This document shows, one piece after another, positions 1 through 64,000 of a DNA stretch of 64,000 nucleotides. The position numbers and the translations under genes were made by a program. Under the pieces are notes generated by a model that was not told the origin of the DNA, searched no databases, and saw nothing but the letters and a program-made list of their open reading frames with translations. Source of the DNA: Dictyobacter aurantiacus (GTDB lineage: Bacteria > Chloroflexota > Ktedonobacteria > Ktedonobacterales > Ktedonobacteraceae); the NCBI RefSeq assembly GCF_003967515.1, contig NZ_BIFQ01000001.1, forward strand, positions 5,890,001 through 5,954,000. The letters are read 5' to 3'. Each line of letters opens with the position of its first letter. Position 1 is the stretch's first letter.

Positions 1-107
1 ACGATAATGGCATCATGGGCCAGTTCAAGCAGGCGTCCTTGCAAGTCGAGTCGATTTTTGTGTGACAGCAGGTATGATTTGGGATATTTCAGCGTCTCGT
101 GATGCAT
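1..107 (-). CDS. PAS-domain protein, N-terminal fragment
   Basis: An open frame starts with ATG at 107 on the minus strand and runs off the window edge after 35 codons. A strong ribosome-binding site (AGGGGGA) lies just upstream. The last visible residues, LLELAHDAIIV, are typical of the first strand of a PAS sensor domain, as found at the start of many histidine kinases and GGDEF proteins. The output domain is outside the window, so the full function cannot be named. A histidine kinase is a reasonable guess but is not shown. Confidence 0.55.
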   Translation of the reverse strand, partial: MHHETLKYPKSYLLSHKNRLDLQGRLLELAHDAII

Positions 108-475
108 GCTTCCCCCTGGTTGAAGAGCTTGTATGGTCGCACTTGCTAGCTCGCTGGATAAAATATTGGGACATATCTATCATATGACAAGCGTACAGTA
201 ATTGCCAGCCAGTTGGAAGTGTATGATTGTCTTTGATGGCTGATACACAGGTGGGGAGTTTTTGTGTGTTTAGAGACCAAACTCATCTGCTTGAAGCGGT
301 TGAGGACCCGGCTGAGGTGTTTTGCTAACGATATACGAACAGCTGATCAATGCCTCTGCTGCAAGCGATCAAAAGGCGCGGAATAGGACTTATCCTATTT
401 AGAGGACAGGAGAAAAATGCACAAAATTTGTCTGGTTTTGTCGGAGCTTTGCCCTTGATTTGCTCCCCCTGGTGA
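108..475. other. intergenic region with small palindrome
   Basis: No convincing gene was found. A 7-bp inverted repeat AATAGGA/TCCTATT with a four-base loop lies at 382-399, downstream of the minus-strand cyclase gene. It has no clear T-run, so termination is only possible. The rest presumably holds the promoter for the PAS gene at the window edge. Confidence 0.4.
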
Positions 476-3352
476 TCATGGCAGGAGTGATATCAGGGTT
501 GCCTGGCTCCCATCCTGCCAGGCGGCCTGGAAGCGGGCGGGATCGAGCTGAGCGCGCGCCAGGGACAGGGCCAGGCGGTAGGAGGTCCGGTAGACGGGAG
601 GCATGGGAGCCACGATGGTCGAGCGGATGCTGGCGGCCAGTCCCCAGCATTGGATGGCCCGTTCGGGCGCTTGCTGGACGACCAGGACACTGCCATAACC
701 CTCCAGACCGGCCGCGATCATCTCTTTTGCCTCCAACTGTTTAAGGATGGCCAGGCTCTCCTCGTAGCTGGCGCGCGCCTGTTGCCAGTCGTTGCGTGAG
801 GAGGCCAGGCGGCCCTGAGAGATCAAGACCTCCGCGCGGCCCATAGGATCGGCGATCGCTTTGAACAGCTGACTGCTCTCATCGAGCAGCTGCGCGGCCT
901 GCCTGTCTTTGCGGCCCATCAGGATATTGGCCTGCAGATCGAGCGCGTGCGCGACCAGACGACGATTGCCGACCGCCCGGAAGAGGTTCAGGCTATCCTC
1001 GACCAGCTCCTGTGCCTTCGCTATATTCTGGTCGGACAGGAAGAGCGTACGCGCCATGTAGTAGAGGGGATAGGCGGTACTGTCCTGCTCGCCCAGAGAG
1101 GCGTACTCGGCCAGGTTCTCTTCCAGCAGGGCATAGGCTTTACTGTAGCTACCCTGGGCGATGGCGATCTGCGCCAGGGCGATGCGCGTGGAGGCGGCCC
1201 GCCGCGTATTACCGCCCTCGCGATCGATGGTCAGGGCCTCCTCAAGCAGGCGACGCGCCACTTTATAAGAATTTTTTGTCAGGGCCAGATTACCCTGCAG
1301 GCGCAGGATAGCGGCCATCGCACTTTTATCGCCGCTCTCACGGAACAGCAACTGGCTCTCGCGCAAAAACGCCTCCGCCTGAGGCACCTGGCTTAGCATC
1401 AATGCCAGAAAGCCTGCGCTGTGCAAAGCCTGAGCCCTGATCGTTGCCGGGACCTCCTGCGGGCTGGCCAGCGCCTGTGTCAGCAAGCTGGCCCCCTCTT
1501 CAAAGTAGCCTCGGATCTCCCAGTAGCGCATCAGAGCCACCCCGAGGCGCTGCGCCTGCTCACTGCGTGTCTGATCGGGATTGTGCTCATTGAGCAGCCA
1601 GGCAGCGGCCTCGCGGATATTCTCATAGTCCTGGTCGAGCTGGTCGAGCCAGAATACCTGTTCGGCTCCTGCCAGCCGAGGCGCGATCTCCTCACACCTG
1701 GACACGCTATAGCTGCCCAGGGCGCTCAGGGTCGTCTCCGTCTCGGCGGCCTCCGCCAGTCGAGTCGAACCATAGGTGCGTAGCGTGCGCAACTGCCAGA
1801 AGCGCGCCTCGCCATTGCCACCACGACGCTGCAGCATACTCTTATCGACCAGGTTCTCAAGCAGTTCAACGATAGGTTTATCGAGCGGTCCCGCCGCCGT
1901 ACAGATCTGTTCCGCCGCCTCCCGCGTAATGGCCGCCGGGCAGACTGAGAGCCGACGGAACACGCGCTGTTCTGCTGGCTCAAGCAGATCATAGCTCCAA
2001 TCGATAGCCTGCTGCAGCGTTCGCTGGCGTGCTGGAATGTCCTGGACCTTGCCCTGCAACTGCATGCTCTCCTGCTGCAGGCGCTCCAGCAGTTGCGCGG
2101 TCGTAAAATAGCGGCTCTGAGCCGCCGCCAGTTCGATGGCCAGTGGAATCCCATCCAGCCGGCCGCAGATGCGCAGGATATCGGGAGCGTTCTCTGCGGT
2201 GAGCTCGAAGTCCGGCTGCAGCGCCTGCGCCCGTTGCACAAAGAGCGCGATCGCCGCCGAACGAGAAAGGGAGACAAGGTCCATGGCCTGTTCACTGTTC
2301 GGGAGGGGGAATGGCTGCACCTCGAACAGATGCTCGGCCTGCAGGTGCAGCATCGTCCGACTGGTCACCAGCATCTTCAGTCCTGGACAGCTGGTGAGCA
2401 GCTCGGCGACCGCCAGGCGGGCGGAGAGGACATGTTCAAAGTTATCGAGCACCAGCAGCAGCGGCTGATCGGCCAGGGCTGTTTTGATCTGCCCAAGCAG
2501 CGGGGTTCCCTGTTCCTCCTGTATTCCGAGCGCGCGCGCCAGTGTGGACAGCACCTCATCGCTGCTGTGGGCCTCCTCCAGCGCCACAAAGCATATCTCG
2601 CTAGCCAACCGTTCCGCCAGTGTGCTGGCCACCTGCAGGGCCAGGCGAGTCTTGCCCACGCCGCCGATACCGATCAGGGTCAGCAGCCGCACCCCCGGAC
2701 GCAGGAGCTGCTGGCAGAGGATCTCCACCTCCTGTTCACGTCCCACAAAGGACGCGGATGGCTGTGGAAGGGGACGGAGCGAGCGGCGTGAGCCAGCGGT
2801 CGCGGGAGGTGGGAAGGTCTCGGGCAGGCCGGGGATGACCAGTTGAAACAGCCGGCTCTGGCCCGGAATATCCTTGAGGCGATATGAGCCAAGATCTTGT
2901 ATGCCAACCTCATCGGGCAGGTCGTTAGCCACCAGGTCATGGGTCGCCTGCGACAGCAGTACCTGTCCGCCGTGGGCCGCGCCCATGATGCGCGCCGCGT
3001 GATGAACATCCAGTCCGACATAGCCCTCCTCGACCGCCTGCGGTTCGCCCGTGTGGACGCCCATGCGTACGCGCACCGTGACATCCTCGGGCCAGTGGGC
3101 CTCGGCCAGGGAATGCTGCGCGATCACGGCGGCCATAATGGCATCGCTGGCGCGCTCAAAAACCACAAAGAAGGCATCGCCCTGCGTATCCACCTCGAAG
3201 CCATGGCTGTGGGCGAAGGCGGCGCGCATCAGACGGCGACATTCGCGCAGCATATCCGCGTACTGCCGTCCCAACTGGCGCAGCAGGCGCGTCGAGCCCT
3301 CGATATCGGTGAACAGCAGCGTCAACGTTCCAACAGGGAATTGTCGCATCAT
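476..3352 (-). CDS. Class III adenylate/guanylate cyclase fused to NB-ARC ATPase and TPR repeats
   Basis: A 958-residue cytoplasmic signalling protein. Residues 1-175 form a class III nucleotide cyclase domain: the first metal Asp is in LLFTDIEGST, the second in DTQGDAFFVVF, and the later motif reads GLDVHHAARI. The usual catalytic Asn of VNxAAR is His here, as is common in this subfamily. From about residue 230 comes an NB-ARC/AfsR-type ATPase with P-loop GIGGVGKT and Walker B LLLVLDNFEHV, followed by a winged-helix region and about ten TPR-like helical pairs to the C-terminus. Such proteins are thought to couple a signal sensed by the TPRs to cyclase or ATPase switching; the ligand is unknown. 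It starts with two adjacent ATG codons preceded by GGAG. No partner gene is apparent. Confidence 0.85.
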   Translation of the reverse strand: MMRQFPVGTLTLLFTDIEGSTRLLRQLGRQYADMLRECRRLMRAAFAHSHGFEVDTQGDAFFVVFERASDAIMAAVIAQHSLAEAHWPEDVTVRVRMGVHTGEPQAVEEGYVGLDVHHAARIMGAAHGGQVLLSQATHDLVANDLPDEVGIQDLGSYRLKDIPGQSRLFQLVIPGLPETFPPPATAGSRRSLRPLPQPSASFVGREQEVEILCQQLLRPGVRLLTLIGIGGVGKTRLALQVASTLAERLASEICFVALEEAHSSDEVLSTLARALGIQEEQGTPLLGQIKTALADQPLLLVLDNFEHVLSARLAVAELLTSCPGLKMLVTSRTMLHLQAEHLFEVQPFPLPNSEQAMDLVSLSRSAAIALFVQRAQALQPDFELTAENAPDILRICGRLDGIPLAIELAAAQSRYFTTAQLLERLQQESMQLQGKVQDIPARQRTLQQAIDWSYDLLEPAEQRVFRRLSVCPAAITREAAEQICTAAGPLDKPIVELLENLVDKSMLQRRGGNGEARFWQLRTLRTYGSTRLAEAAETETTLSALGSYSVSRCEEIAPRLAGAEQVFWLDQLDQDYENIREAAAWLLNEHNPDQTRSEQAQRLGVALMRYWEIRGYFEEGASLLTQALASPQEVPATIRAQALHSAGFLALMLSQVPQAEAFLRESQLLFRESGDKSAMAAILRLQGNLALTKNSYKVARRLLEEALTIDREGGNTRRAASTRIALAQIAIAQGSYSKAYALLEENLAEYASLGEQDSTAYPLYYMARTLFLSDQNIAKAQELVEDSLNLFRAVGNRRLVAHALDLQANILMGRKDRQAAQLLDESSQLFKAIADPMGRAEVLISQGRLASSRNDWQQARASYEESLAILKQLEAKEMIAAGLEGYGSVLVVQQAPERAIQCWGLAASIRSTIVAPMPPVYRTSYRLALSLARAQLDPARFQAAWQDGSQATLISLLP

Positions 3353-3507
3353 TTCTACCCGCTCCGTCTACTGGAATGATTGCTTTCGATCCTTTGCGCC
3401 AATAATATCACATCTATGCGGCGAGATAAATCCATCATGAAGGTACAGTGCCGAGCCACCGTAGATGCCGGTAGAAGTTGACGAAGCGGTGGTCCCCTCT
3501 TTGCTCC

Positions 3508-3536
3508 TTGACATTATCTGTACCATGCACTATTAT
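3508..3536 (+). promoter_or_regulatory. sigma-70-type promoter of the HAD gene
   Basis: TTGACA at 3508-3513 is separated by exactly 17 bases from TATTAT at 3531-3536. This places transcription start near 3543, giving a leader of about 45 bases before the HAD hydrolase start at 3588. It is the cleanest consensus promoter seen in the window. Confidence 0.75.
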
Positions 3537-3587
3537 ATCCGTGTGAGATGTATCCGCGACGGATATATAGAGTGAAAGGAATAAGGC

Positions 3588-4205
3588 ATGGCTATTCGAG
3601 CGGTCGTGTTTGATATTGGTGGCGTGTTAGAGATCACGCCTGCTAATCCCGAGAGGACGATACAATGGGAGGCGCGGCTAGGGCTGCAACCAGGAGAACT
3701 GAATCAGCGCATGGAGCAGGTGTGGCATGATGGCTCTCTGGGCAGATGTTCTGAAGAACAGGTGCTGGAGAGTCTGAAAGAGCGCGTTGGGATGAGCCAG
3801 AAGCAGATAGCTGTTTTCTGGCAGGAATTATGGGATGAATATCTGGGCCAGCCTAATGTTGAGCTGATGGAATACTTCAAGGGCTTGCGTCCCGCGTATC
3901 GCACCGCTATGCTGAGTAACAGCTTCGTGGGAGCTCGTGCCAGGGAGCAAGATCGCTACCACTTTGATCAATTGGCTGAGATGATCATCTACTCGCACGA
4001 AGTCGGTGTGGCCAAACCGGAGCGACGCATCTATGAGCTAACCTGCGAGTTGCTTGAACTACAACCCGCCGAGGTCCTTCTCCTGGATGACGCGGAAGCC
4101 AACGTGCTGGGGGCTCGCCAGTGCGGTATGCATGCTATCCCCTTTCAAGGGAACGGGCAGGCCATCGCAGACATCAACGCCTTCCTGCGAGCCGCTTCCG
4201 CTTGA
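3588..4205 (+). CDS. HAD-superfamily hydrolase
   Basis: A 205-residue protein of the HAD-IA type. Motif I is VVFDIGGVLE near residue 8; it has the nucleophilic Asp, but the second acid expected two positions later is Gly, as in the YihX-like branch. Motif II is MLSNSF, the motif III lysine lies in the stretch VGVAKPERRIYE, and motif IV is VLLLDDAEANV. The cap between motifs I and II is helical. The family hydrolyses small phosphorylated metabolites or haloacids; the substrate cannot be read from sequence. GGAAT precedes the start, the consensus promoter at 3508 drives it, and it is monocistronic. It converges with the inositol-phosphatase gene across a perfect palindrome. Confidence 0.85.
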   Translation: MAIRAVVFDIGGVLEITPANPERTIQWEARLGLQPGELNQRMEQVWHDGSLGRCSEEQVLESLKERVGMSQKQIAVFWQELWDEYLGQPNVELMEYFKGLRPAYRTAMLSNSFVGARAREQDRYHFDQLAEMIIYSHEVGVAKPERRIYELTCELLELQPAEVLLLDDAEANVLGARQCGMHAIPFQGNGQAIADINAFLRAASA

Positions 4206-4238
4206 AAAAAGAGCCCGGTCCACGCGGCACCTTGAGAG

Positions 4239-4264
4239 GATATGGCGCGAGCTCGCGCCATATC
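4239..4264. terminator. perfect 26-nt palindrome between convergent genes
   Basis: GATATGGCGCGAG is followed directly by its reverse complement, giving a 13-bp stem with no dedicated loop. It lies midway between the convergent ends of the HAD gene (4205) and the inositol-phosphatase gene (4283) and may serve as a bidirectional terminator. No long T-run follows on either side. Confidence 0.5.
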
Positions 4265-4282
4265 TCTACACCTGTCAATTTC

Positions 4283-5065
4283 TCACTCATCGAGATCAAT
4301 TGTGGCAAGTACTTTAATCATGGCGGCCTGAAGAGCCGGGTGGGTGGTAGCCAGGAAGCGCGTCATCCCGGGGTCATAAGCTGTGCCTGTGAAATCAGTT
4401 ACCAGCACACCTGCTTCTCGCGCGATACATGTGCCTGCTAACTGATCCTCGCGCTCTGAGTCCAGACTGACTAACCCGGCAATACGCCCCTCGGCCAGTA
4501 AGCACCAATCAAGTGATGGAGCCCAATTTGCTACTACTCGTTTCGCATGATCAGATAGTGCATTTTGAATAACTTTCGCGCTCGCTTTTTTGGCTGCATA
4601 GCCTTGAATGTAGGCAATGGTCGCGCGCTGGATATCCTCACTTTGGCGCACAGAAAACGGCATAGCATTGCGTTGAGCGCCATTACCATCCATGGCGCTC
4701 CAGAGTGTATCCGTCATGGGTTGGTAGACAACGCCCAGGACTGTCTTGTGATAGTGGACGAGTGCTATAGAGACACCAAATTGCGGAATGCCGGTTACAA
4801 AATTATGGGTTCCATCCAGTGGATCAACAAACCAGGTATACTCGGAACCTTTGTCGGTAAGTCCCTGTTCTTCTGAGAAGATATTGAAAGCGGGGCATGC
4901 AGTCTGCAGGATGGCCCGTATAGTTGCTTCTGATGCCAGATCCGCCTCTGTAACAATGTCGGAACCTGCCTTTTCTCTGAAGGGCAGCTCCTGGCCAAAA
5001 TATCCACGCAAGAGCGCGCCGCCTGCTATTGAAGCCTGAGAAGCAATTTTTAGTAAGTCTTGCAT
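4283..5065 (-). CDS. Inositol monophosphatase family protein
   Basis: A 260-residue member of the SuhB/IMPase fold (Mg2+-dependent sugar or inositol phosphatases). The metal-site motif WFVDPLDGTHNFVTG holds the DPxDGT residues. The upstream Glu lies in EEQG, and the last Asp falls in SEREDQLAGT, which replaces the usual WDxAAG. The loss of that Trp suggests substrate preference differs from SuhB. I chose the ATG at 5065 because AAGGATC lies 8 bases upstream; the open frame extends to a TTG at 5089, and another ATG lies at 5083. The real substrate could be inositol phosphate, a histidinol-type phosphate or PAP; sequence alone does not decide. Confidence 0.85.
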   Translation of the reverse strand: MQDLLKIASQASIAGGALLRGYFGQELPFREKAGSDIVTEADLASEATIRAILQTACPAFNIFSEEQGLTDKGSEYTWFVDPLDGTHNFVTGIPQFGVSIALVHYHKTVLGVVYQPMTDTLWSAMDGNGAQRNAMPFSVRQSEDIQRATIAYIQGYAAKKASAKVIQNALSDHAKRVVANWAPSLDWCLLAEGRIAGLVSLDSEREDQLAGTCIAREAGVLVTDFTGTAYDPGMTRFLATTHPALQAAMIKVLATIDLDE

Positions 5066-5213
5066 ACAGAGATCCTTCTTCATCACCAATTATAATTTGT
5101 TACTGTATAATTTTTATGTACATACAAGCCTGCTGTCAATGTTTTTTGTAACTTGCCCACAGAATAGGACGTATGAATTGATGAGAAGTTATATTGTGAC
5201 GTGAAAGGAACGG

Positions 5214-5651
5214 ATGATGAAATTCCATCACCGTAGATTGCCTGATTTCCCGGCTCTGCTGGCGGGTCCGACGCCGCCGGATAATTTCGCCTTTCTCTCA
5301 GATCGGCTGCAGGTGAGCTATTTTAATACTATGGAGGGCTGGGCGGATCTACAAGCGCACGCCCATCGTGAGAGCGACGAATTTTTCCTGGTGCTGCGGG
5401 GAGCGGTAATTGTTGAAGTGGAGGGGGAGCGCGTCAGTATCGGGCCGCGTGAGTTTTGTGGTTTTCCACACGGCACCTTTCACCAGGTGGTTGAGGTGAG
5501 CACTCCCGTTGAGTGCCTGGTGATCCGTAATTCGGCTGGCTATGACAAGGTCTATCGTTTGCCTGATGGCACGACTACGACCGAGAGAACCTATCATCAA
5601 GACCTCTTTGGCATGCTCAATACTGGCAAGGACCATTCTACCGAACAATAA
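5214..5651 (+). CDS. Cupin-domain protein
   Basis: A 145-residue single-domain cupin. Motif 1 reads HAHRESDEFFLVLRG and supplies two His and one Glu metal ligands; motif 2 reads FPHGTFHQV with the final His. A beta-barrel of this size fits small metal-binding cupins acting as isomerases, dioxygenases or sensors, and no catalytic role can be assigned. The start is supported by GAAAGGAA seven bases upstream of two adjacent ATG codons. It stands alone, divergent from the inositol-phosphatase gene. Confidence 0.8.
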   Translation: MMKFHHRRLPDFPALLAGPTPPDNFAFLSDRLQVSYFNTMEGWADLQAHAHRESDEFFLVLRGAVIVEVEGERVSIGPREFCGFPHGTFHQVVEVSTPVECLVIRNSAGYDKVYRLPDGTTTTERTYHQDLFGMLNTGKDHSTEQ

Positions 5652-5722
5652 TTTCCAGACACGGTGTTTTCTCCGCGAACACGTTCGTTTCAAAGGGAAC
5701 GGTAGTGTTCGGTGAGGGGTAA

Positions 5723-5739
5723 TCGGAGGCGAGCTCCGA
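5723..5739. repeat. dispersed 17-nt palindrome, variant TCGGAG/CTCCGA
   Basis: TCGGAG-GCGAG-CTCCGA, followed by ACCTATGGGGG. It is the same element as at 31832, 46884 and 47508, where the stem is TCGGAC/GTCCGA. The paired change at the last stem position preserves pairing, which supports a selected hairpin. Confidence 0.7.
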
Positions 5740-5902
5740 ACCTATGGGGGCCGGGGACGGCCCTACGTGAATATGGATCGTGCTCGTCAAATGCAAGGTA
5801 TGTATATTATTGTCGATGTGCTCTTTATATCTGGCGACTTGTTGATCGAGAGAAACAATAGGAATGCTTACGTATTAGCCTGCAGCATGTACTCCAGCGG
5901 TG

Positions 5903-6802
5903 TCAGAGCAATCGTGGTTGTGCCACAAGATCCTCTGTTTTCCGGATTCGCGGTGGGATGCTGAAGCCATCAAGGCTCCAGCCGATGGTGATGTTTCTGG
6001 TTTGCGGATGGTGGCGAAGATGGTCGTAGAGCTGGCGGGCATGGCGCGTCTCGGACCAGTCGGGGACAGCCTGGGCATAGGGGCTGTGGGAGGTACGGTA
6101 GCCGGCCGTGCCGTCACCATCGACCATGGTGTCAACGATGATGCGCCGGGCGCTGCTCTCGATCAGCCACTGTCCAAACTGCTCGGCAGAAGTGTAGGGC
6201 AGGCAGGGGCTGACCGCGATCTGGGTCGGGACGTCCTGCTGGCTGGCGGCGCGCACCGCCTGCCAGCGCTTCTCCAGCGGGGGTCCACCTCGCAGGTTCT
6301 TGAGATAGGATTGGTCGTTGGTCTCGATGGTCATCGACAGCCAGGCGTAGGGAATCTGCTTGATCAGCGCCAGGTCGCGTTCCACCAGCGGCGAGCGCGT
6401 CTGGATGAGCAGCAGATCGAGATCGGGATAGCGCGCGAAGACTTCCAGGCACTGGCGCGTAAGCTGATATTTGTTTTCGAGGGGTTGATAGGGATCAGTC
6501 GAGCTGCTCATAAAGATACGCAGCTTCTGGCGCGTGGCGGGCCGCATCTTCGCCAGCGTCTCATCGAGCAGCTGTGGCGCGTTCGCCTTGATGTGAACCG
6601 CGCTACCCCAGGTCGCGCTTCCCCCTACGAAGGACCAGTTGGGGAGGAACTGCGCGTAGCAGTACATGCCGCAGGTGGTCGATCCGAAGCCGCAGCCCAC
6701 ATAGCACGACAGGGTATGGGTATATGGATAGGTCCCGCTCGCCAGAAAGCCGCCGCGCTGGGGACCAAGGATGCTCTTTGCCTCTCTAAGATGAATCTCC
6801 AT
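5903..6802 (-). CDS. Radical SAM protein, spore photoproduct lyase-like
   Basis: A 299-residue radical SAM TIM-barrel protein. The cluster-binding region reads CYVGCGFGSTTCGMYCYAQ (about residues 33-51). The Cys before the aromatic-Ala pair is preceded by C-x3-C spacing, and a further Cys lies seven residues earlier, so spacing differs from the textbook CxxxCxxC. Later motifs include MSSSTDPYQPLE and LIQTRSPLVERD, which resemble the SPL-like branch. The substrate is unknown; DNA-lesion or small-molecule chemistry are both possible. It starts at ATG 6802 and appears monocistronic. Confidence 0.75.
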   Translation of the reverse strand: MEIHLREAKSILGPQRGGFLASGTYPYTHTLSCYVGCGFGSTTCGMYCYAQFLPNWSFVGGSATWGSAVHIKANAPQLLDETLAKMRPATRQKLRIFMSSSTDPYQPLENKYQLTRQCLEVFARYPDLDLLLIQTRSPLVERDLALIKQIPYAWLSMTIETNDQSYLKNLRGGPPLEKRWQAVRAASQQDVPTQIAVSPCLPYTSAEQFGQWLIESSARRIIVDTMVDGDGTAGYRTSHSPYAQAVPDWSETRHARQLYDHLRHHPQTRNITIGWSLDGFSIPPRIRKTEDLVAQPRLL

Positions 6803-7097
6803 GCTAATTTTCTCTGTCTGCGTATCTATTAGGACATATGTTCATTAATGATTGCCTGTAGAGTATACCATACCGGTCAACTCGCCCTTCAAGACGAAGG
6901 GGGAGCTTTGATCGCGTCTTTTAAATATTAAGTATTTACTGTTATATATGTATCTTTTTAGCACATCCAATGAGTATATACATCAGTAGAGCTAAATAGT
7001 ATTCATGATCCTCAGTTTCGTCAAGCTTTTTCTCACTGGATACCATCGTAATCCCTGATTGATGTCATCTGATTTTGTTGAATCTGGAGCAAGTAGA
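6803..7097. other. AT-rich intergenic region
   Basis: This stretch between divergent genes is clearly AT-richer than its surroundings and presumably contains promoters for both the radical SAM gene and the membrane protein. I see no repeat, RNA gene or convincing consensus promoter in it. Confidence 0.4.
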
Positions 7098-7952
7098 ATG
7101 ATACGTAAAAATGATCCTATGCGTCGCTACTACATATATTTCTTTATCTGCGAAGGGCTTGCTGTCAGCGGCCTGCTTTGCCAGTTTGTATCATCCCTGA
7201 CGGCAGGTCGTCCCAACTACTTTAATCTGGGCATGTCTGTGTTTTTGCTACTACTGCTAACGTTTGCTTTCTTTGCTTTCAGACGGCGCCATCAGCGCAC
7301 GGAGCGGCGGCGGCAACTGGCATTTTCCGGTGATGAGACCTTGTTGGCCCGGCCGCAACCACAGCCAGATGCTGATGCGCTGGCATTGCCCGCGAAAATT
7401 GTTCTACGTATGGATATTGGCAAATTAGCGATCTTGATGCTGATCTTTGTGGTACTATTGACGATTGTCGTGGTGCCTTTTGCTCTCATCATGTTTGCTT
7501 CTTCTCGTGATATAAGGATTATTGTTATTCTATTGGGAATCTTTTTCGCTATATATCTTTTTGTCTTTTTGATTACATTTGTTCTCGTTGCCCTTCTAAT
7601 GCGTCGATTTATGTATCAAGAAGTCATTGTGGATGATTATGGTATCGGCAGCAGCATGTTTGGTAAGAAGATATATATCCCGTGGCCGGAGATACAGAGC
7701 TTCGCCATGTGGGGGAACGCCAAACGCTTCGCCACCATTGCCTTTGAAGTGACTGGTAATGATGGGTCTGTCGTACGCTGGAACCAGCTAGGGCCAAAGG
7801 GCACCTTCATCACCAGCATCTCGGCGCTCAAGCCGGAGGGAATGTCATTTGATGAGTACCGTGACCGCTCGCTCAGGTTGCAGCAGGTAGTGGTGGCACG
7901 TTCTGGCAAGCCACTCTATGACCTGCGCGACGAAAAAATAACCTGGTGGTAG
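7098..7952 (+). CDS. Membrane protein with C-terminal PH-like domain, function unknown
   Basis: A 284-residue integral membrane protein. Two hydrophobic segments lie near residues 10-35 and 45-65. They are followed by a basic, Arg-rich loop and an acidic, Pro-rich linker, then two long hydrophobic segments near residues 115-145 and 150-175. The C-terminal 110 residues are soluble and read like a bacterial PH-type domain (VIVDDYGIGSSMFGKKIYIPW). The ATG at 7098 was chosen because GGAG lies 8 bases upstream; the longer frame begins with TTG at 7059. It precedes the WD40 kinase on the same strand by 160 bases, but co-transcription is not shown. I do not recognise a named family. Confidence 0.6.
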   Translation: MIRKNDPMRRYYIYFFICEGLAVSGLLCQFVSSLTAGRPNYFNLGMSVFLLLLLTFAFFAFRRRHQRTERRRQLAFSGDETLLARPQPQPDADALALPAKIVLRMDIGKLAILMLIFVVLLTIVVVPFALIMFASSRDIRIIVILLGIFFAIYLFVFLITFVLVALLMRRFMYQEVIVDDYGIGSSMFGKKIYIPWPEIQSFAMWGNAKRFATIAFEVTGNDGSVVRWNQLGPKGTFITSISALKPEGMSFDEYRDRSLRLQQVVVARSGKPLYDLRDEKITWW

Positions 7953-8114
7953 TTGTCTCAGCGTATGCGGTATGATTGTCCTTGTGGATTTTTCATAAGC
8001 TGATAGAAGCATATAAGAGGTGGAATGCTCATGAAGTATTGGTAAGCAGCACTTGTTTCTATGCTATACTTTGAGCTACAGGGAGCGAACAATTTATAGA
8101 TAGGTTACAGGTAT

Positions 8115-9818
8115 ATGGTGGACATATCAGGGCAGACCATTGATAGCTATCTGCTTCTTCGCCGTCTTGGTGGGGGGACTTTTGGCGATGTCTATCTGTC
8201 CGAGCATATACATCGCAAAGAGCTATTCGCGATAAAGATTTTACGATTTCATTTGAGCCAGGAGAACCTTCAGCTTTTTTTAAATGAGGCTCGTGTCTTT
8301 CGCCTGGCCCATCCCAATATCATACGTGTGCGAGATTTTGGGATGGAAGGTGATGTTCCGTTTATCGTGATGGAGTATCTGCCTGGTGGCACATTGCGCC
8401 AGATGCATCCACGTGGTCAGCCCTTGCCGCTTACATCGATTGTCACCTATGTCAGACAATTGAGTGCCGCGCTACAATATGCCCACGATGAAGGCCTGGT
8501 GCACCGTGATGTGAAGCCTGAAAATATGCTCATCGGGATGAATGGTGAAATTGTATTGAGCGATTTCGGGATTGTCACAACCTCGTATACCTGGGGTGAA
8601 AATCCGCAAGCAGGGGCTGCTGGCACGGCGCTCTATATGGCGCCAGAGCAGAGCCAGGCGCGCGCCGTGCGTGCCAGTGACCAGTACGCGCTGGCGGCGT
8701 TGACATATGAGTGGCTGATAGGGGTTCCACCATTTCTGGGCACGCTTCCAGAACTGACTGCCAAACACCTTTTTACGCCGCCCCCCTCATTGCGCAGGCG
8801 TGATGCGACCATCTCAGCTGAGATCGAGCAGGTCGTCTTAAAAGCGCTGGCGAAAGATCCCGCGCACCGTTTTGCCAGTGTGAGCGAGTTCGCGGCCGCG
8901 CTGGAGGAGGCCGCGAGGGTCCCTGTTGGCACCACGTTACAGGCTATTGCACCACAGGATAAACAACTCCTCTCTCTGGCATGGTCGCCGGAGGGGACAC
9001 GCCTGGCTGTAGCCAGCAGTGATGCGGTCAGTGTGTGGAAGGTTGGAGCGGGGGAGGCTCTTTTCCGCGTCAACTGGCATCGGCAGCAAGTAACCGCTGT
9101 GGCCTGGTCACCCGATGGTTCCAGGCTGGCGACTTCCGGCAGTGACTGCACGGTGCAGATTGGGAACGCCGACAATGGTCAGGGATTAGTAACGTGCGCC
9201 GGCCATCACGAGGAGGTCTTAACGGTGGTGTGGTCGCCCGATAGCGCCAGATTGGTCTCGGGTGGGGCGGACCGCGTGCTGCGAATCTGGGATGCCACGA
9301 CTGGCAAGACAGAGGCTGTTATTGTGGGGCATGGTGATGATATTTTATCGGTGGCGTGGTCACCTGATGGGGCCAGACTGGCATCCACCGGCTATGATGG
9401 AACGATACAGGTGCATGACTCCCAGAGTCACAAACAGACCTGGATGTCCAGCGGTGCTGTTCCTATCTATATGCTGGCCTGGTCGCCTGACGGTACACGC
9501 CTGGCGGCTGCTCGTTATGACGCAACCGTTCAGGTATATGAAGCCATGACTGGTCGTTTGCAGCAGACGTATCGAGGGCACTCAGATGGCGTTTTTGCTC
9601 TCGCCTGGTCTCCTGACAGTGTATTCATCGCCTCTGGAGGCGATGACACTACGATACAGATCTGGCGACCTGATACGGGCCTGCTGGTACATACCTATCG
9701 AGGTCACAAGCGAGGGATACGCGCGATTGCCTGGTCTCCTCGCAAAGGCAAGGAGACGCAGATTGCCTCGAATGACCTGGAACAGGTGGTGCTCGTCTGG
9801 CAGGCGCCATACGTATAG
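8115..9818 (+). CDS. Ser/Thr protein kinase with C-terminal WD40 beta-propeller
   Basis: A 567-residue kinase without an obvious transmembrane segment. The Hanks-type catalytic domain occupies residues 10-270: Gly loop RRLGGGTFGDVYLSE, ATP-binding Lys in FAIKIL, catalytic loop HRDVKPENML, DFGIV and APE (MAPEQ). The remaining 290 residues contain seven blades built around AWSPDGxRLA, ending each time in a VQxW-like strand; this suits a closed seven-bladed propeller used to bind partners or peptides. All catalytic residues are present, so activity is expected. Kinases fused to WD40 repeats are typical of Ktedonobacteria and Planctomycetes. It sits next to the chaperone operon, convergent with it; a functional link is only speculative. 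Confidence 0.92.
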   Translation: MVDISGQTIDSYLLLRRLGGGTFGDVYLSEHIHRKELFAIKILRFHLSQENLQLFLNEARVFRLAHPNIIRVRDFGMEGDVPFIVMEYLPGGTLRQMHPRGQPLPLTSIVTYVRQLSAALQYAHDEGLVHRDVKPENMLIGMNGEIVLSDFGIVTTSYTWGENPQAGAAGTALYMAPEQSQARAVRASDQYALAALTYEWLIGVPPFLGTLPELTAKHLFTPPPSLRRRDATISAEIEQVVLKALAKDPAHRFASVSEFAAALEEAARVPVGTTLQAIAPQDKQLLSLAWSPEGTRLAVASSDAVSVWKVGAGEALFRVNWHRQQVTAVAWSPDGSRLATSGSDCTVQIGNADNGQGLVTCAGHHEEVLTVVWSPDSARLVSGGADRVLRIWDATTGKTEAVIVGHGDDILSVAWSPDGARLASTGYDGTIQVHDSQSHKQTWMSSGAVPIYMLAWSPDGTRLAAARYDATVQVYEAMTGRLQQTYRGHSDGVFALAWSPDSVFIASGGDDTTIQIWRPDTGLLVHTYRGHKRGIRAIAWSPRKGKETQIASNDLEQVVLVWQAPYV

Positions 9819-9840
9819 CGTTGCGGGCCAGGAGGCCGGG

Positions 9841-10317
9841 TCAGGATGGCTTTTTGCCCTTCTTGCGACCAAAAAACTGCTTTTTGGCGTGCTTAATATT
9901 CGTATGCGCTTGCGGCGTGCTGCTCGGAGCCGGCACGGGTTCCGGTGATGATGTTGATGGTGGTTGTGCTGTTATCTGCTGCAGGCCACGCTGTGCCAGA
10001 GCGTCTGCTGGCGCCTGGTGCAGGACATACTCCCACTGCCGCCTGGCTTCCAACAAATCGTGCATGGCCAGACAGGCCATAGCCAGAGCGTTGCGGGCCT
10101 CCAGGTCTCTGGGACACCAATAGACGACCGCTGCGAACAGATCGCGCGCCTGCTCGAACTCGCCGTGGCGCGCTTTGACCAATCCCTCATTGAAGAGCCG
10201 GGCGGGATAATTGAGCAGCTGGATGTAGTTTTGTAACGGCGTGCCGCAGCGAATACATGCGCTGGCGGACACGTCATTCTCCATGCTGCAGCTAGTTTCA
10301 GGACATACTATCTTCAT
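9841..10317 (-). CDS. Zinc-ribbon and TPR protein, last gene of chaperone operon
   Basis: A 158-residue protein. The N-terminus holds a likely zinc ribbon (CPETSC, then CIRCG about 15 residues later). Residues 45-110 form two TPR-like helical pairs (GLVKARHGEFEQARDLF). The tail is Pro/Ser-rich and ends in a strongly basic stretch. I start it at the ATG at 10317, giving MKIVCP, 28 bases after the Hsp70 stop; an ATG at 10362 overlaps the Hsp70 gene and would allow translational coupling. Position suggests an Hsp70 client adaptor, which is inferred from context only. Confidence 0.6.
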   Translation of the reverse strand: MKIVCPETSCSMENDVSASACIRCGTPLQNYIQLLNYPARLFNEGLVKARHGEFEQARDLFAAVVYWCPRDLEARNALAMACLAMHDLLEARRQWEYVLHQAPADALAQRGLQQITAQPPSTSSPEPVPAPSSTPQAHTNIKHAKKQFFGRKKGKKPS

Positions 10318-10345
10318 CGTCTCTTTCGTTCTCTCGTTATCGCCT

Positions 10346-12976
10346 TTACGCTGTATGATCATCCACTAGCTTACCTTTGCCGGAATCATCGGATGATCCA
10401 CGCAGCATATTTTTGATCTGCTGCAGGCGTGTCAGGACCTGCCTCAATCGGCTCTGCACCAGTTGTGGATTACTCTGGACATCACGGGCAGAAGCCTGTG
10501 CCTGGCTCTTGAGGAGCACCAGCTCACTTGATAGATCGGACCGCTGGCGCCCAATAATAAGCTGTTCGATATGCTCGATCTCTTCCAGCGTCCCCTTCAC
10601 CATGCTCTCGGCAATCTCGGTTTCGCTACGTGAATCCTGGTCGCTCATCACATTATAGTAGAGCATACTTAGATGGTCACGGATCGCATCCAGAGCGACC
10701 AGCGTATTGCCATAGGTAGCCTGATCACCGCTGGCAAAGGCGCGTTTACCCTCAACAAAGTGCGAGTTGATGGCCTTATTAAGCTCCTCCGCGTTATGTT
10801 TCTGCCCAACTATGGTGTGCTGGTCCTGCAGGGAGTCAATATAATGATTGAGTTGAAGGCACGCGCTGACGATATTCTCCAGGACTTCAAGTGGTGGCTC
10901 TAGCCTGGTAGGGGCGGGTTGTTCGATGCGGGCGGCAAGTTCCTCCAGTTCCTCGAAATCGTGAATGGCTTGCTCAATATCACCGCGCTGCCGGGCGGCC
11001 TCATAGCTTGCCCTGGCTTTTTTCCGCTGCTCCTCAATATAGCGCTGTTTATCAGTTGGAAGTTGTTGGAGAGCCTGGCGGAACGTCTCCTCTAATTGTT
11101 GCACTTCAGCCGGAGTTGGCGCTGTACGCTGAGGTGGAGGCTCTATGTTTGATTCAAAAGTTGTCGTTCCTACATTGCCTTTGACGGTGATGCCAGCCAG
11201 TTCATCGACCGCGATGGTAAAGTTAACCGGCGTTCCTCTGGTCAAGGCAGGGAGTTGATCGATGACGATCTCCTTGATCATTTTTTTCTGTTGATACAGT
11301 GGCAGGCGCAGGCGCGTGGTATCGCCAGGATGGTAGAACACGTCATCCTTGCTTGCTGGAAGCGTGGTCAAGGCGGCGATCAGCTCTTTGCGATGTGCTT
11401 TTCCTTCGCGGCTTACTTCCAGGTAGAGTGCTTTAGAGAGCGAAGCAGTTCCACTGGAGCCGCCGGTTGGACGTAAGGCATCCTGGCTCTGAAAGAGGGA
11501 GCGTGTAACCGTAGCCAGGTGCTTGCTATTGCCGCTAAAGATGTCAAAGGTCAACACATTCTCGGAGCCACTTTGTAACGGGACGCGTGTAAAGCCAAAG
11601 GAGCCACCCGACTTCAAATTTTGCTCATCCTCATAGCCCAGTTCATTGATTCTGAGCCGTATATAACCGTCGGTCAGATCCACCTGTGGATTGAGCGCCT
11701 CTACCCGTCCGCCAATAGTTGCCTGACGAGCCGCCGTCGAGCCGATGCCACGAAACGAAACTTTGATCGATCGCTCGGCATTGTAGATTACCAGTCCGCT
11801 AATTGCTGCCGCACGGATCGCGGCTCCCAGCGCGACGATGGTATCAACCTTTTTATAGACAGGCTGGGAACAGTGGGCACGTGGCTCCGTAATCGCGGGA
11901 TCAGAGCAGAAGGCCTGGCGTACCATCTCACGCACCAGAGGAATATGTGTTGAGCCACCGGCCAGGATAATTGCATCCACATCGGCCAGAGTCACGCCCG
12001 CCTTCTGATGTGCCAGTTCCAGTGCATGGTGACAATAGGGAAGGGTGCGCTCCACGATAGGGCGTATCAGATCCTCGATCTCACCGCGCTCAAAAGGCAT
12101 ATCGATGGTAACCGGCATCCCACTCTTATCTTGCAGATAGGATTGGCTGCGCAGGATAAACTCATCCTCGGTCGAGAGCGCTTTTTTAACGCCTTCGGCC
12201 AGCAGCTTGAGTTTGTCGAAGCGATAGCGGTCTTCACTATCATGGAGGGGATCAAGCTCCATCTCGTAGCCCTCGCTGGCCAACCTCTGGCGCAGCCCCT
12301 CGGCCAGAGCCGTATCGATATCATCCCCGCCCAGCCGGTTGTTGCCGCTAATGCCCAGCACCTCGAAGGCCCCCTCGATACAGCGCAGGATCGAAACATC
12401 GAAGGTGCCCCCACCGAAGTCATAGACCAGGAAGACGCCATTGCGCACCTGATTCTGCCAGCAGTAGTAGCTGGCGGCGGCTGTCGGTTCATGAAGCAGT
12501 TCAAGTACCTGCAGCCCGGCCAGTTCCGCCGCCTTGCGCGTGGCTTCGATTTGAGGCTGATCAAAATAGGCTGGAACCGTAACGATGGCGCGCTCGACGA
12601 CCCATGTGCTGGTCTCGGTGGTGAAGCGTGCCACATCTTCCTCGATCTGGCGCTTCATCTCCCGCAGGATTAACGCGGATACCTCTTCTGGCGTAACCGA
12701 CTCATCGCCCAGTTGAACCGTTATCTGTTTCCCCATCGAGCGTTTAATCGAGCGGATCGGTTCGGGAATGGTGCCGATGCGCTGAAAAGCTTTAGGACCC
12801 ACGATCTTCTGCTGGCTACGCGGATCTTTCCAGACGCAGCTCGGTGTTGTTTCTCTTCGGGTGCGTGCATCGCTATGAATGACAAGTTCGGCATCTGATA
12901 GCGCCATCACGGCGACCGCGCTGTTGGTGGTGCCCAGATCTATCCCCACAGCCTTACTGATGATCTGCTTGTGCAT
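10346..12976 (-). CDS. Hsp70 (DnaK-family) chaperone with long C-terminal extension
   Basis: An 876-residue Hsp70, about 230 residues longer than ordinary DnaK. The ATPase domain spans residues 1-390: phosphate-1 loop VGIDLGTTNSAVAV, phosphate-2 loop VYDFGGGTFDVSIL, NNRLGGDDID and the adenosine motif ILAGGSTHIPLV. The substrate-binding domain (about 400-640) is divergent. The C-terminal 230 residues are mostly charged helix with coiled-coil character. The ATG at 12976 follows an AAGGAT site and gives the expected short N-terminus; the open frame extends further upstream without support. Its 5' end overlaps the GrpE-like gene by 23 bases. It is probably a specialised paralogue rather than the housekeeping DnaK, because its co-chaperones are divergent and its tail is unusual. 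Confidence 0.9.
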   Translation of the reverse strand: MHKQIISKAVGIDLGTTNSAVAVMALSDAELVIHSDARTRRETTPSCVWKDPRSQQKIVGPKAFQRIGTIPEPIRSIKRSMGKQITVQLGDESVTPEEVSALILREMKRQIEEDVARFTTETSTWVVERAIVTVPAYFDQPQIEATRKAAELAGLQVLELLHEPTAAASYYCWQNQVRNGVFLVYDFGGGTFDVSILRCIEGAFEVLGISGNNRLGGDDIDTALAEGLRQRLASEGYEMELDPLHDSEDRYRFDKLKLLAEGVKKALSTEDEFILRSQSYLQDKSGMPVTIDMPFERGEIEDLIRPIVERTLPYCHHALELAHQKAGVTLADVDAIILAGGSTHIPLVREMVRQAFCSDPAITEPRAHCSQPVYKKVDTIVALGAAIRAAAISGLVIYNAERSIKVSFRGIGSTAARQATIGGRVEALNPQVDLTDGYIRLRINELGYEDEQNLKSGGSFGFTRVPLQSGSENVLTFDIFSGNSKHLATVTRSLFQSQDALRPTGGSSGTASLSKALYLEVSREGKAHRKELIAALTTLPASKDDVFYHPGDTTRLRLPLYQQKKMIKEIVIDQLPALTRGTPVNFTIAVDELAGITVKGNVGTTTFESNIEPPPQRTAPTPAEVQQLEETFRQALQQLPTDKQRYIEEQRKKARASYEAARQRGDIEQAIHDFEELEELAARIEQPAPTRLEPPLEVLENIVSACLQLNHYIDSLQDQHTIVGQKHNAEELNKAINSHFVEGKRAFASGDQATYGNTLVALDAIRDHLSMLYYNVMSDQDSRSETEIAESMVKGTLEEIEHIEQLIIGRQRSDLSSELVLLKSQAQASARDVQSNPQLVQSRLRQVLTRLQQIKNMLRGSSDDSGKGKLVDDHTA

Positions 12977-13574
12977 GGTTCCGGTTATCCTTTCTTTCAC
13001 CCTGGCTGGCCTGTCCCGATGCTGGCTGCTCCTCCGACGCGGTATAAGATTGCTGTGAGAGCGGGGCCCCCATAATGACCCGGCCGGCACGCAGCAATGC
13101 CCCTTTGCGAATCACTGGTTCTATAACATCAATTACCATTTCTTCAGTGATATCCTCTTGATGTCGCCAGTGTTCAATCTCTACATAGTCGGCTACTTCT
13201 GCATACGTTTTGTGCAAGGGAATCTCGATCTCTACCCCCGCTTTCTTCAACGTATCCAGCATTTGTTTTTGAATGACCTGTAACTGTTTATAAATTGGAT
13301 ACAGTGGATTTTTTACCTTGTTCTCAGTGAAGGTCAGGAATGCTGCTGAACTGCTTTCCAGGAGCCGGCCTAGTTGAACGATCAGTACCGCCTGCTGCGC
13401 CAGTTCAGAGAAGTTATCCTGTTCGCTACGTTGCAAGGTCTGCCGGGTCTCAGCCAGTTGTGCACGGGTAAGGCGTAGTGCCATCGCTATCTCTGATGCT
13501 GGTGACAGCAGTTCGCCAGGCAGGGAGAGGGTCTCGCGCTCCTGAAAGACGCTCCAATCGGGCAGCTTATCCAC
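12954..13574 (-). CDS. GrpE-like nucleotide exchange factor
   Basis: A 206-residue protein. The middle is a long helix (residues 30-100). It is followed by a beta-rich head carrying the GrpE pattern: VEIPLHKTYAEVADYVEIEH, then VIDVIEPVIRKGALLRAGRV, matching the GrpE element ending in GYxLxGRVLRxAxV. The tail is polar and disordered. GrpE releases ADP from Hsp70, and the following gene is an Hsp70, with which it overlaps by 23 bases; it also overlaps the preceding J-like gene by 8 bases. The match is distant, so a few GrpE contact residues may be lost. Start at ATG 13574. Confidence 0.7.
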   Translation of the reverse strand: MDKLPDWSVFQERETLSLPGELLSPASEIAMALRLTRAQLAETRQTLQRSEQDNFSELAQQAVLIVQLGRLLESSSAAFLTFTENKVKNPLYPIYKQLQVIQKQMLDTLKKAGVEIEIPLHKTYAEVADYVEIEHWRHQEDITEEMVIDVIEPVIRKGALLRAGRVIMGAPLSQQSYTASEEQPASGQASQGERKDNRNHAQADHQ

Positions 13575-14016
13575 AGATAACCTCTTCCTCTAGTAACGGC
13601 AAGCTATATTTAGGGACTACTGGAGATCCATTGATGGCCTGCTCCAGATCAGGTTTCTCATACGCCAGCAGTTCACCTAGCAGCAGGTCCAGCAGGGCCA
13701 GGGGATCAATGTCAGCTACTGTTGGCGTGACCAAAAACTGGTCTGGTAGATGGGTATCTTTGCGCCTGTATGGGCGAGCGAAGGTTTCCCACTCCTCGTC
13801 CTGGTAGCGTGTATCAGGTAGCTCGAACAGTTCATATTCCAGGCGTGTACGCTGATTGGTACGCAATTGTTCGGCGGCCCAACGCACCAGCATCTCATCT
13901 TCGCGGGACCGGGCCAGCAGGTGAAGATCCTCAGCCTGACTGACGATCTCGGCCAATGTGGCGCTGGTTGCCAGTTGGAGCACCTGAAATGGGTTCGGTT
14001 TATCAGTTGCGATCAT
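13567..14016 (-). CDS. Degenerate J-domain-like protein
   Basis: A 149-residue acidic protein. The first 65 residues (NPFQVLQLATSATLAEIVSQ and the two helices after it) resemble the start of a DnaJ J-domain, with a helix II/III hairpin followed by RLEYELF. The hallmark HPD tripeptide is absent, so classical stimulation of Hsp70 ATPase is doubtful. The C-terminal half has no recognised domain. It overlaps the gene before it by 4 bases (ATGA) and the GrpE-like gene after it by 8, which implies translational coupling. Its placement with Hsp70 and GrpE homologues is the main reason for the J-like call. Confidence 0.5.
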   Translation of the reverse strand: MIATDKPNPFQVLQLATSATLAEIVSQAEDLHLLARSREDEMLVRWAAEQLRTNQRTRLEYELFELPDTRYQDEEWETFARPYRRKDTHLPDQFLVTPTVADIDPLALLDLLLGELLAYEKPDLEQAINGSPVVPKYSLPLLEEEVICG

Positions 14017-17000
14017 TTTTTCTTCTCCTTGCTCTTCTCTTCAAGCAGAGAGTTGACTTCGGCAAGAGTCTGCTTTGCGATAGCGTTGCGTGGGTCGTAA
14101 TTAAGTGCCTCTTCGGCCGTATCACGGGCAAAAACGAGTCTGGCATGCTGTGTTTTGGGATTAAGGCCATTGGGAATGGTGGCCTGCTTTGCGTCACGAG
14201 CGGCCCTGCGAGCCAGCAACTGAGCTAACTCCTCCCTGCTTTTAGCGGGGCTGATTTCGTGTTGGCCTGACTCAAGCATATGTCGTAATCTTTCCTCTCT
14301 TTCTGCTATCTTTTTCTCGTCCAGTGTCTCGTCTTCATCTTGCCCGGCTCTTTTGGGTTCGGCTTTTGGTGATGGATACAATTGATTGAGTAAATCCTGG
14401 GCCTGCTTGAAGAAGCGAGAGCTAGCCGGGATGCTGGCGAGCCGCTGACGTAGGCGGACCTTATCTTGTTTTTCTGGCTCGTGCTCTGCGTCATGAATAG
14501 TCTGTGCATAGCCCTCCTCGGGGATCAGTTCTTCCATCTCAGAGATGAACCTTTGTATGTCTTTATTGGTCGGATCCAGGGCGAGAGCCTGCCTGCCCCG
14601 GCTGAAGGCCTCAGTGTATTTTCGCTCGGTCTTCAGTTCGCGTGCATGATGATAGCTTATTCTCATGCGCAGTTTACGCAGCTCATCGTGATCATTAATC
14701 AAATGTTCGGCCTGTTCGATAGCCTGGTAGGCTTCCTCAAACTGGTGCTGGTTAGCATGTCTATCTGTGATCTCTTTAAGGTATTGCAGGCGTGCGCTGC
14801 TCAATTGGTCATCGAGATAGGGAAGAGTTGAGCCCCAATCCCTGGCCTCTTCGTAAAAGTGGATGGCCTGCCCTGGTTCTGGTTTATGCAAGGAGAGGCC
14901 GCGATAGTACAGGTGCAGCGCGATCGCTTGATTCTCGGCGGCATAGGTATTCCGCTTGTTGCACAGCTTTTGCAATTGCTCACAGATCGCGCTTGCCTGC
15001 TGCGCGGTATGCCTGAACTGGACGCTTGTACCATTGAGATTGAGGTCTCTGCACCAGTCGTTATACCAATCGAGGCAGGCGAGCAGGATGCGCGTGACCG
15101 GGACATCCAGTTGGATAAAAGGTTCCAGGATAGCGATGCCTCCCTGGTAGTTCTTGCGAATGCCGTTGGGCAACCGCGCGATACTGCGGGCATCATCCAC
15201 ACTTCTCTCGGCATCCTTCAGCAGCGATTGGCTCCAGTCATTGAGGAGCTTCTGGGCCTGATTTTTGATCTGTTCTAGCCGGGCTGGCTCACTTACCAGC
15301 GAAAAAGGGAGGCCTGCGTGTTCCAAATGTGCGATTAGAGATTGTGAACTTTGCCGTCCGAGCGCAAGGCAGTGAGCATGGATGCGAGCCTGGCTGATAG
15401 CGCCGGCGGCAAGACTTTTTCTAGCGCTTGTGCTATGGAACACCAGGATAGTATCCAGCGCATCTTGCCACAAATCCTCTTGCTGGCGAGGGGTTAGTGT
15501 GCGTGATTCATCGTGCTCATCTCCTCCGCGCTCCTGCGCAAAGTAATGCCAGAACGTTTCAGAGCTAAGTAAGAGGAGCCAGAGCGCTGTACTGGTAATC
15601 CAATCCGCTTCAGTATCTCTATGTCGAGCCTGTTTAGAGAAAGCATATTCCCAGGAGAGCACACTGAGCGTATGCAGCAGGCGCATATCATTGGATTGTG
15701 CTTGTAGCGTTTGCTGCCATTGCTGCTGGATCCGCTCACGATCCTGAGCCATCAGTGCCTCGATCAATGCTGGATTGTGGGCCAGCGTGAGCTCCAGGAC
15801 ATGGTAACGTCCGAGCGGTGTATCTCCGCTCTCAAAGTCGGGAAACAGGTACGCCAACAGGCGTGTTAGTGCAGCGCGTGATTCGAGGGTATTGGCGATG
15901 AGCAGGAGGCGGGCCTCGCTCAATTGCAGTCCGAACTCGCTCCTGGTCCAGCGCGCGGCCATGCGCAGCTTATTAGCGGCCTCTAGCGTCTGACCAGTTG
16001 CCTGTTCGCTGACCGCCTGACGGCATAGGAAGCGCACAAAGTCTTCGCGCCACGCTATCTGTCTCTCATCATTGGCGCTAGCATGCAGAGCTTCTTCCCA
16101 GGCCTGACAGCCATCATCTGTGTATCCGAGCATACACATACAGCGTGCTACCAGGATCAGATCGGCGCTGGCATGTGTTCTCAAACGCCAGGTACGGAGC
16201 ACATAGATCCAGAACATGGGAGGGTCAATAGCATTCTGCAGCATGTAGAGGCACATGGGCGGCAAGATGCGTTCCATGCGCCAGATTTCTAAAATCCTGC
16301 TTGCCTGCGGACTCAGAAGGAGAGTGTAGACTTCCTGTATGTGACCAGAGGTAATTGTCTGGATCAGATCCAGTGCCTTCTGACTGAGGGCCGTCAACTG
16401 TACCTCGGCTGACGGCGTGGAACGCTCCGTAAGAGTATTGGTGAGGAGCCGCAGAAGTGTGTCCACAATATAGGCCTGGGTGAGATCGTCTGGCGTGGTG
16501 CTTTGTAGCAATGCAATGGCCTCTGCGCCTAGATTGTGACTAAGGGTGATATATGTGAGATAAAGCATGAACAGACCGTTGCCAGGATCCTGCGCCAGGT
16601 GGCGACGCAGTCTCTCCTCTATCTGTGTACGCTGCGGCCTCTCTGCGGCCGGATACCATGCGCGCAGACCCGCAACGATCGCAATTGATAGGATAGGTTT
16701 GTGAATGGATCGTCCATCCTCCTGCGCCAGCTGCTCCAGGAATTGGAAGAATTGATCCGTGGCTGTTTCCGCCCGCAATCTGAGCACAAAACTGGCACAT
16801 GCACCCGCCAGGGTCACTGCCGTTGCATCGTCTACGCGCCTCACCATGTCAGCAACGTGCAGCATGGTAGGATGTATGCTGCTGAACTCGTGCAGGGTAC
16901 CATACCAGAGCACGGCCAGGGCCACATGCCACTCCAGCCAGGGCTGATGCATGGCGGGATTGAGAGTCTGAAAGCACTGAATAAGTGTCCGGGCGTTGCT

Positions 17001-19007
17001 CTCGCGTTGTTGAGGATAGGCGATAAAGGAAGCGCAGGCCGCTAACGGCGCCAGGTCTTCCGACAGCGGTGTATGTTCAGATGCGAGCAGCCTTTGCCAG
17101 GCCAGTGCCGCCTGCTGGCGCGCTGACTGGGCTTGATGGGACGCTGCATCCTCATTTGCTTTATAGAGATAGAGTGTACCCAGCAGATAGTATGCTCTGT
17201 CTATGCCGCGTATGGCTAATTGTTTTACCTGTTCGATTGCCTCGTCACGCGGCAAATCGCGTCCATTGATATAGGCTTGAATAAGTTGTGAGACGGGATC
17301 TGTGCGCTTCCCAACTGCCTGTTCTACATATTGATACGCCAGGTTCCATTGACCTTGACGAAGGTAGCGCACCAGCAGAAAGCGCGCGGCCTGTTGATGC
17401 TGACCCTTTTTAGCCGCCTGTTCCAGCAAGGACAGGCTTCTGCTCTGATCGCGTTCAGCCAGTCCACGCCAGAATGTCTGGTCGGCCAACGGAAGACGAG
17501 CAAACCAGGATAGCGTCATCAGGTGTGCTGCTTGATCCACATATTTAAATGCAAGAGACTGAGCCAGAGAGGTACGCAGTGCCTCCAGAGCTTCTTCCTG
17601 ACTATAGCCAGCTTCTATCCAGGCGTTTCCCTTAAAGACGAGGGTGTTAGTCGATATAGTTGTGGCCGCGTCAATACTCAGAGGAAGGGGCATCAGACGA
17701 GCCTGTATTATGGGAGCCAGCGGCGTTTCTGTCGTGGCCATCTGTTTGAGCAGCTTGAGCGCGCCGGACCGCTCCGCCAGATCCGGGTCCTGATGGAGTA
17801 GTATACAGGCAATGGTCCAGCGTCCCGACCAGCGGGCGCAGCGTTCAAAGCACTCTACAATCCGATCATTGAGGCCGCAAAGCGCATAGGTCCATGCAGC
17901 GTAATATCCCTGCCTGGACAATTGCGAATCTGCTTCCATTAGCATATCAAATTGTGCGCGCGCTTGCTGTGCTTGCCCTTTGAACAGATAGGCACGCCCG
18001 AGTGTTGCCAGTGCTACCTCCCCTACATAGCGATGCAGGCGGCATTGTGTAAGAAGTTGTATTGTGTCGGCATCAAAGGGAAAAGGTGTGGATGGCTCTG
18101 GCTGATCGAGCCACTGCATCAATAGATGCAGGTCAAGCAGCGTTGCGATATCGGAATCGCGAAGCAGGGATTGAAATGCTTCCCCTTGCTTCAGACGGGT
18201 GACCGCGGTCATGTTTCCCAGGCGAAGTTCACAGGCTAACAGTCCCAGGTATGCAATGCGGTCTGTATTATCCTGACCGCACGCTTGCTCAAAGTATTCC
18301 CTGGCCTCTTCGGGCGCCCTATTGATGAGTAGCGCGTGGATGCCTCTGGCGTTAAATAGATGAGGAACCAGAACTGGCAGGGTAGGAATATGCAAGGGGA
18401 GCAGTGAGCGCATAATATGGTTGGCCTGTAGCAGGCGAGTGTCTGAAGCTTGAAAGTCCAGATCGAGGAGCGTATCCAGGAGCTGGAAGAGCTCTGTTTC
18501 CTCTTGAGGATTTGCAAGCATGTCCAGGTAGGATATGTAGATATCTATGTGCTGGTTTTCGGTTGCTCTCTGGCGCACCAGTTCATGCACGCAATACGTG
18601 CGGATCGCCTGATCGCTAGTTGTATCTTTATAAAGCTTTTCGGCAAGCTGCCGAACATAAGTGTGCGCTCCTCGAGCAATATACGCTTCGAACAGTGGCT
18701 GCCAGATCATCGAGGCGGAAGACATATCATCGGTGGGTGCGGTCTGCTGCTGGAGGAACTGTGCCATGGTTTCAACATCAGTCAGGTCTTCATCACTCAG
18801 GTGCTGCCGGCGCTCTGGGGAGAGAAAGGCCGTAAGAAAAGGGGACCAGAGGTGGAAGTAGAACGGAGGTTCAGAGAGCTTTTTGCGGACAAAGCGCAGC
18901 AGATCAAGGCTTTTTTGAGAGTCCCTCTCGCTGTGCGCCTCGATTAAAGCTTTTTTGATCCGACCTTCACGCGAGAACTTATCCCAGAATGATACAGTTG
19001 GTTGCAT
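14013..19007 (-). CDS. Giant TPR-like helical-repeat protein, first gene of chaperone operon
   Basis: A 1664-residue, apparently all-helical cytoplasmic protein without signal peptide or membrane segments. Many 34-residue-like units are visible, for example GRAYLFKGQAQQARAQFDML and YRGLSLHKPEPGQAIHFYEE. The C-terminal 150 residues are highly charged (EERLRHMLESGQHEI) and probably extended helix, ending in a Lys-rich tail. It starts at ATG 19007 behind GAGGA and is the first gene of a five-gene operon with J-like, GrpE-like, Hsp70 and zinc-ribbon proteins. TPR proteins commonly recruit Hsp70 or clients, so a scaffold role is likely. I recognise no catalytic domain. Confidence 0.75.
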   Translation of the reverse strand: MQPTVSFWDKFSREGRIKKALIEAHSERDSQKSLDLLRFVRKKLSEPPFYFHLWSPFLTAFLSPERRQHLSDEDLTDVETMAQFLQQQTAPTDDMSSASMIWQPLFEAYIARGAHTYVRQLAEKLYKDTTSDQAIRTYCVHELVRQRATENQHIDIYISYLDMLANPQEETELFQLLDTLLDLDFQASDTRLLQANHIMRSLLPLHIPTLPVLVPHLFNARGIHALLINRAPEEAREYFEQACGQDNTDRIAYLGLLACELRLGNMTAVTRLKQGEAFQSLLRDSDIATLLDLHLLMQWLDQPEPSTPFPFDADTIQLLTQCRLHRYVGEVALATLGRAYLFKGQAQQARAQFDMLMEADSQLSRQGYYAAWTYALCGLNDRIVECFERCARWSGRWTIACILLHQDPDLAERSGALKLLKQMATTETPLAPIIQARLMPLPLSIDAATTISTNTLVFKGNAWIEAGYSQEEALEALRTSLAQSLAFKYVDQAAHLMTLSWFARLPLADQTFWRGLAERDQSRSLSLLEQAAKKGQHQQAARFLLVRYLRQGQWNLAYQYVEQAVGKRTDPVSQLIQAYINGRDLPRDEAIEQVKQLAIRGIDRAYYLLGTLYLYKANEDAASHQAQSARQQAALAWQRLLASEHTPLSEDLAPLAACASFIAYPQQRESNARTLIQCFQTLNPAMHQPWLEWHVALAVLWYGTLHEFSSIHPTMLHVADMVRRVDDATAVTLAGACASFVLRLRAETATDQFFQFLEQLAQEDGRSIHKPILSIAIVAGLRAWYPAAERPQRTQIEERLRRHLAQDPGNGLFMLYLTYITLSHNLGAEAIALLQSTTPDDLTQAYIVDTLLRLLTNTLTERSTPSAEVQLTALSQKALDLIQTITSGHIQEVYTLLLSPQASRILEIWRMERILPPMCLYMLQNAIDPPMFWIYVLRTWRLRTHASADLILVARCMCMLGYTDDGCQAWEEALHASANDERQIAWREDFVRFLCRQAVSEQATGQTLEAANKLRMAARWTRSEFGLQLSEARLLLIANTLESRAALTRLLAYLFPDFESGDTPLGRYHVLELTLAHNPALIEALMAQDRERIQQQWQQTLQAQSNDMRLLHTLSVLSWEYAFSKQARHRDTEADWITSTALWLLLLSSETFWHYFAQERGGDEHDESRTLTPRQQEDLWQDALDTILVFHSTSARKSLAAGAISQARIHAHCLALGRQSSQSLIAHLEHAGLPFSLVSEPARLEQIKNQAQKLLNDWSQSLLKDAERSVDDARSIARLPNGIRKNYQGGIAILEPFIQLDVPVTRILLACLDWYNDWCRDLNLNGTSVQFRHTAQQASAICEQLQKLCNKRNTYAAENQAIALHLYYRGLSLHKPEPGQAIHFYEEARDWGSTLPYLDDQLSSARLQYLKEITDRHANQHQFEEAYQAIEQAEHLINDHDELRKLRMRISYHHARELKTERKYTEAFSRGRQALALDPTNKDIQRFISEMEELIPEEGYAQTIHDAEHEPEKQDKVRLRQRLASIPASSRFFKQAQDLLNQLYPSPKAEPKRAGQDEDETLDEKKIAEREERLRHMLESGQHEISPAKSREELAQLLARRAARDAKQATIPNGLNPKTQHARLVFARDTAEEALNYDPRNAIAKQTLAEVNSLLEEKSKEKKK

Positions 19008-19169
19008 GCTTCGAGATCCTCAGGGAAGTATTTTAGGTAAGGATAGCTAAGCGCAAAAGGCGCGCTGTAATGAATAGGTGCTCTTTTTCCCAAAAACCTT
19101 TATAAGAGCGTTATTACAGACATATTGTACAAGGCTCGTCAAGAGTTTTCTGAAGAATTCGGCCTGTTG

Positions 19170-19222
19170 TTCCCGCAATGGCTGTTTCCCATCGGGCCAA
19201 TGAGAAACAGCCATTGCGGGAA
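19170..19222. terminator. 19-bp stem hairpin after DinB gene
   Basis: The arms at 19170-19188 and 19204-19222 (beginning TTCCCGCAATGG) are perfect reverse complements, separated by 15 bases. It lies immediately downstream of the minus-strand DinB gene and upstream of the chaperone operon. A strong T-run is missing, so it may be a terminator or mRNA-stabilising hairpin. Confidence 0.6.
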
Positions 19223-19226
19223 GAGG

Positions 19227-19772
19227 TTATGCTGTGAGGCTGGCGCGGCGTCGCATCATGGCTTTGAGGGCCTCTATCTCGCCCATGTGGCCGCAGGTGC
19301 CGAGGAAGACGGTCTGGAGCAGCTGTTGTTTGGTGTATGGAGCACCTGGATAGAGCGGCTCTTGCAGCGGCTCGGATGAGGATAGGGAGCGCAGGAAGGT
19401 CGAGAGCGCATTACTGGTCTGACGCAGGTACAGGAGTAGATCCTGAGCGCTCAGAAGAGGGATGGCTGCGACCTCCTGTTGCGTATAGCCAGTTACGGTG
19501 CCCAGTCCTTGCTCTCCGATGCCTTGCGGATTGTAGCCGGTGCGTTCGGCCCAGCCGCGTGTAAGCCAGAGCTCCTGCGTGGCTGGTTGCCCTTGCAGCA
19601 GGCGTGCGGTCACATCCAGCCAGCGGCCGACATGCCAGACCGTCACCCCGATTGAATTTCCCTCCGCGTCTGGCTGCCAGGCCAGTTCCTGTTCTGTGAG
19701 ATTCTTCACCTCACGATGCGCCCATTTCGACAATTGTGTAATGAGGTCGGCGTATAGTTCAACATCTTGCAT
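19227..19772 (-). CDS. DinB-family protein
   Basis: A 181-residue four-helix-bundle protein of the DinB/YfiT superfamily. Metal-site histidines are visible in VTVWHVGRWLD (about residue 47) and GTCGHMGEIEALK (about residue 160). In this superfamily the bundle binds a divalent metal and acts as a thiol transferase (bacillithiol- or mycothiol-dependent) or has unknown roles. The gene lies divergent from a LysR regulator across a 171-base gap, so regulation by that protein is plausible. Starts at ATG 19772. Confidence 0.8.
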   Translation of the reverse strand: MQDVELYADLITQLSKWAHREVKNLTEQELAWQPDAEGNSIGVTVWHVGRWLDVTARLLQGQPATQELWLTRGWAERTGYNPQGIGEQGLGTVTGYTQQEVAAIPLLSAQDLLLYLRQTSNALSTFLRSLSSSEPLQEPLYPGAPYTKQQLLQTVFLGTCGHMGEIEALKAMMRRRASLTA

Positions 19773-19943
19773 TATGATCTCCCTTCATTCAGCCTTATAA
19801 GTGTGCTAAGCGTGTCTACAATCGATGTTTTCTAGTGAGGTATCTTCTTCATGAAGACCTACCAAGCATAGAGTCGGCTGTGTTATAGTGTCAATATAAA
19901 CTTTTTGAATGTTTCTTTCATTTCCACTGAATGGAGGAGAGGC

Positions 19944-20831
19944 GTGGAACTACGGTACCTGGCGACCTTTCAGACGATTGTACGCGAGGGGAGCTTTATT
20001 CGGGCGGCGGAGAGCCTCTCCTATGCACCCTCCACGATTACGCTCCACGTGCAGCACCTGGAGGCGGAACTGGGCTTCAAGCTCTTTGTGCGGCAGGGCA
20101 AGCAGATCCAGCTATCGACCGCCGGGCAGGCGCTCTATGAACAGGCGGACGCCCTGCTGCAACATGCGCGTACGCTTGAGCAGACCATGAAGGAGATCGT
20201 CGCCGGCGAGGCCGGGAGCCTGCGCATCGGGGTAATTGAGCCCGCGGCCAGCGTCTATCTGATGCCGCTGCTGGCCGCACTCTGCCAACGCCATCCACAG
20301 GTGCACGTAACGTTGGAGGTAACGGGGACGCGTTTCATCTGCCAGCGCGTAGCGGCGGGCCAGCTTGAGATTGGCCTCTGCTCTCCTCCTCCAGCCGAAC
20401 TGGGTCTGACATTTGAGCCGCTCTTTTTTGAGCCCATCGCCTTACTGCTCCCGGAGTCCCATCCGTTGGCCCAACAGGCTCAGATAACGCCAGCCGACCT
20501 GCAGGGGCAGCGTCTGCTCCTCACCGGTCAGTACTGCGCCTACAGGGAGACGATTGAGCACTTTTTCAGTCCGCGTGGCCTGAGTGTTCAACCGTGCATG
20601 GAGATCAGCAGCTTTGAAGCGCTCAAGTCGGGGGTAAAGTCCGGCATTGGGATAGCCATCATCCCCGCCAGGGCCGCCACCTATCCTCTGGAGGGGACTG
20701 TCCTGAGGCCGCTGGTGGACTGTGAACAGCTGGCCTTGCCTGTCGGCCTTGTGCGCTCACCCCAGCACTATGTTTCCCGGCCCCTGCTGGAACAGCTTAT
20801 CTCCGATCTGCGTCGATTACTGGTACATTGA
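19944..20831 (+). CDS. LysR-family transcriptional regulator
   Basis: A 295-residue LTTR. The N-terminal winged helix-turn-helix reads LATFQTIVREGSFIRAAESL then STITLHVQHLEAELG, followed by LFVRQGKQIQLSTAG. Residues 90-290 form the periplasmic-binding-like effector domain (LRIGVIEPAASVYLMPLL). The GTG at 19944 was chosen because GGAGGAGAGG lies directly upstream and it aligns the start with the family; the open frame runs to a TTG at 19905. It is divergent from the DinB gene, the usual arrangement for a LysR target. The effector is unknown. Confidence 0.88.
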   Translation: MELRYLATFQTIVREGSFIRAAESLSYAPSTITLHVQHLEAELGFKLFVRQGKQIQLSTAGQALYEQADALLQHARTLEQTMKEIVAGEAGSLRIGVIEPAASVYLMPLLAALCQRHPQVHVTLEVTGTRFICQRVAAGQLEIGLCSPPPAELGLTFEPLFFEPIALLLPESHPLAQQAQITPADLQGQRLLLTGQYCAYRETIEHFFSPRGLSVQPCMEISSFEALKSGVKSGIGIAIIPARAATYPLEGTVLRPLVDCEQLALPVGLVRSPQHYVSRPLLEQLISDLRRLLVH

Positions 20832-20954
20832 GGCTCAAGTCATTCTGCAATTAAGAGCGTAGAGACAGCATTTTCTCATCAGCAAAGCTGCCCCTACACC
20901 GAGTGACAAGAAACGAGATCCACAAGAGCAATGCTTCAAACAACACAAGATGCT

Positions 20955-21512
20955 TCACTCTTCCAACGAGTTGTAACCATACTCGAAGTGCTCTTCTTCA
21001 TTGGTGTAGGACTGCCTGCACGTCACCACCTCACCTGGTTGCAAGCGTGGTCCTTCCAGTGCGGGGATATCTATCGCAGCCCAATCAATCTCCACTCGAA
21101 CAGCTGACTCCTGCCCAGAACTCGCTGGTTCTGTCGGCCAAAGGATGTCGATGAGCTCGTCACGAGAGATCTGCCGCTGTGAATTCTGACGCGTTTGGTC
21201 TGAGGGGAGAAGGTCTACGTTGCTCACGTCGAGGATATAACCATCAGCAGTACCTTGCAGGGGAGGATAACCAGGAAGGTGGAAGGTGATGTAAGGATGC
21301 AAGTCCTTTTTCCAGACCATCTTCCCCTCAGAATAGACAAACAAATTGATGACCTCTCCATACCAGAGAACCAAATAGGGTCCTAGCCTTTGCTGACTCA
21401 AATCGTCTGCCAATGCTTGTTTGATCTCTTCAACACCGGAGAAGAGATAGTAGTCGGCCTTGCGAGCACCACCCGGATCGACCCAGAGTTCTAGCAAATA
21501 AAAACTGCGCAT
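20955..21512 (-). CDS. Hypothetical protein
   Basis: A 185-residue acidic soluble protein with no family I recognise. The N-terminal half is rich in alternating hydrophobic residues (FYLLELWVDPGG, YLVLWYGEVINLFVYSEG) and looks beta-rich. A helical stretch SRDELIDILWP follows, then an acidic C-terminus. There is no signal peptide or membrane segment. Coding potential is supported by its length and the lack of a better frame. The ATG at 21512 follows a TTG at 21515; ribosome-binding support is weak. Confidence 0.5.
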   Translation of the reverse strand: MRSFYLLELWVDPGGARKADYYLFSGVEEIKQALADDLSQQRLGPYLVLWYGEVINLFVYSEGKMVWKKDLHPYITFHLPGYPPLQGTADGYILDVSNVDLLPSDQTRQNSQRQISRDELIDILWPTEPASSGQESAVRVEIDWAAIDIPALEGPRLQPGEVVTCRQSYTNEEEHFEYGYNSLEE

Positions 21513-21653
21513 CAAAGGAGATGGATTCCTTTCTATAGAAGCATTTTACTCCAGCTGTGTTTTCGTCCATGAATGTTATTTGTTGATGGATGAAGCTGTC
21601 AAGGCCTTGCCTTTTTCTTGTTGCCTTCCTCTCTGCAAACATATGATGCACAT

Positions 21654-22211
21654 TTACGGCGGACAATCGTTCTGCTGCTGCGGTTGTTGCAGATCTATCT
21701 GTTCACATTTTTTCCAGCCGTAGATAATGCAGATGAGCGATAAGCTGAAGCACGTGGCGCTTAGCCAGAAGAAGATCCATTTAAACTGGGAGAGCGGGAA
21801 GCTCATGGCGCTGAGGGCAGCGATTCCCAGTACGAGGTAGAGGAAGAGCTGAATGCAATCACTGATATGTTGCTGATGGCTGACTTTTTCAGTGTAGAGA
21901 TGATGCCAGGTGGAATATAAGTTGGGGTTGGCCCGCTCAAGCAGTATTTTTTGATGTAAGCGCAGCGTGCTCATCATGACACCTTGATGGGCACTGAGGG
22001 CGGCCGTCACCAGGGCTAGAAAGCCGACGCCGACGTCGAGGTAGTTAAAGTCTGGTTGCGTGAGGGACGCGGCGATTACGGTGCTGGATACCGTGACAAA
22101 GGCCAGCAGGATATGGTTTTGCAATTGAAGCCTGGCCGTGATTTCGCGCCCAATATCCCTGTACAGATCATTGCTGGTGACCTCTGGCCTGCTTTGTTGC
22201 TCAGCCGCCAT
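21654..22211 (-). CDS. Small multi-pass membrane protein
   Basis: A 185-residue protein with four predicted transmembrane segments arranged as two pairs, near residues 36-55 and 60-78, then 120-140 and 145-168. A soluble helical loop of about 40 residues separates the pairs. The N-terminus is amphipathic and the C-terminus Gln-rich. The layout recalls two-pair helical membrane proteins, but I cannot name a family. I chose the ATG at 22211 because GAGGGGGT lies 9 bases upstream; another ATG nine bases earlier is too close to that site. Confidence 0.55.
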   Translation of the reverse strand: MAAEQQSRPEVTSNDLYRDIGREITARLQLQNHILLAFVTVSSTVIAASLTQPDFNYLDVGVGFLALVTAALSAHQGVMMSTLRLHQKILLERANPNLYSTWHHLYTEKVSHQQHISDCIQLFLYLVLGIAALSAMSFPLSQFKWIFFWLSATCFSLSLICIIYGWKKCEQIDLQQPQQQNDCPP

Positions 22212-22414
22212 GACTTTCATACCCCCTCACTTGTGCGGGAAAGCTGCCATCCCTCCTGCATATTGCCCCTCTTAGCAAGCCCACTCTCATTTAGTATAGC
22301 CTGAAGTACCAACGACCTGCTTTCTGAACAGGTTCTGGCCCTTTGTATAGGGAATTGCTCTTCTTCTGGACAGTAAGATGGTTTTGTTTTAATAGACGAT
22401 GTCTTGCCAATGAA

Positions 22415-22455
22415 CAGCCCGGCGGCTATTCTGCGAAAGAATAGCCGCCGGGCTG
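22415..22455 (-). terminator. 18-bp GC-rich hairpin after oxidoreductase gene
   Basis: The arms at 22415-22432 (CAGCCCGGCGGCTATTCT) and 22438-22455 pair perfectly around a five-base loop. It lies 27 bases downstream of the minus-strand Gfo/Idh/MocA stop. Reading in the minus direction, the following bases are not a clean T-run. Confidence 0.6.
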
Positions 22456-22481
22456 CTGGTTGTTGTTCGGGCGCGTCGGGA

Positions 22482-23633
22482 TTAGAGTTTCATATCGACC
22501 CAGGTGGCGCCCTTCTGGGAGCTTTCGACGGCTTTGGTGATGAAGAGCATGCCGCGCAGACCGTCGTAGACGGTGGGGTAGCCACCGAGGGGTTTCTCAC
22601 CGGATTCGACGCGCCGGATGTCGGCGATGGCCATGCGGTAGATGTTGGCGAAGGCCTCGTAGAAGCCCTCGGGATGTCCGCCGGGCGTGCGTGCGGCCGC
22701 GCGGGCCTCTTCGCTGGTGTAGGGCGCATTGGTGCGATAGATCTGCGTCGGCTGTCCCGGCTGCTTGAAGAGGAGCGTATTTGGCTCCATCTGATGCCAT
22801 TCGAGTCCGGCGCGCGTGCCGTAGACGCGGATATTGAGGTTATTCTCCTCGCCAGCCGCGATCTGCGAGCAGGTCAGCAGTCCCTTGGCGCCGTTCTCCA
22901 GGCGCAGCAGCATGTTGGCGTCGTCGTCGAGCTGGCGTCCCGGCACGAAGGTGCTCAGGTCGGCGCTCAGCGAGGCGATCTTCTGGCCGGTGATGAACTC
23001 CAGCAGGTTCTCGCCGTGGGTGCCGATGTCGCCCACGCAGCCGGCGATGCCGGACTTTGTGGGATCGGTACGCCATGCGGCCTGCTTATTGCCGGACTGC
23101 TCCTGCGGCTCCATCAGCCAGTCCTGGATATATTCGACGATTACCTTGCGGATCTCGCCCAGGGCGCCGCTGCGCACCAGGTCGCGCGCCTGGCGTACCA
23201 TAGGATAGCCGGTATAGTTGTGGGTCAGGGCGAAGATCAGGTTCTTGCTCTCGACCAGCGCCACCTCTTCCTGCGCCTGCTCCAGGCTGAAGGACATAGG
23301 CTTATCGGAGACCACGTGGATGCCGTGCTGCAGGAAGGCTTTGGCCACCGGGTAGTGCATATGGTTGGGGGTAGCCACAATTACAAAGTCGATACCATCG
23401 GGTCGGCTGGCCTCTTTCTCGGCCATCTCCTCGAAGCTGGCGTAGGAGCGATCCAGGAACCAGGCTTTGGCGGACTCTTCGGCACGCTGCGGATCGGTCG
23501 ACATGGCGCCCGCCACTACCTGCGCCTGCCCATCCAATTCAGCTGCGACGCGATGGACCGCGCCGATAAAAGAACCTTTGCCGCCGCCCACGATGCCGGC
23601 TCGTAATCGTCGATTCGCTACGTCTCTGCCCAT
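22482..23633 (-). CDS. Gfo/Idh/MocA-family oxidoreductase
   Basis: A 383-residue NAD(P)-dependent dehydrogenase. The Rossmann fold begins [17 protein letters not shown]; the catalytic region has DKPMSF (the EKP-motif position, with Asp instead of Glu) and [13 protein letters not shown] with the active-site His. Family members oxidise or rearrange sugars and inositols. The start is supported by TAGGAG upstream. It is followed by a second family member in the same orientation, 196 bases away with a hairpin between them, so the two may be separate transcripts. The substrate is not readable from sequence. Confidence 0.88.
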
Positions 23634-23776
23634 TGCAGTGTTCTCCTATCTGTCACTATGGTACAGCGGTTATGTGTGGATATGCGTGCGTGGTGAGGCG
23701 TGACTGCTGTACCTTTGCCATTGAGAGATATATATGAAGGATACCACGCGTAGATGATATATGAGAATAGCTGCAG

Positions 23777-23801
23777 GCCGGGAATGGCTGACATTCCCGG
23801 C
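23777..23801 (-). terminator. short GC hairpin
   Basis: GCCGGGAATG at 23777-23786 pairs with CATTCCCGGC at 23792-23801 around a five-base loop. It lies 27 bases downstream of the minus-strand oxidoreductase ending at 23829, at the same distance as the hairpin after the neighbouring gene. Confidence 0.55.
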
Positions 23802-23828
23802 GCTACGTTGGGTTTGCGCCCGTATAGA

Positions 23829-24935
23829 TTAGCGATCTTCGCTCCAGTCGTGTTGGCCTGGATTGAGAGGGGCCGGGCGCTCGCACATGCTGGTCAGCTC
23901 GATGTGCTTGTTCTGGTCGGAGGCGTCATGGAAGGCCTCCATGATGTCGAGCACGTGGTAGGCCAGGTCGCCGTTGGCGCGATGGACGCGACCAGAATTG
24001 ATGGCGTGGGCCATGTCGGCCAGGCCGATGCCACGGCTATTCTCGGCGTAGGCATGCGTCAGCGCCACCTCGCGCCACTCTTTTTCCTGTGCCGTACGCA
24101 CGTAGACGGGGCCGCCGAAGGTATTGGGATCGGGCACGACCAGGGTCCCCTCGGTGCCATAGATCTCGATGCGCGGCAGCTGGTGTGACCAGACGTCGAA
24201 GCTCATGATGATCGAGCCGACGGCGCCGCTGGCGAAATCCATCACGCCCGCGATATGCGTCGGCGTATTGACCTGGATCTTCGTACCATAGCGCGGCTGG
24301 CTGGTAATCAGGCGCTCCGGGAACGTAATGCGGGCCGAGCCGGTCACGCGGCGCACGGGTCCCAGCATAGCGATCAAGGCAGTCAGGTAGTAGGGTCCCA
24401 TATCGAACATCGGGCCGGCACCAGGCTGGTAGAAGAAGTTCGGATCGGCGTGCCAGCTCTCGGGACCGTGGCCGAGCATGAAGGCGGTTGCGCCGATCGG
24501 CTCACCGATCGCCCCATCGTTGATCAGCTTGATGCAGGTCTGGATGCCACCACCCAGGAAGGTATCGGGGGCGCAGCCCACACGCCGGTTCTGGCCCTTG
24601 CCCAACTCAAGCAGGGTGCGTCCCTGCTGGCGATTGATGGCCAGCGGCTTCTCGCTATAGGTGGCTTTGCCGGCCTCAATGGCGGCCATGCCGATCTCGG
24701 CATGGACCTTCGGGATGGTCAGATTGAGAACGATGTCGATCTCGGGATCGGCCAGTAGTTCCTCAGGGGTGCAGGCTTTGGGAACATTGTAGCGCTGGGC
24801 CTGGGCGCGGGCGCGATCCATATCGATATCTGCGCATGCGGTGAAATTCAAAATGTCAAACTTGCTCGGGGCTTCCAGGTAGATAGAACTGATTTGTCCA
24901 CAGCCAATCACACCTACGTTGGTTTTCTTTGTCAT
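23829..24935 (-). CDS. Gfo/Idh/MocA-family oxidoreductase
   Basis: A 368-residue dehydrogenase. The Rossmann nucleotide site is [15 protein letters not shown], the EKP motif is TYSEKPLAI, and the C-terminal domain has [14 protein letters not shown] at the active-site position. The late [14 protein letters not shown] strand is typical of sugar dehydrogenases of this family. It sits upstream of the other oxidoreductase in the same direction and may act in the same sugar pathway. GAGGAG lies 13 bases before the ATG. The reaction (for example on a sugar lactone or inositol) is not determined. Confidence 0.88.
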
Positions 24936-25047
24936 TGTAGAAATAGACTCCTCTTCCTGTTAGGGCACGATGATGCCAGAGTTTATTGTAAACATCATAC
25001 CATGGCAAGAAAAGGTTTTCCAAGAAAATGCAGGGGGAATTTATTTT

Positions 25048-25542
25048 TCATGCGCGGCGCATACGTTCCGTGACCCACTGCGTACTTCTCTGCTGTTGTT
25101 TGACAGCGACATCGTGCTGATAATGTGCGACAAGATCGGCAATCGTTTGCTCGCGCAACGCATCGCGCCAGGCTTTTTCTGCCTGTGCCATTACCACATG
25201 GATTCCGCAAGGGCGCCGATATGCTTGAGGTTCCTGGGCGAGTGGACCTTGCTGGCGAATCTCTGTGCAGCGAAAGAGTGGCTCACGTCCGTCTATAGCT
25301 TCCACCACTTCTAGTACCGTAATCTCTTCAGGCGAACGTTGCAGGCGGTAGCCTCCTTTGGGACCGGGCAATGATTCGATGATGCGTGCGTTGGTAAGTG
25401 CCTGAAGATGCTTGGCCAGGTAGGTCTCTGAAAGGCCGTGATATTGGGCCAGTGCTTTCGTTGGTAATGTAGCCCCCGGCGGCAGCTCCGCCAGCACGCT
25501 CACACAATGTAATCCCCACTCAACTCCTTCGCTTAGTTTCAT
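25048..25542 (-). CDS. Rrf2-family transcriptional regulator
   Basis: A 164-residue regulator. The winged helix starts MKLSEGVEWGLHCVSVLAEL, has recognition segment SETYLAKHLQAL and wing GPKGGYRLQRSPEEITVLEV, all standard for Rrf2. Two Cys (RCTEI and RPCGIH) lie in the region where IscR and NsrR bind a cluster, but only two are apparent, so redox sensing rather than a stable Fe-S centre is possible. It is divergent from an AhpD-like gene, and the shared region contains matched inverted repeats that are likely its operators. Confidence 0.88.
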   Translation of the reverse strand: MKLSEGVEWGLHCVSVLAELPPGATLPTKALAQYHGLSETYLAKHLQALTNARIIESLPGPKGGYRLQRSPEEITVLEVVEAIDGREPLFRCTEIRQQGPLAQEPQAYRRPCGIHVVMAQAEKAWRDALREQTIADLVAHYQHDVAVKQQQRSTQWVTERMRRA

Positions 25543-25601
25543 CGCTGCTTTTCTCCTGATGCTGATCGAATCTATGATCTGATACCACCATCGACAATGG
25601 C

Positions 25602-25705
25602 TATCCTGGATAGTATTGGCCTGAATTACTGCGCATCCTGGACAGATAATATCCTTGATAAAAATTGTCCATGAATATATAATATGGATATAATTTGTCC
25701 AGGAT
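25602..25705. promoter_or_regulatory. Rrf2/AhpD promoter and candidate Rrf2 operators
   Basis: Three related sites are present: TATCCTGGATA at 25602-25612 (itself a palindrome), ATCCTGGACA at 25635-25644, and its reverse complement TGTCCAGGAT at 25696-25705. The AhpD-side promoter reads TTGTCC at 25665-25670, an 18-base spacer and TATAAT at 25689-25694. The last operator abuts the -10 element, so repression of the AhpD-like gene is likely; the first site could control the regulator itself. Confidence 0.6.
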
Positions 25706-25756
25706 AGTATACGTGTTTTGTGTTAGAAATTCAACCAGTGAATAAGGAGAAACGAT

Positions 25757-26230
25757 ATGGATGCTCGTCTTCGTTATGCCCTGGCCGCGCCGGAAGCGCG
25801 AAAGGCCATGTTTCAGCTCCAGGAGTATGTAAATACCTGTGGTCTGGAGAGCTCACTGATACATCTTGTTGACATGCGAGCCTCACAGATCAATGGATGT
25901 GCATTCTGCCTGGATATGCATGCCAAAGATGCTCGTGCTGAAGGTGAGAGTGAGCAACGTCTCTATCTGCTGTCCGCCTGGAGAGAGGCGCCGTTCTACA
26001 GTGAGCGAGAACGCGCGGCCCTGGAATGGACCGAGGCCGTCACCCTGGTGGCCGAAGATCATATACCCGATGAGGTCTATGAGCGTGTCCGTCCGCATTT
26101 CACTGATAAGGAACTGGCGAATCTTACGCTGGTGATCTGTACCATCAATGCGTGGAATCGTCTGAATGTGGCTTTTCGCACTCCGGCGGGCAGCTATCGC
26201 CCCAGCCAGGCGGCTCATTCAGCAGATTAG
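25757..26230 (+). CDS. AhpD-like carboxymuconolactone decarboxylase family protein
   Basis: A 157-residue alkylhydroperoxidase-like protein. The active-site motif is NGCAFCLDMHAKDA (about residues 48-61): the redox pair CxxC with the following His and acidic partner. The helix before it (SLIHLVDMRASQI) matches the family. These proteins act as peroxidases or disulfide reductants. Its divergent Rrf2 partner and overlapping operators suggest induction by oxidative or nitrosative stress. AAGGAGAAACG precedes the ATG, and a 27-bp hairpin with T-run follows. Confidence 0.88.
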   Translation: MDARLRYALAAPEARKAMFQLQEYVNTCGLESSLIHLVDMRASQINGCAFCLDMHAKDARAEGESEQRLYLLSAWREAPFYSERERAALEWTEAVTLVAEDHIPDEVYERVRPHFTDKELANLTLVICTINAWNRLNVAFRTPAGSYRPSQAAHSAD

Positions 26231-26256
26231 CAATTTAAATGAGTTGGTAAGATGAC

Positions 26257-26316
26257 GCGGGGATGCAAGAAGCGGCCAGACCCAGGCAAGGGTCTGGCCG
26301 CTTCTTGCATCCCCGC
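26257..26316 (+). terminator. 27-bp perfect stem terminator
   Basis: The arms at 26257-26283 and 26290-26316 are perfect complements with a six-base loop, followed by TTTTATT. It terminates the AhpD-like gene in the plus direction. Before the mobile element inserted at 26336 it probably also followed the minus-strand HtrA gene now ending at 29651. Confidence 0.85.
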
Positions 26317-26335
26317 TTTTATTGGGTGGGGAGGG

Positions 26336-26395
26336 GAAACCTCGCCAAGACCTTCTTGACACATACCTGATCTATCCGTTGGACTAAAATCCTTG
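26336..26395. repeat. left terminal inverted repeat
   Basis: 60 bases matching the reverse complement of 29643-29702 at 59 positions. The only difference is a G/A change in the run TCTATCCGTTGG. Confidence 0.9.
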
Positions 26396-26484
26396 TCAGG
26401 ACAACATAAACCGGGTAAGATGTTTACAGGGGAATATCCACGTTTTGCATCGAAATACGGTATGTTGTCCTGGAAGGGGAAGCT

Positions 26485-28263
26485 ATGCCCAAACGGAGAT
26501 ACGAGCGTCGAGAACCTACCCATGAGTGGTCGCAGATCCGCCCACAGCTCAAGGATGCTGCTCAGATCAAATATGAGTTGATTAGACCCGTGATTTTATT
26601 TGGCGTGAGCGCGAAGGAACGAGCCGCTGAAACCGGGGAGCCACGCAGTACCATCTACTACCAGGCAAACCTCTTTGATGTGTCAGGCATGGCAAGTTTT
26701 CTTCCGCCAGAGCCACTACCGGCAATTTCTAAGCTCGATAAACGTATTCTCCCTCCCCCCATGCGCCAGGCCATTGTAGACTTGCACGCGGAGTATCCAG
26801 AGCATCATGTTGATGAGATTGCCCGCATTCTGTATATCCAATTTGGTCGGAGGCCCTCAGCTCAAACCATTAAGCTCACTCTTGCTGATGGCCCCAAACC
26901 ATCCCGTACCACGCGCCGTTTTCCACTGTTCGAAGACGTGACCGATCCTCGGGAGCGACGACTGGCTATCATTCGACTGCACGCCGAGGGTTGGACTCCG
27001 ACTTCGATAGCGGGCTATTTGGGTACGTCGCGCCAGACCATCTATGCCACACTCAAGCGATGGGTTGAGGAACAGTTCGCTGGGCTGGTTGACAAGTCGA
27101 GCCGCCCTAATCAACCCGCGACCAAGGTGACACTCCAAGCTATGCAGGAGGTCAAGAAAATGCAGATCAACCCGGAACTGGGAGAGTATCGGGTCAGCGC
27201 CGCGTTAGAACAGATGGGAATCAAGCTTTCCCCTCGCACCTGCGGTCGTATTCTTGCACTTAATCGGGAACTTTACCATATCAAAATGCCGGTCCATAGC
27301 GGTCGTCCAAAGAAAGAAATGCCTTTTCGAGCCAATCGGAGGCATCAATTTTGGTCAGTGGATATTCGCTATATCGACATGCACCATATTGAGGATGAAG
27401 ACAAAATTTACTGTATTAGCATATTGGAGAACTATTCACGGGCGATCTTGGCCTCAGCGATCAGTCGTCGCCAAGACGCTGCTGCGTATCTTTCTGTCCT
27501 CTATGCTGCTATCCGTAAGCACGGCTGTCCCAATACTATTGTGAGCGATCATGGCGGTGTTTTTCTCTCGCACGAAGCAAGGCAGATTTACAATGCTTTC
27601 AGCATTCGCAAAGAAGAGATAGAATTACGGCAAGCATGGCAAAATTATATAGAAACAGCATTTAATACTCAAAGACGTATGGCCGATTGGTATTTTGAGG
27701 AAGCAAAAACCTGGGATGACCTGCTAGCTACGCACGAAAAATGGGTTCGTAACTACAACTACCAAAAGCACTTCGCTCATGAGCAACGAGAAGACGGCCG
27801 TCGCTCACCCGCAGAAGTGCTTGGATGGGTGACAGGAAAGCAGTTCGAGCCGGATTACATGTACCGCGCTTTTTCCGCTATTGGTGAAACGCGCACGCTC
27901 ACCAAAGCAGGCTATGCGCGTTTTCGCGATTTTCTGCTTTACGGCGAGCGCGGCCTAGCAGGAAAAAAAGTGCTGATCAATATCTTTCAGGATACGCTCG
28001 CTCTCGAATATGGAGAACACCCTCTAGCGAAATATTCTGTCGAGTGGCAACCAGATGATACCCATCTCCGGCGAATTGGCAACCCACGCCTCTATGACCA
28101 CCCTTATCAGAACCCTCAGCTAGAACTCTGGCCATCTTCGGAAGTGGAGTGGTTCGTGATCATTCATGCTCATTCCTATGGATCACGCTCACGGCGTAAG
28201 CGCGTGACTCGAATCTTGGCGATACAGCCTCCGCTGCTGGCTGATGGGACACAACCCTCATGA
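26485..28263 (+). CDS. DDE (rve-fold) transposase
   Basis: A 592-residue transposase. An N-terminal DNA-binding part has two helix-turn-helix segments (AKERAAETGEPRSTIYYQ; PTSIAGYLGTSRQTIYATL). The retroviral-integrase-like core follows: first Asp in FWSVDIRYIDM, second in IVSDHGGVF and Glu in WQNYIETAFNTQRR, with 34 residues between the last two, the DD(34-35)E pattern. A C-terminal domain of about 170 residues extends beyond the core. It resembles IS481-like transposases. All three acids are present and the frame is intact, so the element may still be active. Confidence 0.9.
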   Translation: MPKRRYERREPTHEWSQIRPQLKDAAQIKYELIRPVILFGVSAKERAAETGEPRSTIYYQANLFDVSGMASFLPPEPLPAISKLDKRILPPPMRQAIVDLHAEYPEHHVDEIARILYIQFGRRPSAQTIKLTLADGPKPSRTTRRFPLFEDVTDPRERRLAIIRLHAEGWTPTSIAGYLGTSRQTIYATLKRWVEEQFAGLVDKSSRPNQPATKVTLQAMQEVKKMQINPELGEYRVSAALEQMGIKLSPRTCGRILALNRELYHIKMPVHSGRPKKEMPFRANRRHQFWSVDIRYIDMHHIEDEDKIYCISILENYSRAILASAISRRQDAAAYLSVLYAAIRKHGCPNTIVSDHGGVFLSHEARQIYNAFSIRKEEIELRQAWQNYIETAFNTQRRMADWYFEEAKTWDDLLATHEKWVRNYNYQKHFAHEQREDGRRSPAEVLGWVTGKQFEPDYMYRAFSAIGETRTLTKAGYARFRDFLLYGERGLAGKKVLINIFQDTLALEYGEHPLAKYSVEWQPDDTHLRRIGNPRLYDHPYQNPQLELWPSSEVEWFVIIHAHSYGSRSRRKRVTRILAIQPPLLADGTQPS

Positions 28264-28280
28264 AGAAGAGAAGGAAAAGA

Positions 28281-29450
28281 ATGGAAAAGACAAAAAACTT
28301 TTTGGATGAAAATCATGATGTTGAGCCTGATGCAGGGCAGGTTGCGTTGTTCCCAGAGATCTCGCACACACTTGCGCAGATCGATGAGCTTGTGGCCGCA
28401 CGTTTTGCCTTGGATTCCGCTGGAGGTCTGACGGTTGGGATTGTTGCAAAACAGGGTCTTTTGTGGGCAAAAAGCTATGGTTATGCTAACCAGGAGCAAA
28501 GCCGCCAAGCGAGTAGCCAGACAGTCTATCGTATTGGATCAATTACCAAAATGTTCACGGCACTCTTTTTGACCCAGCTTGTTGAAAAAGGCGTGGTTCG
28601 CCTCTCTGATCCAGTGGAAATGTATCTTCCTGAAATGAAGGAGATACAAGGAGCGAAGGACAACAGATTTTCTCCTGTGACATTTGGTCAACTTGCAACA
28701 CACACTGCCGGGTTGGATCGTGAACCGGCCCTCCTTCCCCAGTTTTTCACCGGCGCTGTTGCCGAGTGGGAGCAAACGCTTTTGATGGCGCTGCCGCACA
28801 CGAAATTCGTGTACGAACCGGGAACATGCTGTTTCTATTCAAATATCGGCTATGCCATCCTTGGTGTAGCCTTAAGCCGTGCGTGCAAGCAACCCTATGT
28901 AGAGTATGTGCAACACCATATTCTTTCGCCATTAGGGATGCGCCACACCGCATTTCACCTCACGAGTGAAATCATGCCCTATCTCGCGAAAGGATACTTC
29001 CTCAAACAGGGAACAATTGATACGGAAACTGCTGAGAAAGAGCATCAAGGACGTGGCTATAAAGTACCGAATGGAGCACTCTATACGTCGATGAACGATT
29101 TATCTCGTTTTGCTCAGTTTTTGCTGGGTGGACAACCGGGGCTTCTTCTTTCGCCACACACCATTCAAGAACACTTCGAGCATCCAGCTATCCAGATGAA
29201 TAGCGCGCTCTCAGAAGGATATGGACGAGGTTTCCAGGTTTTCCGGCGTGGCGACATGGTGGCAGTTGGTCACGGAGGGGCCGTGCTTGGATATGAAGCA
29301 AGTCTTTTCGCCAATCGACGTTCTGAGGTCGCTGTGATGATCCTCTCGAATGTATTTGGCAGGACATGGAGTATGAAAGACCTCTGTTTGCACATCCTGT
29401 CCAGGATGAGTGATTTCCCTCCCCACAAGGAAGAAGTCTTGCCCATGTAA
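28281..29450 (+). CDS. Serine hydrolase of the class C beta-lactamase/S12 family (passenger gene)
   Basis: A 389-residue cytoplasmic-looking penicillin-binding-like hydrolase. The catalytic motifs are SxxK in RIGSITKMFTAL, YxN in CCFYSNIGYAIL and HxG in VGHGGAVLGYEA. No signal peptide is visible, unlike a secreted beta-lactamase, so an esterase or peptidase role is as likely as antibiotic resistance. I start it at the ATG at 28281 after AAGGAAAAGA; an upstream ATG at 28260 overlaps the transposase stop as ATGA and could couple translation. It lies entirely within the terminal repeats of the mobile element. Confidence 0.88.
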   Translation: MEKTKNFLDENHDVEPDAGQVALFPEISHTLAQIDELVAARFALDSAGGLTVGIVAKQGLLWAKSYGYANQEQSRQASSQTVYRIGSITKMFTALFLTQLVEKGVVRLSDPVEMYLPEMKEIQGAKDNRFSPVTFGQLATHTAGLDREPALLPQFFTGAVAEWEQTLLMALPHTKFVYEPGTCCFYSNIGYAILGVALSRACKQPYVEYVQHHILSPLGMRHTAFHLTSEIMPYLAKGYFLKQGTIDTETAEKEHQGRGYKVPNGALYTSMNDLSRFAQFLLGGQPGLLLSPHTIQEHFEHPAIQMNSALSEGYGRGFQVFRRGDMVAVGHGGAVLGYEASLFANRRSEVAVMILSNVFGRTWSMKDLCLHILSRMSDFPPHKEEVLPM

Positions 29451-29642
29451 CAAGCATTGTTGAAAGAAGCAACCAATTTCAAAACCGATTGACGAGATAT
29501 CGATGGAAGGCAACGAGATGGGAAGCGGCGTTGCTTGGAAGAAAAGCCGCTGCTTCCCAAGATTCACATTCAATTCCTGCCCTCAGTGCTTAAAATCATA
29601 CCGCCCTTGAGTTCATTTATCACAGGCTTTTCTTTATCTTCG

Positions 29643-29702
29643 CAAGGATTTTAGTCCAATGGATAGATCAGGTATGTGTCAAGAAGGTCTTGGCGAGGTT
29701 TC
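29643..29702. repeat. right terminal inverted repeat
   Basis: Outer end of the mobile element. It also supplies the last 16 codons and the stop of the minus-strand HtrA gene that it interrupts. Confidence 0.9.
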
Positions 29703-30616
29703 GGGAGGAGGATGGTGGTGAGGGTTTGGATGGTACCGGCGCGGGCGATGGTGAGGGTGACGGATTGGCCGGGCGCTTTGCTGGCGAGGTGCTGGCGGAT
29801 GGTGTGGACCCCGGCGATGGGCTGACCTTCGAGTTCGAGCAGCAGGTCGCCGAGCAAGATGGATTGCTGGTCGGTGGGGCGTTCGATGAGGCTGACGACG
29901 AGCAGGGCGTTGTCGCCGTGGCCGCTGGAGAGCTGCTGTTTGATGGCGGCTGGCAATTCGATCTGCTGCAGACCGACGCCGAGGATGGCCTGGGATTTCG
30001 GAAGATCCTTGAGCCATGCGCTGACGACGTTGCTGGGGATGGAGACCGAGAGATCGCCGCCGAAGATCATAGCGTTGATGCCTACGACCTCTCCATCGGC
30101 GTTGAGCAGGGGTCCGCCGGAGTTGCCGGGGGCGAGGCGCACGTCCGATTTGATGTAGGGGATGCTCACCTCGGGCTCGACCTGGCGTGTGCTCATCGTA
30201 CTGACGACACCCGCCGTGACCGTCCAGCGCTGTCCCCAGGGGTGCCCGATGGCGAAGACCCATTCGCCGACGCGCAGGCTGGCGGAGTCGCCGGCGGGCA
30301 GCGTAGGTAGTGGTTCTGTGCTGTCGACCTTGAGCAGAGCCAGGTCGAACTGAGGCTGGCGATGGAGGACGCGGGCCGGTAGCGTGCGTCCGTCGGTAAA
30401 GTGGATCTGGATGTCGGCGCCATCGCGGGGGACGACGTGGTTGTTGGTAATGATCTGGCCGTCCGCCTGCCAGACGATGCCGGTGCCGCCGCCGTGGCGC
30501 TCGTTGCGCACCTGCACGATGGCCGGTCGTACGTGGTTAAAGAGTCCGCTGAGCGTGGATGAAAAGGCATCAGGTAGCGGGGACGAAGACTGTATTGAAG
30601 GTGTTGATTGTGTCAT
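29651..30616 (-). CDS. HtrA/DegP-type serine protease, C-terminus replaced by mobile element
   Basis: A 321-residue trypsin-fold S1C protease plus one PDZ domain. The triad is complete: His in ITNNHVV, Asp in QFDLALLKV and Ser in APGNSGGPL. The PDZ domain starts near AILGVGLQQIEL. No signal peptide is visible. The last 16 residues (KPRQDLLDTYLIYPLD) are encoded by the inverted repeat of the insertion element; the ancestral end was probably ILLPTQ. As only the very end of the PDZ domain changes, function may persist. The ATG at 30616 was preferred over a TTG at 30649. Confidence 0.88.
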   Translation of the reverse strand: MTQSTPSIQSSSPLPDAFSSTLSGLFNHVRPAIVQVRNERHGGGTGIVWQADGQIITNNHVVPRDGADIQIHFTDGRTLPARVLHRQPQFDLALLKVDSTEPLPTLPAGDSASLRVGEWVFAIGHPWGQRWTVTAGVVSTMSTRQVEPEVSIPYIKSDVRLAPGNSGGPLLNADGEVVGINAMIFGGDLSVSIPSNVVSAWLKDLPKSQAILGVGLQQIELPAAIKQQLSSGHGDNALLVVSLIERPTDQQSILLGDLLLELEGQPIAGVHTIRQHLASKAPGQSVTLTIARAGTIQTLTTILLPKPRQDLLDTYLIYPLD

Positions 30617-30744
30617 GTTGAAAACCGATCCGTTCTCTATGCTGTCCAAATACTGTATGTTTATACCTAAAGTGTCCAGGGAAGAAGCGTGGAACCGGTT
30701 CTTCTTCCGCCTACCAGATGATATGGACCGTGCCTGGTGATGGT

Positions 30745-31656
30745 TTATTGGCGCTGGCCGGGTGTGACCGTGAGGGTCTGCACAGCATTACCACGGATCA
30801 CTTCAACCGGCAGGGCTGTGCCGACGCGGTCACCTGTGAGCAGCAACTGCAGATCCTCGGTATCGGTGATGGTATGGCCATCGAGGCTGACCAGGATATC
30901 ACCGACGAGCAAGCCCGCCTGCTGGGCCGGACTCTTCTCCTCCACGTTGACGATCAGCAGGCCGTGATCCTGTGCGCGACCGGCGCGCTGAGCCTCGGGC
31001 AGATGTACGAGCTGGCTGCTCAGACCCAGGAAGCCGCGCTTGATGTATCCTTGCTGCGTCAGGTCGTCGGCGATAGCCTTTGCCTGCGCCATCGGGATCG
31101 CCAGGGGTACGCCATTGGCGATGCCTGTGGTCAGGATGCCCAGAACCTGTCCTTGTGTGTCGAGCAGGGGACCGCCGGAGAAGCCGGGATAGGGTGTGGC
31201 GTCGGTGCGGATGTAGCGCTCAAGGATCGTTCCCTGTCCGGTGCGCAGGGGTCCGCCCAGCGCGCTGACGATGCCAGAACTGGCCATCACTCCGTCTTCG
31301 GATGGACGCCCCAGCGCCAGCACCAGTTGTCCCACGCGCGCGGCCTCCGTGGCAGTTGCGGCAGGTGGTAGTTTGAGTCCCGGCACGCGCAACACGGCCA
31401 GATCGCTCGTGCGATCGCGACCAGCTAACGTCGCCGAAAATTCTGTTTGCTCATGTGATTGGATTTTGATGTCATTTTCACGTTCAAGTATATGACTCGC
31501 TGTAATCACCAGCTCGGACGCGATGACGACGCCACTACCGGCCTGGCGGGCGCGGCCCATCACGGTCACCAGCGATGGCGTGGCCCGGGCAACCGCGTCA
31601 GCCATCTGGTTGGAGAGTGCGCGTAACAATGCGGTGTCGTAAGTCGTATTTTCCAT
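30745..31656 (-). CDS. HtrA-like serine protease with PDZ domain
   Basis: A 303-residue paralogue of the preceding protease. Triad: His in VITASHILE, Asp in TSDLAVLRV, Ser in YPGFSGGPLL. The PDZ domain follows (FLGLSSQLVHL, then LLVGDILVSLDGHTI). The N-terminal 30 residues of the open frame are encoded by dispersed repeats and lack support, so I start at the ATG at 31656, preceded by AAAGGAT. No signal peptide or membrane anchor is visible. The gap to the first protease gene is 128 bases, and the two may be co-transcribed. Confidence 0.88.
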   Translation of the reverse strand: MENTTYDTALLRALSNQMADAVARATPSLVTVMGRARQAGSGVVIASELVITASHILERENDIKIQSHEQTEFSATLAGRDRTSDLAVLRVPGLKLPPAATATEAARVGQLVLALGRPSEDGVMASSGIVSALGGPLRTGQGTILERYIRTDATPYPGFSGGPLLDTQGQVLGILTTGIANGVPLAIPMAQAKAIADDLTQQGYIKRGFLGLSSQLVHLPEAQRAGRAQDHGLLIVNVEEKSPAQQAGLLVGDILVSLDGHTITDTEDLQLLLTGDRVGTALPVEVIRGNAVQTLTVTPGQRQ

Positions 31657-31677
31657 GTATGTATCCTTTGATTCGAA

Positions 31678-31751
31678 GTCGGGGCAAGCCCGACACCTAC
31701 GAGTCGGGGTAAGCCCGACACCGGGAAAGTCGGGCAAGCCCGACACCTACA
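31678..31751. repeat. three tandem copies of GTCGGGGCAAGCCCGAC element
   Basis: Three short hairpins, each GTCGGG-n-CCCGAC followed by ACCTAC or ACC, lie just upstream of the protease start at 31656. Related single copies occur at 32863-32935, 41376 and around 56731-56945. Confidence 0.75.
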
Positions 31752-31831
31752 ATATATGCCATGTTTGAGCTGGAGGCATCGGTATTTCTTCCAGTTGTGT
31801 ACCTGGAAAAAATGACAGGTGGGGGAAGAAA

Positions 31832-31848
31832 TCGGACGCGAGATCCGA
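31832..31848. repeat. dispersed 17-nt palindrome, TCGGAC variant
   Basis: TCGGACGCGAGATCCGA, one mismatch in the stem, followed by CCATATG. It is the same family as at 5723, 46884 and 47508 and lies 49 bases before the TerC-like gene. Confidence 0.65.
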
Positions 31849-31896
31849 CCATATGATGGGTTGTCTGAAGAAGAGGTTGAGAAGAAAGGCTAAGGA

Positions 31897-32871
31897 ATGT
31901 TGTTGACGGGCGTATGGCCATGGATATGGTTTAACTTGTTTGTGCTGGTGTTGCTGGCACTGGATCTGGGGATATTTCATCGCAAGTCGCACGCGGTTTC
32001 GACGAAGGAGGCGCTGATCTGGAGCGCGGTATGGATCTCGCTGGCGCTGGCGTTTAACGCGGGATTGTACTTTGTGAGCGGTAGCGAGGTGGCGCTGCAG
32101 TTTTTGACGGGCTACCTGATCGAGAAGTCCCTGAGTGTCGATAACATCTTCATTTTTGTGCTGCTGTTTGGCTACTTTAGTGTGCCGGCCGCCTATCAAC
32201 ATCGTGTGCTCTTCTGGGGTATCATGGGCGCTCTCGTCATGCGCGGTATCCTGATCGCGGTGGGGTCCGTGCTGATCGAGCAGTTCCACTGGATCATCTA
32301 CATCTTTGGTGCCTTCTTAATCTTTACAGGCATACGCATGGGCGTACAGAAGGATGAGAATGTCAATCCAGAGCATAATCCGCTGGTGAAGTTCGTGCGT
32401 CGCTTCGTGCCGGTCAGCGATGATTTTGTGAAGGATCTTTTTGTGGTGAGGCGCGAGGGCACACTGATGATCACGCCTCTGCTGCTGGTTCTGCTGGTGA
32501 TCGAGACGAGCGATTTGTTGTTCGCCGTCGACTCCATTCCGGCCATCTTCTCGGTGACGACCGATCCGTTTATCGTCTATACCTCGAATGTGTTTGCCAT
32601 CCTGGGTCTGCGTTCGCTGTACTTTGTGTTTGCCAACATCATTCATAAGTTCCACTATCTGCAGGCTGGCCTGGCCGTCATTCTGTGTTTTGTGGGCCTG
32701 AAGATGGTAGTCTCAGGTTTTTATCATGTGCCGACCTGGCTCTCGCTGCTGTTTATCGCACTGGTGCTGGGAGTCGCTATTGTCGCGTCGATCATGCGGG
32801 CGCGGCGCCGTGCCGCGGAGCAGGTGTCAGCCAAAGTCGAGGCGGCGGTGACAAGTCGGGGAAAGCCATAA
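31897..32871 (+). CDS. TerC/Alx-family membrane protein
   Basis: A 324-residue polytopic protein of about eight to nine transmembrane helices. Family hallmarks are the acidic residues within membrane segments: LALDLGIFHRK, GYLIEKSLSVDNIFIF and LVIETSDLLFAVDSIPAIF. TerC proteins export metal ions (manganese in the Alx branch) or accompany tellurite resistance. AAGGCTAAGGA lies at the start codon. The last codons run into a dispersed GGGGCAAGCCCGG repeat, so the C-terminal tail (TSRGKP) is repeat-derived. It leads an operon-like row with HtrA and DedA genes. Confidence 0.9.
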   Translation: MLLTGVWPWIWFNLFVLVLLALDLGIFHRKSHAVSTKEALIWSAVWISLALAFNAGLYFVSGSEVALQFLTGYLIEKSLSVDNIFIFVLLFGYFSVPAAYQHRVLFWGIMGALVMRGILIAVGSVLIEQFHWIIYIFGAFLIFTGIRMGVQKDENVNPEHNPLVKFVRRFVPVSDDFVKDLFVVRREGTLMITPLLLVLLVIETSDLLFAVDSIPAIFSVTTDPFIVYTSNVFAILGLRSLYFVFANIIHKFHYLQAGLAVILCFVGLKMVVSGFYHVPTWLSLLFIALVLGVAIVASIMRARRRAAEQVSAKVEAAVTSRGKP

Positions 32872-32935
32872 GTCGGGGCAAGCCCGGCGAGGGGCCGCTG
32901 CGCGTCAAAAGCCGGGGCAAGCCCGGCACGTACGA
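32863..32935. repeat. GGGGCAAGCCCGGC repeat cluster
   Basis: Two adjacent copies of the same hairpin family as at 31678, overlapping the end of the TerC gene and running up to the next ribosome-binding site. The element has been accommodated inside a coding end. Confidence 0.65.
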
Positions 32936-32954
32936 TGTGGGAGGGCGAAGTATT

Positions 32955-34157
32955 ATGATGAACGAACCGTTTGAACCGCTTGAGCCATTGCTTGAGGCGC
33001 GTCCTGAAGCGGATGGTCAGTCGGACCATCCGCCGAGGCAGGGCCGTTCCAGACACTGGGGTGTGGGGCCGTTGATCATGGGTGCTCTCCTGCTGGCTGT
33101 CATCTTCGGGGGAGGAATGCTGGCGGGCTGGCAACTTACATTGCGTGGGGCGGGTGACAGTCTGCAGACCGGACCCGAGGCCGCGCAGACCGTTAATGCT
33201 CCTAATGAAGATAGCCGGGAGGCGTTGCGCGAAAAGGTGGTGGCGAACATCAAGCCAACCGTTGTTCAGCTGAATGTCAAGACCTATAGCGGCAACCGGG
33301 TTGGTTCGGGGGTTGTCATTGACCGGCGTGGTTATATCATCACCAACAACCATGTGGTGCGCAACGGCGAGACCATCCAGGTGGTCTTCTTGAACGGGAA
33401 GACGGCCTCCGCCCGTCTGACCGGCGTGTCGGCGGCGGACGACCTGGCGGTGGTGCACGTCGATCCAACCCATCTCCAACTCTCGGTGGCGACCCTTGGC
33501 GACTCCTCCCGGTTGCAGGTGGGCCAGGATGTGATCGCCATCGGAAATCCGCTGGGCATCTCCCAGACTGTGACCAGCGGCATCATCAGCGCCCTGGGAC
33601 GCAACATCTCCACCGGCTACAACGGCCAGATTCTGCCGGGCACCATCCAGACCGATGCCCCCATCAATCCCGGCAGTAGCGGGGGCGCACTGGTGGACAT
33701 GCATGGCAACCTGATCGGTATCCCTACGCTGGCCGCGCTCAACCCCGAGTTTAAGACGCCTGCCAGTGGGGTTGGTTTCGCCATTCCATCGAATCGTGTG
33801 CAATTTATTGGGCCACAACTGATCGCTTCTGGCAAAGTTACACACAGTGGGCGGGCCGCTCTGGAGATGCAGGCCATGGACCTGGACCCGGCGGTTGCTC
33901 ATAAGAACGATCTGCCGATCACGCAGGGGGCGATGGTCATCAGTGTCGTGCCAGGTGGGGCCGCCAGTAACGCGGGCATCAAACCCAACGACATCATCGT
34001 CCAGATCGATGGCAGCCAGATCACCAATGTGCTCTCGCTCAGCGACGCCATCATCAATAAGAATCCCGGTGACAGTGTGGCGGTCAAGCTCTATCGAGGC
34101 CGGCAGCAGAGGAGCGTGGATGTCAGGCTGGGTGAGCTGTCGCCCTCCCAGCCATAA
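32955..34157 (+). CDS. Membrane-anchored HtrA protease with PDZ domain
   Basis: A 400-residue HtrA. Residues 1-37 are cytoplasmic and acidic, residues 38-62 form one transmembrane helix (LIMGALLLAVIFGGGMLAGW), and the protease lies outside. Triad: His in IITNNHVV, Asp in ADDLAVVHV, Ser in NPGSSGGALV. One PDZ domain ends the protein (GIKPNDIIVQIDGSQI). It is the third HtrA in 5 kb and the only anchored one. GGGAGGG precedes the ATG at 32955. The longer open frame overlaps TerC and has no support. Expected role: degradation of misfolded envelope proteins. Confidence 0.9.
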   Translation: MMNEPFEPLEPLLEARPEADGQSDHPPRQGRSRHWGVGPLIMGALLLAVIFGGGMLAGWQLTLRGAGDSLQTGPEAAQTVNAPNEDSREALREKVVANIKPTVVQLNVKTYSGNRVGSGVVIDRRGYIITNNHVVRNGETIQVVFLNGKTASARLTGVSAADDLAVVHVDPTHLQLSVATLGDSSRLQVGQDVIAIGNPLGISQTVTSGIISALGRNISTGYNGQILPGTIQTDAPINPGSSGGALVDMHGNLIGIPTLAALNPEFKTPASGVGFAIPSNRVQFIGPQLIASGKVTHSGRAALEMQAMDLDPAVAHKNDLPITQGAMVISVVPGGAASNAGIKPNDIIVQIDGSQITNVLSLSDAIINKNPGDSVAVKLYRGRQQRSVDVRLGELSPSQP

Positions 34158-34173
34158 GAAGGAGATAATACGA

Positions 34174-34899
34174 TTGATTATTCCGTTGGGCGAATGGCTG
34201 GAATATCTGCGCATGGCATACGACGAATTTGGATATGTCATTGTCTTTTTGAGTGCACTGGCCGAGAATACAGCGATTCTGGGCATCTTTTTGCCCGGGA
34301 ACTCTTTTGTGTTGCTGGGCGCCTTTTACGCGCGGCAGGGGACGCTTAACCTGGGTCTGGTGATCGTGCTGGCCTCGCTGGGAACGATTATCGGCTACCA
34401 CCTGGATCTGCTGCTGGGGCGCTTTGTGATCGGGAAGATGGCGGCGAGTTGGAGCGGCACCCGGTTAGGACGGCGCATGCGGCTGGCAGGTCGCATGCGC
34501 CTGGGACGCGCGTTTCTGGCGAAGTATGGGGCGCTGGCCATCTTGCTCTCGCATCTGATCGGCCATATCCGCTCATTCGTGGCCATCGCCGCTGGCATGA
34601 CACATATGCGCTATCGCACCTTTTTGATCGCGGAGGTCATCGCGGCCACCCTCTGGAATACCGCCTACGCCTTGATCGGCTACTGGCTTGGTACGCAGGC
34701 CGATCAGCTCGGTCGTTTTATGCAGCGCTTCGGCCTGATCTCGGCGGCTATCGTGGTTTTGTTGATTGTGGGCTGGATCTGGGGGCAGAAGCGTTTGCAG
34801 CGCCGTCTGTTGCTGGCGCGCTATGGGCGTAAGAAGGATGTGCGCGCCAGGGCGGCAGAGGTACAGCGGGGCGATGAGAGGACGCCATCGTCCTCATAG
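34174..34899 (+). CDS. DedA/SNARE-associated family membrane protein
   Basis: A 241-residue polytopic protein. Typical DedA segments are visible: FLPGNSFVLLGAFYARQG after the first helix, and a central ILLSHLIGHIRSFVAIAAGM with the conserved Arg and Gly pattern. DedA proteins are flippase-like transporters that recycle undecaprenyl phosphate or lipids and help envelope homeostasis. I start at the TTG at 34174, 9 bases after GGAG (34161) and 16 bases after the HtrA stop, indicating an operon with TerC and HtrA. The C-terminal tail is basic. Confidence 0.85.
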   Translation: MIIPLGEWLEYLRMAYDEFGYVIVFLSALAENTAILGIFLPGNSFVLLGAFYARQGTLNLGLVIVLASLGTIIGYHLDLLLGRFVIGKMAASWSGTRLGRRMRLAGRMRLGRAFLAKYGALAILLSHLIGHIRSFVAIAAGMTHMRYRTFLIAEVIAATLWNTAYALIGYWLGTQADQLGRFMQRFGLISAAIVVLLIVGWIWGQKRLQRRLLLARYGRKKDVRARAAEVQRGDERTPSSS

Positions 34900-35476
34900 G
34901 GAGGAACGTTCGCTTTTGGGTTCGTGTGTGGTACGTTGCGTTCGGGTACGACGGGGGCCGCCGTCGCTGGCGCTGGCGGCCCGGTCGATCGTTGAAGGTC
35001 GACCCTACGTGGCGTTTCTTTTTTAAGGGGCGTTTCGTGTTCCTTGTTGCCATGTCTTCTGGCAAAGACATGAATTTATACCTCGGGTTGGGAAAACCTT
35101 GCGAAAAGCGGGAAAGATGGGTATGCTTGGAGTGGTTGCACATTTCTCACATGCAACAAATATTTTGTGAAAAGAGATGTTATGCCCGATCATCGCTAAT
35201 GCCTGTCAGGGGATATGACAAGAGAGCACTACAGCACAGCCGCTGGCCTGTGCCAGAGGTTTGCTTTTTTGTCCCTTACAGCGAGATGAGCGAGCAGCAT
35301 AAGCCCCTTCTTTTCCAGAGACCGCAACGCTTATTGCAATACCGATTTTTATGTCTCTTTCCTGGTCTCAATCTGCCTTTCTCCTGTGAGTGACGATGCC
35401 CGGTGTTCTTTTGTTCGGTTCCTGACAGGTTTCCTTTTCAGAAGAGAACATTATGCTTCAAAAGAAAGGATACCGC
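34900..35476. other. intergenic region with dispersed hairpins
   Basis: No convincing gene; the open frames here lack ribosome-binding sites and family resemblance. A GC-rich inverted repeat built on GGGCCGCC and GGCGGCCC lies near 34957-34982. GGTCGATCGTTGAAGGTCGACCCTACG near 34980 belongs to the dispersed palindromes. The remainder is AT-rich towards the next gene. Confidence 0.45.
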
Positions 35477-36151
35477 ATGCTCAAAATTCAGATATTGGGT
35501 GGCCCAGGTAGCGGAAAAACGACGCTGGGGGCAGAGATAGGCGCCAGGTTTGATCTTCCCTTTTATGAAACCGATGTTATTGGCATGAAGAATGGGATGC
35601 AGCATAGCGCCTGGATTCGGGATGCCTTCGAGATTAGCCCGCTGCCGGGCTGGTCTATAGAAGGTGGAGGGCTTATCTGGAATGAGCCTATTCTCGCTCA
35701 GGCCGACTATATTGTCTTGCTTGAGGTTCCCTGGCGTACGGCCGCCTATCGCATTGTGCGTCGTCACATCAGCAAAAGCCTGCGCGGTGTCAATCCCTAT
35801 CCAGGGATCAGGTCACTCATCCTGTTTTTGAGGGATAGTCGCCGCTACTATTTGAATCAGTGTTGGCCCGAGCTGATAGAAGCTATGGATAGGTGCCTGG
35901 CAGAGCAGATTCCAGCGTCGCTCGATTCTGAGCAACTGCTTACGCGTTGTGAAACGTATGGGGTAAAGATTATTCAGACGCCTACCGCAGCGTTTATGCG
36001 CCAGTATCTCGAAAAATACAGGCAGAAGCTCATTATTGTGAGAAACAACGCTGAGCGAGCACGCCTGCTTGATTTCCTGGCGCAGCAGCGTTGCCCCAGC
36101 CCTGTAGGCATATATGTATTCTTAACAATCATTAAGATGCTGTACAAATAA
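35477..36151 (+). CDS. P-loop NTPase of the FlaR/adenylate-kinase-like type
   Basis: A 224-residue protein. The P-loop ILGGPGSGKTTL lies at residues 5-16, followed by FDLPFYETDVI, a pattern of the so-called topology-modulation (FlaR) kinases. Walker B-like hydrophobics are at DYIVLLEVPW, and an Arg-rich lid is at RIVRRHISKSLRG. Such proteins are small-molecule kinases of unknown substrate. I prefer the ATG at 35477 (AAAGGAT upstream, start just before the first strand); an ATG at 35453 is also possible. Monocistronic. Confidence 0.75.
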   Translation: MLKIQILGGPGSGKTTLGAEIGARFDLPFYETDVIGMKNGMQHSAWIRDAFEISPLPGWSIEGGGLIWNEPILAQADYIVLLEVPWRTAAYRIVRRHISKSLRGVNPYPGIRSLILFLRDSRRYYLNQCWPELIEAMDRCLAEQIPASLDSEQLLTRCETYGVKIIQTPTAAFMRQYLEKYRQKLIIVRNNAERARLLDFLAQQRCPSPVGIYVFLTIIKMLYK

Positions 36152-36270
36152 ATACAGTAATTATTTATATTTTCCATTTATGAAGGCGAGTAATATAAGT
36201 AGTAGAGAAAACATGTTTTCTCTATGGATCAAATAATAGCAATAAGTAAAAAAGGAAGGGGAACAATTTT

Positions 36271-36942
36271 ATGGCAGGTAAGAGATCATTATCTAATGTC
36301 ATGCGTATGAGCAAGGTGGGCATGCTGGTTGTGTTGCTTGCTCTGGGGATGCTCATGCATGCGGCCCTGTTTTGCAGCGCGGCATCGGCGCATTCTATGG
36401 ACGGCCACACGATGAAGATGGGCCGGTCTATGACCTGGGGGCAGATGCATCGCTGGGGTCCTGGGCCTGGGGGTGGTCACTATGGACCACCGTTCTTTCA
36501 TAAAGACCCCAGGGCGTTTGATAAGGTGAGGAAAGATGCGTTCACATTTACCTCAAGTGAAACGCAGCAGATTGTGCGGCTGTTTGTGCCTGCAGGAGAA
36601 AGCTATATCGTTACCGCTACTGGTTCCGCGAGGCGCATAGACAGTCCGGGGACAAATAGCTCACCAAAATTGTTGTGTTTCATTTCAAAGGGTGATGGGA
36701 TGGCCGTTGGCGCTTTGGATACCGTAACGATTGATTCCGCACCCAGTTCTGACACGACTGAAAACCATGAGACACTGGCCGTCACTGATTCTGTTACCGT
36801 GGATGGGGGAGGCCAGTATAGGTGGGGCGAGATTGATTTTGACTGTACGTGGCAGAATCCTGATCGCCGGGTTGCGACGCCACGGATAGATCCTGGAGCC
36901 TCGATTACCGCGATTAAGGTTGACCTGCACGAAGAGTACTAA
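36271..36942 (+). CDS. Secreted protein of unknown function
   Basis: A 223-residue protein with a clear signal peptide: basic start, hydrophobic core VGMLVVLLALGMLMHAALF, and a probable cleavage near ASAHS. The mature N-terminus is rich in Met, His and Gly, a composition often seen in metal-binding segments. The rest is beta-rich and acidic with three Cys. I recognise no family. AAGGGGAACAATTTT precedes the ATG, and a terminator hairpin with T-run follows. A role in copper or other metal binding outside the cell is speculation from composition. Confidence 0.65.
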   Translation: MAGKRSLSNVMRMSKVGMLVVLLALGMLMHAALFCSAASAHSMDGHTMKMGRSMTWGQMHRWGPGPGGGHYGPPFFHKDPRAFDKVRKDAFTFTSSETQQIVRLFVPAGESYIVTATGSARRIDSPGTNSSPKLLCFISKGDGMAVGALDTVTIDSAPSSDTTENHETLAVTDSVTVDGGGQYRWGEIDFDCTWQNPDRRVATPRIDPGASITAIKVDLHEEY

Positions 36943-36966
36943 TGCTGTTTTGAAGTATGAGAGAGA

Positions 36967-37010
36967 CGACCCGGTTGCTCTATTTTAGAGCAGCCGGATC
37001 GCTTTTATTG
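36967..37010 (+). terminator. intrinsic terminator
   Basis: The arms at 36967-36980 and 36988-37001 pair over 14 positions with one mismatch and one G-U, around a seven-base loop, followed by CTTTTATTG. It ends the secreted-protein gene. Confidence 0.85.
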
Positions 37011-37039
37011 TAATTACTTAGAGTATGGCATGGGTGGGT

Positions 37040-37879
37040 TTATTCGTAGGACCAGTCCATGGAGTTCAACATGGTTTGCAGGGCCTGGGAGGCGCTGCGG
37101 AAGAGGTCGGGTCCGCTGAAGCCCTGGAACTGTCCGGCGGCGGCCAGGTGGGGTTCGAGGGCGATGAAGCCGTCGTAGCCGTCCTGGCGCAGGCGTTGCA
37201 GGATGGCCGACCAGTTCGAGTCGCCCTGGCCCGCCACGACCAGCGTACCATCGGGGCTCACGTCTTTGACGTGGACGTATTCGAGCCAGGGTCTGGTGGC
37301 CTCGTAGGCATCCGGATAGGGCACCTGGTCGCACTGCAGGTAGTTGGCCGGGTCGAGTACCGAGCGGAAGTGCGGATCGTTGATGGTCTGCAGCAGATCG
37401 ACGTTGCGCTCGATGATATCGCCATAGATGGCCTTTTCGTTCTCGTGCACGAGCACGACATCGGCGCTGCGCGCCCGGCGCGTCATCTCCTGCAGATGAC
37501 TGATGACCTCGTCGCGGTAGGCGGCCGGATTGCTGGAGCCAGCCTCCTCTTTGACGGGTGGGTAGAACGAGAAGATGCGGATATACTTTGTATCGAGGGC
37601 TTTAGCGACCTCGATCGAGCGGTCGAAGCGCGCCAGATGCTCCTCGAAGGAGCTATCGATGGGCACCTTGCCGATGGGAGAGCCGATCGCCGCCACGCCG
37701 ATCCCACCGGCGGTCAGCGTCTGTTTGATCTCCTGAATCTGCTGGTTGGACAGGTCAAGCACGTTAACTTTCCAGACCGAGCGCAGGTCGATGTAGTGGA
37801 TGTTCTCGCTCTGCAGGACGGCGATCTGCTCATCAAGATCGGGCGAGATCTCATCCGCGAAGGCGGATAGACGGATCAT
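37040..37879 (-). CDS. Sugar phosphate isomerase/epimerase (xylose-isomerase-like TIM barrel)
   Basis: A 279-residue TIM barrel of the AP-endonuclease-2/IolE type. Metal-ligand strands are visible: Glu in VLVHENEKAI, Asp in RSVLDPANYL, His in VHVKDVSPDG and Glu in FIALEPHL. Such enzymes isomerise or epimerise sugars, often downstream of a Gfo/Idh/MocA dehydrogenase. Its start overlaps the end of the neighbouring dehydrogenase by four bases (37876-37879), showing translational coupling and a shared pathway. The substrate is unknown. Confidence 0.87.
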   Translation of the reverse strand: MIRLSAFADEISPDLDEQIAVLQSENIHYIDLRSVWKVNVLDLSNQQIQEIKQTLTAGGIGVAAIGSPIGKVPIDSSFEEHLARFDRSIEVAKALDTKYIRIFSFYPPVKEEAGSSNPAAYRDEVISHLQEMTRRARSADVVLVHENEKAIYGDIIERNVDLLQTINDPHFRSVLDPANYLQCDQVPYPDAYEATRPWLEYVHVKDVSPDGTLVVAGQGDSNWSAILQRLRQDGYDGFIALEPHLAAAGQFQGFSGPDLFRSASQALQTMLNSMDWSYE

Positions 37880-38934
37880 GATAGGGTAACCTCCTTACCG
37901 GTGCTGGCGGCTTCATAGATGCCGAGGATGATCTCGACCGGGTGGCGACCGGAATGGCCATCCACCAGCGGCGTACCATCCTCCTGGATGGCGCGGATCA
38001 TATCGGCGATCTGCTGGGCGTGGGTTGAGGCCTGCAGGGCGGCGGGATCGCTGGCCGTCGACTTTGCTGCGGCCGCGGCCGCGTCTGATTTCTTGCGTCC
38101 TCCACCGTAGGGTCCGACCTCTTCCGAATCCTGACTGGCCAGGTGCAGGTAGCCCAGGCGATCATCCTCAATGATGGCCGAGCCCTTATCGCCAAAGACC
38201 TCGATCCGTGTCGTCGCGCCAGGATAGGCGCCCGTAGTGGCTGAGATTGTTCCTAGCGCCCCGCTCTCGAAGCGCAGCACCGCCACCGCCACATCCTCGG
38301 TCTCCATCTTATGGACCAGCGTATCAGTGTAGGCACGGATCGTCTTGACGCGTCCCATCAGCCACTGCAGGATGTCGATCGAGTGGATTGACTGGTTCAT
38401 CAGGATGCCGCCGCCGTCGAGCGCCCAGGTGCCGCGCCAGGCGCCGCTATCGTAGTACTTCTGCGAACGCCACCAGGGGATGGCCGCATTGCCCAATACC
38501 ATGCGTCCCAGTGCCTGCTCCTGGATCAACTGGTGCACCTGCTGCGAAGCCTCATCGAAGCGATGCTGGCTGATTACCGCTACCTTCTTGCCGGTTTCGC
38601 GCTGAACCTGCAGGATCTCCTCGATACGGTCCTTGCGAATCTCCATCGGCTTCTCGATGATGACGTGGCGGCCGGAGCGCATAATCTGGCAGGCGTGCTC
38701 GCCGTGCATGCCGCTGGGGGTGCAGACATCGACCACATCCAGCTGCTCACGATCCAGCATCTCCTGCAGATCGGTGTAGGCGGTGGCGTGAAACTTATCG
38801 GCCAGCTTCTGGGCCTTTTCGGGAATGACATCGGCGACCGCCACCAGTTCAGCCTGCGGCAGGCTCTGCAACGCCTCCGCATGGGTGGGTCCAATCACAC
38901 CGCACCCGACGATACCAAAACGCAATTTTTCCAT
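37876..38934 (-). CDS. Gfo/Idh/MocA-family oxidoreductase
   Basis: A 352-residue dehydrogenase: Rossmann site RFGIVGCGVIGPTHAEAL, EKP motif VIIEKPMEI and active-site loop GGGILMNQSIHSIDIL. An Ala-rich insertion near residue 285 is probably a flexible loop. It is coupled by a 4-base overlap to the TIM-barrel isomerase. The pair resembles inositol- or keto-sugar-catabolic modules. It is the third family member in the window; the other two lie 14 kb away. Confidence 0.88.
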   Translation of the reverse strand: MEKLRFGIVGCGVIGPTHAEALQSLPQAELVAVADVIPEKAQKLADKFHATAYTDLQEMLDREQLDVVDVCTPSGMHGEHACQIMRSGRHVIIEKPMEIRKDRIEEILQVQRETGKKVAVISQHRFDEASQQVHQLIQEQALGRMVLGNAAIPWWRSQKYYDSGAWRGTWALDGGGILMNQSIHSIDILQWLMGRVKTIRAYTDTLVHKMETEDVAVAVLRFESGALGTISATTGAYPGATTRIEVFGDKGSAIIEDDRLGYLHLASQDSEEVGPYGGGRKKSDAAAAAAKSTASDPAALQASTHAQQIADMIRAIQEDGTPLVDGHSGRHPVEIILGIYEAASTGKEVTLS

Positions 38935-39059
38935 CAGAAATGCAACTCCTTATGCATCAGCGGGAAGGTCTCCGCAGAGGCGTTCTCCGCTCATGTGCAA
39001 CTATGCGACTGACATGGATAAAATAAAACCGCCCTCTTTATGGGAGGGCAGCGATGGCA

Positions 39060-39860
39060 TTACACGGTCTGTCTGCTGCTCTCCTCCCACTGGGTGCGCA
39101 ATTGCGCCAGCGCGGGGACCGCCTCGCTGGAGAAGTCGCTCCAATTGCACTCAATGGAGATGCGCTGATCGTAGCCAGCGCGATGGAGGGCCGAGAAGTA
39201 GGGGCGGAAATCCTCCCCATGGTGTCCGGGGGCCGCGCGATCCTGCTTCTCCGCCACGTGCACGTGCGCCAGCAGCGAGCGATAGGGCAGGATCGACTCG
39301 GGATCCTCGCCGTTGCAGGCCATATGGTAGACATCGGCCAGCAGGCGGGCGCCAGAGCCCGCGATGGTCGAGACCAGCGCGCCACCTTCGGCCACCGTAT
39401 TCAGGATATTTGTCTCTTCGTAGCGCAGGGGCTCAAGCACGATCTGCACGCCATGCTCGCGCGCCCAGCCGCTCCAGGTCGCCATATGCTCCGCTAACTG
39501 TTGGGCCGCAGCCTCCTTCTCGATATCGGCCGGATAGTTTCTGGCCCCGCCACTGCCGAAGACAAAGATACGGATGCCGGCCTGCTCCGCCCGCCGCAAC
39601 GCGGTACGCATATACGATTCCAGGCGTGGCCGGTCTACATGCTGGGAAGGTGACTCGATGAGCCGGAGATCGGCCGGCAACAGCGAATTGGCCGCCTCAA
39701 CCGGAAAAGGCAGCTGCCGTACCGCGTGGAGCAGCTCCTCGAACTCCACCTGGGGCCGTTCGGGGATCAGAAAGCGCTGGACGTTTTCCTCTAGATAGTC
39801 AAGAGCGATCTCATTGAGCTGGGAGATAGTGCGAAAAGATGTGCAGATACCAAACTTCAT
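39060..39860 (-). CDS. Sugar phosphate isomerase/epimerase (TIM barrel)
   Basis: A 266-residue TIM barrel related to the one at 37040. Metal ligands: Glu in VLEPLRYEETN, Asp and His in LLADVYHMACNGED, His in HVHVAEKQDR and Glu in ISIECNW. The ATG at 39860 follows GAAGAGGAACC. It runs in the same direction as the isomerase/dehydrogenase pair, 125 bases upstream, and probably belongs to the same sugar-utilisation cluster. The substrate is unknown. Confidence 0.85.
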   Translation of the reverse strand: MKFGICTSFRTISQLNEIALDYLEENVQRFLIPERPQVEFEELLHAVRQLPFPVEAANSLLPADLRLIESPSQHVDRPRLESYMRTALRRAEQAGIRIFVFGSGGARNYPADIEKEAAAQQLAEHMATWSGWAREHGVQIVLEPLRYEETNILNTVAEGGALVSTIAGSGARLLADVYHMACNGEDPESILPYRSLLAHVHVAEKQDRAAPGHHGEDFRPYFSALHRAGYDQRISIECNWSDFSSEAVPALAQLRTQWEESSRQTV

Positions 39861-40522
39861 CGTAGGTTCCTCTTCTTCTACTAACAACGAACGGCCAGAT
39901 CAATCAGGCAGGTGTCCGACCTGTCGCATAGAAGGCACCGCCAGTGCCCATTCACCGCGCGCTACAAAAACAGCGGACGGTGCCGTGGGGCGCATACTGT
40001 TCTTTAACGACAAAAATAGCATATCACACGTGCCGGACCGGTCGAGTCTGCAGAGCCACCCGCAGACATAGCTCTGCCCTGATTCTTATAATCGGCACCT
40101 CGTCACCGTCCGGGCATTATCCGATCCTGAATTCCCCAGGCAACAGGCAGTCAGACAGCCTGCCATGCGGATGCAGTGGCTATGAAGAGGAAAATGTGAC
40201 AGAGAATAATGAGGCTCTAAATCGGGGTGAAGTGGATGAAAGGTACATAAAAAATGTAGATTGGATGGACATTTCATCCATAATTACTAAAAAGTAATCG
40301 TTTACTGTATTACCCTTGAAAGGTAGCTCGACAATGCTGTATCTACCCGCCGAATCGCGTGCCCTGTCCGGTGCATGTCGAATATTTTGAAACTGCTCAA
40401 AATACGTGGCGTAAACACTTGATTTATTTAAATTTATCAGTTATCATTGCTATGAACGATAAGTACTTGACAAATAGCATTGAATTTAAGAACTGTTAAT
40501 AAGATAAATGGAGGTGTGCAAA
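39861..40522. other. intergenic region upstream of the Ro60 locus
   Basis: No gene is convincing. The segment 40400-40520 is AT-rich and contains TTGACA at 40467-40472, with a GTTAAT-like -10 at 40495-40500 (a long 22-base spacer), just before a ribosome-binding site. This is the likely promoter of the small protein at 40523 and perhaps of the RNA array. Confidence 0.45.
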
Positions 40523-40741
40523 ATGACGCAGATGGCAACAACTCCCATTCACATCCGCATTGGCGGGCGCAGTGAAGAGATTCCACTGGCTCAGCTGGGT
40601 GTGATGAATGCCGCGGACGACCTCCAGCTAAAAAATGCCGTGGCGCGCCACCTTGATCTCCCGGCGCAGTCTCTAAACAACCACGTGATCGTGCGTACGA
40701 CGCAGGCCATCATCATCCGTCCCGAGGCGTTGTACGGCTAG
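40523..40741 (+). CDS. Small protein ending in Gly, candidate ubiquitin-like (beta-grasp)
   Basis: A 72-residue protein. GGAGGTG lies 6 bases before the ATG. The pattern is two short strands (PIHIRIGG and EEIPLAQLG), one helix (DDLQLKNAVARHLDL) and a final strand (HVIVRTTQAIIIRPEALYG) ending in Tyr-Gly, compatible with a small beta-grasp fold and an exposed C-terminal Gly. An E1/ThiF-like protein is encoded 4.5 kb downstream in the same direction, the usual companion of ubiquitin-like modifiers. There is no direct sequence match to a named family, so the call rests on size, order of elements, Gly end and context. Confidence 0.5.
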   Translation: MTQMATTPIHIRIGGRSEEIPLAQLGVMNAADDLQLKNAVARHLDLPAQSLNNHVIVRTTQAIIIRPEALYG

Positions 40742-40778
40742 GGCCGGACAGGAAGAAAAAGAGTGAGTGAGGCGTGTC

Positions 40779-40857
40779 CGGGGCGTACTCCAACTGGAAG
40801 GGCTTACATACGACTTTGGATCGTTTTTTTGTGCCCTTGCGACATGTACGTCCCGGG
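40779..40857 (+). ncRNA. Y RNA, minimal form (copy 1)
   Basis: The 5' strand CCGGGGCGTAC (40779-40789) pairs with GTACGTCCCGG (40847-40857), one G-U. Next comes the asymmetric loop with TCCAAC on the 5' side and GACAT on the 3' side, then helix 2, AAGGGC/GCCCTT. The apical part is only about 29 bases, starting TTACATAC and ending in a run of T; no tRNA-like module is present. The loop signature matches the Ro60-binding site of Y RNAs (UCCGA opposite UUGAC). Confidence 0.65.
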
Positions 40858-40901
40858 CTTGCTGCCCGCCCCTGATGCAAGCATTTGCGAGAGACGAGGC
40901 A

Positions 40902-40929
40902 GGAAGCGCCCGCAAGGGGCGCACCTACG
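40902..40929. repeat. AGGAAGCGCCCGCAAGGGG repeat, left copy
   Basis: This 28-base element recurs at 41774-41801 with three changes near its 3' end. The two copies bracket Y RNA copies 2-5. Both are preceded by ATTTGC a few bases upstream. Confidence 0.65.
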
Positions 40930-40964
40930 GATAAATCCTGCTCTTGGGCAAAAGCATATATACG

Positions 40965-41106
40965 GCCCTGTACCCTGATAGATTGAACCTACAAACTGGT
41001 AATTCCCGCCCTTGCGGGAAGGGTTGGTTCGATCCCAACAACCTCCACCACCAATCGGGGGTTTTGAGCCCTTCGGGGCTGTGTTCAATAAACTTGTACA
41101 GGGCCG
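40965..41106 (+). ncRNA. Y RNA with tRNA-like module (copy 2)
   Basis: Helix 1 GGCCCTGTAC/GTACAGGGCC; loop CCTGATAG opposite AAACTT; helix 2 ATTGAAC/GTTCAAT. The apical module is permuted: a 7-bp hairpin in the anticodon-arm position (TTCCCGC CCTT GCGGGAA), a T-arm GTTGG-TTCGATC-CCAAC, then AACCTCC pairing with GGGGGTT as an acceptor-like stem closed by a loop containing CCACCA, and a D-arm position occupied by AGCCC-TTCG-GGGCT. The UUCG-capped D position shows it is a tRNA mimic rather than a usable tRNA. Confidence 0.8.
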
Positions 41107-41154
41107 GCCAGATCTTTTCTTTACAAGCTTTTCTTTTGCCGATGATATCTTAGC

Positions 41155-41299
41155 CGAGGTGCGCTCCGACGGTGTGAGCTTACAAACTGTGGATTTTTAA
41201 TCCAGCTGTCGCAGGTTCGAGTCCTGCCGGGATCGTTTGAACCCGTAGCTCAGTGGGAGAGCGCTTGTTTTCATGCTCGTGCGACTCGCGCACCTCGGC
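41155..41299 (+). ncRNA. Y RNA with tRNA-Lys-like module (copy 3)
   Basis: Helix 1 CCGAGGTGCGC/GCGCACCTCGG (11 bp); loop TCCGACG opposite GACTC; helix 2 GTGTGAGC/GCTCGTGC with G-U pairs; then TTACAAAC. The module reads, in permuted order, an anticodon-like arm TGGA-TTTTTAA-TCCA (Lys UUU type), T-arm GCAGG-TTCGAGT-CCTGC, acceptor-like CGGGATC/GAACCCG closed by the tetraloop GTTT, then TA and a classical D-arm GCTC-AGTGGGA-GAGC. The tRNA parts are nearly canonical, but the acceptor stem is closed and no free 3' end exists. Confidence 0.85.
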
Positions 41300-41330
41300 C
41301 TGGATATCGATCTATGAGATGGTGTTGTTG

Positions 41331-41396
41331 GCGAAACGTGCGCGGCCGGGTACGGGCCGCTTCGCAGCCAAGCCGGGGCAAGTCCGGCACCTACGG
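41331..41396. repeat. long dispersed repeat ending GGGGCAAGTCCGGCACCTACG
   Basis: About 65 bases (from GGCGAAACGTGCGCGG to CACCTACG) recur with about 85 percent identity by eye at 56801-56860. The 3' part is the GGGGCAAGCCCGGC hairpin seen elsewhere. It ends exactly where Y RNA copy 4 begins. Confidence 0.6.
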
Positions 41397-41546
41397 TCCT
41401 GTGCTCCAATCTGAAGAGCGTACATACGGTTACCTTTCTCTTTTACCTCTGGATTGGATGCGGGTCGAGTCCTGAACTCTGAACTGGTTGTAGTCATCCG
41501 CTGGATGATGCCATCAGAGCCCGCTCTTGTTAACTCGCATAGGACA
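41397..41546 (+). ncRNA. Y RNA with degenerate module (copy 4)
   Basis: Helix 1 GTCCTGTGC/GCATAGGAC with one G-U; loop TCCAATC opposite AACTC; helix 2 AAGAGC/GCTCTT; then GTACATAC. The module has a shortened T-arm-like GCGGGTCGAGTCCTG and a 7-bp hairpin GTCATCC-GCT-GGATGAT in the D-arm position, with CTCTGA/TCAGAG around it. The tRNA resemblance is weaker than in copies 3 and 5. The Ro60-binding end is fully conserved, so it is probably still a Y RNA. Confidence 0.65.
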
Positions 41547-41584
41547 GGCTTTTTATGTAGATACCGCGTTGACACCGACTGGTA

Positions 41585-41723
41585 CCGGGCGCACTCCGAC
41601 TGATAGAGCTTTCAAACATTTGAGCAATCTTCGTGGGTTCGAATCCCACCAGCTGTAAAGCTGTAGCCAAGTGGCCAAAGGCGGATGTCTTTCTTATAGC
41701 TCTATTGACTCGTGCGCCCGGTC
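41585..41723 (+). ncRNA. Y RNA with YrlA-like module (copy 5)
   Basis: Helix 1 ACCGGGCGCAC/GTGCGCCCGGT (11 bp, perfect); loop TCCGACTG opposite TGACTC, the closest match to the Y RNA consensus; helix 2 ATAGAGC/GCTCTAT. Module: ACAT/ATGT junction helix, T-arm GTGGG-TTCGAAT-CCCAC, acceptor-like CAGCT/AGCTG closed by a GTAA (GNRA) tetraloop, then TA and a D-arm-like GCC...GGC. A T-arm and D-arm joined by a tetraloop-closed acceptor stem is the known arrangement of bacterial YrlA RNAs. It ends 98 bases before the Ro60 gene. Confidence 0.88.
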
Positions 41724-41773
41724 CTGGTTGTATCGATAAAAGAATATTGTTTGCAGACATTTGCATATAGGTA

Positions 41774-41801
41774 GGAAGCGCCCGCAAGGGGTGTGCCTGC
41801 T
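41774..41801. repeat. AGGAAGCGCCCGCAAGGGG repeat, right copy
   Basis: Right-hand partner of the repeat at 40902-40929. It lies between the last Y RNA and the Ro60 start codon and could influence Ro60 translation. Confidence 0.65.
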
Positions 41802-41821
41802 GTGTGCCTGATGGTGATGTG

Positions 41822-43294
41822 ATGACACAAAATCCCCCTGTTGAGCTGGATGTGCGTGTTGCGATTCTTAACTCGTTTTTGACCACACCACATCGTAAAA
41901 TTGAGGAGCTGGCGCCGCTGCATGCGAGCGCGCTGGCCAATGATCCGCTTTTCTACAGTCGTCTGGCGCTGTGGTACTTCGCTAAAGGCGAGGTGCGCGA
42001 TCATAAGCTGCTGTTCGTGGCGCATCTGGCGACCAGCGAGTATCCGGAGTTCCGCGAGGCGGCCTGGGTGCTGCTGCAGAAACTGGCGCCGTACGAGGTA
42101 TCGCGCGCGCTCGACCACACCAAGAAGGTGATCGGCAAGACGCCACGTTCATTCAAGGGGGCGGTCGCGCATTACCTGCAGACGCGCGAGAATAATCCAC
42201 GGCAGTTTGACGGTGCCGCCATGCGCGCGCGCAACGATCTCAAGCATCTCTACGCCAGTCTGCGCATCAAGCCGGGTCCGCGCGCGCAGGCGATTCTGTT
42301 CGACGAGCAGCCGCCGACCGACAGCCCGCTGTACTCGCTCAAGCAACTGGCCAAGGCCGACAGTGCCGAGGAGCAGGCGCGCATCATTATTGAGCACAAG
42401 ATCCCGTACACCACGGCGGTCGGCGCGCTCAAGAACGTGACGCCGGTGGTGCTGGTGGCCTTGATCGAAGCGATGTCGCCGCAGGAGGTCATCAACAACA
42501 TGGCCGCTCTCAAGAAGCGCGGCGCACTGGACAATCCCGAGGTCAAGGCGCTGGTCGATCAGAAGCTGGAGGCGGCTAAGACCGACAAGCGCGTCTCGAC
42601 CCTGAAGGCGAAGAAGGCCATGACGGCCACAATGCTGGATGCCGAGACCGAGAAGGTGCTGACCGAGGTCATGGACCAGCGCGTCGCCAGCAAGGTCGAG
42701 ATCAAGCGGCCCACGGCCCTGTTCGTAGACAAGAGCAGCTCGATGTCACAGTCGATCGAGGTTTCGAAGCAGCTGGCCGGTTTGATCAGCGCCGTTACGA
42801 CGGCTGACTTTTATGTCTACGCCTTTGACTCGGCGGCCTTTGAGATTACCGTCAAGGTGCCTGAGGGCAAGCGTCCGATGCTGAGTGACTGGGAGAAGTC
42901 CTTCCAGTTCATCAAGGCCAACGGGAGCACCTCGATCGGGGTAGCTCTGGCGCAGATGACCAGGAAGCGGCAGTACGTAGAGCAGATTCTGATCGTAACC
43001 GACGAGGGCGAAAACTCCTCGCCGCTGCTGGCTGATGCCTGGATCGCCTACAGAGAGGCCATGAAGGCGGCGCCCTCAGTAGTGGTGGTGCAGGTTGGCG
43101 GTTATTACGACCGCTTCGCCCAGGGTCTGATGGATCGTGGTGTTGAGCTGACACGCTATCGCTTCGATGGCGACTACTACTCGCTGCCGAACGTGCTGGA
43201 ACTGCTGGCTCAGCCCTCACGGGCCGAACTGGTCGAGGTCATTATGGGCTACGAGCTGCCGCGTCGCCCTGATCGCGTTCTCCAGGGCGTGTAG
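41822..43294 (+). CDS. rsr: Ro60/Rsr orthologue (TROVE + vWA)
   Basis: A 490-residue RNA-binding ring protein. Residues 10-290 are the all-helical TROVE (HEAT-like) domain (LALWYFAKGEVRDHKLLFV; IPYTTAVGALKNVTPVVLVA). The C-terminal third is a vWA domain with MIDAS motif DKSSSMS near residue 302, a Thr in NGSTSIG and Asp in IVTDEGEN, so metal binding is intact. Ro60 binds Y RNAs on its outer surface and misfolded RNA ends in its pore, and in bacteria works with exonucleases such as PNPase. Five Y RNA genes lie directly upstream. I chose the ATG at 41822; a GTG at 41804 is possible. It is probably co-transcribed with the downstream vWA and E1-like genes. Confidence 0.93.
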   Translation: MTQNPPVELDVRVAILNSFLTTPHRKIEELAPLHASALANDPLFYSRLALWYFAKGEVRDHKLLFVAHLATSEYPEFREAAWVLLQKLAPYEVSRALDHTKKVIGKTPRSFKGAVAHYLQTRENNPRQFDGAAMRARNDLKHLYASLRIKPGPRAQAILFDEQPPTDSPLYSLKQLAKADSAEEQARIIIEHKIPYTTAVGALKNVTPVVLVALIEAMSPQEVINNMAALKKRGALDNPEVKALVDQKLEAAKTDKRVSTLKAKKAMTATMLDAETEKVLTEVMDQRVASKVEIKRPTALFVDKSSSMSQSIEVSKQLAGLISAVTTADFYVYAFDSAAFEITVKVPEGKRPMLSDWEKSFQFIKANGSTSIGVALAQMTRKRQYVEQILIVTDEGENSSPLLADAWIAYREAMKAAPSVVVVQVGGYYDRFAQGLMDRGVELTRYRFDGDYYSLPNVLELLAQPSRAELVEVIMGYELPRRPDRVLQGV

Positions 43295-43314
43295 GCTGAT
43301 AGTGTAAGTAGCGG

Positions 43315-43348
43315 GCATAGCAGATGGGAGCCAATCCATCTGCTATGC
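43315..43348 (+). terminator. 13-bp hairpin between Ro60 and vWA genes
   Basis: GCATAGCAGATGG at 43315-43327 pairs with 43336-43348 around eight bases. No T-run follows, so it may attenuate or stabilise rather than terminate, leaving downstream genes in the same transcript. Confidence 0.5.
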
Positions 43349-43391
43349 TCATGTTATATATCGGGTGTGTAAAGAAGTGCAGGGTGGTCAT

Positions 43392-44168
43392 ATGTATGAG
43401 GATATTAACCAGGTAGACCTCGCTTTTGTGATGGATACCACGGGGAGTATGGGACCATTAATCAAGGCCGCTCGTGAGCAGATGATTGAGATGTTGTGCC
43501 GGGTCGCGGCGGCAGCAGATATTCAGCTCCAGCTGGGCATCGTCGAATATCGAGACCACGAGCCGCAGGCGAAGCTGCTGACCAGGGTCTATCCGTTGAC
43601 GGATGATCTGGAACAGGCGCAGCAGGTGCTGATGTCGCTGCGTGCTGACGAGGGTGGCGACGCTCCAGAGGCGGTGCTGGATGGTATTGTAGCCGCCTGC
43701 CACGAGCTATGCTGGCGCAGGCATGCCCTGCGTCTGCTGGTCCTGGTGGGTGACGCACCACCGCACGGAGTCGGTGTTGGCGGTGATTCCTTTGCCGGTG
43801 GATGTCCCTGTGGAGAGACTATTGCCAGTGTGACGCGCCAGGCGGAAGAGGCGTCTGTTACCATTCATGCGCTGGGCCTTACAAGCAGCGTGGATGCATC
43901 ATTTAGCGAGATCAGCGCCCTGGCTGGTGGACAGTTTTTCGCCGCCGGGCAGGCGGATAAGGCTATCGTGCATATAGAGGAACTGCTCCAAAAGCAGTTT
44001 GCTGAACTGGAACTGGATCGCCAGATCCTGGCGCTGTATCGAGCGCAGCCCGAACTGGATAGCGAAACGCTGGCCCAACGCCTGGATGTACCCAGGCATG
44101 TCGCAGCGAACGCGTTGGTGCGCCTGCTTTCACGAGACCTGATCGAGGTCCCGGCCCGCCAGGCTTGA
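43392..44168 (+). CDS. Stand-alone vWA-domain protein with C-terminal helical domain
   Basis: A 258-residue protein. The vWA fold occupies residues 5-190: strand LAFVMDTTGSMGP (MIDAS DxTxS variant), GDAPEAVLDG, and VLVGDAPPHGVG at the last metal position. A cysteine pair CPCGE lies in a loop. The final 60 residues (LDSETLAQRLDVPRHVAANAL) look like a winged helix. The ATG at 43392 follows AGGGTGG. It sits between the Ro60 gene and an E1-like gene. vWA proteins of this kind assemble with Mg2+-dependent partners; here it may bridge the Ro60 particle and the downstream proteins (inference). Confidence 0.8.
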   Translation: MYEDINQVDLAFVMDTTGSMGPLIKAAREQMIEMLCRVAAAADIQLQLGIVEYRDHEPQAKLLTRVYPLTDDLEQAQQVLMSLRADEGGDAPEAVLDGIVAACHELCWRRHALRLLVLVGDAPPHGVGVGGDSFAGGCPCGETIASVTRQAEEASVTIHALGLTSSVDASFSEISALAGGQFFAAGQADKAIVHIEELLQKQFAELELDRQILALYRAQPELDSETLAQRLDVPRHVAANALVRLLSRDLIEVPARQA

Positions 44169-44194
44169 AGTGCTGAGAGAGATGGAAAGGTCAT

Positions 44195-45211
44195 ATGCCG
44201 GATAAGCGCAAGTCGCCAGTCACGAGAGGCAAGGTGGATGCCCGCGAGCTGATCGCCCGTCTGGGTCAGCAGGGTCGCGATCTACAGGAGTGTGAGCTGA
44301 TCGCGCCACTGTTGGTTGGCGGGCGGATCCGCACGCGGCTGAACGGGCTGGTGTACGAGTTCCGGGTGCGCCAGCGCTTTGTGGGCTGGGGACGTTTTCG
44401 GCCCACCGGTGAGTCCGAGGCGCATCTGATCGAGGAGGCTCTACCGTGGGAGCGCGGGTCTTATCTTGAGCTGTTTCCCGCCTTGAGGATGCTGCTGCTC
44501 TGGCCCGATAGCGGTGGACGCTTTCCCGGCACCTGGTGGGCGCTTCCCTACAATGAGGATGACGCGCGCCGGCGCTTTGGTCTATCGATGGAGCCGGTGC
44601 CGGTCTTTCTGTGCGATCCCATGGAGGGCGCGGAACGCTTCGAGCGCGTCACCGTGCGCGTGGATGGCGGCATGCGTTGGTTCGAGGGGCCAGACCTGCG
44701 GGCCGATCCCCGCCACGCCGAGTGGCTGCGCGACGCGGCCGCTGTGGAGTCAGACAAGCCACTGGAAAAGCTTTTGTCGGGACTGGCGTCCTCTGAGCGG
44801 CTGGCTCTGCTACTGTGGCGCATCCATCAGCTGGAACTGACGAGAGGCGTGGCGGACGGAGGGATGCGGCCGCCACAGCGACGGCGGGAACAGCGCGACT
44901 GGCTGGCCGGGCAGACGCGGCAGCGCGCGTTGGAGCAGCAGTTGCGCCACGCCTTGAGCAAGGCCGACGCCACACTGCACAGCTATAGCGAGGTCGCCGC
45001 CAGCGATGGCTCACCGCACCACATGGTCGTCGAGTGGAGCGAACACGGACAGACGCGCCGCTACCGATCACTGGTCGATCCAGGACTCAACGTCGTCTCC
45101 AGCGGCATCTGCCTCAGCGGACAGGATCGCGACTTCGATCTGACCAGCCTGGTGAACGTGATGGCGGCCTCCCCTTCCTGGGCCGGCTACGATGACGAGG
45201 AGGATATATAA
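44195..45211 (+). CDS. Conserved-context protein of unknown function in Ro60 locus
   Basis: A 338-residue soluble protein without a domain I recognise. Residues 30-120 look beta-rich (LNGLVYEFRVRQRFVGWGRF, then LELFPALRMLLLWPD). Residues 180-270 are helical and Arg-rich, and the C-terminus is again beta (DGSPHHMVVEWSEHG). Cys residues occur in QECELIA, VFLCDP and GICLSG. GGAAAGG precedes the ATG, and the next gene starts two bases after the stop, so it is translated together with the E1-like protein. An E2-like role is conceivable from position, but no E2 signature is visible. Confidence 0.7.
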   Translation: MPDKRKSPVTRGKVDARELIARLGQQGRDLQECELIAPLLVGGRIRTRLNGLVYEFRVRQRFVGWGRFRPTGESEAHLIEEALPWERGSYLELFPALRMLLLWPDSGGRFPGTWWALPYNEDDARRRFGLSMEPVPVFLCDPMEGAERFERVTVRVDGGMRWFEGPDLRADPRHAEWLRDAAAVESDKPLEKLLSGLASSERLALLLWRIHQLELTRGVADGGMRPPQRRREQRDWLAGQTRQRALEQQLRHALSKADATLHSYSEVAASDGSPHHMVVEWSEHGQTRRYRSLVDPGLNVVSSGICLSGQDRDFDLTSLVNVMAASPSWAGYDDEEDI

Positions 45212-45213
45212 GC

Positions 45214-45870
45214 ATGACACAGCAGCAGCCCTTGAATTCCCAGAGCCCCTTCTTTCATGAGGAGCGGCACGCGAGTCTGCAGCCGTTCGCCGGGCGTTTG
45301 ATTACCATCTGTGGCGCCGGAACGCTGGGGGCCAACGTGGCCGAGACGCTGGCGCGCATGGGTTTCACGCAACTGCGCGTGATCGACAGGGATCGCATCG
45401 AGATGCGCAACCTGTCGGGCCAGCCGTATAGCCGGGCCGAGGTGGGCGCGCCTAAAGCGCGCGCCCTGTCCAATCTGCTCTATCGGGCCGTGCAGGCCCG
45501 CGTTGATCCAAAGGTGGTTGAGTTGACGGCCGAGAATGTGGTAGGTTTGTTGCAGGGGAGCGCGCTGGTGGTGGATGCCTTTGATAATGTAGAAGGACGC
45601 GAGGCGGTCAGCCGGGCCGCGCGCGACGCGGATCTGCCCTGTCTGCATATAGGGTTCAGCGGCGACGGAGTGTATGGCAGCGGTATCTGGGAACCGCGCT
45701 ACCAGGTTCCGCGCGAGGTGCCTGGCGACCCCTGCGACTATCCGCTGACGCGTCCGCTGGCCTTGATGCTGAGCGCCCTGGCAGCGCGGGCTATCACTGA
45801 CTTTTTCCGCCTGGAGCAGCGGCACGACTTCGAATTGACGTGGAACGATATAAAGGTGCATTATGGGTGA
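45214..45870 (+). CDS. ThiF/MoeB/E1-like adenylating protein
   Basis: A 218-residue protein of the E1 superfamily. The nucleotide site reads ITICGAGTLGANVAETLARMG, followed by RVIDRDRIEMRNLSGQPYS at the adenylation site, GAPKARALSNLL, and DAFDNVEGREAVSRAA with the Mg-binding Asp. Full-length ThiF is somewhat longer, and the zinc-binding CxxC pair is not seen; a Cys in GDPCDYPLTRPLALM lies about where E1 proteins have their catalytic or zinc Cys. E1-like enzymes adenylate the terminal Gly of ubiquitin-like proteins, and a Gly-ending small protein starts this locus. GGAGG at the previous gene's end serves as ribosome-binding site. Confidence 0.85.
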   Translation: MTQQQPLNSQSPFFHEERHASLQPFAGRLITICGAGTLGANVAETLARMGFTQLRVIDRDRIEMRNLSGQPYSRAEVGAPKARALSNLLYRAVQARVDPKVVELTAENVVGLLQGSALVVDAFDNVEGREAVSRAARDADLPCLHIGFSGDGVYGSGIWEPRYQVPREVPGDPCDYPLTRPLALMLSALAARAITDFFRLEQRHDFELTWNDIKVHYG

Positions 45871-46002
45871 GATTGTTAAGTACCTCCTATTCTCCTGTTT
45901 GGTGATACAATGAGTCATCGTCTCCTACAGACGTATTTTCCTGACTTGCTCTGGTGGGCAGTGTCAAGACCGAAGATGTATGCATCGAGAAGGATAATAT
46001 CA

Positions 46003-46845
46003 ATGATGATGAATAAAGAGCAGACTCAGGTTCAAGAATTTGATGTAGCCACCATCATGGGGGGCTTGTATGGAGATGGAATTATCGGGTATAAAGGTGG
46101 CTTTTCTCGCGAGTGGATTCAACAACTGGGAGAAGATATCGACGTTCTTTTCCAGGAAGCGTTAAAACGGCCTGGTGGCGCGGTGGGACGCGGACCCAAA
46201 CGATACTACGTGGAGATCCACCCGGAGGACATCCGTGGTTTTGTCGATCTCGCCACCCATCCCTGGGTAGTAGCTGTGTGCGAGGCGATCCTGGGTCCAC
46301 CGTATAAGATTGTCGAGATCGGTTTCGACGTGCCGTTGCCCGGTGCGCAAAACCAGCCCTGGCACCGTGACTTTCCGGCTCCAAAGGAGACCCTCACTGG
46401 TCGTTATCTGACTTCGCTGGCATTTAATCTCACGACCGTCGATGTCTTTGAGGATATGGGCCCGTTTGAGGTTGCGCCCGGAACACAGTGGGACCGGCCC
46501 GTGGAGTTCCAGCACGAGATGTTTCCGCCCAAGACGTTGTACCCGCGCTATGAAGAGCGTGCGCAGAGGAAGATGCCGAAAATGGGGGACATTTCCGTTC
46601 GCTCGGCGCTGACCATCCACCGAGGTACAGCCAACCACTCGAACAAATCGAGACCGGTGCTTGTCCTCGGTGTCGATGCACCGACCGCCCACAATGCGGA
46701 TCACCATGATCTGCAGATCACCCATCGCTTCTTTGAGACGCTGCCCCCGCAGGTGCGCGATCACCTGACCTATCGGCTGGTTGACACGCTGGAGCCGATC
46801 CATCAACTGCACCAGATTGAAACGTTGATGATGGGCGAAGCCTGA
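46003..46845 (+). CDS. Phytanoyl-CoA dioxygenase (PhyH) family protein
   Basis: A 280-residue Fe(II)/2-oxoglutarate-dependent oxygenase-like protein. Metal motif WHRDFPAP supplies His and Asp, and the distal His lies in LTIHRGTANHSNKSRPVLV with the Arg that binds 2-oxoglutarate. The family hydroxylates lipids and secondary metabolites. I moved the start to the ATG at 46003 (AAGGAT upstream); the 31 residues before it in the open frame lack support. It is 132 bases after the E1-like gene and probably a separate unit. Confidence 0.83.
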   Translation: MMMNKEQTQVQEFDVATIMGGLYGDGIIGYKGGFSREWIQQLGEDIDVLFQEALKRPGGAVGRGPKRYYVEIHPEDIRGFVDLATHPWVVAVCEAILGPPYKIVEIGFDVPLPGAQNQPWHRDFPAPKETLTGRYLTSLAFNLTTVDVFEDMGPFEVAPGTQWDRPVEFQHEMFPPKTLYPRYEERAQRKMPKMGDISVRSALTIHRGTANHSNKSRPVLVLGVDAPTAHNADHHDLQITHRFFETLPPQVRDHLTYRLVDTLEPIHQLHQIETLMMGEA

Positions 46846-46883
46846 TTCCGGTGGGGAAGGTACTCGTGGGTCGAGAGTTTTAA

Positions 46884-46900
46884 TCGGACGCGAGGTCCGA
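46884..46900. repeat. dispersed 17-nt palindrome TCGGACGCGAGGTCCGA
   Basis: Perfect hairpin, embedded in a longer repeat (TCGAGAG...AATCGG to CATATGG) shared with 47508. The two copies lie on each side of the MOSC gene, and this one supplies its GGGAGG ribosome-binding region. Confidence 0.75.
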
Positions 46901-46920
46901 ACATATGGGAGGTTTTCACT

Positions 46921-47472
46921 ATGGGCAGCTTTGAGGGTGTAGTGGTGGCGGTGAGCTGTGATGGGGTGCATGCGTTCAGCAAGCCGAATCGGGAGCGAAT
47001 TCGGCTGTTGCAGGGGCTGGGGGTCGATGGGGACGCGCATATGGGGGTGACGGTGCAGCATCGGTCGCGAGTAGCGGCCGATCCGTCGCAACCGAATCTG
47101 CGGCAGGTACATCTCGTTCATAGCGAGCTGCACGAGGAGTTGCGGGCGGCTGGTTTCGATGTGTCGGCGGGACAGATGGGTGAGAATATAACGACGCGCG
47201 GCATCGATCTGCTGGGTCTGCCCAGGGGGACACGTCTGCACCTGGGTGAGAAGGCGGTGGTTGAGGTCACGGGCCTGCGCAATCCCTGCGGGCAGTTGAA
47301 CGGCCTGCAGGCTGGATTGCTGCCGGCGGTGCTGGACCGCGATGAGCAGGGGAACCTGGTGCGCAAGGCGGGCGTCATGGGTGTGGTACTGGTGGGAGGC
47401 GAGGTGCGGCCCGGCGATGTCATCCGTGTTGAATTGCCAGCCGAGCCGCACCAGCGTCTGGAGCGCGTGTGA
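46921..47472 (+). CDS. MOSC-domain protein
   Basis: A 183-residue MOSC-domain protein, the C-terminal domain type of molybdenum cofactor sulfurase and of YiiM. Motifs: GVDGDAHMGVTVQHRS, GQMGENITTRGIDLLGLP, and VTGLRNPCGQLNGLQAG with the conserved Cys that can carry sulfur or Mo. Such proteins handle molybdenum cofactor sulfuration or detoxify N-hydroxylated bases. GGGAGG nine bases before the ATG lies partly in the dispersed repeat. Flanked by matched repeats, so the gene may have been moved as a cassette (inference). Confidence 0.87.
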   Translation: MGSFEGVVVAVSCDGVHAFSKPNRERIRLLQGLGVDGDAHMGVTVQHRSRVAADPSQPNLRQVHLVHSELHEELRAAGFDVSAGQMGENITTRGIDLLGLPRGTRLHLGEKAVVEVTGLRNPCGQLNGLQAGLLPAVLDRDEQGNLVRKAGVMGVVLVGGEVRPGDVIRVELPAEPHQRLERV

Positions 47473-47507
47473 GCGATTGAGATGTTTACGCGCGTCGAGA
47501 GGTTTAA

Positions 47508-47524
47508 TCGGACGCGAGGTCCGA
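47508..47524. repeat. dispersed 17-nt palindrome, right copy
   Basis: Identical hairpin to 46884-46900 with about 38 bases of shared surroundings. It lies between the MOSC stop and the convergent PhyH gene. Confidence 0.75.
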
Positions 47525-47533
47525 ACGTATGGA

Positions 47534-48577
47534 TTACGAGGATGCGTGGTTTTCGGGTTCGTCGGGGTGGGCGGTGAGGGTCATGAGGTCGTTGTCCATG
47601 TCGCCCATCATCGACATGGGGGCCTGCTGGCGTCTTGGACGCGGTGCGGGTGGCTGATTGGCGGCGCAGGGCGTGCCGAACTTTGGTTGGGCATAGGGCA
47701 GGTGGGTGGTGCCGCGCCCCAGGATGTGCAGGTAGTTGGCTGAGTCGCCCTCGTAGGGTGCGCCGGAGTTCCAGGGCACGAATGAGCGCGCATTGCAGTA
47801 GTGGCCGACGAAGGCGCGGCGCGAGCGATCCTTCGTGTGATTGGCGTGTGAGCGATGCAGGATGTGGCCGCCGAAGAAGACCACATCTCCGGGATCGACC
47901 TCGGCCTTGACCTCTCTGCCGGGATATTTGCGGGCCACGCGGGTCAGGCCGTTGGCGTTCTCATCGGTATGGCTGGCGTTATAGATCGGCTCGATATCGC
48001 TCAGGTCGCGCTGTCCATTTTCCGACTGACCATCGGAATCCGGATAGACCGGCTCATGCTGCGAACCGACCGTCATCCACAGGCAACCATTCTCCTCATC
48101 GGCGCGATCGAGGGCCAGCCAGGCGCCGCACAGCGTATCCGGGAAGGTCGGGATATAGTAGGAATCCTGGTGGTAGCCCTGTCCCTGTTGTCCCGGCTGT
48201 TTGAAGAAGAGCATCGACTGCAGTGCCAGCACATCGGGACCGATCAACACCTCCAGCACATCGAGGATGCGTGGGTGAAGCAGGAAGCGCTCATGGATGG
48301 GTAGCACGCGATGCAGCATATGGACGCGCAGATAATAGGAGATCTTCTTATCGGGGTCCCAGTCGGCGGGCGGAGGTGTCACGCCCGGGAAATGCTCCTC
48401 CCCGGCCAGAATGCGATCCATGTGCGCGTTCATCTCCTGCACATCCTCCTGCGGCACCAGATTGCGCACAATCAGGAAGCCTTGCTCACGAAACTTCACA
48501 TAATCTTGCACCCTGATGGGATAATGTTCATAGTGCCTGACCGGTTGGTTCGGGCTGGTCTGCGAAATGGTCGTCAT
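47534..48577 (-). CDS. Phytanoyl-CoA dioxygenase (PhyH) family protein
   Basis: A 347-residue non-heme iron oxygenase. The facial triad is His and Asp in GYHQDSYYI and the distal His in HRSHANHTKDRSRRAFVGHY, which also gives the 2-oxoglutarate-binding Arg. A long N-terminal helix region precedes the jelly roll, and the last 50 residues are Pro/Arg-rich and disordered. It is divergent from an AraC regulator with a 147-base gap, a standard arrangement for a controlled catabolic or biosynthetic gene. Distant from the PhyH protein at 46003, so not a recent duplicate. Confidence 0.87.
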   Translation of the reverse strand: MTTISQTSPNQPVRHYEHYPIRVQDYVKFREQGFLIVRNLVPQEDVQEMNAHMDRILAGEEHFPGVTPPPADWDPDKKISYYLRVHMLHRVLPIHERFLLHPRILDVLEVLIGPDVLALQSMLFFKQPGQQGQGYHQDSYYIPTFPDTLCGAWLALDRADEENGCLWMTVGSQHEPVYPDSDGQSENGQRDLSDIEPIYNASHTDENANGLTRVARKYPGREVKAEVDPGDVVFFGGHILHRSHANHTKDRSRRAFVGHYCNARSFVPWNSGAPYEGDSANYLHILGRGTTHLPYAQPKFGTPCAANQPPAPRPRRQQAPMSMMGDMDNDLMTLTAHPDEPENHASS

Positions 48578-48724
48578 CTGAAAGCTCCTTTGCTACGATA
48601 GTATGCTTCAGTCTTACTCCAACCTGCATAGATAGCTGGCTCAAGTGATAGATATAGCATAAAAGGAAAGAGCTGGAAGGTCGATAGCTGAAATGCATAA
48701 GAATGTGTCTGAGATTAACCTGAT

Positions 48725-49606
48725 ATGGATAAACGCATCATCACACAGGACAAGAGGAAAAGGCTGGCCGAGCTGCAGCAGCGCGAGCAGGATACATCGT
48801 ACTGGTCTAACGAGATAGTGCTGGGTGAGGTGGTCTACCCGCCTGGCAGCACGCTGGGTCCGCGCATCCAGCCCACACTACAGTTTGTCTTTGTGCACGC
48901 CGGGCGCATCACCATTCGCATCGATGAGCGCACGCACGCGATACCTGCCAATAGCGCCTTTGTGCTCTATGCGGGTCATCGTGAATATTTTGCTTTTGCG
49001 GAGGACAGCGAAACCATTCACAGCTGGATTCACATCGCTCCGGCGCTGGTCGATGCGGAGATAATCAACCGACTCGAAAAGCAGCCGTGGCCGCTGCCGC
49101 TCTCGCCGGCCATGCAGCAGCTGATGCAAGACGCCCTGGCGCTGCAGGCCAGCACTTTTCCCACCATCAAAGAAATGCTGCGTGCGCTGGCGCTACAGAT
49201 ATGCTGGCGCTACATCGGTGAGGGAGAGCAGCTAAGCCAGGGTCACGAGGCGGTGCGGGCGCACAGCGCCGTGGGGCAGGCCCAGCAATTTATTTATGAG
49301 CACCTGGGCGAGCCATTGACGCTGGCGATCATAGCCGAGGCTGCCGCCATCAGTCCCGCCCACCTGATCCGCTTATTTCAGCAGCACCTGCACACCACGC
49401 CGATGGCCTATGTCTGGGAGCAGCGCATCGCCATGGGCATCAAGCTGCTGGAGCAGACCGGCCTCTCGGTGGGTCGCATCGCCGAACAGTGCGGTTTTCA
49501 ATCGCGCTACCACTTCTCGCGCCGCATTCGCCAGGCCATCGGCTACACTCCCCTGGAGGTGCGCCACCGCTCCTGGCAGCTTGATTCCTCGGCGCAGACA
49601 GAATAG
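48725..49606 (+). CDS. AraC-family transcriptional regulator
   Basis: A 293-residue regulator. The N-terminal cupin-like sensing domain (residues 30-105) contains GRITIRIDERTHAIPANSAF. The C-terminal pair of helix-turn-helix motifs occupies residues 190-285: LTLAIIAEAAAISPAHLIRLF and VGRIAEQCGFQSRYHFSRRI, ending in GYTPLEVRHR. Such regulators normally activate the divergent gene, here the PhyH dioxygenase, on binding a sugar-like or metabolite ligand. Starts at ATG 48725. Confidence 0.88.
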   Translation: MDKRIITQDKRKRLAELQQREQDTSYWSNEIVLGEVVYPPGSTLGPRIQPTLQFVFVHAGRITIRIDERTHAIPANSAFVLYAGHREYFAFAEDSETIHSWIHIAPALVDAEIINRLEKQPWPLPLSPAMQQLMQDALALQASTFPTIKEMLRALALQICWRYIGEGEQLSQGHEAVRAHSAVGQAQQFIYEHLGEPLTLAIIAEAAAISPAHLIRLFQQHLHTTPMAYVWEQRIAMGIKLLEQTGLSVGRIAEQCGFQSRYHFSRRIRQAIGYTPLEVRHRSWQLDSSAQTE

Positions 49607-49709
49607 AAATCGGACGGCGAGGGTCGAACCTACGAGGGTGTGATCGTGCGTGAAGGGGAAATCGACCGCGAGGGTCGAACCTACGGGGGCGTGATCGTGC
49701 GTGGAGGGG
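49606..49709. repeat. two tandem 52-nt repeats containing GAGGGTCGAACCTACG
   Basis: Units at 49606-49657 and 49658-49709 share the pattern GAAATCG...GAGGGTCGAACCTACG...GTGATCGTGCGTG. They begin at the AraC stop and run into the end of the convergent membrane-protein gene, giving its last residues (PPRTITPP). Confidence 0.65.
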
Positions 49710-50244
49710 CCATGTTTTTTTCTAACAAGCCGCCGAGTGCTCCGATGCTGGTTCCCATGCCGAAATGTAGCAGGAGGAACATGACAATAAAGTGCAGTCG
49801 AACACTAAAAAGATAGCCGCTGTCTCTGCCTGCCAGTAGAGACAGTACAGCGATCACGCTAATTCCTGTCACTACACCAGCCAGGGTGTAGCAGAGGCTA
49901 GCCCAGATACAGGCGATAACGGAGGCGGTAACCTGTCGCGCGCGCCTGGCGACGAAGAAGCCGGCCAGAAAATAGATGATCCAGTCAAGCAAGACCGTTG
50001 TTATCTGGAGGTTGCGTGGGCTGATCATGATAAAGCTAAGGTGGTAGGTTGCTATGAATTGGGGCGAAGCTTGGCTGAATGCTACGATGACAGCGTTGCC
50101 GATGAGGTAGCGGAGGACGAGGATGGCACCAAATACGAGCCCATATTTGAGGGCAATCTTTTTTGTGGATAGTGGTCGTAGTGGCAGGGAGGTACAGGTT
50201 GAATGAGATGAGAATGCTGGCTCTTGTGGCGGGAGCTGCTGCAT
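49681..50244 (-). CDS. Multi-pass membrane protein of unknown function
   Basis: A 187-residue membrane protein with four to five transmembrane helices near residues 35-58, 85-105, 110-140 and 150-170. The polar N-terminus is Pro/Ser-rich. The last residues before the stop are encoded by a dispersed tandem repeat, so the C-terminus has been remodelled. The ATG at 50244 (AGG 11 bases upstream) removes an unlikely 86-residue extension of the open frame. I do not recognise a family. Confidence 0.6.
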   Translation of the reverse strand: MQQLPPQEPAFSSHSTCTSLPLRPLSTKKIALKYGLVFGAILVLRYLIGNAVIVAFSQASPQFIATYHLSFIMISPRNLQITTVLLDWIIYFLAGFFVARRARQVTASVIACIWASLCYTLAGVVTGISVIAVLSLLAGRDSGYLFSVRLHFIVMFLLLHFGMGTSIGALGGLLEKNMAPPRTITPP

Positions 50245-50433
50245 AGTGATACCTATTCTTCTTATAATTATACATTCATGTGTATAATTATAAGGCATCT
50301 GGTCAGGAAAGATTATGAACAAGCTTACTATATTTGATGGGTAGAGAAGAGAATGGTGTAATTGGTACATGATACTGTTAGAGACCAGGATGTGATGTGG
50401 ACACGCCACAAAGAAGAAGGAGCAGATGTAATT

Positions 50434-51222
50434 ATGGTGCAAGATCTGGCTGCGTTTCCAGAACGTTTCCATGCTGCTGTCCAGGCTATTGAACGCCTGC
50501 AATTCCAGGACCGCTACCTGGGCGCATTTATTTTTGGCTCACTGGCACGCCAGGAAGCAACCGATCAGAGCGATTGTGATGTGCAGGTAATCGTCGATGA
50601 AGATAATCCATGTGCCAACATCAATCATCCTGTTATCGGGGGCGTCAAGTTGGATCTAACATTTCTCTCGCTCGCGCAATTGAAGGCCAGAACGCAGCAG
50701 GAGATGGAGAGGCGTGAACGGATTCCCATGATCGCCGAATCGCTGACTGTGTTTGACAAAACGGGCCAGCTTAGCGCCCTGCGAGAGCAGGCAATGCAGG
50801 TGCAGCCCTGGAAAGCGCGCCCGGAAGAACTGCAATTGCTCCAGTTTATGTTCTTCCATGGCAATAACAAAGTGGAGAGGAACCTGGATGCTGATCCGGT
50901 TACGGCCCTGCTCGCGATGCACGTTGGTCTCGACGATTTTCTCCACTATCACTATCAAATCCAGGGACGATGGTGGGTCAGCAGCAAAAGGCTGCTGGCT
51001 GACTTGCGTGGCTGGGATCCTCCCCTGTCTCAGCTTGTAGAGCAATTCGTAACAACGGGAGAGCTCCATGCGAAATTTGGCTACTGGTCAGCCATCATCG
51101 ACCATATTATGAAGCCGATAGGGGGCCGCCAGCCAATCGAGGAAAACAACTGTGAGTGCGCGGTATGCCGGCATGATCTTGGCGTATTGTTTTCCCAGAC
51201 CGGGGACGCGCGTTCCAATTAA
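50434..51222 (+). CDS. Nucleotidyltransferase-fold protein
   Basis: A 262-residue protein with a Pol-beta-type nucleotidyltransferase domain at residues 1-110: IFGSLARQEATDQSDCDVQVIV holds the GS and DxD residues, and KLDLTFLS the third acid. A helical domain follows (RNLDADPVTALLAMHVGLDD). The C-terminus carries three Cys and a His (NNCECAVCRHD) that could bind zinc. The active-site acids are complete, so transfer of a nucleotide to a small molecule, antibiotic or protein is possible. I start at the ATG at 50434 (AAGGAG upstream), not the TTG at 50362. No antitoxin partner is adjacent. Confidence 0.75.
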   Translation: MVQDLAAFPERFHAAVQAIERLQFQDRYLGAFIFGSLARQEATDQSDCDVQVIVDEDNPCANINHPVIGGVKLDLTFLSLAQLKARTQQEMERRERIPMIAESLTVFDKTGQLSALREQAMQVQPWKARPEELQLLQFMFFHGNNKVERNLDADPVTALLAMHVGLDDFLHYHYQIQGRWWVSSKRLLADLRGWDPPLSQLVEQFVTTGELHAKFGYWSAIIDHIMKPIGGRQPIEENNCECAVCRHDLGVLFSQTGDARSN

Positions 51223-51255
51223 GACAAGAAGAACGTATGGCTCGCAAGGATATAT

Positions 51256-51870
51256 TTACTGTGATGAGGAGGAGGGGGAGAGGAGGGCGCGAACGGCGGT
51301 GAGGAACTGGTCGAGGGTAGTGGGGGGATGTCCGAGGAGGGTCTGGAGGGTGTAGCCGTGGCTAAGGCTGAGGATGAGCGTGACCAGGGTCTGGGGAGTG
51401 ACGCCGGGGAAGCGGGTCGGTTCGGCCTCGATCAGATCGCAGGCGATGGGGAGGAACATCTGGCGCCAGCGCTCAAGGCCGGTCAGCATGCGCTGCCGAA
51501 TGGCGGGCACGCGGCTACCCAGGGTCCAGTAATCGTAGAGCAATTCCAGACGTGCCAGCGATTTTTGATTCTGGGTGATGGTGGCATCGCGCATCTCCTG
51601 CTCAACCAGTTCGAGCAAGCGTTCATGGGGAGGGAGGGCCGCCGAAACCTGCCAGGTGGCGAACAGGTCGTCCAGCAGCCAGTCGAGGAGCGCGACCAGC
51701 AGGGTGTCCCTGCTGTGAAAGTAGCGAGAGACCTGGCTGATGCTCAGGTCGGCCTCGCCCGCCACCTGGCGCATCGTCAGCCGCGCCAGACGTTCGCGTA
51801 GCGCGACCTTAAAGGCGGCCTGTAAAATCTGTTCGCGCCGCTGCATGGCACCCTCTTCTTTGTCGGGCAT
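51256..51870 (-). CDS. TetR-family transcriptional regulator
   Basis: A 204-residue TetR regulator. The N-terminal helix-turn-helix (residues 8-55) reads REQILQAAFKVALRERLARL, then VAGEADLSISQVSRYFHSRD. The C-terminal helical domain is variable. The ATG at 51870 follows AGGAGAGG. It is divergent from the tag glycosylase gene; the 137 bases between contain TTGACA at 51916-51921 and may hold its operator. The effector is unknown. Confidence 0.85.
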   Translation of the reverse strand: MPDKEEGAMQRREQILQAAFKVALRERLARLTMRQVAGEADLSISQVSRYFHSRDTLLVALLDWLLDDLFATWQVSAALPPHERLLELVEQEMRDATITQNQKSLARLELLYDYWTLGSRVPAIRQRMLTGLERWRQMFLPIACDLIEAEPTRFPGVTPQTLVTLILSLSHGYTLQTLLGHPPTTLDQFLTAVRALLSPSSSSQ

Positions 51871-52007
51871 ATGCCTCTCCTTCCTCCTCTTGCGCGCTGC
51901 TTGTCCTGATGGTTTGACATGGCTATACTTCAACCATAACAGACATGAGAAATGGCATCATCTCTGATGGAAGGTAATTCTACAGCGCGATGCCGGAAGG
52001 GGAGACA

Positions 52008-52589
52008 ATGACTACTGAACAAAGAGAAGCCACGAATGAGGAGAGACGACGGTGTCAGTGGGCGCAGTCGAATGAGTTGTTCTATGTGTATCATGACGAG
52101 GAGTGGGGTGTCCCCGTACACGATGATCGGCTGCTGTTTGAGATGCTCAATCTGGAGGGGGCCCAGGCCGGCCTGAGCTGGCTCACCATCCTCAAGAAGC
52201 GCGAGAACTATCGGGCGGCCTTCGATAATTTTGACGCTCACAAAATCGCGCAGTACGACGCGTCCAAAAAGGAGTCTCTGCTGGGGGATGAAGGCATCGT
52301 GCGCAATCGCTTGAAGATCAACGCGGTGGTGGAGAACGCGAAGGCGATGCTGGAGGTGCAGTGTGAGTTCGGCAGCTTTGATCGCTACATATGGCGGTTT
52401 GTGAATGGTCAGCCTTTGGAGGCCGACGACAGGCAGCGGGCGGTGGCCATCAGTGAGCATATGAGCAAGGATCTGAAGAAGCGCGGCTTTCGCTTTGTCG
52501 GCGCTACCATCTGCTACGCTTTCATGCAGGCGGTCGGTATGGTGAATGACCATACCGATGATTGTTTCCGCGCCGGTATGCAGGCGTGA
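52008..52589 (+). CDS. tag: DNA-3-methyladenine glycosylase I
   Basis: A 193-residue Tag. It excises 3-methyladenine from alkylated DNA as the first step of base-excision repair. Signature: RCQWAQSN, then YHDEEWGVPVHDD, LEGAQAGLSWLTILKKRENY, and NDHTDDCF near the end. The structural zinc ligands (Cys, His near the N-terminus; His, Cys near the C-terminus) are all present. I start at the ATG at 52008 preceded by GGAAGGGGAGA. Monocistronic, divergent from a TetR gene. Confidence 0.93.
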   Translation: MTTEQREATNEERRRCQWAQSNELFYVYHDEEWGVPVHDDRLLFEMLNLEGAQAGLSWLTILKKRENYRAAFDNFDAHKIAQYDASKKESLLGDEGIVRNRLKINAVVENAKAMLEVQCEFGSFDRYIWRFVNGQPLEADDRQRAVAISEHMSKDLKKRGFRFVGATICYAFMQAVGMVNDHTDDCFRAGMQA

Positions 52590-53017
52590 TGGTGTAGAGG
52601 AACAGAACGGATCGATGCGTGACAAGCCGAGACAAGCCAGGCATTTACGGGATTTAACAAGGATTTTGCTTGCGGTTTATATATTGTTAAATTTGCGCGA
52701 ATAAAATGAATCGAGCAGATATTCATGAGATAGTTGGTAGATGAATATAGACTGGTTATGGTAAAATAGCCCGGTAAATGGGTCAGTATGCTCAACAGCG
52801 GGGTAGCGTTTAAAAGTTGCTCCGCGCTGGTACGCAGTTAGCAAGCTCGATGTGTACCAGAGGTTGGTAGAAACGCGCATTCTTCAGGATCACGCCAAAG
52901 GTCGGAGAGAGTGCGTCATACACCCATGTTATGGCAGCCGATCGTCTTATGATCGGGTATGCTGCTATGTCACAATAGCTCGTCGAGATAATCTTTTCAA
53001 ACGAATACAGGATAGTA
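52590..53017. other. intergenic region upstream of ABC transporter
   Basis: AT-rich, no gene. A hairpin-like operator candidate CCGATC-gtcttat-GATCGG lies at 52938-52956, about 60 bases before the permease start, where a sugar-responsive repressor might bind. No consensus promoter is obvious. Confidence 0.4.
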
Positions 53018-53950
53018 ATGATCCAGACAAAGACAGTTAAACACTCGAAGTTCTGGCATATAAGGCACTGGTTTGCCACCGGACAGGCATATTTGTATCT
53101 GTTACCCGCATTTATCGTCCTGGCGCTCTTCTCGTACGGTCCGGCGGCCTTCGTCTTTTATATGAGCCTCTTTAAGTGGAGTTTTCTCAACCAGGGGACG
53201 CAGCCATTTATCGGCCTGGGCAACTTTGACTATCTATTTCACAGCGCCACCTTCTGGCACGCGCTGCAGACCACCATCCTCTACGTCGTGATTTCGGTGC
53301 CACTGCAGATGGTGCTGGCCTTATTTCTGGCCCTGTGCCTGATGTCTGGTATCCGGGCCAAAGCCTTCTGGCGCCTGATCATCTTCTCGCCCTTTATCAC
53401 GCCCATGGTAGCCACCACTGCTATCTGGTACTGGATGTTTGATCCTTATCATGGTCTCTTTGACGGCATCCTGCGGCTGCTGCACCTGCATCCCATCGAC
53501 TGGCTGGGGGACCCCCACTGAACCCTGTTCAGCATTATCCTTTACACGACCTGGAAGTCGGCCGGATTCAGCGTGGTGCTCTTCATGGCGGGGCTGGGGA
53601 ACATCCCGCCGGACCTGCGCGAGGCGGCGCGTGTCGACGGGGCCAACTCCTGGCAGGTCTTGCGCCAGATCACCTGGCCGCTACTCAAGCCGATCACCCT
53701 GGTGGTGCTGTTGCTGGGAACGATCGAGGCCTTCAAGATGTTCCAGCCTGCCTTCCTGCTGGTCGGACCCGTAGGTGGCGCGGGCAACGCAGCCAACACG
53801 CTGGGGCTCTATCTCTTTTCCGAAGGCTTCTCTACCGATCCCCATGATGGGCGTGGCGCCGCCATCTCCGTCGTCCTGTTTGCCCTGGTGTTCATTATCT
53901 CGATTGTGCAGTTGAGGATATCACGCAGGGGGGTAGAGACAGTTGATTAA
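53018..53950 (+). pseudogene. ABC sugar permease (MalF/UgpA type) with in-frame UGA
   Basis: The frame is continuous from ATG 53018 to 53950 except for a single TGA at 53519-53521. Reading through gives a 310-residue permease with six transmembrane helices and the EAA loop DLREAARVDGANSWQVLRQI after the stop. The codon falls in WLGDPH-stop-TLFSIIL, where relatives usually have Trp (TGG), so one G-to-A change explains it. It may be a true nonsense mutation, a sequencing error or recoding. The downstream half could be re-initiated but would lack three membrane helices. Partner genes follow directly. Confidence 0.8.
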
Positions 53951-53971
53951 CATGAGCAGGAGGGCCTGGTA

Positions 53972-54829
53972 ATGGCTACTCGACCGGTCGCCCCGAGGCG
54001 CAAGGTAAATTATCGGAGCATACAGTTATGCTGGCAGTATCTGGTCATTGTGGTGGCCGCGCTGATCGCGTTCTTTCCCATCTACTGGATTCTGATCTCA
54101 TCGCTGCTGAACGCGCGTAGCGCCGCCGATGTCGTGCCGCACTTCTGGCCCGACTGGCAATGGTCGAACTACACGCGGGCCTGGCAGCTTGAGCCCTGGA
54201 TACAATTCTTTCTCAACAGTATTTTTATCGCCACCTGCACGGCGGTCCTGGCGGTGCTGACCTCGCTGCTGGCCGGCTACGCCTTTGGCACCATGAAGTT
54301 TCCCGGTCGCAACCTGCTCTTCCTGCTGGTGCTGGGACTGATCATGATTCCGGGCGAGGCCACCCTGATCCCCAGCTATCTCATCGTATCCACGCTGGGA
54401 TGGATCGACACCTACCAGGCGCAGATTATTCCCTATGCCGTCAGCATCTCAGGCATCTTTCTAATCAGGCAATTCTTTCTCTCGCTACCGCCCTCATTAT
54501 GGGAGGCGGCCCAGCTTGACGGCTGCTCACGCTTTGGCTTTCTCTGGCGTGTCGCGGCCCCGCTGGCGCGTCCGGCCATCGCCGTCGTCGCGTTACAGGT
54601 CTTTATCGGTAGTTGGAACGCATTTCTCTGGCCCTACCTGGTCACCAGTTCCGATGCGCACCGACCGATCGAAGTAGGCTTGCAGGCATTTATGAGTGGA
54701 GAGGGAGGGACCGATCCAACCGGTCTGGCGGCGGCCGCCGCCTTCACCACGCTGCCTGTCCTGCTGGTCTTTTTGTTAGCCCAGCGTCAGTTTATCGAAG
54801 GCATCTCAGCTGGTAGCACCAAAGGGTAG
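53972..54829 (+). CDS. ABC sugar permease (MalG/UgpE type)
   Basis: A 285-residue inner-membrane permease of six helices. The EAA loop that contacts the ATPase is WEAAQLDGCSRFGFLWRVA, followed by APLARPAIAVVALQVF. AGGAGGG precedes the ATG, 21 bases after the preceding permease. It pairs with the upstream permease to form the channel of a CUT1-type importer; no ATPase gene is present in the cluster, so a shared MsmK/UgpC-type ATPase encoded elsewhere is assumed. Confidence 0.9.
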   Translation: MATRPVAPRRKVNYRSIQLCWQYLVIVVAALIAFFPIYWILISSLLNARSAADVVPHFWPDWQWSNYTRAWQLEPWIQFFLNSIFIATCTAVLAVLTSLLAGYAFGTMKFPGRNLLFLLVLGLIMIPGEATLIPSYLIVSTLGWIDTYQAQIIPYAVSISGIFLIRQFFLSLPPSLWEAAQLDGCSRFGFLWRVAAPLARPAIAVVALQVFIGSWNAFLWPYLVTSSDAHRPIEVGLQAFMSGEGGTDPTGLAAAAAFTTLPVLLVFLLAQRQFIEGISAGSTKG

Positions 54830-54932
54830 GGGGCGCGTGAGCGCCTCCGCACGTGCGTCCGCTGCGCGGCCGCATTGAATTTTTATCTGCTGATGCATGG
54901 GGGCGCACTTGCGCCCCCATGCATCAGCAGAT
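54830..54932. repeat. large palindromic element, copy 1
   Basis: The 5' part is a GC-rich segment GGGGGC...TGAGCGCCTCCGCAC...GTCCGCTGCGCGGCCGC. The 3' part is a 23-bp perfect hairpin, 54885-54907 with 54910-54932, with a two-base loop and apex GGGGGCGC. It lies at the permease stop and before the binding-protein gene. Same architecture as at 56433, 58026 and 60529, although the outer arm sequence differs. Confidence 0.8.
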
Positions 54933-55030
54933 GGATATCTGTTTGACGCGCAAGCGCGGAGATCCCTATGGGAAGAACTCGTTTATTTTTTATTTTTTAT
55001 TGCAAGCATAGGAAAGGATTAGGAAATTCT

Positions 55031-56377
55031 ATGCGGTTAAAATGGTCACATATGACCTTTGTGTTGTTGATTCTGGCAATGCTGGCCCTGGCGGCCTGCG
55101 GTGATAGTGGAGCGACCTCGGGCAACAAGAGCCAGGGGCAGTCGAACGGCAACGGCGATCCGACCAGTTTTGATGCTTCAAAGCAGTATACGATTAATTT
55201 CTGGGAGGCGTTCGCCACCGGAGCCAACAAGAAGGTGCTGGAGAGCCTGACCAAACAGTACACCGACAAGCATCCTAACGTCAAGATCAACCTGCAGGCC
55301 TATGATTCGTACACTACCTTGCAGACCAAGCTGAACGCGTCCATCGCCGCCAAGAATCCTCCGGCTATCGCGCAGGTCTACGAGAACTGGGCCATGCAGT
55401 ACAAGCAGAACGACAACATCGTCTCGCTGCAGCCCTACATCTCGGGCAAGAACGGGCTCAGCTCAAGCGAGATGTCTGACTTCTATCCTTCTCTGCTCAA
55501 GGATGGTCAGATCGATGGGCAGCAGTACATGATGCCGTTCAACAAGAGCGACGAGGTCCTGTATTACAACGCCGACCTCCTGAAGAAGATGGGCATCGAG
55601 CCACCAAAGAGCATGAGTGAGCTGATCGTGGACCTGGCCAAGGTTACCAAAAGCGACGGCTCGCAGTGGGGACTCTCCCTGACCCCCAGTGTCGACGAGT
55701 GGTCTATTCTGTACAAAGCTCTGGGTGGCAAAGATTTTGTCTCCAGCGATGGTCAGAAGTCAGCCTTCGCGCAGGGTGGTAATAAGGCCTTCGCCAAAAG
55801 CGCCCTGGAGACGCTGGCCCCGCTGGTCAAAGCCGGCGCCGTCCACGTGACCAAGCAGTACGCGTGGCAGAACGATTTTGCCTCCCAGAAATCGGTTTTC
55901 GCCCTGGCGACCGTGGCCAGCTATAGCTTCCTGCAGGCTTCGATCAAGGGCGCCTTTGCCTTCAACGAGGCTGCCATCCCGGCTGGTCCCGCCGGACAGT
56001 ACACGGTCCTCTACGGCACCAACCTCTCGCTGTTTAAAGGCGTCAGTGACGACACCCGTGCTGTGGCCTGGGATTACCTCAAGTTCCTGATCAGCAAAGA
56101 TGCGAATACCACCTTTGTACAGAAGACCGGCTACCTGCCGATTCGCCAGTCGGTGTTCAACAGCGATGCCATGAACAGCTACTACAGCAAGTTCCCGGCG
56201 CGCAAGGTCGGCTCGGAGCAGATCAACAACGCCTTCGTGGCCTCGTTCCAGCCCGGCTGGCAGAAGTGCCGCGACGAGATTACCAACGACTACACCAGCG
56301 TCCTCAGTGGTCAGAGCAGCGCGGATGCGGCCCTGAGCAAGATGGAGCAGCAGTGTAACGACGCGCTGGCGCAGTAG
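55031..56377 (+). CDS. ABC transporter substrate-binding lipoprotein (UgpB-like)
   Basis: A 448-residue extracellular solute-binding protein. Signal peptide with lipobox LALAAC near residue 24, then a Gly/Ser/Asn linker and the mature domain from YTINFWEAFATGA. Features of the UgpB-type branch: KNPPAIAQVYENWA and PFNKSDEVLYYNADLL. It delivers a sugar, glycerol phosphate or related polyol to the two permeases encoded upstream. I start at the ATG at 55031 after TTAGGAAA. The palindromic element between permease and this gene may raise or lower its expression. Confidence 0.9.
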   Translation: MRLKWSHMTFVLLILAMLALAACGDSGATSGNKSQGQSNGNGDPTSFDASKQYTINFWEAFATGANKKVLESLTKQYTDKHPNVKINLQAYDSYTTLQTKLNASIAAKNPPAIAQVYENWAMQYKQNDNIVSLQPYISGKNGLSSSEMSDFYPSLLKDGQIDGQQYMMPFNKSDEVLYYNADLLKKMGIEPPKSMSELIVDLAKVTKSDGSQWGLSLTPSVDEWSILYKALGGKDFVSSDGQKSAFAQGGNKAFAKSALETLAPLVKAGAVHVTKQYAWQNDFASQKSVFALATVASYSFLQASIKGAFAFNEAAIPAGPAGQYTVLYGTNLSLFKGVSDDTRAVAWDYLKFLISKDANTTFVQKTGYLPIRQSVFNSDAMNSYYSKFPARKVGSEQINNAFVASFQPGWQKCRDEITNDYTSVLSGQSSADAALSKMEQQCNDALAQ

Positions 56378-56432
56378 ATTGTGCGCGAGAGCGCATTAAA
56401 CATATAAGGGTGTGTTTAATTTTTGTTACCCT

Positions 56433-56540
56433 GGGGGCAGGTGAGCGCCTCCGCACTCGCGGCCGCTGCGCGGCCGCACCGGTTATAATTATTGGTGCTG
56501 CAGGGGCGCGAATGCGCCCCTGCAGCACCAATAATTATAA
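56433..56540. repeat. large palindromic element, copy 2
   Basis: GGGGGC...TGAGCGCCTCCGCAC...GCGGCCGCTGCGCGGCCGC precedes a 27-bp perfect hairpin: 56483-56509 with 56514-56540, loop GAAT. The GC segment is nearly identical to copy 1, but the outer arm (TTATAATTATTGGTGCTGCA) is unrelated. It follows the binding-protein stop. Confidence 0.85.
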
Positions 56541-56714
56541 GGATTGGCTGTGCCAATAATTATAAGGATTGGCTGTGCCAATAATTATAAGGATTGGCTG
56601 TGCCAATAATTATAAGGATTGGCTGTGCCAATAATTATAAGGATTGGCTGTGCCAATAATTATAAGGATTGGCTGTGCCAATAATTATAAGGATTGGCTG
56701 TGCCAATAATTATA
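56528..56714. repeat. 25-bp tandem repeat made from the palindrome arm
   Basis: Seven full units of 25 bases plus a partial one, each CCAATAATTATAAGG followed by ATTGGCTGTG in register. The first 12 bases are the right arm of the preceding hairpin. Each unit itself holds CCAAT/ATTGG as a small inverted repeat. The units abut with no spacers, so this is not CRISPR. Confidence 0.9.
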
Positions 56715-56730
56715 TGGTCCTTTTCGTGAC

Positions 56731-56960
56731 AAAGCCGGGGCGAGGCCCAATACATTCAACATAATACGCTGGTGCCCCTTTGAGAGGGGGGATGGATCGT
56801 TGGTGGAACGTGCGCGCCCGGGTACGGGGCCGCTGCGCGGCCAAGCTGGGGCAAGCCCAGTTGAGGATGCCCCCAGCATCCTCGCCTACGACGATCTTCA
56901 TTTGCGATGGTGCTACATTGAATGTATTGGGACGAGCCCGGCACCTACGAGGTGGGGGAG
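56731..56960. repeat. cluster of dispersed GGGGCAAGCCCGGC-type repeats
   Basis: Several degenerate copies: AGCCGGGGCGAGGCCC near 56731, a 60-base block at 56801-56860 matching 41331-41396, and GACGAGCCCGGCACCTACGAGG near 56933. No gene is supported in this interval. Confidence 0.6.
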
Positions 56961-57093
56961 ATGGTTTTTGGCAGGGTGTCTCGTACGGACTGGCTGGATA
57001 GGCCGTCAGGAGAGGGGACGGCGCAGAGCGTCATGTGAGATACTGTTGGCATAACGTCGTCTTTACATAAATAGACATACGTATAAAGGGGGT

Positions 57094-58002
57094 ATGATGG
57101 CACGTATTCAGTTTGGGCTGGCATTACCCAGTGGTCCTCGTGACGGGATGGCCCGTGAAGTATTTATGGAGCAACTCAAGAAGAACCTGGACGTGGTCGA
57201 CGGGACATTTGACTCGATCTGGTTTATTGATCATGTGCAGTTCAAGGGGAGTCCTTTGCTGGAAGGCTGGACGGCCCTGGCCTATATGGCGGCGCTCTAC
57301 CCATCGTTTGACTTTGGGCACGTGGTGCTGTGCCAGTCGTTCCGCAATCCGGCCCTGCTGGCCAAGATGGCGGCGACCGCGCAGTTTATGAGCGGAGGGC
57401 GTTTCGTGCTCGGCATCGGGGCTGGCTGGCACGAGGAGGAGTATAACGCCTATGGCTATGACTTCCCCGGAGCAGGCACCCGTGTTGAGGAGCTCGATGA
57501 GACCTTGAAGATCGTCAAAGCGCTGTGGACGCAGCCCCAGGCTACTTTTAAGGGCAAGCACTACCAGGTATCCGAGGCTTTTTGCGAACCGAAGCCAGAT
57601 CCTGTCCCACCGATTATGGTTGGCGGAGGCCAGCCACGCATGTTACGGCTCACCGCCCGTCACGCCGATTGGTGGAACGTCTCGCAGGTCGACATCAAGC
57701 GTTATCGCGAGCAGGTCAGGATGAGTGAAGAGGCCTGCGCGGCCGTCGGACGTGATCCATCCACCCTGCGCCGCACCTGGTTCGGCGGCTGCTACTGCGT
57801 TCCCGAAGGGACCGCCGAGGCCGACATCGACACCTCGCTGGTGCGCTCGCCCAATCCCTTTGTTGGCACGCCAAAGCAGGTTATCGAGCAGATGAAGCCA
57901 TTCATCGATCTCGGCGTCGACTACTTTATGTTGAAGCCCGAGAGCTTCCCCAATACCACCTCGCTGCGTCTGCTGGTCGAGGAGGTCTTCCCCAGGCTTT
58001 GA
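57094..58002 (+). CDS. LLM-class (F420- or flavin-dependent) oxidoreductase
   Basis: A 302-residue luciferase-like TIM barrel. Conserved segments: IQFGLALPSGPRDG at strand 1, DSIWFIDHVQFKG, FVLGIGAGWHEEEYNAYGYDFP at the cofactor site, and PPIMVGGGQPRMLRLTARHADWW near the C-terminus. The IGAGW and VGGGQ turns are typical of F420-dependent relatives, so F420 is the more likely cofactor, though FMN cannot be excluded. The substrate is unknown. AAAGGGGG precedes two adjacent ATG codons. Isolated between two repeat-rich intervals. Confidence 0.87.
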   Translation: MMARIQFGLALPSGPRDGMAREVFMEQLKKNLDVVDGTFDSIWFIDHVQFKGSPLLEGWTALAYMAALYPSFDFGHVVLCQSFRNPALLAKMAATAQFMSGGRFVLGIGAGWHEEEYNAYGYDFPGAGTRVEELDETLKIVKALWTQPQATFKGKHYQVSEAFCEPKPDPVPPIMVGGGQPRMLRLTARHADWWNVSQVDIKRYREQVRMSEEACAAVGRDPSTLRRTWFGGCYCVPEGTAEADIDTSLVRSPNPFVGTPKQVIEQMKPFIDLGVDYFMLKPESFPNTTSLRLLVEEVFPRL

Positions 58003-58025
58003 GGGATGTCAAACACACTTTTTAC

Positions 58026-58131
58026 CGAGGTGCGTGTGCGCCCCCGCTCAGGTCGCCGCATGCGCGGTGGCACTGGTTTTTATATGGGTACATCGGGGAC
58101 GCTGCTGCGCCCTTGATGTACCCATATAAAA
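58026..58131. repeat. large palindromic element, copy 3 (diverged)
   Basis: GC-rich first part GGTGCGTGTGCGCCCCCGC then GTCGCCGCATGCGCGG, followed by a hairpin: TTTTATATGGGTACATC (58078-58094) with 58115-58131, 17 bp, and an inner GGGGACGC/GCGCCCTT part with one mismatch. Again the outer arm is unlike the other copies. It lies between convergent genes. Confidence 0.75.
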
Positions 58132-58148
58132 TTCTTATAGCCTTGAGG

Positions 58149-58961
58149 TTACGAGGTAGCCAGGCGGGCCACGAGGTCGCGTTCGGCGGGGCCGAACCAG
58201 GGAGGACTACCGGCGGCCGCATTCTCGATGACGCGCTGGGTCTTTGTGGTAGCCGGAATGGCCACGTGGCAGCGCTCATCGCTGAGTATCCACTTGAGCA
58301 AGGCCTGTCCCCAGGTTTTGACGCCGAAGGGGGCCAGCGGCTCCAGAGCCTGGGCCGAGGGTGGCTGACGCATCAGGCTCCCCTCGCCAAATGGGCGCAT
58401 CACGATCACGCCCAGCCCCAGATCGGCGGCCAGTGGCAGGATATCTTTTTCCACGTCGCGCTGCAGCGGGTTATAGGGGACCTGGATGAGTGAGATGCGG
58501 CCAGTCTTCATGATTTTGCGCAGTTCTTTAAAAGCGGAGGGACTATAATGAGTCGCCCCGATGGCCCCGATGCGTCTCTGCTCTTGCAGACTCTCCAGCA
58601 GGGCCAGGTGCTCCAGCCAGTTCTCCAGATTGTGGATCTGATAGACATCGATGAATCCATTGAAAAAGTTCAATGCGCGCTTCACCTGCGTCTGCCCCTC
58701 CTCACGCGTGCGCGCCCACACCTTGGTGGCGATGATAGCCTGCTCGCGTCGGCCGCGCAGAGCCTCGCCGAGGGCCTGCTCGGCCGATCCATACATGGGG
58801 GACGAATCAAAGAACGACACCTCTTGCGAGAGTGCCGTATCGACCAGCATGCGAGCATTCTTCATAGCTGACTGCTCACCGCGTGTATCAAAGGTACGCC
58901 AGGTGCCCATGCCAATTGTGGGCACACGGATCTGACTGGAACCCAGTATACGATAGTCCAT
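58149..58961 (-). CDS. Aldo/keto reductase
   Basis: A 270-residue NADPH-dependent oxidoreductase. The catalytic tetrad is visible: Asp in VSFFDSSPMYGS, Tyr in the same segment, Lys in IIATKVWAR and His in VYQIHNLENW. The NADPH region IPATTKTQRVIENAAAG lies near the C-terminus. The family reduces aldehydes and ketones of sugars and xenobiotics. Starts at ATG 58961; convergent with the LLM gene. Confidence 0.9.
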   Translation of the reverse strand: MDYRILGSSQIRVPTIGMGTWRTFDTRGEQSAMKNARMLVDTALSQEVSFFDSSPMYGSAEQALGEALRGRREQAIIATKVWARTREEGQTQVKRALNFFNGFIDVYQIHNLENWLEHLALLESLQEQRRIGAIGATHYSPSAFKELRKIMKTGRISLIQVPYNPLQRDVEKDILPLAADLGLGVIVMRPFGEGSLMRQPPSAQALEPLAPFGVKTWGQALLKWILSDERCHVAIPATTKTQRVIENAAAGSPPWFGPAERDLVARLATS

Positions 58962-59241
58962 ACAACAACGCCTTTCCAGGGCAGCTTGACCGACCGATCA
59001 CTGGGCGCTCATCATCGCTGCCGCTAAATAGAACAACTCTGTTTCAAAACGTCTGACCGGGAAGCGCAAAAAAGACCCTCCCACCAATAGCACGTCTGGC
59101 GTAGTGGTTTTGGGTTACCTATAGAAAGCAAGTACCGTTGGATGGGTCAAAGAATGGAATATAATAAGGTATCTCGTATAAGAAATAAGAATAGTTTCAT
59201 AAAAGCCCGACGGCAATGGAGGGAGGAAGCGCCGACACGCT

Positions 59242-59961
59242 ATGATTAGCTTGCCTGAAATGTTATTACGACTCATCGTATCGATGCTGCTGGGAGGGAT
59301 CATTGGGTGGGAGCGGGAGTATAGTGAGCACCATGCGGGGGTGCGCACCAGTGCCCTGGTGGCGCTTGGAACAACGCTGTTCACCATCATCTCCGTCTAT
59401 GGCTTCTATGATCTGTTGAATCTGCCGCATATCCAGCTCGATCCATCGCGTGTCGCCTCTTATATTGTAGCGGGCATCGGTTTCCTGGGAGGAGGAGCCA
59501 TCTACTTCCGGCAGGATCTGCAGAAAGTCAGGGGACTGACCTCGGCCGCCTCGGTCTGGGTGGTGGCTGCCATCGCCATGGCCTGTGGCGTTGGCTTCTT
59601 GATCGAGGCCGCCATCACCACCCTGCTGGTCTTATTTATCCTGATCGGCATGCGTTACGTGGAAGCCAGGTTTCTGCCATTCAGGAGCCAGCACCTGCAG
59701 GAATTGTTTATCCGCTTCGTGGATGCCGAAGAAGGCGCCCTGCTTGGGAAGATCTATGATACCCTGAGTGCTCTGCACATAGAGATCGTGCGGATCGACA
59801 TCTACACCCAGAAGACCGAGCAAGGCACCGAGCACAAACTGGATATCGATTGCCATGTCAGGGACGCGCACGCGATGATGCAGGCCATCGACCAGTTGCG
59901 CGCCATCAAAGGGATTCAGGATATCAAATTCTCAACCAGAAAAGGCCTCAGCGTTGATTAG
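59242..59961 (+). CDS. MgtC/SapB-family membrane protein
   Basis: A 239-residue protein with four to five transmembrane helices in the first 140 residues and a soluble ACT-like domain after that. Family signatures: LGGIIGWEREYSEHHAGVRTSALVALG, YIVAGIGFLGGGAIYF and VRGLTSAASVWVVAAIAMACG. MgtC proteins support growth at low Mg2+ or inhibit F-type ATP synthase; the C-terminal domain is often regulatory. Starts at ATG 59242. Convergent with the GNAT gene across 19 bases. Confidence 0.9.
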   Translation: MISLPEMLLRLIVSMLLGGIIGWEREYSEHHAGVRTSALVALGTTLFTIISVYGFYDLLNLPHIQLDPSRVASYIVAGIGFLGGGAIYFRQDLQKVRGLTSAASVWVVAAIAMACGVGFLIEAAITTLLVLFILIGMRYVEARFLPFRSQHLQELFIRFVDAEEGALLGKIYDTLSALHIEIVRIDIYTQKTEQGTEHKLDIDCHVRDAHAMMQAIDQLRAIKGIQDIKFSTRKGLSVD

Positions 59962-59980
59962 CCCATCAGTTCACGCCTGG

Positions 59981-60481
59981 TCAGGTCAATGAGGGCAGGA
60001 TCTTCTCCATGATAATGACATCGACCCAGCGATCATCGATCCGTCCCTGTTCATGGTAGACGCCGACGCGCTGAAAACCATGCTTTTCGTATAGCCTTAA
60101 GCCTGCTTTATTATGCGGGAAGGCGGCCAGGACCAGTTTATGGTAGCCGAGGGCCGCAGCTTGTATCTCAAGCGCGCTCAGCAACGCGTCGCCGATACCT
60201 CGGCCGCGTTGCTGGCGATCGACATAGATGGAGAAGTCCGCCACGTAGTCGTAGGCGGGGCGCGGATTGAAGGAGTTGAGTGAGCCCCAGCCCACGACCG
60301 TGCCCTCTGTATCGACGGCAACGATGACGGGGTGGCGCGGACCACGCGCCGCCAACCACTCGGCCCGCTCCTCGGGTGTGCGCAGTTGTGTCTCCAGAGT
60401 CGCCGAGCGATCTTCAATCCCCTGATTATAGATCGACGCGATCAACGTCGTATCCTCAAGTATGGCAGCGCGAATTTCCAA
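59981..60481 (-). CDS. GNAT-family N-acetyltransferase (phosphinothricin acetyltransferase-like)
   Basis: A 166-residue acetyltransferase. The acetyl-CoA loop is VDRQQRGRGIGDALLSAL (about residues 87-104). The start IRAAILEDTTLIASIYNQGI, the middle VVGWGSLNSFNPRPAYDYVADFSIYV and the end GLRLYEKHGFQRVGVYHEQG match the Pat/Bar branch, which acetylates phosphinothricin or methionine sulfoximine. In most bacteria the natural substrate is methionine sulfone-like. Starts at ATG 60481. Confidence 0.88.
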   Translation of the reverse strand: MEIRAAILEDTTLIASIYNQGIEDRSATLETQLRTPEERAEWLAARGPRHPVIVAVDTEGTVVGWGSLNSFNPRPAYDYVADFSIYVDRQQRGRGIGDALLSALEIQAAALGYHKLVLAAFPHNKAGLRLYEKHGFQRVGVYHEQGRIDDRWVDVIIMEKILPSLT

Positions 60482-60528
60482 GATTATATGGTTTCCCTTC
60501 TATGAATGTGTCTTACTCTCGTCACTCT

Positions 60529-60632
60529 GGGGGCACATGAACGCCCCCGCACGCGCGGCCGCTGCGCAGCCGCGCTGATTTTATCTGTTGGTGCATGGAG
60601 GGCGCATTCGCGCCCTCCATGCACCAACAGAT
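60529..60632. repeat. large palindromic element, copy 4
   Basis: GGGGGCACATGAACGCCCCCGCAC...GCGGCCGCTGCGCAGCCGC, then a 23-bp perfect hairpin, 60583-60605 with 60610-60632, loop ATTC, apex GGAGGGCGC. The outer arm (ATCTGTTGGTGCATGG) partly resembles that of copy 1. Confidence 0.85.
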
Positions 60633-60790
60633 GGAAAGATGGTGAGTATGCTCTTTCTCTCCATGCACCAACAGATGGAAAGATGGTGAGTAGCTCTTTC
60701 TCTCCATGCACCAACAGATGGAAAGATGGTGAGTAGCTCTTTCTCTCCATGCACCAACAGATGGAAAGATGGTGAGGTATGCTCTTTCTC
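60616..60790. repeat. 43-44-bp tandem repeat made from the palindrome arm
   Basis: Four units starting at 60616, 60660, 60703 and 60746, each TCCATGCACCAACAGATGG, then AAAGATGGTGAG, then GCTCTTTCTC. The first 17 bases of each unit equal the right arm of copy 4. As at 56528, one arm of the element has been multiplied downstream. Confidence 0.9.
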
Positions 60791-61047
60791 TTATAGTGGA
60801 GTTTGCTCTCATTTATCATAATCAATAATACCCTTCGTGTCTATGCCAGAACCTTGATTTTTAGCCACAAAGTTGATTATGCTTGTTAAGTGCGGATATT
60901 CTGTTTTCCCAGGAGTGGGTGTGCCGCCATTCCTGATGCAGCGCGACTCCATTTTTTATGTCCTGCACGTGCCCTGGCGAGGCATACATAATACAAAGGT
61001 ACACGGATGTACCATTGTCTATTTGTATAGAGAAAGAGAGCAAGGAA

Positions 61048-61962
61048 ATGCGAAAACCTCTATCCCTCTTGTGGCGTGTTTCTCCTCTATTTGTTGCAGC
61101 CATCCTGATGGCGCTATTTGGCGTTGTGCAAACGACGCACGCGGCGCGAAGCTGGCCAACCTATCAGTCTGGCGCGAGCGGAGAGAATGTGCGCTCCATT
61201 CAATATATGCTTGCACAGCGTGGATATAGCCTGACGGTCGATGGGCAGTTTGGCCCGGCTACGGCCTCTGTCGTAAAGAGCTTCCAGAGCAACAGTGGCT
61301 TATCGGTGGATGGCATTGTGGGTTCACAAACCTGGGAAAAGCTGATTGTGACGACCCAGAATGGGAGTAATGGAGATGCCGTCACAGCCCTGCAGCGCCA
61401 GTTAAACGCACACGGCGCTAGTCTGACGGTCGATGGCTCTTTTGGTCCGGCAACCGAAGCGGCGGTGAAGAGCTTTCAGAGCAGCAATGGCTTGAGCGCC
61501 GATGGCATCGCGGGACTGGACACCTGGAGTCGGCTGGTTGGTGGCAGTGGAAGTGGTGGCAGCGAGGGAGACAAGCTGACGCAGAGCCAGGCCGCGAGCA
61601 TGTTGAGCAATGCGGGCATCAGCGTCACATCCTCGGGTGGTTGTACTGACCGCTATAACTCATCCTGTACCTCGCTTGACCAGATCCGACGAGGTACCAT
61701 TGATGGGGTTATCGCGTTCAAGAACGCCAGCGGATGCGCGATCACCATCACGGGCGGCACTGAAACAGGACACGCCAGTGGCACCTACTCCCACTGGAAC
61801 GGTTACAAAGTGGATGTTGCACATACGACCTGTGTGACGGACTATATCCACACCCACTTCACTTACAAAGGGCTGCGTGGCGATGGAGCACCGATGTATG
61901 ACGACGCCTCAGGAAACCGTTACGCCGATGAAGGTTCTCACTGGGACATCACCTACTACTAA
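61048..61962 (+). CDS. Secreted cell-wall hydrolase: two peptidoglycan-binding domains and an M15-like peptidase
   Basis: A 304-residue exported protein. Signal peptide: RKPLSLLWRVSPLFVAAILM to cleavage near THAAR. Two PG-binding-1 domains follow (about residues 38-95 and 100-158), each ending in the pattern SVDGIVGSQTWEKL or SADGIAGLDTWSRL. The C-terminal 130 residues resemble M15 zinc peptidases: SHWNGYKVDV (the SxHxxGxxxD motif) and DEGSHWDI with Glu and the last zinc-binding His. Expected action is cutting peptide cross-links in peptidoglycan outside the cell. The ATG at 61048 gives the clean signal peptide. Confidence 0.82.
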   Translation: MRKPLSLLWRVSPLFVAAILMALFGVVQTTHAARSWPTYQSGASGENVRSIQYMLAQRGYSLTVDGQFGPATASVVKSFQSNSGLSVDGIVGSQTWEKLIVTTQNGSNGDAVTALQRQLNAHGASLTVDGSFGPATEAAVKSFQSSNGLSADGIAGLDTWSRLVGGSGSGGSEGDKLTQSQAASMLSNAGISVTSSGGCTDRYNSSCTSLDQIRRGTIDGVIAFKNASGCAITITGGTETGHASGTYSHWNGYKVDVAHTTCVTDYIHTHFTYKGLRGDGAPMYDDASGNRYADEGSHWDITYY

Positions 61963-62014
61963 ACCGCCGTTGCCTGGCGCTTAAAAGGGAGGTGTTGTGC
62001 AAGGGTGAGGATGT

Positions 62015-62060
62015 GCGGTTGGCGCGACTGTGCCGATAGTGCACGGTTCGCGCCAACCGC
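62015..62060. terminator. bidirectional hairpin between convergent genes
   Basis: The arms GCGGTTGGCGCGA (62015-62027) and its complement (62048-62060) pair perfectly. An inner GTGC/GCAC helix extends the stem. It separates the convergent cell-wall hydrolase and pgi genes. Confidence 0.65.
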
Positions 62061-62095
62061 TAGGCGTTGATGTCCCCTGGTGGTTGGATGACGGG

Positions 62096-63727
<1,632 letters not shown>

Positions 63728-64000
63728 CTATCAATCTCCTCTATAAAACAAAGTTTCTGGTCTCATTGATTGCTTCTGCATACTGCATAAGTGACCCCTG
63801 TGAGTATATCACTGTTTAACACGAAGCTGCGCGCGCCAGGGCTACAATCCCATGGGAAACAGGTGGACTGTAGACTCTTGTTGCATTTGAAAGCCTGCTA
63901 TTTTTAGCATGTGTTACAAATAAAATGTGTTACAATAGGCTCAGCGAGAAAGACGTGGTCTTTTTTCCTCCCGCCTTCGGTGGGGAGGGAGAGGGAGGGA
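63728..64000. other. intergenic region at window end
   Basis: No gene. A direct repeat ATGTGTTACAA occurs at 63909-63919 and 63925-63935. The stretch ends in a T-run followed by CCTCCC...GGGAGG around TTCG (63967-63988), which looks like a hairpin, and then a purine-rich run at the window edge. Confidence 0.4.

What the first reader, a model, noticed from the sequence alone, without database searches (positions are those of the whole stretch)
40779..41723. Array of five tandem Y RNAs directly upstream of a Ro60 gene
Five consecutive units share one architecture on the plus strand: a 9-11 bp end helix of different sequence each time, an asymmetric loop TCCRAY (CCTGAT in copy 2) opposite RACWY, a 4-8 bp second helix, then the conserved YTWCAWAC. 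The end helices differ in sequence but always pair, which is strong covariation. The loop matches the known Ro60-binding site of Y RNAs (UCCGA opposite UUGAC). Five copies with different apical modules, next to the Ro60 gene, is an unusually rich Y RNA locus.
Basis: partly seen in the sequence, partly recalled or inferred. Interest (0 to 1): 0.92.

Follow-up and report, generated by a model that had tools for sequence, protein, structure and literature searches.

The report
Ro60 RNA array mimicking translation RNAs
Next to a distant bacterial relative of the human Ro60 protein sits a row of five small RNA genes that share one handle but carry different tips, several resembling parts of tRNA, inside a gene set that looks like a ubiquitin-type tagging system; similar sets recur in giant phages and in cyanobacteria, and in the cyanobacteria some tips copy ribosomal RNA.

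Summary
In detail: five RNA units on the + strand at 40776-41722 of a Dictyobacter-like (Ktedonobacteraceae) genome, between a 72-aa gene and a 490-aa gene. That protein misses Pfam TROVE, but its AlphaFold model's first seven PDB matches are Ro60 chains and its profile aligns with TROVE proteins: a divergent Ro60. (1) Tips are mimics. In 40 related loci, 109 units: 66 carry a tRNA T-arm (shuffled 0.5), 41 both T- and D-arm (shuffled 0), in permuted or normal tRNA order. Window unit 5 repeats 22 nt of host tRNA-Ser(GGA). In cyanobacteria six units join the 23S sarcin-ricin loop with the GTPase-associated centre, and five copy H69-71. (2) The array sits in a recurrent cassette: small protein ending in Gly (ubiquitin-like topology, not proven), Ro60, a protein with invariant Cys, ThiF/E1 and, in most viral versions, a JAB peptidase. 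Best explanation: a Ro60-held bait library for proteins acting on translation RNAs, coupled to ubiquitin-like tagging. Expression, binding and conjugation are untested; unit 4's tip is unexplained.

The parts
40523..40741 (+). 72-aa ubiquitin-like candidate ending RPEALYG
   Evidence: 15 of 15 aligned homologues end in Gly; AlphaFold model beta-beta-alpha-beta-beta, pLDDT 80; Foldseek best hits PB1/UBL folds but not significant, E 0.24; no meaningful Pfam hit. Against: its profile's best PDB sequence match is ribosomal protein L23, E 0.0029
40776..40858 (+). RNA unit 1 (83 nt): 13-bp end helix, TCCAACTGG loop, second helix, TTACATAC; tip is a four-pair anticodon-arm-like hairpin ACGA-CTTTGGA-TCGT
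   Evidence: 15 of 17 nt match host tRNA-Gln(UUG), score 24 against shuffled maximum 21, a modest match; the D. kobayashii unit keeps UUG with a changed stem but does not match host tRNA by alignment
40963..41106 (+). RNA unit 2 (144 nt): tip with T-arm and CTCCACCA, like a tRNA or tmRNA 3' end
   Evidence: score 31 to host tRNA-Lys(UUU), shuffled maximum 27; weak Rfam permuted-tmRNA match, E 0.067; no likeness to host tmRNA beyond shuffles
41153..41299 (+). RNA unit 3 (147 nt): permuted tRNA-like tip: four-pair anticodon-like arm (UUU), T-arm, short closed acceptor-like stem, D-arm
   Evidence: Rfam YrlA 41.4 bits, E 1.5e-7, below gathering 69; D-arm part equals host tRNA-Val(CAC) in 24 aligned nt with one gap
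41396..41545 (+). RNA unit 4 (150 nt): same core; tip conserved in D. kobayashii but not tRNA-like
   Evidence: z -3.46; no tRNA likeness beyond shuffles
41584..41722 (+). RNA unit 5 (139 nt): permuted tRNA-like tip: T-arm then D-arm
   Evidence: 22 of 22 nt identical to the variable/T-arm part of host tRNA-Ser(GGA); YrlA 23.3 bits, E 0.028
41822..43294 (+). divergent Ro60 (helical ring plus vWA with DxSxS), 490 aa
   Evidence: AlphaFold pLDDT 80, pTM 0.49; Foldseek ranks 1-7 all Ro60 chains, E 1.8e-11 to 1.9e-8; hhalign with a TROVE alignment, probability 98.9
43395..44168 (+). vWA plus winged-helix-like protein; matched at only two Ktedonobacterial relatives (L018, L020) and one cyanobacterium (L191)
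   Evidence: Pfam VWA_4 1.1e-12
44195..45211 (+). 338-aa cassette protein with invariant GICL cysteine; candidate transferase (E2-like role inferred only)
   Evidence: alignment A2, Cys306 invariant in 9 of 9; no meaningful Pfam, NCBIfam or PDB match
45214..45870 (+). ThiF/E1-like adenylyltransferase, 218 aa
   Evidence: Pfam ThiF 1.2e-23; PADLOC E1-E2 7.8e-16

Best explanation
The five RNAs are Y-RNA-like partners of the adjacent divergent Ro60. Their common stem and loop would dock on the Ro60 ring, and their tips present copies of pieces of the translation machinery: anticodon-like arms, T- and D-arms and, in cyanobacterial relatives, the sarcin-ricin loop with the GTPase-associated centre, or H69-71. 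I propose that the tips are baits for proteins that attack or bind tRNA or rRNA (anticodon nucleases, rRNA-attacking or modifying enzymes), and that the Ubl-E1-Cys-protein-(JAB) part of the cassette tags what is caught. Shown here: the protein's fold, the repeated core, the mimicry of many tips, the recurrent cassette. Inferred: expression, docking on Ro60, capture of proteins, Ubl conjugation and its dependence on the RNAs. That a Y RNA's tRNA-like part may act as competitor of an anticodon nuclease has been suggested before for Salmonella YrlA (passage of PMC7790460).
For: Ro60 fold. 109 units in 31 of 40 loci, 0 in one shuffle of each locus. T-arm 66 of 109 (control 0.54), T+D 41 of 109 (control 0.0); permuted order 22, normal order 19. 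Of 69 five-pair, seven-base anticodon-like arms (control 1.6) 39 are T-arms by their loop; the other 30 show 18 different anticodon triplets, one of them for a stop codon (my subtraction). Six cyanobacterial units hold the sarcin-ricin loop (12 of 12 nt in five, 14 of 14 in one) plus the GTPase-associated centre (39-47 identical over 50-61 nt), and five hold H69-71; the first two lie about 1600 nt apart in 23S, so one RNA joins both parts of the factor-binding site. Cassette Ubl, Ro60, Cys protein, ThiF in the window, in 10 of 12 further Ktedonobacterial stretches, on two cyanobacterial plasmids, in a 595-kb phage, in 7 of 8 viral contigs and in 6 of 16 further cyanobacterial stretches. JAMM-motif protein in six distinct cassettes, five viral and L027. 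Of 34 small proteins read to their stop, 31 end at the conserved Gly; three viral ones run on, by 4, 2 and 1 residues (and the window).
Against: No expression, binding or conjugation data. The Ubl fold match is not significant, its profile's best PDB sequence match is ribosomal protein L23 (E 0.0029), and the Cys protein has no known fold. Many tips are not recognisable mimics: 43 of 109 lack a T-arm, among them window U1 and U4. rRNA copies were found only in cyanobacteria. JAMM proteins are missing from the 16 further cyanobacterial stretches and most Ktedonobacterial ones; four JAB-bearing cassettes have a Ubl without tail, so JAB and tail are only loosely linked. YrlA's tRNA-like domain is described as binding PNPase (passage of PMC8394870), which would explain tRNA likeness without baiting. 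Units persist beside interrupted Ro60 genes (L017, L036, L198).
Confidence: 0.37

Rival explanations
1. RYPER-like RNA decay: the tRNA-like tips tether PNPase or another nuclease to the Ro60 ring, and different tips adapt the machine to different RNAs.
For: Described for Deinococcus and for YrlA (passages read in PMC8394870; PMC7790460; PMC8058203). Two window tips match the YrlA tRNA-like module below cut-off.
Against: Does not by itself explain why tips differ within one array, two tRNA topologies, SRL+GAC or H69-71 tips, or the linked Ubl-like cassette.
Confidence: 0.25
2. Damage sensor: the tips are sacrificial copies of tRNA and rRNA; cleavage by an RNase toxin or defence nuclease frees Ro60 or activates the cassette, which then signals or repairs.
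For: Anticodon-like arms with 18 triplets and the SRL, known sites of RNase attack (recalled). Presence in phages fits conflict with tRNA-cleaving defences. The Salmonella rsr operon is induced by tRNA fragments, and jumbo-phage TROVE proteins are discussed as RNA-repair platforms (passages).
Against: No RNA ligase or kinase among the nine window proteins scanned; wider neighbourhoods were not scanned for them. YrlA is reported not to be a substrate of the anticodon nuclease in Salmonella (passage of PMC7790460).
Confidence: 0.18
3. RNA quality control or maturation: the array supplies Ro60 gates of different shape, and likeness to tRNA only reflects maturation or modification enzymes (RNase P, TruB, Dus).
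For: YrlA is modified by DusA and TruB (passage of PMC8394870). T- and D-arms are the commonest features.
Against: SRL+GAC and H69-71 copies are not expected from such processing.
Confidence: 0.12
4. Decayed tRNA genes or mobile fragments with no function.
For: Pieces nearly identical to host tRNAs; two cassettes lie on plasmids; units also stand beside interrupted Ro60 genes.
Against: The core recurs across phyla with pairing kept although helix sequences change; the SRL+GAC tip is alike in six cyanobacterial loci.
Confidence: 0.03

Closest known systems
Bacterial Y RNA YrlA (Rfam RF02553) with Rsr/Ro60 and PNPase (RYPER)
   Same: End stem thought to dock on a Ro60-type ring (passage of PMC8394870); tip with permuted T-arm, closed acceptor and D-arm; unit 3 scores 41.4 bits to the YrlA model.
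   Different: Below the family's gathering score of 69; shared core with NTWCAWAC; arrays of up to six units found per stretch with different tips; normal-order tRNA tips, anticodon-like arms and rRNA tips also occur; a Ubl-like gene set beside it instead of the rtcBA genes of Salmonella.
Vertebrate Y RNAs (Ro60-bound)
   Same: End stem with an asymmetric loop, UCCGA opposite GACU-like (recalled).
   Different: No Rfam match at cut-off; tips resemble translation RNAs.
Ro60/TROVE proteins: human Ro60 9nen, Rsr 2nvo, Thermus phage phiLo Ro60 9l5y
   Same: Whole-length fold match, profile match to PF05731-positive proteins, vWA DxSxS motif. Phage Ro60/TROVE proteins are already known (passage of PMC7824862; PDB 9l5y).
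   Different: Not recognised by PF05731; 13-16% identity to solved Ro60s; ten PF05731 stretches of the phylum show no such RNA unit and no match to the small protein, Cys protein or ThiF.
Prokaryotic ubiquitin-like operons, type 6d of Iyer et al. 2006 (PMC1779556, section 14 read)
   Same: Small standalone protein with conserved C-terminal Gly, E1-like protein, JAB peptidase, separate protein with conserved Cys.
   Different: JAMM protein missing from most bacterial cassettes here; Cys protein unrelated to E2 by any search run; Ro60 and RNA array added; 'TROVE' has 0 occurrences in that paper.

Membership tests
Ro60/TROVE-vWA protein | Ro60 fold over the whole length (helical ring plus vWA) | tested here: met
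   Foldseek ranks 1-7 all Ro60 chains, TM-score on the query 0.48-0.58; model pLDDT 80, pTM 0.49
Ro60/TROVE-vWA protein | Match to Pfam TROVE PF05731 | tested here: not met
   No PF05731 match in the protein nor in the genome
Ro60/TROVE-vWA protein | Sequence homology with PF05731-positive proteins | tested here: met
   hhalign A1 against five Chloroflexota TROVE proteins, probability 98.9 over 400 columns; one comparison, few sequences
Y RNA | End-pairing stem with conserved internal loop near the end | tested here: met
   likeness to the vertebrate loop is recalled
Y RNA | Bound by Ro60 in the cell | not testable with these tools
   needs pull-down
Y RNA | A small stable RNA is made | not testable with these tools
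   no RNA-seq at hand
YrlA (RF02553) | Reaches the Rfam gathering score | tested here: not met
   best 41.4 bits against 69; no family at gathering in the window
YrlA (RF02553) | Permuted tRNA-like module (T-arm before D-arm) | tested here: met
   window U3 and U5, not U1, U2, U4; 22 of 109 units permuted, 19 of 109 in normal order
Ubiquitin-like conjugation cassette | Beta-grasp protein ending in Gly | tested here: inconclusive
   Gly end in 31 of 34 read (and the window) and topology; fold match not significant; sequence profile points weakly to L23
Ubiquitin-like conjugation cassette | E1-like enzyme | tested here: met
   ThiF 1.2e-23
Ubiquitin-like conjugation cassette | E2 fold with catalytic Cys | tested here: inconclusive
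   Cys invariant in 9 of 9 but no fold assigned
Ubiquitin-like conjugation cassette | JAB/JAMM peptidase | tested here: inconclusive
   none in the window cassette; JAMM motif in cassettes L027, L037, L153, L154, L155, L157; of three given to Pfam, two pass the Prok-JAB cut-off and one (L154, 21.9 against 25 bits) does not
Ubiquitin-like conjugation cassette | Protein conjugates are formed | not testable with these tools
   needs biochemistry

The most novel reading that the evidence does not exclude
An RNA-programmed ubiquitin-like ligase: Ro60 holds a library of RNA copies of the weak points of tRNA and ribosome, each tip catches the proteins that act on that point, and the co-encoded Ubl machinery tags the captive. 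Target choice would be written in RNA tips, so the array could be extended unit by unit; giant phages, cyanobacteria with their plasmids, and Ktedonobacteria would share it as weapon or shield in conflicts over translation.
Probability: 0.22. Interest if true: 0.97.

Novelty: new variant of a known kind. Interest (0 to 1): 0.9.

Why it matters
What bacterial Ro60 and its Y RNAs do is largely open, and the tRNA likeness of YrlA has been an isolated fact. Arrays whose tips copy many tRNAs in two topologies and, in cyanobacteria, the factor-binding centre of the ribosome turn it into a pattern with a testable meaning: the anticodon arms and rRNA sites copied predict which proteins should bind. 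The recurrent link with a ubiquitin-like-looking gene set would connect RNA mimicry with protein tagging.

Tried and rejected
Pfam TROVE could not establish the Ro60 gene; fold and profile searches did. ARAGORN finds no tRNA in the window, as expected for permuted or partial tRNAs. No terminator-like site was found in 40300-41900 and promoter-like sites were at chance, so the transcripts are unknown. A first comparison with host 23S/16S used stretches lying on the opposite strand and missed the rRNA mimics; corrected, where 2 of 63 tips reach z 4 (both cyanobacterial). Window tips do not resemble host tmRNA beyond shuffles; among the 63 tips one, L020:9992, did (z 7.7), but its acceptor-like part is also that of a host tRNA-Ala, so tmRNA mimicry stays open. 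Shared 12-nt words with rRNA beyond chance were found only in the SRL units. Structure search of the small protein gave no significant hit. Counts: one search used 50 units (L026 dropped as near-identical to L025). One search used 40 stretches; left out were L026, L028 (gene fragment), L029-L033 (same genomes as L017-L022), L158 and L159 (near-identical to L155, L157); L039 and L161 are two ends of one plasmid and some cyanobacterial stretches are close relatives, so units are not all independent. Nine of the 40 have no unit by the strict descriptor: L027, L155 and L156 have units by a relaxed one, L034 scores 31 against a threshold of 32, L154 shows them by eye on the other strand (the relaxed scan gave one doubtful hit), L157 none, L199-L201 none (Ro60 gene cut by the contig end or incomplete). 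The relaxed scan gave one hit in 228,756 shuffled bases. A broken Ro60 gene does not imply loss of units: L017, L036 and L198 keep theirs. Odds: after rechecking, I lowered the best explanation from 0.40 to 0.37 and the novel case from 0.25 to 0.22, because the L23 match and the sub-cut-off JAB score weaken the Ubl part.
Full report
Observation. Read directly, the window has five units on the + strand between 40776 and 41722, each with: end helix, 5' loop of type YCYNAY, second helix in front of NTWCAWAC, a variable tip, the second helix's 3' strand, RACWY, and the end helix's 3' strand. A first scan for this architecture found four, a looser one exactly these five in both strands of 64 kb; neither found any in ten shuffled windows. 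RNAfold energies are 3.4-4.9 standard deviations below shuffles. The minimum-energy folds contain the end helix in all five but the proposed second helix only in U1, U4 and U5. Because the scans demand pairing and motif, the checks outside the window carry the weight.

Surroundings. The units lie between a 72-aa gene (40523-40741) and a 490-aa gene (41822-43294), followed by a vWA/winged-helix gene, a 338-aa gene and a ThiF gene. The genome is held as G000. The nearest named relative seen is Dictyobacter kobayashii, which has the same five units in the same order.

The Ro60 gene. Pfam TROVE finds nothing. An alignment of seven homologues gave an AlphaFold model with mean pLDDT 80 and pTM 0.49. 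Foldseek's first seven PDB matches are all Ro60 chains, among them human Ro60, Deinococcus Rsr and the Ro60 of Thermus phage phiLo. Sequence profiles support this weakly against PDB chains (phiLo protein E 6.4e-4, Rsr 0.89) and well against five PF05731-positive proteins of the phylum (hhalign probability 98.9 over 400 columns). The DxSxS metal site of the vWA is present. It is a divergent Ro60.

Distribution. 13 of 47 genomes of the class match, the window's own included and one of them a fragment; in the phylum sample 13 of 400, all of this order; 18 of 292 in the phylum of Hydrocoleum (Cyanobacteria, by my knowledge), some genes incomplete. A genome-contig scan gave eight loci, including Hydrocoleum and two MAGs labelled Proteobacteria and Deltaproteobacteria; GenBank phages gave one 595-kb uncultured phage, plasmids gave Kovacikia and Dolichospermum, IMG/VR gave eight contigs, two pairs of them near-identical. 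IMG/VR labels are predictions.

RNA units in relatives. With one strict descriptor, 40 stretches (641,696 bases) hold 109 units in 31 stretches, and one shuffle of each holds none: Ktedonobacteria 37 units in 10 of 11, cyanobacteria 56 in 16 of 20, two other bacteria 5 in 2 of 2, viral 11 in 3 of 7. In L154, L155 and L156 the units lie upstream of the small protein, with a variant motif. In the first 50 units most motif letters are fixed by the descriptor and say nothing; end- and second-helix pairs change type at most positions while 98.7% and 96.2% of cells (eight inner positions) pair within a unit, against 65.0% and 57.9% across units (selection by pairing inflates the first figures). Grafts between loci pass the descriptor in 299 of 2312 cases, native units in 49 of 50. 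Ten of the 13 PF05731-type genomes were fetched (115,309 bases): no unit at a lower threshold.

What the tips are. 66 of 109 tips have a T-arm (control 0.54) and 41 both T- and D-arm (control 0.0). In 22 the T-arm comes first, as in a tRNA permuted so that the Y stem sits at the anticodon side; in 19 the order is D then T, as in a tRNA whose acceptor stem is replaced by the Y stem. Of 69 five-pair, seven-base anticodon-like arms (control 1.6) 39 are T-arms by their loop; the remaining 30 carry 18 triplets (my subtraction); window U1 and U3 have four-pair arms and are not among them. In the window, unit 5 shares 22 of 22 nt with host tRNA-Ser(GGA), unit 3 its D-arm with tRNA-Val(CAC) plus a UUU anticodon-like loop, unit 2 has a T-arm and CTCCACCA, and unit 1's small hairpin has the loop of tRNA-Gln(UUG), a modest match. 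Unit 4's tip is not recognised. Rfam's YrlA model matches unit 3 at 41.4 bits and unit 5 at 23.3, below its gathering score of 69. 43 of 109 tips have no T-arm, and a good part of those remain unidentified.

rRNA copies. Compared with the window host's 23S, six cyanobacterial tips of 159-162 nt hold the sarcin-ricin loop (12 of 12 nt in five, 14 of 14 in one) and a copy of the GTPase-associated centre (39 to 47 identical over 50-61 nt), scores 45-58 against shuffle maxima of 27-33; five tips of 137-139 nt hold H69-71 (23 to 27 identical over 26-31 nt), scores 32-44 against 26-30, and one on the Dolichospermum plasmid 25 of 27. They are flanked by the same core. The first two elements lie about 1600 nt apart in 23S. 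In one search, 2 of 63 tips reached z 4 against host rRNA, both cyanobacterial, so no window or other Ktedonobacterial tip.

The cassette. Homologues of small protein, Ro60, Cys protein and ThiF are together in the window and in 10 of 12 further Ktedonobacterial stretches; L020 is cut by the contig end and L028 holds only a Ro60 fragment. They are also together on both cyanobacterial plasmids, in the 595-kb phage and in 7 of 8 viral contigs, the eighth ending just after Ro60. Of 16 further cyanobacterial stretches, six show all four genes; five only small protein and Ro60 (one of them also a vWA match); L187 small protein, Ro60 and a ThiF match; L195 and L199 Ro60 alone; L200 Ro60 and Cys protein; L201 these and ThiF. 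The genomes of L034, L035 and L036 encode the Cys protein too. Of 34 small proteins read to their stop, 31 end at the conserved Gly and three viral ones run on by 4, 2 and 1 residues (and the window). A JAMM-motif protein is in six distinct cassettes, L027 and five viral, and in none of the 16 further cyanobacterial stretches; L018 has one about 5 kb outside. Of three given to Pfam two pass the Prok-JAB cut-off, one does not. The set resembles operon type 6d of Iyer et al. 2006, whose section 14 I read. Against a ubiquitin-like reading: the structure match is not significant and the best PDB sequence match of the profile is ribosomal protein L23, E 0.0029.

Explanation. Best supported: a Ro60-held set of RNA baits for proteins acting on translation RNAs, linked to ubiquitin-like tagging. 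Anatomy and mimicry are shown; expression, docking, capture and tagging are inferred. The decoy idea itself has been voiced for YrlA (PMC7790460 passage). The main rival is RYPER-type decay, in which the tRNA-like part tethers PNPase (PMC8394870 passage). rRNA-type tips and the variety inside an array speak for baits or sensors.

Novelty. Paper searches, judged from their listings and the passages read, showed no description of Ro60 RNA arrays with different tRNA tips, rRNA-copying Y RNAs, or a Ro60 cassette with ubiquitin-like genes. Two sources that I tried to open are not held (the 2014 paper by the DOI I recalled, and Sim et al. 2020), and other key reviews (Sim and Wolin 2018; Burroughs and Aravind 2016) were not read, so prior mention cannot be excluded. 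Bacterial Y RNAs that mimic tRNA and phage TROVE proteins are known; hence 'new variant of a known kind'.

Noticed in passing
L104:5808-5939 and 6083-6190; L100:904-1024; L108:2616-2764: Near PF05731-type TROVE genes of other Chloroflexota, Rfam tRNA matches carry a long insert; in the two stretches read (L104, L100) it looks like a hairpin stem in the anticodon position, i.e. the reverse nesting, tRNA outside and Y-like stem inside.
   Followed up: partly
L101 and L102: 20 and 18 Rfam tRNA matches lie clustered within a few kb of PF05731-type TROVE genes.
   Followed up: no
L029 (and L017), Ro60 gene: The Ro60 gene of Dictyobacter kobayashii changes frame near residue 395 in the assembly although its five RNA units are kept.
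   Followed up: no
L020:10804-14490: Two Ro60 paralogues in tandem with the vWA gene between them.
   Followed up: no
L038:7427-8227: A protein with a poly(A) polymerase head domain (PF01743, 2.1e-18), CCA-adding-enzyme-like, sits between Ro60 and the Cys protein in the Kovacikia cassette.
   Followed up: no
window 41396-41545: The tip of unit 4 is conserved in D. kobayashii but resembles neither tRNA nor rRNA beyond shuffles; what it copies is unknown.
   Followed up: partly
L036:7001-8557: The deltaproteobacterial Ro60 gene has one in-frame stop in the MAG, and the Cys-protein match beside it covers only the first part.
   Followed up: no
window 40523-40741 and alignment A3: The small protein family's profile has its best PDB sequence match in ribosomal protein L23 (E 0.0029); whether this is more than chance was not examined.
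   Followed up: no
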